Source of the DNA: Pirellulaceae bacterium
GTDB lineage: Bacteria > Planctomycetota > Planctomycetia > Pirellulales > Pirellulaceae
Reading direction: 5' to 3'
Assembly (NCBI GenBank): GCA_030681235.1
Contig: JAUXWY010000262.1
Span: 1 to 37,858, forward strand
DNA: 37,858 bases
Shown here: piece after piece, positions 1 through 37,858 of the stretch
Numbering within the stretch: the stretch's first letter is position 1
Layout of the letters: every line of letters begins with the position of its first letter
Program-made: the position numbers and the translations under genes
Notes under the pieces: generated by a model
Told to the model about the DNA's origin: nothing
The model's database searches: none
The model's input: only the letters and a program-made list of their open reading frames with translations

Positions 1-1
1 G

Positions 2-1165
2 CAGCCAACCCTGGCCAGTCGAGTGGAAACGCAACCACTCTTGCCGACGCCGACCCTGCAACCGGAGATTGCGCCGGTCACCGTAGATCAAGTCGCGGAA
101 GGCGGCGGCGGTTTATCCGGGCGCGAGGCCACCCGGCGCGCGGAATTAGTACAACAAGGCGGCGGCAACGAGCAGACTGAAATCGCAGTTGATATGGCGC
201 TGGAGTGGTTGGCGCTACAGCAATGGCCCGATGGAGGGTGGAGTTTCCGAAACCCTCCCAACCGTCAAGCTCGCAACGAAGGCAACTCCGCCAGTCGCAC
301 GGCTGCCACGGGTTTGGCGCTCTTGTGTTTCTTAGGTCGCGATCATAACCATGTCGACCCCAGCCAGTACCAAAAGGTGGTGCTGGATGGCTTGAACTTC
401 GTGTTGAAAACTTCGAAGAAGGGCGATCTGACACAGTTGACCGAACACTCCATGTACGGGCAAGGCATCGCGACTCTGGCTTTGGCCGAAGCCCTGGCCG
501 TTTCGGAAGATCCTCAATTGCGCGAGCCGGTCCAACAAGCGGTTGACTTTATTGTGGCCGCGCAGCATCCGTTGGGTGGTTGGCGGTACATGCCGGGGCA
601 GATGGGCGACATCAACATCACGGGCTGGCAATGGTTGGCACTGAAGACCGCTAAATTGGCTGGTGCCAAGGTGCCTGATGCAACGATGCAAAAAGCCAGT
701 AAGTTTATCGAGTCCCAGTCGGTTAGTCCCGGCGCGTATTTTACTTACCCGGGGCTGGATCCCACGGTCGCTCAACCCGTACCGACCGCCATTGGTGTGC
801 TGCTGCGGATGCATCAAGGTTGGAAGCCCAATCGAGATGAGATTCAGATGGGTGTGGGCTATTTGGCCGAGCAAAAAGTCTCGCCGGATCATATCTATTT
901 CAACTATTACACGACGATGGTCTTGTTCCATTTTGGCGGGCCGTTGTGGAAATTTTGGAATGAAGAAATCCGCGACTATTTGGTCAATACACAAAGCAAC
1001 GTGGGTCACGAACGAGGCAGTTGGTTTTTCCCGCATCCCAAGACCGCCAATGAAGGCGGGCGTTTGTACTGCACCGCGATGGCCACGTTGACGTTGGAAG
1101 TCTATTATCGCCACCTCCGCCTGTACGATTCCGCGATTCTAATTCGCGACTTCCCGCTCGAGTAA
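2..1165 (+). CDS. Prenyltransferase/squalene-oxidase repeat protein, 5' end outside window
   Basis: The reading frame is open to the window edge, so the true start lies upstream; a GTG at 23 is only an internal candidate. The visible part of about 387 residues has the alpha/alpha-toroid signature of terpenoid cyclases and prenyltransferases: QW-like segments such as LQQWPDGGWSF, a GGWRY segment and a C-terminal GSWFFP segment. Many planctomycete proteins of this family lack the catalytic DxDD or zinc ligands of true cyclases and have no assigned reaction. I see no DxDD in the part present, so a catalytic role is not claimed. The codon pattern is consistent throughout and the stop is clean. 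The next gene on this strand starts 347 bases downstream, so it is probably a separate transcript. Confidence 0.8.
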   Translation, partial: QPTLASRVETQPLLPTPTLQPEIAPVTVDQVAEGGGGLSGREATRRAELVQQGGGNEQTEIAVDMALEWLALQQWPDGGWSFRNPPNRQARNEGNSASRTAATGLALLCFLGRDHNHVDPSQYQKVVLDGLNFVLKTSKKGDLTQLTEHSMYGQGIATLALAEALAVSEDPQLREPVQQAVDFIVAAQHPLGGWRYMPGQMGDINITGWQWLALKTAKLAGAKVPDATMQKASKFIESQSVSPGAYFTYPGLDPTVAQPVPTAIGVLLRMHQGWKPNRDEIQMGVGYLAEQKVSPDHIYFNYYTTMVLFHFGGPLWKFWNEEIRDYLVNTQSNVGHERGSWFFPHPKTANEGGRLYCTAMATLTLEVYYRHLRLYDSAILIRDFPLE

Positions 1166-1512
1166 GCGCCAATTCCCCGCCTATCACAACTCGCCAAGAG
1201 TTTTCCCGCGTAGCGAAACTCGCCAAGAGTTTCGGCGGAGTTGATGTCAACGCCGGACCGCCTCAATGCCACGGTACCTCTACCCGCAACCTCAACGCCG
1301 GACCGCCGAAAGTCTGGGCGACTTTCGTTACAATAATCGTGCGACTTTCACGTCACCGTTCACTATGGCGACGTTATGAATTGCCGTGTGAGCATTGCTG
1401 CGTCCTGGTAATTCTTGAACGTTGCGGTTAAAAACGGAGGCCTGGCCAGGTTGTTGAACGTACCGACGCTGTGATTTTACAAAACTTCCTCCTCTGATCC
1501 ATTCTCTAATTC
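1166..1512. repeat. Intergenic region with three palindromic hairpins and a 16-bp direct repeat
   Basis: There is no gene here. At 1188-1202 is the hairpin AACTC-GCCAA-GAGTT. At 1214-1234 the same core recurs with an 8-bp stem (CGAAACTC-GCCAA-GAGTTTCG). TCAACGCCGGACCGCC occurs at 1247-1262 and again at 1292-1307. A third hairpin at 1307-1327 has stem CGAAAGTC/GACTTTCG and loop TGGGC. The AACTCGCCA core recurs near 25.2 kb. These look like dispersed REP-type elements; the first two could also end transcription of the upstream gene, although no T-run follows them. Confidence 0.7.
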
Positions 1513-4500
1513 ATGACACCATCATTCACAAACGACCCTTATCCGCAGATTTTAGAACAGTACGACTGCGGACAATACCAGTCCGCGTATCAGGTCGGAA
1601 TCGCGGCTTGGGGACCCATCGAGCAATGGCCCGGTATTGCGGGTCAAGTGATCGCGAGTCGGGTGGCGCATAACTTGGGTGGTCAGCGTTGGGGGCGTCT
1701 TTGCCAACTCCGACTCTGTAAAGAACATCCCGACCATCCGGAACTTCTGTTCTACAAGTACTTGCTGATGTTGTCGTACCAGGGGCCGTTGGAAGTTTGG
1801 CGGCAAATGGCTTATCAAGGTCTGCCCGACAACTTGAGTCCCAACGTCCACGCCGAACTGCTTTCACTTCGCGCGCAGGTCTTCACCGCACTACGCGATT
1901 TTTCAGCGGCCGAACGTGATGTCGAGCAGGCGCTCCGATTGGTGCCCGATCATGTGTGGGTCTTGGTCGAACGACACTCGGTTCTGGCCGCGATGGATCG
2001 TCGCGAAGAGGCCTTGACCGCCACCGCTCGCGCGCTGGAGGTTCGGCCCTATTATCGACCGGCCGTGCAGTTGCACGCGTATCAGTTGGTGCAGTTGAAT
2101 CGTGACCAAGAGGCCGAAGACCTGTTGCTCCGTGCCGCGAAACACAACCAGTCGGGCGATTTATGGAGCCAATTGGCGGCGCTTTATAGCGAGACTCGGC
2201 GCTTCGACTTGGTGGCTGAATGTTTGGACAAAGCCCAGTCTCTCTACTTGTTGTTGGATCGCGACAAGTCACTCCGACGATGGCTGGCCAGTCGCCGATC
2301 GGAGCTGGCTTATCGCCAAGGCGACTACGCCAAAGCGATTCGCTTGGCCGAACAAATCGATTCGCCCTACTATCGTTCGATCGTCAAGTCTTTGCGGGAA
2401 GCGATGGATCGACCCGCCGATGAAACTCGTGACGTATTGTTGGACGTCAAGTTCGTACGGCAAAATCATTTGACATGTGCGCCGGCGACGTTGACGGCCT
2501 TGGCCAACTATTGGGGCGATTCGGTTGATCACATCGAATTGGCGCATTCGATTTGTTATGACGGAACTCCGGCCCACGAAGAACGAAATTGGGCTGAAGA
2601 ACACGGCTTCGACGCGCGTGAATTCCGCGTGACCTGGGACAATGCTCGGCAATTGATCGATCGCGGCGTCCCCTTCACCTTGACCACGATTGGGCCACAG
2701 CTGGGACACTTGCAACCGGTCATCGGTTACGACAGTCGTCGCGGTGTTCTGTTGGTGCGTGACCCGGGCGAACGGCATCATATCGAATATCGTGGGCAAG
2801 AATTATTGGACCACTTTTCGACAACCGGCCCCCGTGGCATGACGCTAGTCCCGCAGTCCGAGACGAAACGGCTCGCAGGCTTGGAGCTAGAAGACGTCGC
2901 GTTCTACGACCAAATGCATCAACTGCATCGAGCCTTACACAAACACGATCGGCAAGCCGCTGCCGATTGCTTGCAGCAGTTGGAGTCACTGGATCCCAAC
3001 CATCGCTTGACGCTACACGCGCGAGCCAGTTTGGCCTTTTACGATCAAGATCGAGTTCGGCAACTGCGCGCCGTCGAAGCGCTGGCAGAACGGTTTCCCA
3101 AAGATGTCAATCAACAATTGGTTCGGTTGTCGCTCTTGCGGGAATTGGGACGCCGGACGGATTACTTGCAGCGGCTGCAAACGTTATGTGACGACAGCGA
3201 ATCGTTGGCAATCTATTGGCGGATGCTCGCGGGCGAGTTGCTGGACGACCAACGCAAGTTGCCCGAAGCCGAACGCTGGCTGCAACGTCTCTTGCGTGAA
3301 CAACAGTCGCCCGAAGACTTGCGTTTAGCCAGTCGCTACTATTGGCGAATGAACGACCGCGCGATGGCCGTCCAAGTGATGCGGTTTGCAGCATTGTCGG
3401 AACACTTGGACGAATCTTTGGCGAACGACTACTTCTCGTTGGCTCGGGCGGCCGGCGAGACTGAACCCGGACTGGAGTTTCTCCGCCAACGACACGAAAC
3501 GCTGGGGCGGCAGTCGGCAGGACCGACCTACAATTACGTCGCGGCCCTGGAAGCCTGTGATCAGCACGGCTTAGCCAATGAAGCCTTGCGCGAAAGCCTG
3601 GAATGGCGCCCGGACGACGGCGACGCCAAACTCAATGCGGCTCAGTTTTATATGGGCTGGGGGCGCCGCGACGAGGCCAAAGCGATGCTGATCGCGGCGG
3701 AGTCGATGACCAACCGAACTCGATGGCTGAACACCGCGGCTAGGTTTGCCATGATCTTCGAGGACATGGCCACGCAGGAAGCCCGGTATCGCGAGGCGCT
3801 CGCGCTGCAACCTTTGAACATGAACTTTGTGCACGCCCTGTGCGATACGATCTTTGATCGCCAAGGCAGTGAAGCAGCGATTGGATTTCTGGCCGACTAT
3901 TTGCATCAATTCCCCGAACATTATGAACTGCGACAGATCTGGATCGGATTATTGCGGCGGGAAGATCTCAGCGGTCGCTGGGTGGAAGAGTTGCAGCGAA
4001 TGTTGGAACTCCATCCCGACGATGCCTGGACCCTGCGGGAGATGGCGTCGGTGTTGCTGGACTTGCATCGCCCGGAACAAGCTTTGCCAAACGCCGAACA
4101 GGCCCTCGCGATTGAACCGCACGTGGCCGCATCGTGGAGCATGCGGGGGTTGGTTCGTGCCAAGTTGGGAATGCGTGAAGAAGCGGCAGCGGATTACGCG
4201 ATGTCGCTCCAGCAATCGATCGATTGGGAAGTCGCCTTTCTGGGCTGGATGGAAATCTGCGAAAGCCGTGAACAACGCCGGCATGTTTTGGAGTTTGTTC
4301 AACGAGAACTAAAGGCGCAAGTCGTCACCGGCGACTTGTTGTTGACATTGACGGATCACGTTCAGCCGACGTTGGATGATGCCGCGACACTGCAGCTGTT
4401 TCAAGAGATGCACCAAGCCCGCCCCGATCTGTTTCAAAGTTGGCTGGCGCTGATCGAAATCCTACGGCGACAAGACAAGCTGACCGAAGCCGCCGAACTC

Positions 4501-6576
4501 ATGCAGCAAGCAACCGACCGCTTCGCGCTGTTACCCCGCATTTGGTCCGATGCAGCCGTCTTGGCCGAGCAACAGGAAGACCCAGTTCGACAAATCGAAT
4601 GCCTCAAGCGGGCCCTCAGCATCAATCCACGCTGGCCCCAAGTGGTCTATCGACTGGCAATGGCCTATTACGAGCACGGACAAAAGGCCGAAGCGTTCGA
4701 ACTATTGCGGAGCACACTGGCCGAAGCACCGCGCGATACGTTACTGGGTTGCGGCTTGGCCGAGTTGTATTGGAAGGACCAGCAGTCGCAGTTGGCAATC
4801 GAAACGATGACCGCAGTCATTCGCCAACGACCGGCATTTGATTACGCGTGGGAGTGCTTGCAGGCGTGGGTAAATAAAGTCGAGCAGCCGGAGCTTGTCG
4901 CCAACGCCGCGCGGCAACTTTCGCAGGAACGGCCGCACGAAATTCAATCGTGGACGTTATTGGCTGACGTCCTGCCGCGAACCGAAGAAACTTGGCCGGA
5001 ACGTCACGAAGCGCTGCAACGCGCGTTGGCCATCAATCCGCTGTCGACCGATGCGCGGCGGCGATTAGCCCAATTGTACGCGGAGCAAGGCGAATTCGAA
5101 AAAGCGGTCGAAAGTTGCCAACCGGCGGCGGGCGAAACACCCAGCCGCGCCTTGCAGCTTTGTGAATTGGACTTGTTGGCCGATTATCGTTCGTTGCAAG
5201 ACGCGATCAAGCGGCTCAACATGATTTTGGTCGACGATCCTGATTCCGCATCGCTCTGGTATCGTTTGGCTGAATGGGCCGAGAAAGCCGGCGATTGGGA
5301 TTCGTATCGCCGGGCCACGGCGGAAATGGTTCGCACGGCACCCGGGAATCCGCTGAGTTGGGGCTATCATGCCGACTCGCTAACTCGTTTGGAAAATGTC
5401 GACGAAGCTCTCAAGTGCCTGGAAAAAGCGGTGCAGCTGGACCCAACGTACGATTATGGAGTGGCCTCGCTCAGCGAACTGTTGATGAAGCAAGAGAAGC
5501 CCGACCAGTTGCGGGCCACCTTGGAGCGAATTCGCGGGCGAGCCAATTCAGGCTTGGTCCGCTCGATCGACTTGATGTTGGCCCTGCGCGATAAAAACTT
5601 CGACACGGCTGAAACGATTTTTTGGCAACTGTTGGATGAACTATCGGACTCGACTTCAGATATCTATGCTCACAAAGCGTTGAACTACTTGATGGACGCC
5701 GAAGCAACTCCGTTGGCGATTCGACTTTTGGAGTCTCGCATGGAGACCGGACATCGCACGGTGGGACGACTGTGGGCCATCGCGCACGGGAAGCAAGCGC
5801 ACCGCTTGCTGGTACCGGCGTTGCGCGAACTGCAACAACGTCCAGCGACGGACGCGTGGTGGGGAGCCGCTGAGTTTTTGCTCCGCCACAACGAAGACCA
5901 TCAAAAAGACCGAGCAGGCGTTGACCTGATTCGCAACCGAGCGAGTGATTTGCGGAAAGATCCCGGCGCGTTTTGTGCGGCCGGTGGATTTTTGCTGGAT
6001 CGAGATTTTCCGAGATGGCAGAAGTTTTTCCGATCGCTGAGTTCGCTGCAAGCGCAAGGCTGTCGGCAATGGTTGCCCGGCTGGGAATCTTATGAGAACT
6101 TCACTGCCGATCATTGGTTTCAATTGGTGCGAATCGCGGCCTCGATGCACGACTGGACCCTGGTGCGTCAGATGTGCGAGCGATGTTTTGACGATCCGCG
6201 TTTATCACCCGACCAAGATACCGAACTGGTTCGGTTTTGGTACACGGTGTCGTTGATCGCCGCAGACGAATGGCCGTCGTCGCTGGAGCAAGTCGCGATG
6301 TTTCGCGACTTTGAAGTCGGTTCCTTTTACGAAACCTTGCGAGATTACTTACGGCAAACGGCCGAAGTATGTTTCACGATTGTTCAAGCGGAAGATCCAC
6401 GAAACGGTCGCAAAGCGTTCCAGCAGTGGTTGGCTCACTGGCGCAAAACGGCTCCCGAGAAAAAGTTCTGGCGAGTGCACGATGAAGTCGAACGAAGCCT
6501 CCGCCGCCTCCTCGGCAAACCCCTTCCCTTTTGGGCTTACCCCTACCGAGCCTTCCAACGCTGGTGGCATAGCTGA
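1513..6576 (+). CDS. Giant TPR protein with embedded C39-type cysteine peptidase domain
   Basis: The protein has 1687 residues. Residues 1-300 and about 450-1500 are helical tetratricopeptide-like repeats, with recurrent A-ALAL-P spacing (for example EQALRLVPD, EQALAIEPH, KRALSINPR, EKAVQLDPT). Between them, about residues 307-440, lies a papain-fold C39-like domain. Gln317 (oxyanion hole) and Cys322 sit in QNHLTCAPAT, His399 in GHLQPVIGYD and Asp417 in VRDP, so the catalytic set appears complete. There is no signal peptide or membrane segment, so a cytoplasmic place is inferred. C39 domains usually cut double-glycine leaders in bacteriocin exporters; no exporter or leader peptide is adjacent, so the substrate is unknown. 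The ATG at 1513 has no strong Shine-Dalgarno. The gene ends 12 bases from the convergent GH2 gene. Confidence 0.85.
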   Translation: MTPSFTNDPYPQILEQYDCGQYQSAYQVGIAAWGPIEQWPGIAGQVIASRVAHNLGGQRWGRLCQLRLCKEHPDHPELLFYKYLLMLSYQGPLEVWRQMAYQGLPDNLSPNVHAELLSLRAQVFTALRDFSAAERDVEQALRLVPDHVWVLVERHSVLAAMDRREEALTATARALEVRPYYRPAVQLHAYQLVQLNRDQEAEDLLLRAAKHNQSGDLWSQLAALYSETRRFDLVAECLDKAQSLYLLLDRDKSLRRWLASRRSELAYRQGDYAKAIRLAEQIDSPYYRSIVKSLREAMDRPADETRDVLLDVKFVRQNHLTCAPATLTALANYWGDSVDHIELAHSICYDGTPAHEERNWAEEHGFDAREFRVTWDNARQLIDRGVPFTLTTIGPQLGHLQPVIGYDSRRGVLLVRDPGERHHIEYRGQELLDHFSTTGPRGMTLVPQSETKRLAGLELEDVAFYDQMHQLHRALHKHDRQAAADCLQQLESLDPNHRLTLHARASLAFYDQDRVRQLRAVEALAERFPKDVNQQLVRLSLLRELGRRTDYLQRLQTLCDDSESLAIYWRMLAGELLDDQRKLPEAERWLQRLLREQQSPEDLRLASRYYWRMNDRAMAVQVMRFAALSEHLDESLANDYFSLARAAGETEPGLEFLRQRHETLGRQSAGPTYNYVAALEACDQHGLANEALRESLEWRPDDGDAKLNAAQFYMGWGRRDEAKAMLIAAESMTNRTRWLNTAARFAMIFEDMATQEARYREALALQPLNMNFVHALCDTIFDRQGSEAAIGFLADYLHQFPEHYELRQIWIGLLRREDLSGRWVEELQRMLELHPDDAWTLREMASVLLDLHRPEQALPNAEQALAIEPHVAASWSMRGLVRAKLGMREEAAADYAMSLQQSIDWEVAFLGWMEICESREQRRHVLEFVQRELKAQVVTGDLLLTLTDHVQPTLDDAATLQLFQEMHQARPDLFQSWLALIEILRRQDKLTEAAELMQQATDRFALLPRIWSDAAVLAEQQEDPVRQIECLKRALSINPRWPQVVYRLAMAYYEHGQKAEAFELLRSTLAEAPRDTLLGCGLAELYWKDQQSQLAIETMTAVIRQRPAFDYAWECLQAWVNKVEQPELVANAARQLSQERPHEIQSWTLLADVLPRTEETWPERHEALQRALAINPLSTDARRRLAQLYAEQGEFEKAVESCQPAAGETPSRALQLCELDLLADYRSLQDAIKRLNMILVDDPDSASLWYRLAEWAEKAGDWDSYRRATAEMVRTAPGNPLSWGYHADSLTRLENVDEALKCLEKAVQLDPTYDYGVASLSELLMKQEKPDQLRATLERIRGRANSGLVRSIDLMLALRDKNFDTAETIFWQLLDELSDSTSDIYAHKALNYLMDAEATPLAIRLLESRMETGHRTVGRLWAIAHGKQAHRLLVPALRELQQRPATDAWWGAAEFLLRHNEDHQKDRAGVDLIRNRASDLRKDPGAFCAAGGFLLDRDFPRWQKFFRSLSSLQAQGCRQWLPGWESYENFTADHWFQLVRIAASMHDWTLVRQMCERCFDDPRLSPDQDTELVRFWYTVSLIAADEWPSSLEQVAMFRDFEVGSFYETLRDYLRQTAEVCFTIVQAEDPRNGRKAFQQWLAHWRKTAPEKKFWRVHDEVERSLRRLLGKPLPFWAYPYRAFQRWWHS

Positions 6577-6601
6577 AGTTTGCGCATTTTATCGCTTCAG
6601 C
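6572..6601. terminator. Hairpin across convergent gene ends
   Basis: GCTGAAG (6572-6578) and CTTCAGC (6595-6601) form a perfect 7-bp inverted repeat that overlaps both stop codons of the convergent TPR and GH2 genes. Its position suggests a shared bidirectional terminator. The loop of 16 bases is long and A/T-rich rather than a classic tetraloop. Confidence 0.45.
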
Positions 6602-9600
6602 AACGGTTGCATTTCGGACCAGGGGGTGGTGCGGAGATAGATCGGACGAAAGATGCCGCCGGCGCCATACCAATCGTACACGGCAATGCGAATCTTCATC
6701 GTGTCGCCCGCTTGAATCGTGTCCGGCAAACGGTGACTGGTGCGAATTTCAAACGCGGTCTCTTTCGTTTCAACGACACCGGCTGATCCGACAAGTTGGC
6801 CGTCGACGAAGGCTTGATAGTGGTCATCCACGCCCGTGAAACACAGGTACAGCGGCTCCCCTTGCCACTCGGCGGGAACCTTGACGTCAGCCGCGTACCA
6901 GGCCCAACCGTCCAACTGCGGATAACCCTGCCCTTCCCAATGCGCATCGATGCGAATCGGTTGCCACGGCGAAGCTTCGGCTTCGTGGTTTATCCCAGCC
7001 TCAGCCCAACCCGCTTCAAATCCGATCCGATCCGGGTCCGGTCGCAAACGCCAATCGGCATTCACCAAATTGAGATCGCGACCGGTCAAGTCCTCCCTCA
7101 TTCGCAAACGCAAATCTTTACTCCAGGCTTTCGGCTTGAAGTCGTCTCGGAAGTGCTTGACAAGATCGAGCAGGAACTTCGGCCCCAATGCCGAGTTCTG
7201 CGGATCGTGATTGAGCAGAGAAACGATCAAGCGACCTTGGCCCACTTGCGCCTCCCACACCAAACCGTGAACTCGAACCTCTTTGATGTCGTGATTGTCC
7301 CATAAGGCCAACACGGGCGAACACTGCGTCCAATAGTCATACTGCGGCTGAACGGACCCAGCCAGATCAAAATGCTGCAAATCTCGCAGCGCGTTCTGAT
7401 ACACCGCTTGCTGCTGGCTGGACGAACCCAACAAGGGGTGGTCGAACAAGATCGGGCCACCGCGTAAAAACCAGTGTGCCTGAGTGGGGAGACTTTGTGA
7501 CTGGCCATCGGGCAACATCAACACTTTGGCCCCAGCCTCCAAACGTTCCCAAAGAGGCAAACTAAAACGACTGGCAATGATCACTTGATCATCGCCCTGC
7601 CCTGGTCCGTCTTGGACTTCTTCCAAACAGGTTTGCATGGAATCCTGCTTCAACCACGTGCGGGGTGCCGCAGCAAGAGTCGAATCGACAATGTACGGCG
7701 TACGCGAGCCCGGCTCCAGCGTTGGCGGTGGGACCAACCACAACGGCCATTCATTCTTGATCACCTGTTCTGACGACTCACCATCGCCCAGCGAATACGT
7801 TACCGTCGCCTGTAACGAAACCTCGGTCAATCGTTCGACTTCGGGAAACTTGAGCGGCAACGCCAAGTTCGGATGATCCTGTGAAGTGGCCGTTAGTTGC
7901 TCCGGCCTGTTTAATAACCACGATTCCTCGCCAGCGCTTAGAATCTGGAGCGACTCCGCTGAAACCAACTGCCAGCACAACGTGGCCTGTACTCCCGACT
8001 CGTTGCCGATTGGCAAGGACTGCGTGGTCGCGAATAGAAAATCAAGCTGGGCCGATTCACCGCTGAACCACGAGCGACGATCGTGTTCCGAACGCAGCAA
8101 CAACAGCGAAGGCCCCAGCGCAAACGAATCTTCGACATCCCACTCGGGAAACTTGTTCGTACCAAACGTATCCAATAAACCCATTGCCGCAAACGGAAAA
8201 TCGCGAATCACGCTCAGGACATACCCTCCCCACGGAACCTCACGACGATAGGTTTCGACTTGATACTTCCGCATCAAATACGCATAACGAATGGAATCCG
8301 GCTGCAACCGAGCCACCGTCTCCGGGCCCGCGACCTCGGCCAGTTCTTGTTCGAAACGTTGGGCCGCTTCCAAGAAACCAAAAGCCCAGAACGGACGAGT
8401 TTCCAACGGTCGCGGGGCTAGGTACTGCTGGCCAGCAAGTACCAAGGGGCCCAGGTCGGGCCAAGTATCCGCAGCGATGGCTTCCCCCAAGACCAGCGGC
8501 TTGGCTTGTCGATCTCGAATGAACTCACGCAACTGGTTCAGCGTCGTGACCCAAGTATGGTTGTTGCCATACGGATGATCGTCCCAGATGTCGCTGACTC
8601 GATTCCACGAGATCCAACTGCTGTCGTCTTCGACAATCGCGCCCGGCACCTGGCGATGGACCAAATCATAAAGATGTTGGATCACCTTCAACTCGGCAGA
8701 GGAACCCGTCTCGCAAGTCAAGCTGCGCAGAATCACGGAGGGGTGGTTGCGGTCGAAGTTGGAGAACTCCATATATTCGCGACTGAGGTCCGGCAAATTC
8801 GCTTCGATCAATTGAGCGTGCCAAGTGGGGTATTCGATCCAAGTCAAGATACCGCATTCGTCTGCCAATTCCAAATAACGCTTGGGTGGAATCCACAGAC
8901 AAAACTTCATCAGGTTGGCGCCCAAACGTTGAGCCGCTTGTAACTCGGCCAGCATGATGGATTCGTCCAGCGTTGGCGCCAAGGAAGTTGGCGTGTAGCC
9001 CCAATTCAACAAACCTTGAATGACGACCGGATCACCGTTGAGCAGCATCTGATGACCTTTAGTTTCGTACCGGCGAAAGCCCGTCCGAAACCAAGCCGTA
9101 TGGAACGGTTGCTCCACCGACTCGTCTGCCGACAACAACTCGACTTGAACTCCGTACAGCCAAGGCTCCGTCGGAGACCATGCCACTGCCTCAGGCAACG
9201 ACAATCGAGTTCGAAATCGGTCCTGAATGACTTGGTCCGCTGCAATGTTGAATTCAAAGGACTGGGCGGAGGCTGTTGGATGTTTTTTCCAAATCGGCAG
9301 CAACTCGTTCGAGTCACCGGAGGTCCGATGTTCGACCAATTGGTGAGGCGCCGAAACGGTGACGCGAAGCCGCTGGCCGTCATGCAACGGCTCGTGAAGC
9401 TTCAGATCGATTTCGAGTCCATGTCGACCATCGGCTGCGACGTCTCCCAACACCAGAGATTCGGAAGGCTCGATTCTCCGAGTTGGGCGTAGTTCAAGAC
9501 GCACCGGTTGCCAGATACCGCCAAAGTGGGGCAAGAACACGGGCAAGAAACCTTGGGTGTGATGACCGACGCGTTCGTCGACTTCGACTTCAAACACGTT

Positions 9601-10089
9601 GGGGCCTTCGTCGAGCCAGATTCCCTCCAGATCACAGCTCCACGGCGTCCATGGTCCCAAGTGAGTGCCGATCTCGCGCCCGTTGAGTCGGACCGTCGCT
9701 TGCGTGGCAACGCCATCGAAGACCAAAAACGCCGCGCAGGAACCCGATTGGGCTGTGTGCTGAGCTTTCCACTCCGTGATCTGTTGAGACGCTTGTGAAT
9801 CCAACGTCAGCGAATAAGTTCCTCGTCCGTCGAAATCCGTTCCCAGGAAGTCTTCCCAGGGAGCGGGAACGATCGCCGCTTGGGATGATACCTGATTCTC
9901 GCGGCGAAACTGCCATGGATCCATCCGCAGCGGATGGACCGGGAAACCTGACTCGGCCCGACCTGTCGCTGGCCAACCAGCGGCCGCTGGATCTTCGTTG
10001 ACCTGCGCCCCACATGAATCCTCAGCACTCCAACAACAAACGAGCCATATTGCGGCAAGTGTCAAATTTCGAATTGTACGCGTGGGCAC
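6589..10089 (-). CDS. Secreted glycoside hydrolase family 2 protein (beta-galactosidase/glucuronidase-like)
   Basis: This is a protein of about 1166 residues. I chose the GTG at 10089 because GGAG lies 10 bases upstream; a TTG at 10113 is the longer alternative. The N-terminus (MPTRTIRNLTLAAIWLVCCW) is a Sec-type signal. The order is the GH2 sugar-binding jelly roll, immunoglobulin-like domain and TIM barrel. The proposed acid/base is Glu460 in SLTCETG and the nucleophile Glu536 in LVLGEA, about 76 residues apart. A second carbohydrate-binding jelly roll is at the C-terminus (LYLCFTGVDDHYQAFVDG). It is likely an exported exo-glycosidase for polysaccharides; the exact sugar cannot be read from the sequence. 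The acid/base motif has Cys where most GH2 enzymes have Asn before Glu, which leaves some doubt about activity. Upstream on the same strand is a sugar-binding protein gene. Confidence 0.88.
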   Translation of the reverse strand: MPTRTIRNLTLAAIWLVCCWSAEDSCGAQVNEDPAAAGWPATGRAESGFPVHPLRMDPWQFRRENQVSSQAAIVPAPWEDFLGTDFDGRGTYSLTLDSQASQQITEWKAQHTAQSGSCAAFLVFDGVATQATVRLNGREIGTHLGPWTPWSCDLEGIWLDEGPNVFEVEVDERVGHHTQGFLPVFLPHFGGIWQPVRLELRPTRRIEPSESLVLGDVAADGRHGLEIDLKLHEPLHDGQRLRVTVSAPHQLVEHRTSGDSNELLPIWKKHPTASAQSFEFNIAADQVIQDRFRTRLSLPEAVAWSPTEPWLYGVQVELLSADESVEQPFHTAWFRTGFRRYETKGHQMLLNGDPVVIQGLLNWGYTPTSLAPTLDESIMLAELQAAQRLGANLMKFCLWIPPKRYLELADECGILTWIEYPTWHAQLIEANLPDLSREYMEFSNFDRNHPSVILRSLTCETGSSAELKVIQHLYDLVHRQVPGAIVEDDSSWISWNRVSDIWDDHPYGNNHTWVTTLNQLREFIRDRQAKPLVLGEAIAADTWPDLGPLVLAGQQYLAPRPLETRPFWAFGFLEAAQRFEQELAEVAGPETVARLQPDSIRYAYLMRKYQVETYRREVPWGGYVLSVIRDFPFAAMGLLDTFGTNKFPEWDVEDSFALGPSLLLLRSEHDRRSWFSGESAQLDFLFATTQSLPIGNESGVQATLCWQLVSAESLQILSAGEESWLLNRPEQLTATSQDHPNLALPLKFPEVERLTEVSLQATVTYSLGDGESSEQVIKNEWPLWLVPPPTLEPGSRTPYIVDSTLAAAPRTWLKQDSMQTCLEEVQDGPGQGDDQVIIASRFSLPLWERLEAGAKVLMLPDGQSQSLPTQAHWFLRGGPILFDHPLLGSSSQQQAVYQNALRDLQHFDLAGSVQPQYDYWTQCSPVLALWDNHDIKEVRVHGLVWEAQVGQGRLIVSLLNHDPQNSALGPKFLLDLVKHFRDDFKPKAWSKDLRLRMREDLTGRDLNLVNADWRLRPDPDRIGFEAGWAEAGINHEAEASPWQPIRIDAHWEGQGYPQLDGWAWYAADVKVPAEWQGEPLYLCFTGVDDHYQAFVDGQLVGSAGVVETKETAFEIRTSHRLPDTIQAGDTMKIRIAVYDWYGAGGIFRPIYLRTTPWSEMQPLLKR

Positions 10090-10176
10090 GTGGGTCTCGC
10101 TCCTAGCTAACAAACTGATTCACCCACGAGACGAGCTCGTGGGGGTCTGCGGGGTTGGCAACCGGGGGAACGCTAG

Positions 10177-10210
10177 TCTGACGAGCCATCAAGTCTAACG
10201 AGCCATCAAG
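10177..10210. repeat. 17-bp tandem duplication at a stop codon
   Basis: TCTGACGAGCCATCAAG (10177-10193) is followed directly by TCTAACGAGCCATCAAG (10194-10210), with 16 of 17 bases identical. The second unit encodes the last residues and the TAG stop of the leftward sugar-binding protein gene. The first unit has CAG at the stop position. Confidence 0.85.
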
Positions 10211-11301
10211 GATCGCAGTTCGTCCCAGTACTCGTCCAGATTCTCTTTGGTGACGGCTCGGGGTGGAATATCGATGTACTTGCTCTTGGGGATCACGTCT
10301 TTGTTGCCCTTGAGGATCTCCGTCAAGACACGCACTGATTGGAACCCATATTCGTAAGGATTTTGCACGACGGTACCGGCGACATAACCTTCGCGAATGC
10401 CGGTCAAGGTCGCATCGTTTTCGTCGAAGCCAATGATGGCGATTTGCTTCAGCTTGCGACGCTTTTCAACGGCTTTGATGATTTCCGGTGGGTTGTATTC
10501 GAATAGACCGACCATGGCAGCCAAATCGCTGTAAGCAGAAAGAGCGTCTTCTGCTTTGCGCAAGGCAACGTCGCTGCTGCCTTGGTCCAAGTAGGTACCG
10601 ACGATTTCGTACATGTCGTTGGAGATCACTTCGTCGACCGGCGAAAAATTTTCGCCCAATTCATCGACGCCCATCAACACATCGATCACCCCTTGCCGAC
10701 GCAGTTTCGAGTTATCTTGTTCCAAGCGACCGATGAAGAGAGCGACTTTGCCACCTTTGGGCAGCGCCTTTTTCACCATCTCGCCGGCCAGCCGACCCGC
10801 CGCGTAGTTGTCCATGCCGATATAGACCAACCGATCGGACTTTGGCGAATCGGAATCGTGCGTGAGCAAAGGAACCTTGCGAGCCCAGGCATTCAGCAGC
10901 GGCACTTGGTCGTCGGCACTGATCGGGCTGATGGCGATCGCTTGCACCCCGGAGGCCAACAGATCTTCGACGTCTTGTTTCTGCCGAGTCACGGTTGCGG
11001 GATCCGGGAACTTGACGCGGACCACGACGTCGTATTGGTCGTCACTCAGTTCGGCTTCGGCATCTTCACAGCCCGCCTTGGCGATGTTCCAGAAGTTGGC
11101 GATTTGGTTGGTGACAAACGCGACTTCCAGCGTCTTCTTTTCCTTCTTCGCGCCGTCGTCGGTTGCAACAGTGGCAAGAGCGTCTTTTTCGTCGCTCGAG
11201 ACATGGGCGACAACCTGTAAACTGGACGCGCCCAGAACCAAGAGACACCCACACAAAGCCCAGAACCCAAATCTTCCCCAGCGAACCAATCCACGACGCA
11301 T
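10195..11301 (-). CDS. Periplasmic sugar-binding protein (RbsB-like, type 1 periplasmic-binding fold)
   Basis: The protein has 368 residues. The ATG at 11301 is preferred because GGGAG lies 7 bases upstream; an in-frame start at 11337 would add 12 residues without a better site. A signal peptide (RRGLVRWGRFGFWALCGCLLVLGASS) is followed by a charged linker rich in Lys and Asp. The ribose-binding-protein fold then starts at LEVAFVTNQIANFWNIAKAG, with family segments such as GVQAIAISP, DSDSP, YIGMDNYAAGRLAGE and GFDENDATLTGIREGYVAGTV. It probably binds a monosaccharide. No ABC permease or ATPase gene is adjacent, so it is an orphan binding protein. The neighbouring GH2 glycosidase suggests a shared carbohydrate theme (inference). 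Confidence 0.88.
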   Translation of the reverse strand: MRRGLVRWGRFGFWALCGCLLVLGASSLQVVAHVSSDEKDALATVATDDGAKKEKKTLEVAFVTNQIANFWNIAKAGCEDAEAELSDDQYDVVVRVKFPDPATVTRQKQDVEDLLASGVQAIAISPISADDQVPLLNAWARKVPLLTHDSDSPKSDRLVYIGMDNYAAGRLAGEMVKKALPKGGKVALFIGRLEQDNSKLRRQGVIDVLMGVDELGENFSPVDEVISNDMYEIVGTYLDQGSSDVALRKAEDALSAYSDLAAMVGLFEYNPPEIIKAVEKRRKLKQIAIIGFDENDATLTGIREGYVAGTVVQNPYEYGFQSVRVLTEILKGNKDVIPKSKYIDIPPRAVTKENLDEYWDELRSLMAR

Positions 11302-11395
11302 GTTATTTCTCCCGAGTATCGATCCCGTGCCAAACACTTGGCCTTCTGACTGGAAACCACTCCGCCAGCAGTAGGGTCGATAGTATACACCAAAC

Positions 11396-12484
11396 TCAGG
11401 TCGGGTCGTGGTGAATTCTCAGCTTGACCGGGGGAGCGTCCGTTCGTGCCGCAGGCTGAACCGGGGCGACTGCAAAACCCGTCGGCATCAAATTCAATAC
11501 ATCGGTAATGTCGATGATACCGCGAGGCTCTCCAGCGGCATTCACGACGGGCAATTCGCTGATGTTGTGCCGAGCCAACATTTGGACCGCGTTTGTGGTT
11601 TTGGTCCCGACCGTCACCTGATACGGCCGTCGAGTCATCACCTCCGAGATGGGACGGTCCAGCGAACCATCCCGTTGTTGTTCTAGCAGTTTCGCCAGGT
11701 CACTATCGGTAAACAGCCCGGCCAATTTTCCGCTTGGGTCGACCAACAACACCGCACCCGTGCGCCGAGCCGCCGAACTCACTTGGACAAACACTTCGCG
11801 GACCGTTCGTTCTTGTGCAGCGACGCGGCATTGAGTCAACGGGCGCATGATCTCTTCGACATTCGAGAGCTTTAACCCGAGCGAACCACCCGGATGGTGC
11901 TGCGAGAAATCGTAAGCCGTCCAGTTCCGCCGCCGCGCGGTGACCAAACAGAGGGCGTCACCCAAGGCCAACATCAAAGTCGTCGATGTGGACGGGGCCA
12001 GGTTCAAGTGGCAGGCTTCCGGGTGTTTACCGTACGCCAGAACAATCCGTGCGGCGCGAGCCAACTCGCTGTCCTCGGTCGACGTGATGGCAATCATGGG
12101 AATCCCACGGCGGCTCAAGGTTGGCAGCAGTTGATTGATTTCCGGGGTGTTGCCACTGTTCGAAAGAATCAACAACAAGTCGCGATCACCAATGCGCCCG
12201 AAGTCGCCGTGAACCGCCTCGCTGGGATGCACGAAATGACTTACGGTACCGGTCGAAGCCAACGAGGCCGAGATTTTTTGCCCGATCCAACCGGCTTTGC
12301 CAATCCCACTGACTAGCACCGCGCCTTGACACTCCAAGAGGGCTCGCACCGCGTCGGCAAACGCCAATGGCAAGTGCTGGATCAAGTGCTGGAGCGCCGA
12401 CTGTTCTTGCGTCAGGACCTCGCGTGCGGCTTGCAAGTATTCCAGATCCGTCCAATGGTTGGACGAGGTTGCCGGCAGTCCCAT
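11396..12484 (-). CDS. kdsD: KpsF/GutQ-family arabinose-5-phosphate isomerase (SIS + two CBS domains)
   Basis: The protein has 362 residues, slightly longer than E. coli KdsD. The ATG at 12484 has AAGGAG 6 bases upstream. The SIS domain covers about residues 40-185 (VLVSGIGKAGWIGQKISASL, HPSEAVHGDFGRI, LSNSGNTPEI). A CBS pair covers about 210-335 (VTVGTKTTNAVQMLARHNISELPVV). A short Pro/Ala tail ends the protein. The enzyme converts ribulose-5-phosphate to arabinose-5-phosphate, the first step of KDO synthesis for lipopolysaccharide. Its neighbour 53 bases upstream is an MsbA-like exporter in the same orientation, which supports an LPS role and co-transcription. The symbol rests on family and context; kpsF or gutQ paralogues cannot be excluded. 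Confidence 0.88.
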   Translation of the reverse strand: MGLPATSSNHWTDLEYLQAAREVLTQEQSALQHLIQHLPLAFADAVRALLECQGAVLVSGIGKAGWIGQKISASLASTGTVSHFVHPSEAVHGDFGRIGDRDLLLILSNSGNTPEINQLLPTLSRRGIPMIAITSTEDSELARAARIVLAYGKHPEACHLNLAPSTSTTLMLALGDALCLVTARRRNWTAYDFSQHHPGGSLGLKLSNVEEIMRPLTQCRVAAQERTVREVFVQVSSAARRTGAVLLVDPSGKLAGLFTDSDLAKLLEQQRDGSLDRPISEVMTRRPYQVTVGTKTTNAVQMLARHNISELPVVNAAGEPRGIIDITDVLNLMPTGFAVAPVQPAARTDAPPVKLRIHHDPT

Positions 12485-12537
12485 ACTTAGCTCCTTGCGA
12501 TGTAACCATTCTCGAGGCGCTTGGGGTCACGACGGAT

Positions 12538-14595
12538 TCAAGCTGCTTTGGCCAGCCCCGCGACGGGTTGTTCTGTGACGGGTTGTTCTGTGACCGATTG
12601 TTCCTCGCGCTGACTGGTTCGCAACATTTCGCGAAACAGTCCGCAACGAGCCATCAACTCGGCTTGCGTACCCGTGTCCACAACATAACCCTCGTGCATC
12701 ACGACAATCAGATCCGCTAAATCCAAACTTGTGACTCGATGAGTTATCATCAACACGGTGCGACCACGAACAAAACTGCGCAACGATTCGTGAATCAACT
12801 GCTCGCTGGTGGGGTCGATCTGGCTGGTCGCTTCATCCAAAACCAACAAAAGTGGATTCTTCAGAATGATGCGTGCCAACTCGATTCGTTGTCGCTGTCC
12901 ACCCGATAGCTTGCCGCCATGTTCGCCGATCCCGCTGTCGTAACCGTTTTCCAATTGCGTCTCGATGAACACGTGAGCGCTGGCTTGCTTCGCGGCGGCT
13001 ACAATCTGCTCGCGAGTGGCCTGCTCCGAGCCGTACGCGATGTTATTGCCGATCGTGTCATCGAACAACATCGTTTGTTGAGTGACGAGCCCGACCACGC
13101 TGCGCAGGTCATGCAAGTCGAACTCGCGGACGTCGATCCCATCCAACTTGACCGAACCCGCGTCGGGGTCAAAGAACCGCGGCAGAAAGTTGACCAGCGT
13201 GCTCTTGCCGCAACCGTTGGCTCCCACGATAGCGACTGTCTTGCCCGCCGGGACCGTCAAGTTGATTCCGTTCAGGACCGGTTGGCCCTCGTTGTAGGCG
13301 AATCGAACGTTTTTAAACTCCAACTCGGGCGGAGCGGTGATGATGGGTGCGGGATTCGGAGGGCTGTGGATCTTCGTCCGTTTATCCAAGAGCGGGAACA
13401 CTCGTTCGGCCGAAACGATTCCGCCTTGGATCATGGCGTAGACGTCACTCATCTTGCGGACGGGATCAGCGGCTGCGATCAAAAAGGAAAAGAACAACAT
13501 CATGGTCTCGACCTTCATGGGCGTGTCGGACAATTGCAGGCCCAAGAACTTGGTCTCTTCGTTCAATACCAAGAAACCGCCCGCCAAGATACCCAGACTG
13601 ATGATCCCGACCCCCATCAACTCGCTGTTCATGCGGGCTAAAGAGCCCAGATACGCCACTCGCATGTTCTTCTGATAAACGTCGTGGGCAATCACTTGAA
13701 AGCGATTGATCTCGTGAGCCTCCATGTTGAACGACTTCACGGCTTTGATGTAGGTGATGGACTGGAACAGTCGATTCAACAAGCGAGCGGATTCTTCCAT
13801 CGCTCGGCGATTCAAGCGTTTGATCGACTTGGCCAACAACACCAACAACAACCCGGCCAACGGGCAAATGATCAACGTAAACAACAACAATCGCCAATTG
13901 CAAAACGCAGCGCCCGCCAAACACACCACCATCTTGAGTGGCTCGCGAATGATCTTGCCCAGAATTGTGGTGACCGCCATCCCGATCGCGTTGGTCTCGC
14001 CGCGGATGCGGTTGATCAGATCACCAGTCCCGTTCTTGCCGATTTCACTGAGTTCCAAGTTGAGCGTGTTTTGTAAGAATTGGTTTTGAATGTCCAAGAC
14101 GGTTCGCTGGCCAATCCTCGCCACCAAATACATGTTGACCGCTAACAAACAACCTCGCATCACCGTGGCGGCGATCACCAACAAGATCAAGAACACCAGC
14201 GTTTCATAAGTGGAGGTCGGAGCATAACGATCGATCCAGGGGTCCAACTGGTCGGTCAGCCACAGACTGGTCGAATACCCGCGGACGGACCCCTGAGCAT
14301 CCGCCAAGTTGGCGTTCAGGTTCTTCCGAATCGTCGCGTCGTTGGCGACCGCAATTTGGGCCTCGAGCGATTGAACTTCCGCGTGGGCCGCTTGCAGGTT
14401 GGTTTCGGCCTCAACCCGGCGATCATCGACCCATTGGTGCAGGTTCTGACCCTCAAAGATGACCTTAATGAATGGGGCCACCGTGCTGATGTTGGCGCCC
14501 CACAAGATGGCCACACCCACGGTCGTCACTAACGTGAAAAAGAAGGACCACCGGTAGTGCAGGGCCATACCCACGGCTCGCATCAGACTGCTCAT
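12538..14595 (-). CDS. MsbA-like ABC exporter (fused permease and ATPase)
   Basis: The protein has 685 residues. The ATG at 14595 follows GGAGG by 9 bases; a GTG at 14625 is less likely. About six membrane segments are visible (for example FFFTLVTTVGVAILW, LVFLILLVIAATVM, LLLFTLIICPLAGLLLVLL). The ATPase has Walker A GANGCGKST, Q-loop VTQQ, signature LSGGQRQR, Walker B LLVLDEATS and switch His in ITHR. The fold is that of lipid A and glycolipid flippases, and the adjacent KDO gene supports an LPS substrate. Oddities: an Ala/Glu/Gln-rich, probably coiled-coil insertion of about 80 residues between the first two membrane segments, and a C-terminal tail of tandem VTEQP repeats. Confidence 0.88.
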   Translation of the reverse strand: MSSLMRAVGMALHYRWSFFFTLVTTVGVAILWGANISTVAPFIKVIFEGQNLHQWVDDRRVEAETNLQAAHAEVQSLEAQIAVANDATIRKNLNANLADAQGSVRGYSTSLWLTDQLDPWIDRYAPTSTYETLVFLILLVIAATVMRGCLLAVNMYLVARIGQRTVLDIQNQFLQNTLNLELSEIGKNGTGDLINRIRGETNAIGMAVTTILGKIIREPLKMVVCLAGAAFCNWRLLLFTLIICPLAGLLLVLLAKSIKRLNRRAMEESARLLNRLFQSITYIKAVKSFNMEAHEINRFQVIAHDVYQKNMRVAYLGSLARMNSELMGVGIISLGILAGGFLVLNEETKFLGLQLSDTPMKVETMMLFFSFLIAAADPVRKMSDVYAMIQGGIVSAERVFPLLDKRTKIHSPPNPAPIITAPPELEFKNVRFAYNEGQPVLNGINLTVPAGKTVAIVGANGCGKSTLVNFLPRFFDPDAGSVKLDGIDVREFDLHDLRSVVGLVTQQTMLFDDTIGNNIAYGSEQATREQIVAAAKQASAHVFIETQLENGYDSGIGEHGGKLSGGQRQRIELARIILKNPLLLVLDEATSQIDPTSEQLIHESLRSFVRGRTVLMITHRVTSLDLADLIVVMHEGYVVDTGTQAELMARCGLFREMLRTSQREEQSVTEQPVTEQPVAGLAKAA
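12562..12606 (-). repeat. 15-bp in-frame tandem repeat in exporter tail
   Basis: GACGGGTTGTTCTGT occurs twice in a row (12562-12576 and 12577-12591), followed by a diverged third unit. It encodes the repeated VTEQP pentapeptide near the C-terminus of the ABC exporter. Confidence 0.85.
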
Positions 14596-15426
14596 CGCGC
14601 GACGCCTCCAGAAATGGAGGGCCACGAAGCGCGGTTACCTAACCGAGTCCGTTCAGCTAATCGTGTCTTTTTAGATTCAAAGCAGCGACGTGTCGCGCCA
14701 GCGGTTGCGAACATCCATGTTCCTTTCGCGACTCGAATCATCCGACGAGAGGCCGTTCCCGACCGGACTTTGAGTTCCTGTTGCGCTGTAAGCTAACACG
14801 CCAGGGCCAAAATCGCCAAGTCGAGTTTTTGCGGACTGGGTCGACATTCGGGCCACCTGGAAAATCGTGGATCGAAGTTAGCTAGCAAGTGGAGCCGATT
14901 GAACGGTAGCGACTTTCGCTCGAACGTGGCTCGACGCAGCGCCATCCATCGCCTGATGACCGCAGCGACGTTCAATAGAAAAACGGACGTTTCTTGCGTT
15001 TCCAGTATTTCCAGCGTGCCGTTTGGTAAGTCCCACGCCATCACGATTTGGGTCCACTTAGGATTTGTCCCGAAACAAGTTCCGGATTTCGCTGGCTCTG
15101 CCGATCCAAAGGCGATTTAGCGAGCGCTGGTGTACCGGCTTCAGCCGGCGGGAGCTGTGAAAACGCTCTTTTCAGCTACTCGCCGGCTAAAGCCGGTACA
15201 CCAGCGCTTGCTAAACCAATATCGCTACGGGCTCTCGGATTTTCAAAGTCGGACGCTCTCCCAAGTCGGGAATTTAATTCGGGACAATTCCTTATAACTG
15301 ATGAATGCCAAAAACTCGGTTCTTCGTCCGCTTCCCATAAACTGAATTTGCGGTAGCTTGATTGGGTCCGCGAAAAACTGTCGAGATTTGGACCAAGTTT
15401 TAGGGTGATAAGAAGGCGATTCGCTC
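14596..15426. other. Non-coding 830-bp region upstream of the V-ATPase operon
   Basis: I see no supportable gene. Short open frames on both strands have no recognisable protein signature. AGGATTTGTCCCGAA at 15060-15074 and TTCGGGACAATTCCT at 15278-15292 are inverted copies (14 of 15 paired) that enclose a larger palindromic element (15116-15215). The promoters of the leftward LPS block and of the rightward V-ATPase operon must lie here, but I could not pick out a convincing -35/-10 pair. Confidence 0.6.
15116..15215. repeat. Palindromic dispersed repeat (two 35-nt arms)
   Basis: The left arm (15116-15150) and right arm (15181-15215) are near-perfect inverted copies around the core GCTGGTGTACCGGCTT. 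The 30-nt loop itself contains a short inverted repeat (AGCTGTGAAAA and TTTTCAGCT). Single arms of the same family occur at 36864-36898 and in an array at the right end of the window. This is REP/MITE-like and non-coding. Confidence 0.85.
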
Positions 15427-16773
15427 ATGCTTCAACAGATGTTGCGTTACACTCGAGTGCTTTCGATTGTGGGAGACATCCTGACGATTAGCGCGACCGA
15501 TGTGGGGATGGGCGACTTGGCAGTGGTCGAAGGCCGCGATGGCGACCGTTCGTTGGCCCAAGTGGTTGAAATCCAGCGGGAAGAGGTCTCGCTGCAAGTC
15601 TTTTCTGGCGGAAAAGGCTTATCGGTGCAGAGCAAGGTTTACTTCTTGGGTCGCTCGGTACAGGTCACCTATTCGCCAAATATTATAGGTCGAATTTTTG
15701 ATGGGATTGGTCGGCCGATCGATGGCGGCCCGAAACTGGCAGACAACCGCCGCGTCGATGTGGGTGGGCCATCGGTCAACCCAACGCTCCGCATCGTGCC
15801 GAAGAAGTTCATCGAGACCAAAGTGCCGATGATCGACGTCTTCAATTGTTTGGTCGAGAGCCAAAAGATTCCGATTTTCTCGATCGCGGGCGAGCCGTTC
15901 AACAAGTTGCTGGCCCGCGTGGGGATTCAGGCCGACGCGGAAGTGATTGTGTTTTGCGGCATGGGTTTGATTTTTGACGACTTCCATTTCTTCCGCGAGA
16001 CCTTCGAAAACGAGGGCGCGTTCGCCAAAACGGTGATGTTCGTCAATCTAGCTTCAGACCCGATCGTCGAGCGTTTGCTGGCTCCCGACTTGGCTTTGAA
16101 GGTTGCCGAACGTTTTGCCGTGGAAGAGAGCAAGCGAGTGTTGGTGCTGATGACCGACATGACCGCTTACGCGGATGCCTTGAAAGAGATTGGCGTCGCC
16201 ATGGAACGCGTGCCATCGAATCGTGGTTACATGGGCGACTTGTACAGCCAATTGGCGATCCGCTACGAACGAGCCTGCGATTACAAGGGAGCTGGTTCGG
16301 TCACCATCCTGTCTGTGACCACCATGCCCGGCAACGACGTGACGCATCCGGTACCTGACAACACGGGGTACATCACCGAAGGCCAGTTTTACTTGCACGG
16401 TGGCATGATCGACCCGTTTGGTTCCTTATCGCGTCTGAAGCAGCAGGTGATTGGTTCGGTCACTCGGGAAGATCACTCCCAAGTCATGAACACGATGATT
16501 CGGTTCTATTCCGGAGCCAAAGATGCTGAGAAGAAGCAGCAGATGGCGTTTGATCTATCGCCACTGGATCACAAACTCTTGAAGTTTGGCGATTTATTCC
16601 AGCGTCGCTTTATGGACATCAACGTGGCGTTGCCGCTAAACGATGCCTTGGATCTGTGTTGGCAGACCATGGCCGAGTGCTTCAATCCGGAAGAATTGTT
16701 GATGCGGGACAGCTTGATCTACAAGTACTTCCCGCGAGCCAAGACCGCTGAGCTTCAAGGAGCCGCTCCATGA
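15427..16773 (+). CDS. atpB: V-type ATP synthase subunit B
   Basis: The 448-residue non-catalytic nucleotide-binding subunit of the V1 head. It has the beta-barrel N-terminus (ILTISATDVGMGDLAVVEG, GRIFDGIGRPIDGGP). The degenerate P-loop position reads SIAGEPFNKLLARVG, as expected for a B subunit. Typical segments follow: FVNLASDPIVERLLAPDLALKVAE in short, LVLMTDMTAYADALKEI and GYMGDLYSQLAIRYERA. The length is normal for the chlamydia/spirochaete type. It is the first gene of the seven-gene operon. GAAGG lies 11 bases before the ATG. The stop overlaps the next start (ATGA), implying translational coupling with subunit D. Confidence 0.95.
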   Translation: MLQQMLRYTRVLSIVGDILTISATDVGMGDLAVVEGRDGDRSLAQVVEIQREEVSLQVFSGGKGLSVQSKVYFLGRSVQVTYSPNIIGRIFDGIGRPIDGGPKLADNRRVDVGGPSVNPTLRIVPKKFIETKVPMIDVFNCLVESQKIPIFSIAGEPFNKLLARVGIQADAEVIVFCGMGLIFDDFHFFRETFENEGAFAKTVMFVNLASDPIVERLLAPDLALKVAERFAVEESKRVLVLMTDMTAYADALKEIGVAMERVPSNRGYMGDLYSQLAIRYERACDYKGAGSVTILSVTTMPGNDVTHPVPDNTGYITEGQFYLHGGMIDPFGSLSRLKQQVIGSVTREDHSQVMNTMIRFYSGAKDAEKKQQMAFDLSPLDHKLLKFGDLFQRRFMDINVALPLNDALDLCWQTMAECFNPEELLMRDSLIYKYFPRAKTAELQGAAP

Positions 16774-17378
16774 AGCTGGCCTTGAACAAGACCACGCTGA
16801 AGCGGACAAGGGACGAGCTCAAAACTTACAAAAAGTTCCTGCCGTCGCTCGATCTCAAACGCCAACAATTACTGGCAGCGCTGAAAGTTGCTCGGGTCGA
16901 ATTGGCGACAGCCGAGGTCAAGTATGCAGAGCTGGAGGCCAAAGTCGCCAACACTTACCCGCTACTGGGAAGCAGCACCGTTCGCACGCGAAATCTGGGC
17001 AGCTTGATCCGGGTCCTCGAAGTCGAGATTGTCGAAGAGAACTTGGTGGGCACGCGTTTGCCGGTCGCCAAAGCAGTTCGATTCGAGTTGGCGGAATACT
17101 CGCGAATGGTGATGCCATTTTGGGTGGACTTGTTGGTCGAGAACCTCAAGCAGATCGCGGAACTGCGAATCTTGCTGCAGGTTCGCCAGGAACGCGTCAA
17201 ACTTTTGGACCACGCGGCGCGGCGGATCACGCAGCGAGTCAATTTGTTCGAAAAGGTTCTGATCCCCCAATCGGAAGCCAGTATTCGCAAGATTGTCATC
17301 TTCTTATCGGACCAAGAACGCGCGGCCGTGGTGCGATCCAAGATTGCGAAAAACAAAGCAGGACAGAAGGAAAGGTAG
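16770..17378 (+). CDS. atpD: V-type ATP synthase subunit D (central stalk)
   Basis: This 202-residue protein is long, helical and charged, with the N-terminal signature of subunit D (LALNKTTLKRTRDELKTYKK) and a C-terminal helix ending VNLFEKVLIPQSEASIRKIV. It forms the rotor shaft that couples A3B3 to the membrane ring. Its start overlaps the atpB stop by four bases. The next gene begins 19 bases downstream. Confidence 0.93.
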   Translation: MKLALNKTTLKRTRDELKTYKKFLPSLDLKRQQLLAALKVARVELATAEVKYAELEAKVANTYPLLGSSTVRTRNLGSLIRVLEVEIVEENLVGTRLPVAKAVRFELAEYSRMVMPFWVDLLVENLKQIAELRILLQVRQERVKLLDHAARRITQRVNLFEKVLIPQSEASIRKIVIFLSDQERAAVVRSKIAKNKAGQKER

Positions 17379-17397
17379 ACAGTAGGCATTCGAACGT

Positions 17398-19251
17398 ATG
17401 GCAATTGTTCCACTGCAAAAAGTGACGTTTTATGGCTCCCTGCCGGACCGCGACGCGGTCGTGGGCGGGTTGCAGCAAATGGGCTGTCTGCATTTAGTTG
17501 ATCTGTCCGGACAAGTTCCCAACAAACCGCTGGAGCATGCCGACCGCAATCTGGTAGAAGAGGCCATTCGGCACTTGGAAGCTTCCCCGGTCCAAAACGC
17601 GAATCAACGGCAGCAATACAAGGATGATCTGAATTGCCTGAAAGTTGCCCAACTGGCATTGGAACATCAAAAACTCCGCGATGAATTCAGCGACCGTCGC
17701 GATCAATTGCACCAACAGATGGACACGCTGTCACCATGGGGCGAGTTCCGTTGGCCGGAGGTGCATGAGACGGCGGGCGTGCGGCTGTGGTTTTACGTGA
17801 TCCCAGAGCGAGAACTGAGCATCTTGCAGAATTCAGCGCTGGTCTGGCAACTCATTCGCCAAGAGCAACAAACGGCCTATGTGGTCATTTTGAGCGTCGA
17901 CCAACCGGATGTTCCGTGGGTTTCGAAAGTCTTGCCGCAGCGATCCTTGTCGGACATTCAAACCGAATTGGTTGCCGTCGATGAAAACCTGGAAACGTTG
18001 CATTGGCAGCGAGCGGAGCTGACGCGTTGGCTCGTATTACTCCGACGCGATCTCAACGAAGCCGACGACCTGTTGTCACGTCTATCGGCCGTCAACGCGA
18101 CCTTGGCCGACCAACGACTCTACGTGTTGCAAGCCTGGGCGCCGAAAAAGCAAATACCGGCGTTGCGTGAGTTCGCGAAGCAAAATCGCTTGGCGTTTAC
18201 AACCGTGGCTCCGCACCACGACGAGCAGCCGCCGACTTTGCTAAAGAATCCGTCCGCAGTGGCAGGTGCGGAGAGCGCGGTCACGTTCTACATCACGCCC
18301 GGTTATCGGGCCTGGGATCCGACCTGGATCATGTTCCTGTCGTTTGCGGTGTTCTTCGCAATGATCGTGTCGGACGCGGCCTATGGGATGGTGTTCGGTT
18401 TAGGGCTGCTCTTGTTGTGGGGGCGGCTGAGCGCGACGGCCGACTTGCGACGGATGCGGAACTTGTTCTTGGCCATTGTCGTGGCCACGATTGGGTATGG
18501 AGTGCTTGCGGGCAGCTACTTTGGCACGACGCCTCAGAGTTTGGAATGGTTGCAGCTGAAGATCGAAGGCAAAGCGCTGGCCGGCAACAAAGACGCGATG
18601 ATGATGTTGTCCCTGGGGATTGGCGTGTTTCACTTGGCCTTGGCGAACGTCATCATGGCTTGGCAACAACGGGGCGCCAACACTTCGTGGGTGGCGATCG
18701 GTTGGGCGCTGGGAATCGTCGGCGGATATGTGCTGGGCCTCTTTGCTCAGGATTCAAACAAAGCGGTTGTGTGGTTGGCCGAAGGATTGGGGCAGGCTCG
18801 CGAGACCTTCCAGCCGCAACTCAAGTTGGCCGGCCAATGGGGGCTGGGAATTGGCTTGGGTTTGATCTTTTTGTTTAGTAGCAATCGACCGTTGCTGAGT
18901 GCGAAACCAGCCGATTGGGCTTGGCGCGTGCTCGATGGTTTGTTGGGTTTGACCAACGTCAGCAAGGCGTTTGGCGATGCCCTGAGTTACTTGCGATTGT
19001 TCGCGCTGGGCTTGGCGGGTGCTCAATTGGCGGTAACGTTTAACAATATGGCGGAAAGCATGCAGCAAATCCCGGGGGTGGGGATGCTGTTGGCGATATT
19101 GCTCTTGGTTTTGGGGCATGGTGTCAACATGGTGTTGGGCATCATGGGCGGTGTGGTTCACGGCTTGCGTCTGAACTGCATCGAGTTTTTTAATTGGAGC
19201 CTAACGGAAGAGGGACATCCGTTTCGGGCATTTCGAAAGAAGGCGGCGTAA
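17398..19251 (+). CDS. atpI: V-type ATP synthase subunit I (membrane stator a)
   Basis: A 617-residue protein. The soluble N-terminal half of about 300 residues (peripheral stalk contact, coiled-coil segments such as LDRD and DLNEADDLLSRLSAVNATL) is followed by a C-terminal domain with about seven or eight membrane segments, starting at TWIMFLSFAVFFAMIVSDAAYG. Arg533 in SYLRLFALGLAG is the conserved arginine that faces the proteolipid ring and is needed for ion translocation. The length is typical. The proteolipid gene starts 3 bases after the stop. Confidence 0.93.
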   Translation: MAIVPLQKVTFYGSLPDRDAVVGGLQQMGCLHLVDLSGQVPNKPLEHADRNLVEEAIRHLEASPVQNANQRQQYKDDLNCLKVAQLALEHQKLRDEFSDRRDQLHQQMDTLSPWGEFRWPEVHETAGVRLWFYVIPERELSILQNSALVWQLIRQEQQTAYVVILSVDQPDVPWVSKVLPQRSLSDIQTELVAVDENLETLHWQRAELTRWLVLLRRDLNEADDLLSRLSAVNATLADQRLYVLQAWAPKKQIPALREFAKQNRLAFTTVAPHHDEQPPTLLKNPSAVAGAESAVTFYITPGYRAWDPTWIMFLSFAVFFAMIVSDAAYGMVFGLGLLLLWGRLSATADLRRMRNLFLAIVVATIGYGVLAGSYFGTTPQSLEWLQLKIEGKALAGNKDAMMMLSLGIGVFHLALANVIMAWQQRGANTSWVAIGWALGIVGGYVLGLFAQDSNKAVVWLAEGLGQARETFQPQLKLAGQWGLGIGLGLIFLFSSNRPLLSAKPADWAWRVLDGLLGLTNVSKAFGDALSYLRLFALGLAGAQLAVTFNNMAESMQQIPGVGMLLAILLLVLGHGVNMVLGIMGGVVHGLRLNCIEFFNWSLTEEGHPFRAFRKKAA

Positions 19252-19254
19252 CAG

Positions 19255-19728
19255 ATGGATGGCGTTTTGATTTTGTTGGGTTGGATTGGGCTGTTTGCTC
19301 CCACGGCGCTGGGTGCCGTAGGCAGCATCATCGGGTGCGCACGGGCGGGCCAAGCCGCTTGCGGTGCGATGTTGGACTTGGAAGGAGGCTACGGACGGTA
19401 CATCGGTCTGTCCGCATTGCCGTCGTCCCAGATGATCTATGGGATCGTGGTTATGTTCTCGCTGCAAGGAGCCATCACTCCGGATGGTGGGACCCCGACC
19501 GTCACGGTTACCAATTCACCTGGATTGTTTGGCCTGGGCGTGTTGTGCGGTGTCGCGCTGTTGGCCAGTGCCATGTTCCAGGGGGCCTGCTGTGCCTCGG
19601 CGATCAGCGTCAGCAAGCGGAAACCAGAAGTGTTCGGCTTATCGGTCGCGCCCGCCGCCATCGTGGAAGGCTTCGCCGTGTTTGCGTTCATCTTCGCGTT
19701 GGTGTTGTCCGGTAATATCCCAAGCTAA
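19255..19728 (+). CDS. atpK: V-type ATP synthase subunit K (proteolipid ring)
   Basis: A 157-residue protein of two fused hairpins (four membrane helices), as in Enterococcus NtpK. The ion-binding carboxylate is Glu138 in AAIVEGFAVFAF. By position, Leu55, Ser58 and Gln59 (LSALPSSQMIYG) and Gln109 (AMFQGACC) match the Enterococcus hirae Na+ ligands Leu61, Thr64, Gln65 and Gln110. This pattern predicts Na+ rather than H+ coupling (inference from known family structures). Gaps of 3 and 16 bases to its neighbours place it inside one operon. Confidence 0.93.
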   Translation: MDGVLILLGWIGLFAPTALGAVGSIIGCARAGQAACGAMLDLEGGYGRYIGLSALPSSQMIYGIVVMFSLQGAITPDGGTPTVTVTNSPGLFGLGVLCGVALLASAMFQGACCASAISVSKRKPEVFGLSVAPAAIVEGFAVFAFIFALVLSGNIPS

Positions 19729-19744
19729 GCACAAGGAATAGAAC

Positions 19745-20425
19745 ATGCCCTCCCCCACCACCGCCAATCCTTCCGCTCAAGGCGTGCAAGAATTGCTGGA
19801 CAAACTGCGCGATGAAGGCGTGGCCGCCGGACAAACCCAGGCCGAACGGTTGATCGCCGACGCTCGCGTCCAAGCCATGGAAATCTTGGACCAAGCCAAA
19901 TCCGAAGCCGCGAAATTGTTGAGCAACGCTCGCAGCCAAGCGGCTGAATTTGAAGCCAGCGGAAAGGCGGCGCTCCGGATGGCCAGTCGCGACGTGATCC
20001 TCAGCGTACGCGAGGCCTGTCACGATGAGTTTCGCAATCGGCTCCGCCAATTCGTCAAGCATCGCTTGTCGGACCAGAAACTGTTGGAGCAAATGATCTT
20101 GGAATTGGCCGCCAAGACTCGACCCAGTGATGCGGCCGGGAAACTATTGTTGCAGTTGCCCAGCACTCATGTCAGCTCGGAAGAGCTGCAAAAAGAAGTT
20201 CGCGACGTGAAGCCTGGCTCGTTGGCGGCGTTTGTGCTCGGTTTGACCGCTGACGTGCTGCGCGAGGGACTGACCTTTGGCGTTTCGGACGAAGATGGCG
20301 AAGGCGTCCGCATCAAGTTGTTGGACGACGATGTGCAATTGGAACTCACGGATCATACGATCACGTCGGTCCTGATGCGGTACTTGGCTCCCCGTTATCG
20401 CGCCGTGATGCAACAGGAAGTCTAA
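19745..20425 (+). CDS. atpE: V-type ATP synthase subunit E (peripheral stalk)
   Basis: A 226-residue protein. The Ala/Glu/Gln-rich N-terminal helix (about residues 10-90, AERLIADARVQAMEILDQAK) is typical of stator subunit E. A globular C-terminal domain contains LTFGVSDEDGEGVRIKLLDDD. AAGGAA lies 6 bases upstream of the ATG. The next gene begins after a single base. In related operons subunit E is the first gene; here it is fifth. Confidence 0.88.
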   Translation: MPSPTTANPSAQGVQELLDKLRDEGVAAGQTQAERLIADARVQAMEILDQAKSEAAKLLSNARSQAAEFEASGKAALRMASRDVILSVREACHDEFRNRLRQFVKHRLSDQKLLEQMILELAAKTRPSDAAGKLLLQLPSTHVSSEELQKEVRDVKPGSLAAFVLGLTADVLREGLTFGVSDEDGEGVRIKLLDDDVQLELTDHTITSVLMRYLAPRYRAVMQQEV

Positions 20426-20426
20426 C

Positions 20427-21101
20427 GTGGGTCGTCGAACCTATTACGACCTGATCGCCAGTCTGCCGGGTTTGCCGATCCGCTTTGACGTGGAGCGTCC
20501 GCCCATCAGTGGATTGCGACTCATGGAGCGGTTGCAGATTCTGGATGCAGATGACGCCGCAGTCGTGGAACAGTGGACCAACTTTGTCGGCTGGGATCGC
20601 CAGGTGTTGGAACGCACCGACGATGATGTCGCTCAATCGTATCATCGTTTGATCGGCGAGATTTCCAATGCCACTTTGTTGGAACTGATCCAGCATCGGA
20701 TGGACACTCGCACGATCATTGCGGCCATCCGTCGGCGTCGCGCCGGGATGCCGCCGCCCACCGGCGTGGGCCAATGGGTCGATAAGATTCGGCGTGACTT
20801 TCAACATCCACAGTTTCAGCTGCAAACGCTGTATCCGTGGATTGGTCGCTTTGATCAGTTGATGGGTGAAGGCCAGGCGCTGGAAGCCCAACGGATCGTT
20901 TTCGAATTCAATTATCGTGAACTGGAAGAATTGGCTCCGAACGACATGTTCTCGTTCGAAGCGATTTTGATTTACTTGGTTCGTTGGGAGATCATCGATC
21001 GCTGGACGAGCCTGGACGAAGCAGCTGGTAAGACTCGCTTTGAAACCATGATTAGGGAGACACTCGGTGAGTACGCTCATCTCTTCGAACCAACCGAATA
21101 G
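20427..21101 (+). CDS. DUF2764 family protein of the V-ATPase operon
   Basis: A 224-residue protein with a GTG start one base after the atpE stop. The N-terminal YYDLIASLPGLP motif matches the V-ATPase-linked DUF2764 family, found between subunits E and A in chlamydiae, spirochaetes and Bacteroidota. The body is helical, with W-rich segments. Its role is not established; since no recognisable subunit C gene is in the operon, it may fill the C position that joins rotor and membrane ring (inference). It overlaps the next gene by 35 bases. Confidence 0.82.
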   Translation: MGRRTYYDLIASLPGLPIRFDVERPPISGLRLMERLQILDADDAAVVEQWTNFVGWDRQVLERTDDDVAQSYHRLIGEISNATLLELIQHRMDTRTIIAAIRRRRAGMPPPTGVGQWVDKIRRDFQHPQFQLQTLYPWIGRFDQLMGEGQALEAQRIVFEFNYRELEELAPNDMFSFEAILIYLVRWEIIDRWTSLDEAAGKTRFETMIRETLGEYAHLFEPTE

Positions 21102-22908
21102 CGGACCAAATTCTGGATCGCGAATCACCAACACCCGTGCTCATGTGATCGGCATCAATGGCAACATTGTGACCATCGAGACCGATGGTGGACGCATCAT
21201 GAAGAACGAGGTGGCCTACGTCGTGGTGGGCGACGAACGCCTGAAATCGGAAGTGCTCCGGATCTACGGCAAGATCGCTGACTTGCAGGTGTTCGAGGAA
21301 ACGCACGGCGTCCGCTGCGGCAATGCGGTCGAGTTGTCGGGACAGCTGTTGTCGGTGACCTTGGGGCCTGGCATGTTGGGCGTGATCTTCGACGGGCTGC
21401 AGAGCCCGCTGACGACACTGGCCGAACGCGACGGCTTCTTCCTCAAGCGCGGACAGGATCTTTATCCGCTGGATACAACCCGCAAATGGGAATTTACCGC
21501 CAACGTCAATGTCGGCGACAAGATTCGCGCGGGTCAAGTTTGGGGCACGGTCCCGGAACGCAACGTCACGCATAAATTGATGGCGCCGTTTGATCTCCGC
21601 GATGCGATGGAAGTGGTGGCCGTCTACACCGGGCCACGAACGATCAACGAGACCGTCCTGGTGGTTAAAGACTCGTCCGGCAAGACACACGATTGGACGA
21701 TGACACAAACCTGGGCCGTTCGACGATCGATCCCCGAAACGCTGCTTCGGCAACGCACGATTGAACGTCAGTTCCCCAGCGAGCCGTTGACCACCACGAT
21801 GCGAATTGTGGACACGTTTTTTCCGATCGCTCGCGGCGGTACCGCCTGTATCCCGGGCCCGTTTGGTGCCGGCAAGACCGTGACGCAAGGGCTGTTGGCA
21901 CGGTACGCGACCATTGACGTCGTGATCGTGGTGGCGTGTGGCGAACGAGCGGGTGAAGTGGTGGAAACCATTCACGAGTTTGCCGAAATGATCGACCCTC
22001 GCACGGGCGGCAAGTTGATGGATCGCACGATCATCATTTGCAACACGTCGTCGATGCCCGTGGCCGCGCGTGAGGCCTCGATTTATACCGGGATCACCTT
22101 GGGCGAGTACTATCGGCAGATGGGGTTGGATGTGCTGTTGTTGGCCGACTCGACCTCGCGTTGGGCCCAGGCCATGCGGGAAACGTCCGGTCGCTTGGAA
22201 GAAATTCCAGGTGAAGAAGCGTTTCCGGCTTACTTGGACTCGGCTATCAAGAGCGTGTACGAACGGGCGGGTGTGCTGAAACTGCAAGATGGTTCGACCG
22301 GCAGTTTGACGCTGGTCGGAAGCGTGTCGCCGGCCGGTGGCAACTTCGAAGAACCGGTCACCCAGTCCACGCTAGGTACGGTCAAGTGTTTCTTAGGCCT
22401 TTCCTACGAACGAGCTTACAAACGATTTTATCCGGCGATTGACCCGTTGATCTCGTGGTCGCGATATCGCGAGCAATTGCAGCCGTATTTTGATCGGCAC
22501 TTGGCACCGGATTGGACCAAGTCCGTGACCAAGATGCACAACTTGCTGCGGCAAGGCAACGACATCCTGCGCATGATGCAGGTAACCGGCGAAGAAGGCA
22601 TCACGACCGAGGATTTTGTGACGTATCAGAAGGCCCTGTTCTTGGACATGGTCTATCTGCAACAAGATGCGTTTGACAAAGTGGACGTGACGGTTCCGGA
22701 AGAACGTCAGAAAGCCATGTTCTTGCTCTGCAAGCGTCTGATTGATCGCCAGTATCAATTCCGCGACAAGGAACAAGTTCGCGACTGCTTCACACGCTTG
22801 ACCGGTTTGTTCAAGAACTTGAACTATTCGGCCTCCGGCAGCGAAGACTACCGCCGCTACATCGCGCAGATCGAAGAACTAGAACGAAAATACGTCGGCG
22901 GAGAGTAA
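21067..22908 (+). CDS. atpA: V-type ATP synthase subunit A (catalytic)
   Basis: A 613-residue catalytic subunit. The GTG at 21067 has GGGAG 6 bases upstream and lies inside the previous gene. Walker A is GPFGAGKT (264-271, Lys270). The catalytic Glu293 is in CGERAGEV. Further family motifs are LLADSTSRWAQAMRE and GSVSPAGGNFEEPVTQ. The length and bulge domain are normal for the family. As the last gene it closes the permuted operon, whereas related operons have it directly before subunit B. Confidence 0.96.
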   Translation: MSTLISSNQPNSGPNSGSRITNTRAHVIGINGNIVTIETDGGRIMKNEVAYVVVGDERLKSEVLRIYGKIADLQVFEETHGVRCGNAVELSGQLLSVTLGPGMLGVIFDGLQSPLTTLAERDGFFLKRGQDLYPLDTTRKWEFTANVNVGDKIRAGQVWGTVPERNVTHKLMAPFDLRDAMEVVAVYTGPRTINETVLVVKDSSGKTHDWTMTQTWAVRRSIPETLLRQRTIERQFPSEPLTTTMRIVDTFFPIARGGTACIPGPFGAGKTVTQGLLARYATIDVVIVVACGERAGEVVETIHEFAEMIDPRTGGKLMDRTIIICNTSSMPVAAREASIYTGITLGEYYRQMGLDVLLLADSTSRWAQAMRETSGRLEEIPGEEAFPAYLDSAIKSVYERAGVLKLQDGSTGSLTLVGSVSPAGGNFEEPVTQSTLGTVKCFLGLSYERAYKRFYPAIDPLISWSRYREQLQPYFDRHLAPDWTKSVTKMHNLLRQGNDILRMMQVTGEEGITTEDFVTYQKALFLDMVYLQQDAFDKVDVTVPEERQKAMFLLCKRLIDRQYQFRDKEQVRDCFTRLTGLFKNLNYSASGSEDYRRYIAQIEELERKYVGGE

Positions 22909-23260
22909 GCCCGAATCGCTCGGCGAGTCCCGGATTTGTCCCAATATGACGTTGCGATTAGCCAACCGCAGGCAACACCGGGCGATTTGCAATCGTTTCC
23001 GGTGTGGCCCCGATTTCCGGTGTAGCCAAGTATTCCGGTGTAGCCAGTGAACGGCGGCGCGTGTTTACTTGGGCTTGTTGTTGTCGTCGTCCCGGCTTCC
23101 TTGGCGATTCAACAGTTTTTATCGCAGGCCGCCAATGGAGCCGTGCTCATCCAAGCGGAGTTCTCTTGGGGCCCAGCGTCCTAACCTAACCGTCACCCAA
23201 GTACTTCTGGAATCAAGTCCGAAGAATCATGGTTATCTAACGGAGGCCGGCGAAACGAAT
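22909..23260. repeat. Intergenic region with 18-bp tandem repeat
   Basis: There is no convincing gene between atpA and the DUF3309 gene. Three units with an 18-base period start at 22997, 23015 and 23033 and share TTCCGGTGTRGCC. The remainder shows nothing I recognise, and no T-run terminator is evident after atpA. Confidence 0.7.
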
Positions 23261-23422
23261 TTAGAGTGGCAAACGCCCAAGTAGCAACAGAACGATGAGG
23301 ACGACGACGATTACCCCGAGCAGGCCGCTGGGTCCGTAACCCCAATTTCGGCTGTAGTTCCAATTGGGCATCGCTCCCAAAAGAACGAGTATCAACAGGA
23401 TCAGTAAGATGGTGCCTAACAT
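23261..23422 (-). CDS. DUF3309 small membrane protein
   Basis: A 53-residue protein starting MLGTILLILLILVLLGAMPN. It has two hydrophobic helices separated by the invariant polar stretch PNWNYSRNWGYGPSG, and a second helix GLLGVIVVVLIVLLLLG. This is the exact DUF3309 architecture common in proteobacteria and planctomycetes, often seen near stress genes. The function is unknown. The weak purine-rich GAAGAGA precedes the ATG. It stands alone and opposite to the V-ATPase operon. Confidence 0.9.
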   Translation of the reverse strand: MLGTILLILLILVLLGAMPNWNYSRNWGYGPSGLLGVIVVVLIVLLLLGRLPL

Positions 23423-23734
23423 GTTCGTCTCTTCATCTTTGAAGTTTCATTTCATCGCATCGCGTACTGTCGGCGATTTCGCAGCAGATTCCCGGCATGG
23501 ACGCTGGTCCTATGCAACCCGAGTTCTCGACATATCGAAAGCACCGCGTCCCCGAGCACGACACCTGATTGTACGAATCGACACTGGCTCTTCGCATCGA
23601 GCGTGCCCTGAAATAAACATGGCGGATTCCACCAGCGAGTATCGCTGCCCCGAATTGTGGTTACTTGGCGGCGTTGTGATCCCGATAGCAAGCCTGTCGC
23701 TTCTCTGATTTTTATCGATAAACGCCGTCGCCAC
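23423..23734. other. Intergenic region, nothing recognised
   Basis: Short open frames exist on both strands but none shows a protein family signature or ribosome binding site. The region ends at two abutting gene remnants. Confidence 0.5.
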
Positions 23735-23800
23735 ACCCACCGTCGCGACACCCACCGCGACAAAGTCGCCCGGCGTTGGTTGCGTGACCATCGGTACCGA
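23735..23800 (-). pseudogene. Remnant similar to the C-terminal part of the zinc-ribbon membrane protein at 24.4-25.1 kb
   Basis: On the minus strand the segment reads VTQPTPGDFVAVG, close to VITQRTPGDFVAIGG in the intact gene 0.7 kb away, and the DNA is also alignable. Downstream the similarity is lost into a Gly/Val/Ala run. There is no start region and no zinc-binding part. It is most simply a leftover of a duplicated paralogue. Confidence 0.55.
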
Positions 23801-23817
23801 GTCGCGTCGACCAGAAT

Positions 23818-23982
23818 GAACTGTTAAACTATCTTGATGCCAAGTCGCAAAGGTTCGACACGCTTCAATCGGAAGCCGAACGAGCCATCGAACTTCTCCA
23901 GAAACGCCGCACCGCCCTCAGCTCCGCCGTCGTCACCGGCAAGATCGACGTGCGTGCAATCAATGAAACGAAGGCCCCATGA
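23818..23982 (+). pseudogene. hsdS: C-terminal remnant of a type I restriction specificity subunit (HsdS)
   Basis: The frame reads NYLDAKSQRFDTLQSEAERA followed by IELLQKRRTALSSAVVTGKIDVR and a stop at 23980-23982. This is the characteristic C-terminal conserved helix and TGKIDVR tail of HsdS subunits. Only about 55 of the usual roughly 400 residues remain; both target recognition domains are missing. The remnant begins some 20 bases from the previous pseudogene fragment, and its stop overlaps the start of the next gene. Confidence 0.75.
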
Positions 23983-24407
23983 TTATGACGCTCAAGGTCA
24001 CGCTCGTTCGTGGCATGTATTGCGAGGGCGATTGGACAGCCAACATCGAGCTCGAAGAATCATCCACCCTCGAAGACCTTCATCTCGCCGTGCAAGAGGC
24101 GGTCAAATTTGACGACGACCATTTGTACAGCTTCTTTGTGTCGCGGACGGACAGGAGCACGGGTCGCGATTATTTCGACGACGATAATGGGCTGATCTTC
24201 ACCACAATAGTCGGAGACATGTTTCCTCTGCCGAAGGATCGTTGTTTGTTCTACTTGTTCGATTGGCGTTATGAGTGGGTTTTCAAAATCTCGCCGAGCA
24301 GGAAACGCCCTCACGAGCCATTACAAGGCGTGAAATATCACCGCGTCGAGAGCGAATCGGGAGTTAAGCCGGTGCAGTATCCCCATTATGAGGATGACGA
24401 CGAATGA
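23979..24407 (+). CDS. Plasmid pRiA4b ORF-3-like protein
   Basis: A 142-residue protein. Segments LVRGMYCEGDWTANIELEES, HLYSFFV, DMFPLPKDRCLFYLFDW and RYEWVFKI match the pRiA4b ORF-3 / IS1096 TnpR-like family. This family is common on mobile DNA and in planctomycetes and has no firm function; despite the name it is not a recombinase. The acidic C-terminus ends EDDDE. The ATG overlaps the stop of the hsdS remnant (ATGA), so it was probably once the gene after hsdS. The convergent gene begins 6 bases downstream. Confidence 0.8.
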   Translation: MIMTLKVTLVRGMYCEGDWTANIELEESSTLEDLHLAVQEAVKFDDDHLYSFFVSRTDRSTGRDYFDDDNGLIFTTIVGDMFPLPKDRCLFYLFDWRYEWVFKISPSRKRPHEPLQGVKYHRVESESGVKPVQYPHYEDDDE

Positions 24408-24413
24408 CGCTCA

Positions 24414-25094
24414 TCAGAAAGCGAAGTAAATAAACAATACGGCCGCCAACGGGCTGAGCAGTAGGATCCAACCACCGATCGCTACAAAGTCACCGGGCGT
24501 TCGTTGGGTGATCACGGGACGACCATGACCCAAAGTGATTCCCACAAGATTGCCCATCCCGTCCGGAAACCAAATACACGCCAGCGGCCAAACGAGAAAC
24601 AGGGCCAAATAAAGCACCGACTCTAGTCCGCCAGTCACCGCAGCGGCGAGTACGTAGATAACGGCGACGCTTGTCGAAAGTCCGCGAGAGCGCAACCACA
24701 ACCTGGCACTTTGCAGTCGGTTTTCGCTACGAATTTCTTTAGCCCAAGCATCGCCAAGTCGTCGCAAGGCCGGACTGCCTGATCGATGTCGCACGATCCG
24801 TTCCAATTGGCCCGACGCCAACCAAATACCGTCGCAGGCGTGACACCGGTTGATGAAGATCCCCGAATCATACGCGTAGTTGAAAGGAACCATTGGTTGT
24901 CGGCATTTGGGACACGCCAGTTCGACCGGATTGGAACCTCCACCGATCGCCTCGCCCGTTGGTTCGGCACCGCGAACCAATTGCCCGAATCCCGCAAAGC
25001 TCAGCCACTGACCCCTGCACGATTCGCAGCGTTCGACGGGCAACCCATTCAATGAAACCAAGGTCAAAGATTTTCTACACGCAGGACAGTCCAT
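24414..25094 (-). CDS. Zinc-ribbon (TFIIB-type) membrane protein
   Basis: A 226-residue protein with two TFIIB-like zinc ribbons at the N-terminus. The first is MDCPACRKS followed by VERCESCRGQWLSF; the second is LACPKCRQPM followed by NRCHACDGIWLASGQLERI. The CxxC pairs and the trailing W-L-S pattern are those of the zf-TFIIB family. The C-terminal half has two or three membrane segments (VIYVLAAAVTGGLESVLYLALF; WILLLSPLAAVLFIYF). The function is unknown. It lies directly left of the island boundary, and a remnant of a similar gene lies at 23.7 kb. Confidence 0.82.
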   Translation of the reverse strand: MDCPACRKSLTLVSLNGLPVERCESCRGQWLSFAGFGQLVRGAEPTGEAIGGGSNPVELACPKCRQPMVPFNYAYDSGIFINRCHACDGIWLASGQLERIVRHRSGSPALRRLGDAWAKEIRSENRLQSARLWLRSRGLSTSVAVIYVLAAAVTGGLESVLYLALFLVWPLACIWFPDGMGNLVGITLGHGRPVITQRTPGDFVAIGGWILLLSPLAAVLFIYFAF

Positions 25095-25114
25095 CGCGCT
25101 CTTGAGGCCCGTAT

Positions 25115-25209
25115 GAGCCCATCATGAAAACGAAAAAACCGGGGTTTTGATGGTTCGGGATGTTTACTGCCAGATCATTGCAAACCGTACAAACGATACC
25201 CCCTAGGGG
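25115..25209. repeat. Left attachment-like repeat (copy of tRNA-Glu 3' end and flank)
   Basis: The 64 bases 25146-25209 match 34734-34797 at 62 positions and end in CCCCCTAGGGG, the last bases of the tRNA-Glu gene read from the opposite strand. Similarity extends left to 25115 through a shortened form of the tRNA terminator, 12 bases shorter than the right copy. It carries only the tRNA tail, as expected for the distal att site of an element integrated in a tRNA gene. Confidence 0.85.
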
Positions 25210-25352
25210 CAACGCTGTGACGCATTTTCGTAGTGGAATTCGCCAGAATTCCCGTATCTGTGCGCTGCAAGGGAACTCTGGCGAGTTCCACTACGTTCGA
25301 AATCCTTGACTTGTTCAGGTTCAAAATGCTTCACAGCGTTGCCCGAGGGGGG
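25199..25352. repeat. Large imperfect palindrome beginning at the att core
   Basis: The left arm runs from CCCCCTAGGGGCAACGCTG through GTAGTGGAATTCGCCAGAATTCC. The right arm runs from GGAACTCTGGCGAGTTCCAC (25272 onward) to AAAATGCTTCACAGCGTTG and CCCGAGGGGGG. The right arm has an extra 27 bases between its blocks. The inner core AACTCGCCAGAGTT is the same family as the hairpins at 1188-1234. It is non-coding. Confidence 0.8.
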
Positions 25353-25372
25353 TTGAACATCCCCAAGAAACC

Positions 25373-25759
25373 ATGGGAAAAACTGATGTTTCTGATTTCC
25401 GTCCCCCCATTGGTCCCCCCACACCCGATGAGGTGATGTTGGTGTGGCGTGATCTGTCCCCGGCTGATCGAGCGGCATGGATCGAGATGGGGCGGGAAAC
25501 GGCCTCGGAGATGGAGCGACTACGGATCGACGCGGTCGGGATCGCCTGGCTGGACTACTACCTCGCCCATTTGAAGTTCACCCAGGTCGAATCCGCCGCC
25601 CGTTCGGTTCAGGACCACTTTCAAAAGCGATTGGACCGAGCCCTCAACCGCTACTTGAAGTCCATCAAAACACAGGCCACCGTCCGCAAAATGGCCTTTC
25701 CTACACTGATTGCTCTTCAAGCCGACATCCGAGTGGCTAATAGTTCGCCGCGACTGTAG
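25373..25759 (+). CDS. Hypothetical island protein, 128 residues
   Basis: I do not recognise this protein. It starts MGKTDVSDFRPPIGPPTPDE. The middle is acidic and helical (LSPADRAAWIEMGRETASEM) and the C-terminus is basic and helical (QKRLDRALNRYLKSIKTQA). There is no signal peptide or membrane segment. The PPIGPP segment is encoded by a 19-base sequence that recurs at the other end of the island. The large palindrome lies just upstream, and a strong bidirectional terminator about 190 bases downstream. Confidence 0.6.
   Translation: MGKTDVSDFRPPIGPPTPDEVMLVWRDLSPADRAAWIEMGRETASEMERLRIDAVGIAWLDYYLAHLKFTQVESAARSVQDHFQKRLDRALNRYLKSIKTQATVRKMAFPTLIALQADIRVANSSPRL
25403..25421 (+). repeat. 19-bp direct repeat, left copy
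   Basis: CCCCCCATTGGTCCCCCCA is identical to 34649-34667. Both copies are near the island ends and both encode PPIGPP in the local frame. Confidence 0.85.
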
Positions 25760-25944
25760 GGCGAGAATAACGGGGGCATTTTGGTCTTGTATCGTGAGTT
25801 AGTTGCCGAAGTTGGTCACCATCGAGTAGGAGATCGGAGAATCTGTTAGAGTCGACTCTCCGGTCGGGTTGGGCAGCGACTCAGTCGGTTCTAACATCAA
25901 GCTTTGGTCGCGTTCTTCTGCCATCTACGAGAAAAAATGGGATA

Positions 25945-25990
25945 TAAAAAAAGATCGTGCAGGAGGGGCCCCCTGCGCGATCGTTTTTTT
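25945..25990. terminator. Bidirectional intrinsic terminator
   Basis: An A-run, the stem GATCG-t-GCAGG paired with CCTGC-g-CGATC, and a run of seven T. The same structure with its A-run serves the leftward gene. It sits between the convergent 128-residue and secreted-protein genes. Confidence 0.9.
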
Positions 25991-26015
25991 GACCTTTGAT
26001 TCATGTGCCAACGAA

Positions 26016-26759
26016 CTAATTCGGAATCGCCATAATTCCCTTCGCTAAGCCCATCATTCTTTTTTTGGTCGAAGCGGTTCTTCGAAACGCATTAAGCATT
26101 CGGTCGGCGACTCGAGCGTCTCCATTGGTCGAATTTTCGATGTGAATCGCTTCCGCATATCGCTGCACGCTGCGCGCGTCGGTTTCTGCATCCAAGGCTT
26201 CGGCGATGGCCCCTGAGGCCTCGTCGAACGTTTCAAGAATGATCTTGACGCTTGCCACAATCTCTTTCGCCGAATCCCAGACATTTTTCAGCTCATCCGT
26301 AATTCGGCGGATATATCCGCCAGATCGCTTGGCCCATGCCGCCGCCTCCTTGATCCAATCGGTCAAGTCCGACCACCAGCCGCGGTGGAAAAAACCTCGA
26401 TGCAATTGGACGGCCGGTTGCGAAAATTCGGGGGCGTCCGCCTCGGCAACTATCACTCTATGGGGCGGCCGGTTCGGGCGGTACACGCTGATGATGACCC
26501 CCTTGGCCCCGTCTGATATCCGTTCCGCCGCCCGAGTGCCCACTTCGAAATATCGGCCGTCCGGAACGTGCCGGCCGAACCTCTTCTCGGCGGGCCCCAC
26601 GGCGCGCCAACCATCCGTTGGGTCGATGGCTCCCTCAACACACGCACGCTCCACCTCGATCGCTGACACCGACGGCGAAAACAGTCCGACAACGACCAGC
26701 GTTGCAACCAACGCCAGTGGGCCGATTTTACTCGGCAAAAACAAACTTTTTTTCAACAT
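26016..26759 (-). CDS. Secreted protein of unknown function, sigma54-linked
   Basis: A 247-residue protein. The ATG follows GGAG by 7 bases. It has a clear Sec signal (MLKKSLFLPSKIGPLALVAT, then VVVGLFSPSVSA). The mature N-terminal half is a small beta-rich region (GRYFEVGTRAAERISDGAKG, then VIISVYRP). A W-rich helical segment follows (GWWSDLTDWIKEAAAWAKRS), and the C-terminal half is helical. I recognise no family. A sigma54-type promoter lies 84 bases upstream, reading toward it from the intergenic region shared with the AAA+ regulator gene. It is therefore a candidate target of that regulator (inference). Confidence 0.75.
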   Translation of the reverse strand: MLKKSLFLPSKIGPLALVATLVVVGLFSPSVSAIEVERACVEGAIDPTDGWRAVGPAEKRFGRHVPDGRYFEVGTRAAERISDGAKGVIISVYRPNRPPHRVIVAEADAPEFSQPAVQLHRGFFHRGWWSDLTDWIKEAAAWAKRSGGYIRRITDELKNVWDSAKEIVASVKIILETFDEASGAIAEALDAETDARSVQRYAEAIHIENSTNGDARVADRMLNAFRRTASTKKRMMGLAKGIMAIPN

Positions 26760-26843
26760 TCGAACACTCCTTCAAAACCAACATAACGCACCAAATCGCG
26801 AGTCAATTTCGATTGAATCGGCAGTCGCGACGTTAGGTGAACG

Positions 26844-26859
26844 TGCAACATTCGCGCCA
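26844..26859 (-). promoter_or_regulatory. Sigma54 (-24/-12) promoter, leftward
   Basis: Read on the minus strand: TGGCGCGAATGTTGCA. It keeps GG-N10-GC spacing and differs from TGGCAC-N5-TTGCA at one position. The predicted transcript starts near 26833, about 75 bases before the secreted-protein ATG. Confidence 0.6.
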
Positions 26860-27294
26860 ACCGTTGAAGATTGATCTAATGCAAATTTAAGTTTCTTTAA
26901 TTGCTATTTTGCGTCCTATTATTTTCCTTTGGACCGCACTTGCCCCAGCGGGCTGATGGTCCTGATTTCCCGGGCGGAAGCGTCGGTGGGCCGGGCCGGG
27001 GTTGGTTCGCCCTCGCTTACCGGCCGCCAAATATAACGGTCGCCCCATACCTTAACCACTTCATCTTTTCAGCAGTTGGTGAGCAACCCCGGACAATCTT
27101 TCGTCCGGTTTGGTCTTTTACCGAATTCATTGGTCTTCAAAGGCAATTGCTTCTTGATTGCCTTTGGCGAACGTCATACAGTCTTCTTGGCGGCTTCGTC
27201 ATTCTCTTTGAAACACGGGAGTGTTTTGCTGATTCCTGGCATTGTATGCCTGGAAGAGTCGTCGCCTATTATTTAACTAAACTGGGGTAACCTC
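26860..27294 (+). other. Structured leader region upstream of the AAA+ regulator
   Basis: No gene is supported. 26941-27040 is a G+C-rich block in an A+T-rich setting, with GGCCGG/CCGGCC pairing. Hairpins follow at 27085-27110 (GGAC/GTCC with AACC/GGTT) and 27138-27166 (perfect 10-bp stem CAAAGGCAAT/ATTGCCTTTG, 9-base loop). This could be a structured 5' leader, a small RNA or activator binding sites. A weak TTGATT-N17-TACAGT promoter-like pair occurs here, but I do not rely on it. Confidence 0.4.
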
Positions 27295-30200
27295 ATGTTT
27301 ATGGCAAACGATGGTGTGCTGTCTAATTCAATCTTGCAACGTCCATCAATTTTAATTCAGTACATGCGGGCGATTGGCCCTGGCACGGTGTTATGGAAAT
27401 CAGGTTCAGACTCGATTCGCAATGACGGCACTGCGCACGAAATTCTTAAATGGCTACTTCCAAATTATGCCTTCCAGGCCGTCCCCGACAACCACCTGAA
27501 GTTTAATGGTGTGTCAACCGAAACCGACGTTGATCCCAAGCAATATGATCTAATTGATCAATTGACCGATCAAGATAATTCGCAGTATGAAAACTACCGC
27601 CAGTGGTCGCCAACCTATGCGGCTTTAAAGAAACGAAAGACGCATCTAAATAAGTACCGCGATGACGGCCCCGCATTTTATTACCATGTCGAAACCGCCT
27701 ACCAAATCCCGCAAACAGAACCAATCGTGGTTCTGGGATCACCCGAAGGTTTTCTAGGATATCATCACCCGGCAACAGGCCCGCTCCCTAGCTTTCGAAC
27801 ATTGTTGGATGATTGCGGGTATAGCGCGGCGATCAAACTCGCGGCTCAATGCGAAAACGTTGGCTTGGTGCTAAAAACACCGGACGGTGAGTTCAAAAAA
27901 TTTTCCTTCGAGAATTACCTCGATATCAGTTTGATTTTCTTGGGCCGGACCAGTTACGGACGAACAGTACTCGTCCTGGCCGGTTCTCGTTGCTCGTTTG
28001 GAACACTGGCAGCGACTCGGATCGCTTGCGATTTTTGGCGGCACCCAGTAAATGAAATTGTCTGTCAAGCAATGGATTCCAATCCAAAACCTGCTCTAGA
28101 ACCGGGAATCGTCGTGTATCGAACGAAGTGGCAATTGCGTCCCCCGATTGTTGAGCCATTTGCAACACCAGTAAAACCGGAACCAGACATAACTGACGCG
28201 TCACCATTGCGAATACCTCACTCATTTAAGCCGTACTCGATTGACGAACCGATAGCGGCGGAACTGCTCTATTCTTCGATCGAACCCGATCATAACGAAT
28301 TGTTCTTTGCAGAACGTAGCGAAAAGCTAAAAAGCTTGGAACGACCCGTTTTTGTGCATCTAGCTCGTGAGAATCCGCTGGTAAAATACCTCAACCAAGG
28401 TCCTGTTTCTGTCATTTCCAAGTGGTACCCCGAAGATCTTCGCGACGATGGAAAAGCTAAAGATCTTTTGGCTCGAAAAATTCCGTCATATAACTATGTT
28501 CCCATCGCTCCCGGATTGCCAATCATTCGTAATTCTGCGTCGTTTTCGAATGAAATCGACACAATGCTCCAACCGAAGGATCCAGAAAAAGGCGACTGGG
28601 CAGAAATATTTGAGTACGATCCACAGCCGCGGGCACTCTTCGAATTTTGGGAGAGTTTGGAAAAGTATAGATCGTCCCAACCACAAGAAAATCTACATTT
28701 CGTCGACGATCTAAATGCTCATTTTAGGATTCCTAAGGACGGCCCCTGTATCATATTAGGCGCGCCGGAAAGTTTCGTCTGCTATGGGTTGCCAGGGACC
28801 CAGTTTAATGAGTTAATCGAGAAGGCCCAGTATCCAAATCGTTTTCAATTCAATTGGAAGAAGGGTGAAGGTCCACTTGTGGACAGAAAACTCGATCGAA
28901 TTTTGCGAACGGAGTTGTCGGAAGAGGATGACGGCTTCATTAAATCCGACGTCGGGGTCATTTACATCTCCAAAACGGTTCACCAACGCGACCTGATCAT
29001 TGTTGCAGGAAACAAATGGTTGGGAACTTTAGCTGGCGTGCAACTTCTGTTGGCGGACAACCGACCGGAGATAAATTGCGTTCTCGAGCGATATTTGGCC
29101 GGGGAATTGCAGACGGTCGAGTTGGCTTTCAAATGCCGACGGGTAGATAATCGCCAGCCGCCGATTTCTGGACAAAATATGCATGCGGAAGCCGACGATG
29201 TGGGCGACTTAGACATCACACTGATTAATTCCCTAAACGACTTGAAATACCGCTGGCCGCGTAAAAGTCAGCGATTGTTTGAACCAATTCTGAACGCGCT
29301 GACGAACCCCAATGTGGTTAAGGCCGTTGAAGTCCAGGACGATGGGTTTGTCCTTCGCAGTTCCGGAAGCGAATTGACTGTCTACTGTCCCCACGAATAT
29401 GAGGCTGGCGGGCATAAGATACGCCCAGGAAATAAAACCGCGGCGCAACTTGAAACTATTTCGCGATTGCTCCGCCAGTTTCATGAAACGCGATTGCCCG
29501 CCGCCAACTTTTGCTATCCGTTTTTTATACTGGGGGCCTCTGGCACTGGCAAAGAATTTATTCATCACTTCGTTCATAAAATAGTGGGAGAACTTCTAAC
29601 ACCTGCAAAAGGAACAGAAAAAAAGGCGGCAGTGAAACCTGAGGAGAAAAAGAAAGCCGATTCCAGGCATGCGTCAGCACAATCGTCAGGCAATACCGCC
29701 GCCAGCGAAACATCCGGAAAGTCAAAGGACTCCATTATAACCGCCCAAAACGGCACCGCGAATCAAGTGGAAAAAGTCGAAGCCACTTCAGCTAAAGAAA
29801 ATCGGACTGTTCTTCCACTCCGATCGTTCAACGCAGCTGCGATGACTCCAACTCTTCTGGAAGCCGAACTTTTCGGCCACAAAAAGGGAACATTCAATGA
29901 CGCGTACGAAGACCGGGCGGGGGCGTTTGGCGACATGAATGGCGGTGTGCTATTCTTAGATGAATTCCTGGCGGTCGCCCCCGAGACATTGAAACACATG
30001 CAGAGCGCGCTTCTGAGGGTTATGGAAACGGGCGCTTACAATAGAGTTGGGGACAATATTCCTCGGTCCACGGAAACTCATTTAGTCCTTGCGACTGACG
30101 GCGCCAGATCGAAGGACGGATTGAGGGATCTAGTTGCAACCGGAATGTTCTCCGAAGCATTTTTCAATCGAATCCAAGGGCGGACATTTGCTTTAGAGCC

Positions 30201-31113
30201 ACTCTCTGAACGTCCCATGGAGATTCTTTCGAGCTTTTTTCAGCATCTTCAAGACGAGCAGGAGGAGCCCTACACAATTCAATTATCAGCGTTAAGGCGT
30301 TTGTTGTTTAATAGTTGGAATGGAAATTTCAGAGATTTGCGTACTGTTGCGCAAGATTTGCCAAATGAGTGTCGAAAAAAAGGGGTCACGGCTGCCGACC
30401 TCGATCGGGCTCTGGGTGCTACTCTGAGTAGTAATGATTACAACTCTTCAACTGCCGATGGAAAGTTGATTACCGTTAACATTAGGATTGGCTTGCCGGT
30501 CCCATTCACGGCCATCGGGGAGCAGTTGAAACAGGACCAATGGCAGAAGTTGAATCAGAACAATTGGCCTGTCCTAAACCATAGCATAACCGACACAAAC
30601 GAGAGAAAGGCGATTGCCGATCTAATTAAAATAGTGAACGTCGGTGACTTTGGACAGAATCGGAACGATCTTGGTAAGGGCGCGGGTATGGAGACATCAA
30701 CATCACTACCGTTTTTGGCCTCGTTGCCTAAAACTTCTCCGGAAGCGATTGTGTCGTTTGTAGTTCAACAACTAACTTCTTTAAAGGAAGACTGGCGGAT
30801 AATCCAAGCCGACGACGATTCCAAGGCAATGGCCATTAAGCTATATAACGAATTTCCACCGGCGCGGCTAACAAACAACGGCTGGGCGATCCGTTTTTTG
30901 CGGATCGCGTTGGAAACTGGCTGGGACGTACGAACGGACCAACAAATCAAAGCGATGCGTCATATTGCGTACTTCAAGTTTCGCTCAAAGTGGGGCCCAG
31001 GTGAAAAAAGATCTTTCCCGATTCAACTACAAAATGAAGGTGAACTCGCGACCCACTCACGTGCAGAGTATTCCGCGTACATGGATTTACTAACACGGGT
31101 AATCGCCACGTGA
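27295..31113 (+). CDS. AAA+ protein of the sigma54-activator type with duplicated N-terminal module
   Basis: A 1272-residue protein. Two related modules lie at about residues 25-250 and 365-590: RNDG (42-45) and RDDG (383-386); GSPEGF (148-153) and GAPESF (489-494); LVLAGSRCSFGTLAA (226-240) and LIIVAGNKWLGTLAG (567-581). All are offset by exactly 341. The AAA+ core has Walker A GASGTGKE (747-754), a Lys/Glu/Ala-rich linker insert (about 768-835), ELFGHKKGTFNDA where activators have GAFTGA (865-870), Walker B GGVLFLDE (883-890) and Arg959 in EAFFNRI. The C-terminal 200 residues show no clear helix-turn-helix. It is probably a ligand- or partner-sensing ATPase that activates the two flanking sigma54 promoters; without the canonical Thr in the GAFTGA loop this is uncertain. 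GGGG lies 7 bases before the ATG; an ATG at 27301 is also possible. Confidence 0.85.
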   Translation: MFMANDGVLSNSILQRPSILIQYMRAIGPGTVLWKSGSDSIRNDGTAHEILKWLLPNYAFQAVPDNHLKFNGVSTETDVDPKQYDLIDQLTDQDNSQYENYRQWSPTYAALKKRKTHLNKYRDDGPAFYYHVETAYQIPQTEPIVVLGSPEGFLGYHHPATGPLPSFRTLLDDCGYSAAIKLAAQCENVGLVLKTPDGEFKKFSFENYLDISLIFLGRTSYGRTVLVLAGSRCSFGTLAATRIACDFWRHPVNEIVCQAMDSNPKPALEPGIVVYRTKWQLRPPIVEPFATPVKPEPDITDASPLRIPHSFKPYSIDEPIAAELLYSSIEPDHNELFFAERSEKLKSLERPVFVHLARENPLVKYLNQGPVSVISKWYPEDLRDDGKAKDLLARKIPSYNYVPIAPGLPIIRNSASFSNEIDTMLQPKDPEKGDWAEIFEYDPQPRALFEFWESLEKYRSSQPQENLHFVDDLNAHFRIPKDGPCIILGAPESFVCYGLPGTQFNELIEKAQYPNRFQFNWKKGEGPLVDRKLDRILRTELSEEDDGFIKSDVGVIYISKTVHQRDLIIVAGNKWLGTLAGVQLLLADNRPEINCVLERYLAGELQTVELAFKCRRVDNRQPPISGQNMHAEADDVGDLDITLINSLNDLKYRWPRKSQRLFEPILNALTNPNVVKAVEVQDDGFVLRSSGSELTVYCPHEYEAGGHKIRPGNKTAAQLETISRLLRQFHETRLPAANFCYPFFILGASGTGKEFIHHFVHKIVGELLTPAKGTEKKAAVKPEEKKKADSRHASAQSSGNTAASETSGKSKDSIITAQNGTANQVEKVEATSAKENRTVLPLRSFNAAAMTPTLLEAELFGHKKGTFNDAYEDRAGAFGDMNGGVLFLDEFLAVAPETLKHMQSALLRVMETGAYNRVGDNIPRSTETHLVLATDGARSKDGLRDLVATGMFSEAFFNRIQGRTFALEPLSERPMEILSSFFQHLQDEQEEPYTIQLSALRRLLFNSWNGNFRDLRTVAQDLPNECRKKGVTAADLDRALGATLSSNDYNSSTADGKLITVNIRIGLPVPFTAIGEQLKQDQWQKLNQNNWPVLNHSITDTNERKAIADLIKIVNVGDFGQNRNDLGKGAGMETSTSLPFLASLPKTSPEAIVSFVVQQLTSLKEDWRIIQADDDSKAMAIKLYNEFPPARLTNNGWAIRFLRIALETGWDVRTDQQIKAMRHIAYFKFRSKWGPGEKRSFPIQLQNEGELATHSRAEYSAYMDLLTRVIAT

Positions 31114-31120
31114 GACCTGG

Positions 31121-31152
31121 TTCGGCCCGGCTATTTCACAGCTGGGCCCGAA
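31121..31152. other. Hairpin after the AAA+ gene
   Basis: TTCGGCCC and GGGCCCGAA pair with one bulge around GGCTATTTCACAGCT, starting 8 bases after the stop. There is no T-run, so it may be an attenuating or mRNA-stabilising hairpin rather than an intrinsic terminator. Confidence 0.45.
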
Positions 31153-31178
31153 TTCGCCAGATTCCACCCATTCTCCAT

Positions 31179-31191
31179 TAACAGCATGTTA
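31179..31191. promoter_or_regulatory. Candidate activator-binding palindrome
   Basis: TAACA-GCA-TGTTA is a perfect palindrome centred about 92 bases upstream of the predicted sigma54 start, in the usual range for enhancer sites of sigma54 activators. No second copy was found near the leftward promoter, so this is weak. Confidence 0.25.
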
Positions 31192-31250
31192 TGGCAGTTC
31201 AAAGGCGTATTAACCGTCATTAATGGCGATTTCGCGCTGACCTATTCTGT

Positions 31251-31266
31251 TGGCACTTCGTTTGCT
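31251..31266 (+). promoter_or_regulatory. Perfect sigma54 (-24/-12) promoter
   Basis: TGGCACTTCGTTTGCT is an exact match to TGGCAC-N5-TTGCW with GG-N10-GC spacing. It lies 50 bases before the MFS-like gene and 137 bases after the AAA+ gene. Such a match is expected by chance about once in two million positions per strand at equal base composition. Confidence 0.8.
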
Positions 31267-31316
31267 GTTTCTTTGATCGCCGGCAATCTAGTTCTTTTGC
31301 GATTGAAGAGAAAAGC

Positions 31317-32423
31317 ATGGACTTGAAAACAACGTTTTGGCGAGCCGCCCTTCTGATGGGCGTTTCGTTTTTTAGTATTACCGTAACTGGAATAGGTCTG
31401 GGACTTGTTTTCTCTGAACAATTCGGCCACACGCGTGGCCCGGCAGTGTCTTCGATCGGAGGGGGGCTTGGTACGGCCTTGGTTGGTTTCCTGCTGTTTC
31501 TGGCTGGACGGAATGGCTTTGTGCTTGAACCGCGTCGACATCTAGCTCCGGTCGCAATTTTAACTTTCATTCTAAATCTGATGATTTTCGTCCTGCTGGG
31601 ATGGAACTACTTGGATCTATATTTGGGCGCCGTGTTCGCGGCCTTTGTATCGGTGGCAAACACAACGACGATGGCGCTGGCCATGACTGCTGTCCTTTCC
31701 ACTCAAGTACCGTTTGCGAAGGTTCGCTGTTTCGGAACGCTCGGATTCGCCGCTGCCTTCGTTACCATTTCGCTGCTTGATGTTTGGTCAGCGGTTTTCG
31801 TTGGGTTGATCGGCTTGACCACTTTGGCATTTTCGGTGGTTCCTGAATCGACGATCTGCCGCACAAGTTTCGAACCCACGGCTAAACAAGTCCATCTGTG
31901 GCCAATTTTTGTTGCGATCGTTGCTTACGGACTACTTTCCGCGTCGGCACGTACTTATGAAATCTACGGACCCTTGCGGCTTGTCGGCAGCTCCAGCGGG
32001 GTGGCGGCAGTGCTGATACTCGCGACGCTAGAAATTTTAGCCTTGTTGTGCATCAAGGTTTTAGATCTCACCTGGATTCTTGCCGCAACAACGGCATGGA
32101 TTGCGGCCTATGTCTGCTATGTTTTCTGGGGCGGTTTTGGCGAGATCCTCGCGATGGTATTTATCTCGGTCAATTGCTTAGGGCAAAGCAGCTTGATCCA
32201 ATTCGCGGCGCGTCAAAGTCATGCTCCGGGTAACGTCCAATTGTGGTATCAACTCACTGGGACAGCAGTTGGAATTGCAATCGCATGCATTTCGTCGCAG
32301 TTGGACTCTTTGGCTTCGGTCTGGTTTTTTGGTTTGAGTGTATCAGCGATTGTGGCACCCGGGCTCTGGGTGTGTGCCTGGCTCTTGAGAAAAAGTGGCG
32401 ACTTGATGAGAGGAACAAAGTGA
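31317..32423 (+). CDS. MFS-like polytopic membrane protein
   Basis: A 368-residue protein with about eleven hydrophobic segments. The pattern, including VRCFGTLGFAAAF before a membrane segment in the middle of the N-terminal half, resembles the MFS_1-like/nucleoside-symporter group, where VRLWGSxGF is typical. No substrate motif is clear. The second half contains GSSSGVAAVLILATLEILAL. It is somewhat short for a 12-helix MFS protein. A perfect sigma54 promoter directly precedes it, and a helical protein gene follows 60 bases downstream, so the two probably form one sigma54-dependent unit. It could export or sense a signal molecule (inference). Confidence 0.75.
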   Translation: MDLKTTFWRAALLMGVSFFSITVTGIGLGLVFSEQFGHTRGPAVSSIGGGLGTALVGFLLFLAGRNGFVLEPRRHLAPVAILTFILNLMIFVLLGWNYLDLYLGAVFAAFVSVANTTTMALAMTAVLSTQVPFAKVRCFGTLGFAAAFVTISLLDVWSAVFVGLIGLTTLAFSVVPESTICRTSFEPTAKQVHLWPIFVAIVAYGLLSASARTYEIYGPLRLVGSSSGVAAVLILATLEILALLCIKVLDLTWILAATTAWIAAYVCYVFWGGFGEILAMVFISVNCLGQSSLIQFAARQSHAPGNVQLWYQLTGTAVGIAIACISSQLDSLASVWFFGLSVSAIVAPGLWVCAWLLRKSGDLMRGTK

Positions 32424-32483
32424 AAAAAGTCGGGGGGGGCGCGTTGATTTGTGTGACACAGCAATTGTTTGGGATGGTGTAAG

Positions 32484-33266
32484 ATGGACTTGAAATCGTT
32501 GAAATGTCTGGTGGAGAGCCTGTCCGAGAAGAATGCCGCCGTATACTCGGAAGGTGAGCAGTTGAAGATCTATTTGCCGGTTTTAAACGAATTGAAATTA
32601 ATCACGAATGTTGCCGAGTTATGCAAAGTCGACGACAAGCTTCTCTGTCCGGCAGAAATCATCTGGTGCCTGCAATTTCGCCTCGATCGCTGGAATACAA
32701 TTCTGAAATCATTTCGCATTGTCGAGCGTCGAATGACAAGACAAATTGAGGTCATCGAAGACCTCGTCAGCCACTTGAACGCTCTTCTTACAGAGTTTAA
32801 TTGGGGACAGTTCGAAATGATCCGAGCGAACGTGGGAGCATTGTGCCAAAAATCGCTGCCTGACAAGTCTGCGATCGGCATAGCCGAAAGAATCATTGAA
32901 TGTGCCAAGAACCAAGTCGGTCGACGATTTGCAATTGACTGCGTGTGTATTGGCGACGTTGTGCTGCAATATTCCATCGGCAATCCGGACTCTGGAAGGC
33001 TGCGGCAATTGACTTCAAGTGCGATCAAACAGTGGCGCAATGGTGATATATCTGCTCGGGAATTGGTCGTAATCTTGAACCGCGTCATTCGTAAAGTTGA
33101 TGTTCCCGTGCAGAAATTCGAAGAATTCGCTCGGGAGCTCCAAGATATTCATATCATCATTGGATCTCAAAAACTGGACGACGCGAAATATCGACAATGT
33201 AACCTTGCAGTTTCCTCAAATATTCGTCGTCTTCAATTAATTGTCGAAGGTGGGTCTGACAATTAG
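32484..33266 (+). CDS. Helical protein of unknown function
   Basis: A 260-residue protein with no signal peptide or membrane segment. I chose the ATG at 32484; a TTG at 32469 would add five residues. It is almost entirely amphipathic helix (RLDRWNTILKSFRIVERRMT, RQIEVIEDLVSHLNALLTEF, VQKFEEFARELQDIHIIIGS). Several Cys residues are present without a CxxC ligand pattern. No family is recognised. It shares an ATGGACTTGAAA start with the preceding MFS-like gene and is probably co-transcribed with it from the sigma54 promoter. Its role is unknown. Confidence 0.7.
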   Translation: MDLKSLKCLVESLSEKNAAVYSEGEQLKIYLPVLNELKLITNVAELCKVDDKLLCPAEIIWCLQFRLDRWNTILKSFRIVERRMTRQIEVIEDLVSHLNALLTEFNWGQFEMIRANVGALCQKSLPDKSAIGIAERIIECAKNQVGRRFAIDCVCIGDVVLQYSIGNPDSGRLRQLTSSAIKQWRNGDISARELVVILNRVIRKVDVPVQKFEEFARELQDIHIIIGSQKLDDAKYRQCNLAVSSNIRRLQLIVEGGSDN

Positions 33267-33706
33267 GGCAAACGAACGCTTGAGAGTTGGTCGCACACCG
33301 TTACAAACTCCGGAATCTAGATAACACATCCCGCTCAAGGCGGGGTGTTGGCCAAGCCGCGATAAAATATAAGGTTCGCCGTTGAACTTTACACGTCACG
33401 GCTAAAATCGGCCCACCCGCCGCGCGCAACAAGACGCCTATTCGCGTAAACATTGGTTTCACCGTGGATTAGCGTGAAGGGTTGTCCGAGTTTGGTCGAG
33501 TCGAGTTTCCCGGCCATCTGCGCCAAATTGAATTGGCTAATTCGTTCAACATCGTGCCAAAAAGGGTATGGCGCACTTCTTGCCGAAATCTGCCGCGTAA
33601 TCTGCCGAAATTCGCAGTTGGGAAACGTGCCATAAAGATACTACTCTAATTGACATTTCCCGACTGGGCCGTTTCAGTCTTTTCGAACTGTAAAGGAGCC
33701 CACGCT
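33267..33706. other. Intergenic region with a hairpin
   Basis: No gene is supported. At 33326-33348 ACATCCCGC and GCGGGGTGT form a 9-bp stem with one wobble pair and a TCAAG loop, but no T-run. A short direct repeat AATCTGCCG occurs twice around 33590-33610. AAAGGAG near 33693 is the ribosome binding site of the recombinase remnant. Confidence 0.5.
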
Positions 33707-33937
33707 ATGACAATCGCATGTTACTGTCGGGTCAGTACCCGCCAGCAAAAGAACGACTCACAAGAAGCCGAAATCAAGAAATGGTTGAAGAACAACGGCA
33801 TCCATGCCGCCAAGATCGCATGGTATTTCGACCATGAGTCTGGAAAGACTCTTTCCCGCCCGGAATTCGACCGACTACAAAAGGATATCTTCGATGGCCG
33901 AGTGCGCACGGTGATTGTCTGGAAGTTGGATCGATTG
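33707..33937 (+). pseudogene. Serine recombinase, N-terminal fragment
   Basis: 77 residues of a resolvase/invertase catalytic domain survive: MTIACYCRVSTRQQKNDSQE with nucleophile Ser10, then SRPEFDRLQKDIFDGRVRTV and VWKLDRL. Homology stops at Leu77, exactly where it joins a metallopeptidase in another frame; the frame itself runs on to 34024 with unrelated residues. A good Shine-Dalgarno (AAAGGAG) is kept. The DNA-binding part is lost, so it is not an active recombinase. Confidence 0.8.
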
Positions 33938-34545
33938 CCCCCACCGCGACACGGCTTGAGGTCGCCCGCGCCTACGCGATCAGTAAACTCGGCTGGATTC
34001 GAGCCCAACAGCACAAACTTATGAACCAGGCTCGCGAAACTCTCCGGCAGTTTATCGAACGGGAAAGCCACTACCTGTGGGGGCGGCGTTATTTGCTGTC
34101 GGTGAAATACAGAGACGGCAAGCCCTCGGTAGAGCTGGACCACAAGCGCATCGCCCTTTCAGTCCGACCGGGAAGCGACCAAATCAAGCGAGCCGCAGTT
34201 CTACATGAATGGCACAAGAAGTTGCTCCACGCAGCTGTTCCTCCTCTGATCGCAAAGTGGGAAAAAAAGCTCGGCGTAACGGTCACGGGATACTTTCTGC
34301 AACGGATGAAGACGAAATGGGGCGGCTGTAATCACAGAGTTGCGCACATTCGCCTCAATACGGAACTGGTGAAAAAGCCGAAGGATCTTCTCGAATACGT
34401 CATCGTCCATGAAATGACCCATCTGCATGAGCCGACTCATAGCGACCGCTTCATTGCCATCCTTGATCAGCATTACCCTTCTTGGCATGAAGCCCGCGCG
34501 GAACTCAACGATTTGCCGCTGGCGGCGGAAACCTGGAAGGGGTGA
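33934..34545 (+). pseudogene. YgjP-type M48 metallopeptidase, N-terminus lost
   Basis: The frame gives IAPTATRLEVARAYAISKLG, then WIRAQQHKL, and continues to an intact C-terminus with TKWGGCN, zinc-binding HEMTH and HSDRF. Only the first 30-40 residues of the family are missing, replaced by the recombinase fragment in a different frame. Translation could restart at ATG 34021, giving 174 residues with a complete active site, so it may still be made. This family is often encoded beside hsdR in type I restriction loci, and an hsdS tail lies at 23.8 kb. Confidence 0.75.
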
Positions 34546-34648
34546 TGATCCTATCGGTGATGTTCATGATGCGGCCCGATGGCTCGGTGTGAGCGTCCCT
34601 ACGATTGAACGACTGGTCAAGGCCGGACGGATACCATCGATCAAGGTG

Positions 34649-34667
34649 CCCCCCATTGGTCCCCCCA
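34649..34667 (+). repeat. 19-bp direct repeat, right copy
   Basis: CCCCCCATTGGTCCCCCCA is identical to 25403-25421 and marks the point where HTH homology ends. Confidence 0.85.
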
Positions 34668-34690
34668 TCAATGCCAATCAAGGCCCCTTA

Positions 34691-34797
34691 GAGCCCCATC
34701 AGCGAAACGAAAAAACCCCGAGAAAACCTGGGGTTTGATGGTTCGGAATGTTTGCTGCCAGATCATTGCAAACCGTACAAACGATACCCCCTAGGGG
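34691..34797. repeat. Right attachment-like repeat (tRNA-Glu 3' end and flank)
   Basis: This is the partner of the left repeat. It includes the last 11 bases of the intact tRNA-Glu gene and its full-length terminator. Confidence 0.85.
34710..34736 (-). terminator. Intrinsic terminator of tRNA-Glu
   Basis: On the minus strand AAACCCC and GGGGTTT pair around a 10-base loop, followed by a run of six T. It lies about 50 bases beyond the tRNA 3' end. The left att copy has lost the loop. Confidence 0.75.
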
Positions 34798-34857
34798 ACT
34801 CGAACCCCTGTTACCGGACTGAGAATCCGGGGTCCTGGGCCACTAGACGAAGGGGGC
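34785..34857 (-). tRNA. tRNA-Glu (anticodon CTC)
   Basis: A 73-nt cloverleaf on the minus strand. The acceptor strand is GCCCCCT, the D arm begins GTCT, the anticodon stem CCGGA/TCCGG encloses TTCTCAG (anticodon CTC), and the T arm is AGGGG-TTCGAGT-CCCCT. It closely resembles E. coli tRNA-Glu. CCA is not encoded. Position 1 pairs with 72 as G-U, and the discriminator is A rather than the usual G. The 3' end is the integration site of the island. Confidence 0.95.
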
Positions 34858-35324
34858 TTAGTGGTCCGGCGATTATGGCAATCGCCCGTCAGGCTGTCAA
34901 CCGTGCCCGCCGCCGGCTAAAGCCCGATACCGCGAAGGGAAGCGCCCCGAATGCCGGAGGCAGCGGGCCGAGCCGGTCGTACCGCCGAGAAACTACCTCT
35001 CGTGAGCAACTCCGCTACAAAATGCCTGCGGACGGTCGTTCCCACGGATGGCAAAGCCGAACTGCGGATGAAAACTCGCCTGACCCGTCCTTGTCCAACA
35101 ACCCTTGTCTAAAGACCGACATCGTATGTAAACGGAGTTTTTAAGAAGCCGTATGCGTCGAACGTATTCATCCGCAATTCGGTCATGCCATCCGCGGCCC
35201 GTCCGCCAACCATCCAAATGGTCGTGGGTCCACATATTTTGAATTTTTCATTCTTCAATAATCATTAATCATTCAACCGCGAGCTCCAGTCGGACGATTC
35301 GAGGTTCGCTGGGCCGGTTGGCGT
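34858..35324. repeat. Intergenic region with long inverted repeat (35028-35206)
   Basis: No gene is supported. Arms 35028-35072 and 35167-35206 are imperfect inverted copies sharing CGGATGGCA, CCGAAnTGCGGATGAA and GCGGACGG. They enclose about 95 bases. This resembles a small non-autonomous palindromic element. Confidence 0.7.
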
Positions 35325-36629
35325 TTAAGCCGCGCGGCGAGTGGTTGCGGGCGGCTTCGCGTCCGCTGCTGGGAAGGGAATCGTCGCCGGGGATTTCGCG
35401 GGAGCCGCCGAGCGCTTTTGACAGGCGGCCAATTCCGGGACGATCTCCGCTCCTAACCTCGCGACTCGTTCCGCATAGTCTTGGAATCGATATTCGGTCT
35501 GCACGCGAGCCTTGGCCACTTGCCGGACTTGGTCATAAGCGGCCGGATTGTTCACGACTTGAGCGATGATCTGTTCGACCTTGGCGTAGTCTCCGAACGG
35601 AATGACAAATCCTGCGTCCGAACGAATGGCTTCGGGTGCCCCACCCGCTTGGTCAAAGGCGATGATCGGAATCTCGGCGGCCATCGCTTCATGAATCACA
35701 CAGGGGAACGGATCCACGCGCGACGTCATCAAGAATCCATCACCACCGACAAAGTATTTTTCTACACTGTCTCGTTCACCCACAAAATGCACAAAGTCCT
35801 TTGCAGGCGAGTAGCCCAAGTCCAAATCCACAAAGTGTTTGGTCGAATGCCGACCTGCGTATCCGCCGCCGATCCAAACAAAATGAACAGGTCGCTGCGA
35901 ACCGCGCGGCTTCGCGTGCCAATAGCGGGCAATGCTGGCGAAGTGATCGATCCCTTTCCGCATGTCCAACGTGCCGCAACCCAGCATGATCACGGCATCT
36001 TGCGGCAAGCCAAACTCGGCGCGGATCTCTTGCCGAGCCTGCGCGCGTTCAAAACGTTGACCAAACGATGCGTCCAACAGACCCTGTGGAAAGATCACAT
36101 CCTTGCCGGCAGGAATCGGAGCCATTTGATCGGCCGAACGACGCACGATTTCGGCTGGGAAGATAATCTTGGCACTGAGATCGTAAACCGATCGATAGTC
36201 TTCGGTGGAGTAACTCGCAGGTAGCTCGTGCACCAAATAGATCGTGGGCAAGTTGTAACGCTGGAGCGCCTGGGCCATGAAGCGCGACTCCATCGAATTG
36301 CACAACACCAGGGTCGGCTTGCGACGGTCCAATTGGCGAACAAAACGACCAATCGCATAATTGAGCTTCCACGAGGCTTGTCGTTTCAGATTCAAGCAAG
36401 TCACATGCGACCGAGTCCCAAACTCGCGATAGATCGGCCCAGGGTTATGCAACAGCGTGTAACGATTCAAGTCGTAGTTTTGCTTGAAGTGTTCCAGCAG
36501 CTGGGCAATGATCTTCGGAGCGCCGGTCCGGGACGCCTCGTGCGAAATGACGACCAAGTTGACAGGATGCACCGGTCGAGGCGGCTTGTTCGAGCGTTTC
36601 CAAAACTTGAGCTGCTTCAAAAGTTTCAT
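35325..36629 (-). CDS. Family 4 glycosyltransferase
   Basis: A 434-residue protein from ATG 36629 (AGGA about 10 bases upstream); an in-frame start at 36728 would add 33 unlikely residues. It has a GT-B fold. The N-terminal domain holds VNLVVISHEASRTGAPKI, as in nucleotide-sugar transferases that begin SHEASRTGAP. The C-terminal donor-binding domain has MLGCGTLDMRKGIDHF, FVWIGGGY and the E-x7-E region FPCVIHEAMAAEIPIIAFDQ followed by AGGAPEAI. It probably adds a sugar to a surface polysaccharide; donor and acceptor are unknown. The Ala/Pro-rich C-terminal tail is low complexity. Confidence 0.88.
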   Translation of the reverse strand: MKLLKQLKFWKRSNKPPRPVHPVNLVVISHEASRTGAPKIIAQLLEHFKQNYDLNRYTLLHNPGPIYREFGTRSHVTCLNLKRQASWKLNYAIGRFVRQLDRRKPTLVLCNSMESRFMAQALQRYNLPTIYLVHELPASYSTEDYRSVYDLSAKIIFPAEIVRRSADQMAPIPAGKDVIFPQGLLDASFGQRFERAQARQEIRAEFGLPQDAVIMLGCGTLDMRKGIDHFASIARYWHAKPRGSQRPVHFVWIGGGYAGRHSTKHFVDLDLGYSPAKDFVHFVGERDSVEKYFVGGDGFLMTSRVDPFPCVIHEAMAAEIPIIAFDQAGGAPEAIRSDAGFVIPFGDYAKVEQIIAQVVNNPAAYDQVRQVAKARVQTEYRFQDYAERVARLGAEIVPELAACQKRSAAPAKSPATIPFPAADAKPPATTRRAA

Positions 36630-36963
36630 GTTCTTGGTTCCTGCGAAATAGCCGCTTCCCGTATCCAGAAGAATTGCGGGCCCACCCCAGCACCCCAAAA
36701 CAGGATCGTGGGTAGCGGACGTTATCAAGGCACCGAGGTTTCGGCCAAGATCATTGCACGGCCTGTGCTAGCATGTCGCATGTTTGACTTTCGAGTTGGC
36801 GGGGGCTAAGCTAAGAAGTCGCTGCAGGCGAGTGGGATGCTGAAGAGGGCTTTTTCACACTCCCGCCGGCTGAAGCCGGGACACCAGCGCTCGCTAAATC
36901 GCGGCGATTTCGAATTCACGGGTCCTGTTCAACGACCGATCGTCACTCCTAAAGGCATTGCCC
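36630..36963. repeat. Intergenic region with a single arm of the dispersed 35-nt repeat (36864-36898)
   Basis: There is no gene. 36864-36898 matches the right arm of the element at 15181-15215 with a few differences (GCCGGGACACCAGCGCTCGC in place of GCCGGTACACCAGCGCTTGC). It is preceded by TTTTTCACACTCC, which also precedes the copies at 37.8 kb. Confidence 0.8.
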
Positions 36964-37665
36964 ATGTCTCGTACTCAAGCTCCCCCGTCCATTCTTGGAC
37001 GCCGTCGATTCATGCAAGCTCTCAGTGGCGGGCTGGCCTGCACGCTTCCAGGTTGGGCAGTGGCTGCGAACGGCTTGTGGATGCCCGACGAGGACTTGCC
37101 GCTAACGCCGACGCAAACCGAAGGCCCGTTTTATCCGGAAACGGCCATCGAGCAGCAACTGTTCAACGACACGGATCTCAGCCAAAAAATCGCGGGCCAC
37201 GAATTTGCCAAAGGCCAATTGGTGGTCGTCAAAGGCATCGTCACCGATCAACGCGGAAAGCCACTTGCGGGATCCGTGGTCGAAGTGTGGCAAGCCTGCG
37301 CGTCGGGGCGATACCACCACTCTCGCGACGAATCCAACCCGTTGCTGTTGGACAACAACTTCCAGTTTTGGGGACGAGCGATCACCGGTGAAGATGGCAA
37401 GTATTCGTTCAAGACGATTATCCCAGGCAAATATCCCGGTCGCATGGGTCGGCACATTCATTATCGCATCGACAGCCCGCAGCACCAACGGTTGGTCACG
37501 CAGTGTTACTTCTCCGAATACGGCGAGGACAACAGCAAAGACGGGATCTATCGCCAATTGGACGCGAAGCAACGCGAACAAGTCACGGTTCAGTTGGACA
37601 AACCCTCGGATCAGGCGCAACCCTGGAGCGGTTCGTTCCACATCGTGATGGGAAAAGCGTCTTAA
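36964..37665 (+). CDS. Tat-exported intradiol ring-cleavage dioxygenase
   Basis: A 233-residue protein. The ATG at 36964 gives an N-terminus with the twin-arginine motif GRRRFMQALSGGLACTLPG, indicating folded export. The intradiol dioxygenase core (protocatechuate 3,4-dioxygenase type) holds TEGPFYP, VVEVWQACASGRYHH and GKYPGRMGRHIHYRI. The four expected Fe(III) ligands are Tyr117, Tyr157, His164 and His166. The loop between Tyr157 and His164 is shorter than in classical PcaH. The substrate is an aromatic diol that cannot be named. It is monocistronic and lies between copies of the dispersed repeat. Confidence 0.88.
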   Translation: MSRTQAPPSILGRRRFMQALSGGLACTLPGWAVAANGLWMPDEDLPLTPTQTEGPFYPETAIEQQLFNDTDLSQKIAGHEFAKGQLVVVKGIVTDQRGKPLAGSVVEVWQACASGRYHHSRDESNPLLLDNNFQFWGRAITGEDGKYSFKTIIPGKYPGRMGRHIHYRIDSPQHQRLVTQCYFSEYGEDNSKDGIYRQLDAKQREQVTVQLDKPSDQAQPWSGSFHIVMGKAS

Positions 37666-37694
37666 GAAGATTCGGGAATTCGGAATGGGGCCGG

Positions 37695-37858
37695 TTTAGC
37701 GAGCGCTGGTGTACCGGCTTTAGCCGGAGGGGCGCTGAAAAGAGATCTTTCACACTACCGCCGGCTAAAGCCGGTACACCAGCGCTTGCTCAAGAGGTCT
37801 TTCACACTCCTGCCGGCTGAAGCCGGTACACCAGCGCTTGCTAAAGAGATCTTTCACA
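37695..37858. repeat. Array of the dispersed 35-nt repeat, continuing past the window
   Basis: One inverted arm (37695-37727) is followed by direct arms at 37759 and 37811, a 52-base period, joined by TCTTTCACACT linkers. The first two form a palindrome like that at 15116-15215. The window ends inside the next linker. Confidence 0.85.

What the first reader, a model, noticed from the sequence alone, without database searches (positions are those of the whole stretch)
26844..31266. Outward-facing sigma54 promoters on both sides of a sigma54-activator-type gene: a self-contained cassette
Seen: TGGCACTTCGTTTGCT at 31251 (exact consensus) reads into an MFS-like gene and a helical protein gene. 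TGGCGCGAATGTTGCA on the minus strand at 26859-26844 (one mismatch) reads into a secreted-protein gene. Between them lies an AAA+ gene of the sigma54-activator type. Known: such promoters are silent without an AAA+ activator, and activator genes often sit beside their targets. Inference: the island carries a sensor-activator plus three effectors as one inducible module. I know of no described system with this gene set.
Basis: partly seen in the sequence, partly recalled or inferred. Interest (0 to 1): 0.88.

Follow-up and report, generated by a model that had tools for sequence, protein, structure and literature searches.

The report
Orphan AAA+ gene on tRNA island
A small genomic island beside a tRNA gene carries a large, very rare ATPase that descends from sigma54 activators but whose sigma54-touching part has decayed, next to a membrane-protein gene that may itself have a sigma54 promoter.

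Summary
Both sigma54-type sites exist as described. The one before the MFS-like gene (31251-31266) is exact; the minus-strand one (26859-26844) has one mismatch. By count they are near chance, but both lie correctly placed upstream of genes. Sister genome G003 has a weaker site at almost the same distance before the MFS-like gene, and the genome encodes sigma54. The central inference fails: the AAA+ protein is not a credible sigma54 activator. Its contact loop GAFTGA reads GTFNDA here and GAATDL in its only ortholog found, and no C-terminal DNA-binding domain was recognised. The secreted and helical genes have no credible relative in the sister genomes; only AAA+ plus MFS-like recurs (G003). 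New here: the finding lies inside a 9.6-kb segment bounded by 79-bp direct repeats (94% identical, last 43 bp exact) that include the 3' end of tRNA-Glu: an integrated island of lower G+C. Sister genomes carry VirD4-like, coiled-coil, VWA and ABC/FtsX-like genes around the same genes near a V-type ATPase operon. Most likely: an island-borne, activator-derived ATPase repurposed to act with a membrane partner; any sigma54 control comes from the host's own activators.

The parts
25131..25209 (.). left copy of a 79-bp direct repeat (attL-like); its end repeats the 13 nt at the tRNA-Glu 3' end
   Evidence: 93.7% identical to 34719-34797, last 43 bp exact
34719..34797 (.). right copy of the direct repeat (attR-like), running into the 3' end of tRNA-Glu
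34785..34857 (-). tRNA-Glu (CTC), presumed integration target
26844..26859 (-). sigma54-type promoter-like site, one mismatch, 84 nt before the secreted-protein ATG
   Evidence: no ortholog to compare
26016..26759 (-). secreted-type protein, 247 aa, one N-terminal hydrophobic segment; orphan
   Evidence: no match in the 97 other genomes
27295..31113 (+). AAA+ protein, 1272 aa; the start shared with the ortholog is the ATG at 27301
27343..28074 (+). orphan domain, copy 1 (residues 17-260)
   Evidence: no Pfam hit, no credible PDB relative by profile
28369..29097 (+). orphan domain, copy 2 (residues 359-601), 25% identical to copy 1
29533..30435 (+). NtrC/NifA-type AAA+ module: Walker A 747-754, loop GTFNDA 865-870, Walker B DE 889-890, Arg 959, sensor-II Arg 1013; 68 residues after Walker A are absent from the ortholog
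   Evidence: motif names recalled
31110..31180 (+). stable hairpin after the AAA+ stop codon, possible transcript end (no T run)
   Evidence: -27 kcal/mol, z -4.0, 0 of 200 shuffles as stable; not in the terminator list
31251..31266 (+). sigma54-type promoter-like site, exact consensus, 50 nt before the MFS-like ATG
   Evidence: weaker site 49 nt before the ATG in G003
31317..32423 (+). MFS-like polytopic membrane protein, 368 aa, ortholog beside AAA+ in G003 (54% identity)
   Evidence: no Pfam family
32484..33266 (+). helical protein, 260 aa, orphan
33650..34024 (+). remnant of a serine recombinase (N-terminal part only)
   Evidence: PF00239 positions 1-75 of 145
34021..34545 (+). YgjP-like metallopeptidase lacking its N-terminus
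   Evidence: PF01863 positions 48-206 of 207

Best explanation
Its recurring core is a two-gene unit: a large AAA+ protein and an MFS-like membrane protein. The AAA+ module descends from the sigma54-activator (NtrC/NifA) group and keeps the residues for ATP binding and part of those for hydrolysis. Its sigma54-contact loop has decayed and no DNA-binding domain is recognised. It is fused to a duplicated N-terminal domain of unknown kind that is better conserved than the ATPase. Proposed mechanism (inferred): the N-terminal pair binds a ligand or partner, and the ATPase ring uses this to remodel or gate a protein partner, most likely the co-inherited membrane protein. The MFS-like gene is probably transcribed on its own from a sigma54-type promoter driven by another of the cell's activators, not by this protein. 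Shown: anatomy, loop decay in both orthologs, constraint on the genes, AAA+/MFS linkage in two genomes, island repeats, a sigma54 gene. Inferred: ATPase activity, partner, promoter activity, island mobility.
For: Island: 79-bp direct repeat 25131-25209 / 34719-34797, 94% identical with the last 43 bp exact, ending in the 3' end of tRNA-Glu 34785-34857; G+C 50.4% inside versus 56.0% and 56.6% in the flanks. AAA+: PF00158 E 2.4e-28, best solved chain NifA, Walker B, one arginine finger and sensor II kept, Walker A kept. Loop: GTFNDA in the window, GAATDL in G003; among 35 other sigma54-type proteins F is kept in 35, T in 34, the last A in 35. PMC2941729 (passages): in PspF the threonine is critical and only tyrosine can replace the phenylalanine. 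Constraint: amino-acid identity 62% N-piece, 45% C-piece, 54% MFS-like, with pS 0.74-0.81 near or at saturation against pN 0.25-0.39. AAA+/MFS-like adjacency in window and G003, tandem versus divergent. sigma54 gene in G000 and GAFTGA-bearing proteins in the same genome (L002, L005, L008).
Against: The window copy keeps the loop phenylalanine and only the G003 copy lost it, so residual sigma54 contact in the window protein is not excluded. Loops with D for the second G are common here (20 of 35) and one G-to-D change is active in NorR. Some activators lack a DNA-binding domain (PMC7175178, passages). The first arginine of the FREDLYYR region is Ser in both orthologs, so ATPase competence is uncertain. 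AAA+/MFS linkage rests on two genomes. No intact integrase was recognised in the island and no empty site was sought. Structure models were too poor to use (pLDDT 36 and 50).
Confidence: 0.5

Rival explanations
1. One reading: the AAA+ protein is a true sigma54 activator, perhaps acting from solution, that senses a signal through its N-terminal domains and switches on the two flanking sigma54 promoters.
For: Both sites sit in promoter positions; the MFS site has a counterpart in G003 at nearly the same distance (49 versus 50 nt; 0.05% of 20,000 Markov shuffles have a site within 3 nt of it); AAA+ family match; activators without DNA-binding domains exist; the window loop keeps F.
Against: Loop degenerate in both orthologs and F replaced by A in G003; no HTH; the secreted gene is an orphan; no site with up to 1 mismatch in the G003 C1 stretch that holds the AAA+/MFS-like intergenic region.
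Confidence: 0.12
2. The sigma54-like sites are chance matches; the genes use other promoters and the AAA+/MFS pair is simply island cargo.
For: Window count at chance; flanking DNA around the G003 site shows no significant conservation (626 of 1000 shuffles reach the best 41-mer identity); the G003 site has two mismatches, one of them in the -12 element.
Against: An exact site in an upstream zone, and 2 of 7 core sites in 2.5% of positions.
Confidence: 0.35
3. The AAA+ protein is the core of a larger multi-gene conflict or envelope system (AAA+, MFS-like, VirD4-like ATPase, coiled-coil membrane protein, VWA protein, ABC/FtsX-like) of which the window holds a reduced form.
For: In G003 four genes follow AAA+ on the same strand and a VirD4-like gene follows the MFS-like gene; VirD4-like and VWA proteins are 84% and 89% identical between G002 and G003.
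Against: No match in the window genome for the two of these that were searched (VirD4-like at E 1e-5; VWA at E 0.1); neighbours may be unrelated cargo; PADLOC gave only RtcR-type AAA+ matches for the AAA+ protein and a mad8 match of 32 bits for the VirD4-like protein.
Confidence: 0.25

Closest known systems
Sigma54 activators (bacterial enhancer-binding proteins; NifA, NtrC, PspF)
   Same: AAA+ domain of the same family; Walker A and B, one arginine finger and sensor II kept
   Different: GAFTGA loop decayed, no HTH found, orphan duplicated N-terminal domain, 68-residue insertion after Walker A in the window copy; the two orthologs form one clade apart from 35 other sigma54-type proteins (100/100 support, long branch, midpoint root)
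Sigma54-activator relatives with defective GAFTGA (VpsR, DhaR, YplP named in PMC3162934, passages)
   Same: family members that cannot be filed as sigma54 activators because the loop is missing
   Different: those are regulators (recalled); this one has unknown domains, no recognised HTH and a membrane-protein neighbour
RtcR (CARF-AAA-HTH)
   Same: best PADLOC match of the AAA part, 1.7e-39
   Different: no CARF or HTH recognised; NCBIfam RtcR 104.7 bits against a cut-off of 650
tRNA-integrated genomic islands
   Same: direct repeats including the tRNA 3' end, lower G+C, recombinase remnant, HTH_17 fragment just under its cut-off
   Different: no intact integrase recognised; the repeat reaches 66 nt beyond the tRNA
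NTP-dependent conflict systems of multicellular bacteria (PMC7159879)
   Same: NTPase-centred clusters, also in planctomycetes (passages)
   Different: a term search of that text found NtrC once and no VirD4, MFS or sigma-54; its systems' own domains were not tested here

Membership tests
Sigma54 activator (bEBP) | PF00158 AAA+ domain | tested here: met
   E 2.4e-28, 99.3 bits against cut-off 20.2
Sigma54 activator (bEBP) | GAFTGA sigma54-contact loop | tested here: not met
   GTFNDA and GAATDL; F kept in 35 of 35 others; papers PMC2941729 and PMC12316311 (passages)
Sigma54 activator (bEBP) | C-terminal HTH (usual, not universal) | tested here: not met
   no Pfam match in the C-terminal 240 aa at E up to 10
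Sigma54 activator (bEBP) | ATP hydrolysis by a hexameric ring | not testable with these tools
   catalytic residues partly kept; not measured
Sigma54-dependent promoter | -24/-12 consensus in promoter position | tested here: met
Sigma54-dependent promoter | conserved in orthologous locus | tested here: inconclusive
   two-mismatch site in G003 at 49 nt; flanks not conserved above chance; second site has no ortholog
Sigma54-dependent promoter | rpoN-dependent transcript start | not testable with these tools
   needs transcripts
RtcR | N-terminal CARF domain and full-length equivalog score | tested here: not met
tRNA-integrated genomic island | direct repeats including a tRNA end | tested here: met
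tRNA-integrated genomic island | own integrase | tested here: not met
   only a truncated serine recombinase among the ORFs searched
tRNA-integrated genomic island | empty site in a relative | not tested
MFS transporter | Pfam MFS profile and 12 helices | tested here: inconclusive
   no Pfam or PDB profile match; 10 and 11 hydrophobic segments in the two orthologs by a simple scan

The most novel reading that the evidence does not exclude
A new kind of AAA+ machine: an ancient transcription-activator ATPase that lost its sigma54 contact and DNA binding, gained a duplicated domain of unknown fold, and became the motor of an island-borne, membrane-coupled system (with VirD4-like, VWA and ABC/FtsX-like partners in sister genomes) that is confined to one genus among the genomes searched.
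Probability: 0.25. Interest if true: 0.65.

Novelty: new variant of a known kind. Interest (0 to 1): 0.42.

Why it matters
If true, it shows a transcription-activator AAA+ module recruited for a job away from transcription, within a genomic island, and adds a duplicated domain that matches nothing credible in Pfam or the PDB by sequence. It also warns that a sigma54-activator family match beside sigma54 sites does not make a regulatory cassette: the contact loop must be read.

Tried and rejected
Structure of the orphan N-terminal domain: AlphaFold2 on the two-sequence alignment gave pLDDT 36, on the four-repeat alignment pLDDT 50, pTM 0.50; Foldseek of the latter against the PDB gave no match at E <= 0.001 and a best E of 0.55; not used.

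More relatives of the N-terminal domain: 392 phylum genomes with a single sequence (1 hit, itself), 242 family genomes with the two-row profile (G000, G003 and one E 0.009 hit in G653), 392 phylum genomes with the repeat profile (itself and one E 0.005 hit in G429). G000 is counted in each of these numbers, and only the best few first-look candidates per genome were scored. The G653 and G429 hits lie on the strand opposite to longer, well-formed frames and were rejected as chance. Plasmids at E up to 1 and viral contigs gave nothing. The one genome-contig scan gave only an ordinary sigma54-type protein.

RtcR membership was considered because of the PADLOC score and rejected. Conservation of the whole MFS upstream region was considered as support for the promoter and rejected: not above shuffles. 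In the alignment the Walker A of the window row is misplaced because of the insertion; those columns were ignored and Walker A was read directly.
Full report
What was claimed and what is there. By count alone they are unremarkable: 1.46 matches with up to one mismatch are expected in the window, and 45 of 100 shuffles had at least two. By position they are better than chance. Without the core rule it is 3 of 10; the third lies upstream of the ABC gene in G003 but lacks the GC core. The zones came from a mechanical gene model, and the test is post hoc. The only exact match in all that DNA is the one before the MFS-like gene.

A sister genome gives a modest second witness for the MFS site. In G003 the 264-bp region between the AAA+ and MFS-like genes holds, on the MFS strand, one site with up to three mismatches: TGGCATAGTATTCGCA, two mismatches, core kept, 49 nt before the ATG, against 50 nt in the window. 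A core site with up to two mismatches within 3 nt of that distance arose in 0.05% of 20,000 Markov shuffles, anywhere in the region in 1.3%. Against this, the surrounding DNA shows no significant conservation: local alignment scores were reached by 1623 and 410 of 2000 shuffles, and although the site-anchored diagonal holds the best 41-mer identity (22 of 41), 626 of 1000 shuffles reach that. One of the two mismatches is in the -12 element. G002 cannot be asked because its contig starts inside the MFS-like gene. The second site has no comparison: the secreted protein matched nothing in 97 other genomes. The window genome encodes sigma54 (PF04552, E 9.3e-59).

The AAA+ protein is not a credible sigma54 activator. 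Its AAA+ domain belongs to the family (PF00158; best solved relative NifA). But the loop that contacts sigma54 reads GTFNDA in the window and GAATDL in the G003 ortholog. I aligned it with 35 other sigma54-type proteins: 7 of the 12 others that one search found in the same genome, 27 from relatives and 1. The loop phenylalanine is kept in 35 of 35, the threonine in 34 of 35 and the last alanine in 35 of 35. The second glycine is G in 14, D in 20 and N in 1 (counted), so GAFTDA is ordinary in this lineage, in line with an active G-to-D change in NorR (PMC2941729, passages). That paper also reports that in PspF the threonine is critical and only tyrosine can replace the phenylalanine. Both orthologs also share Ser for the first Arg of the FREDLYYR region and His for an Arg before sensor I that is invariant in the 35. 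In a tree of 37 rows the two form one clade (100/100) on a long branch apart from the other 35; the root is a midpoint and the place of a long branch is unsure. No HTH was found, which alone would not exclude activation (PMC7175178, passages).

Architecture. Residues 17-260 and 359-601 are two copies of one domain, 25% identical, with no Pfam match at E up to 10 and no credible PDB relative by profile (best E 0.34, a short match to an RNA helicase). The N-terminal piece is better conserved between the two genomes (62%) than the C-terminal piece with the ATPase (45%); in the three pieces tested silent changes are saturated or nearly so while amino-acid changes are not, so the genes are under constraint. 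The window copy has 68 extra residues after Walker A. Besides G003, no credible N-terminal relative appeared in the 97 other genomes (full length, E 1e-25; 27 other genomes matched, through the AAA+ part only), in the 241 other family genomes, or in the 391 other phylum genomes. These sets overlap, and only the best few candidates per genome were scored.

Neighbours. The MFS-like gene follows AAA+ in the window after 203 bp that start with a stable hairpin (z -4.0), so separate transcription is plausible. In G003 the two genes are divergent; the MFS-like proteins are 54% identical. G003's AAA+ gene spans two contigs whose ends overlap by exactly 141 bp. In G003 the MFS-like gene is followed by a VirD4/TrwB-like gene (PF10412), and on the other side AAA+ is followed on the same strand by a coiled-coil protein, a VWA protein with a lipoprotein-like start (recalled motif), an ABC ATPase and an FtsX-like protein whose Pfam score is under the cut-off. 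G002 has the VirD4-like (84%) and VWA (89%) proteins; its AAA+ gene was not found, but its two contigs end next to where it should lie, and nothing links those contigs by sequence. No match to the VirD4-like protein at E 1e-5 or the VWA protein at E 0.1 was found in the window genome, which is 92% complete; the VirD4-like protein also has a 25% match in G014 and the VWA protein a 26% match, E 0.01, in G001. G001 has the V-type ATPase operon but another neighbourhood. The helical protein has no credible relative in the three sister genomes (one E 0.016 match over 81 residues in a frame of 1865).

The island. A search for repeats between the V-type ATPase operon and the glycosyltransferase-like gene found a 79-bp direct repeat, 25131-25209 and 34719-34797, 94% identical with the last 43 bp exact. 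The right copy runs 13 nt into the 3' end of tRNA-Glu(CTC), 34785-34857 minus, the usual anatomy of a tRNA-integrated island. G+C is 50.4% between the repeats, 56.0% to the left and 56.6% to the right. Inside are a serine-recombinase remnant, a YgjP-like gene lacking its start, and an HTH_17 fragment just under its cut-off, perhaps of an excisionase. No intact integrase was recognised and I could not look for an empty site. In G003 the AAA+ cluster lies between the same V-type ATPase operon and the Zn-ribbon gene that borders the island here, so the neighbourhood looks like a hotspot; that rests on placing two contigs by their overlap. No repeat was found between the two flanks tested in G003.

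Mechanism. My commitment: the AAA+ protein is an ATP-driven remodelling or gating factor, with the N-terminal pair as the sensing or docking part and the MFS-like protein as its most likely partner; any sigma54 control of the MFS-like gene comes from canonical activators of the host, of which the same genome shows at least three with GAFTGA (L002, L005, L008). Shown: loop decay, domain duplication, gene linkage in two genomes, constraint, repeats. Inferred: partner, activity, mobility, promoter function.

Literature. I searched full texts for GAFTGA-lacking sigma54 relatives, planctomycete sigma54 activators, solution activators and conflict systems and saw passages of PMC2941729, PMC3162934, PMC12316311, PMC7159879 and PMC7175178; the rest I saw as listings only. 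PMC3162934 states that proteins lacking the loop have been mistaken for sigma54 activators. None of the listings or passages described this gene set; that is not proof of absence from print. That the genome is planctomycete is my inference from recall of its gene content; no call named it.

Noticed in passing
window 25198-25353: Large imperfect palindrome (outer arms 31 nt, 87% complementary; single-strand DNA fold z -12.5) right at the left repeat; looks like a MITE or fold-back element.
   Followed up: partly
window 33650-34545: Serine recombinase N-terminal part runs directly into a YgjP-like gene that lacks its own start, as if a deletion had joined them.
   Followed up: partly
L002-L008, L010-L036, L038: In 20 of 35 sigma54-type AAA+ proteins compared the contact loop reads TDA rather than TGA at its end; worth testing whether these still act on sigma54.
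   Followed up: no
L076:3555-8647 (G000 contig C422): A distant paralog of the MFS-like gene lies beside two ATPase genes on the same strand, one with AAA_16 and TPR repeats.
   Followed up: partly
L067:5652-7103 (G001): A 483-aa protein with many Cys-Ser-Val repeats, a few kb after the V-type ATPase A gene.
   Followed up: no
L041:5618-6349 (G003): ORF with a PDDEXK_3 match (PF13366, E 7e-13) covering only its first third, between the VirD4-like gene and the V-type ATPase operon.
   Followed up: no
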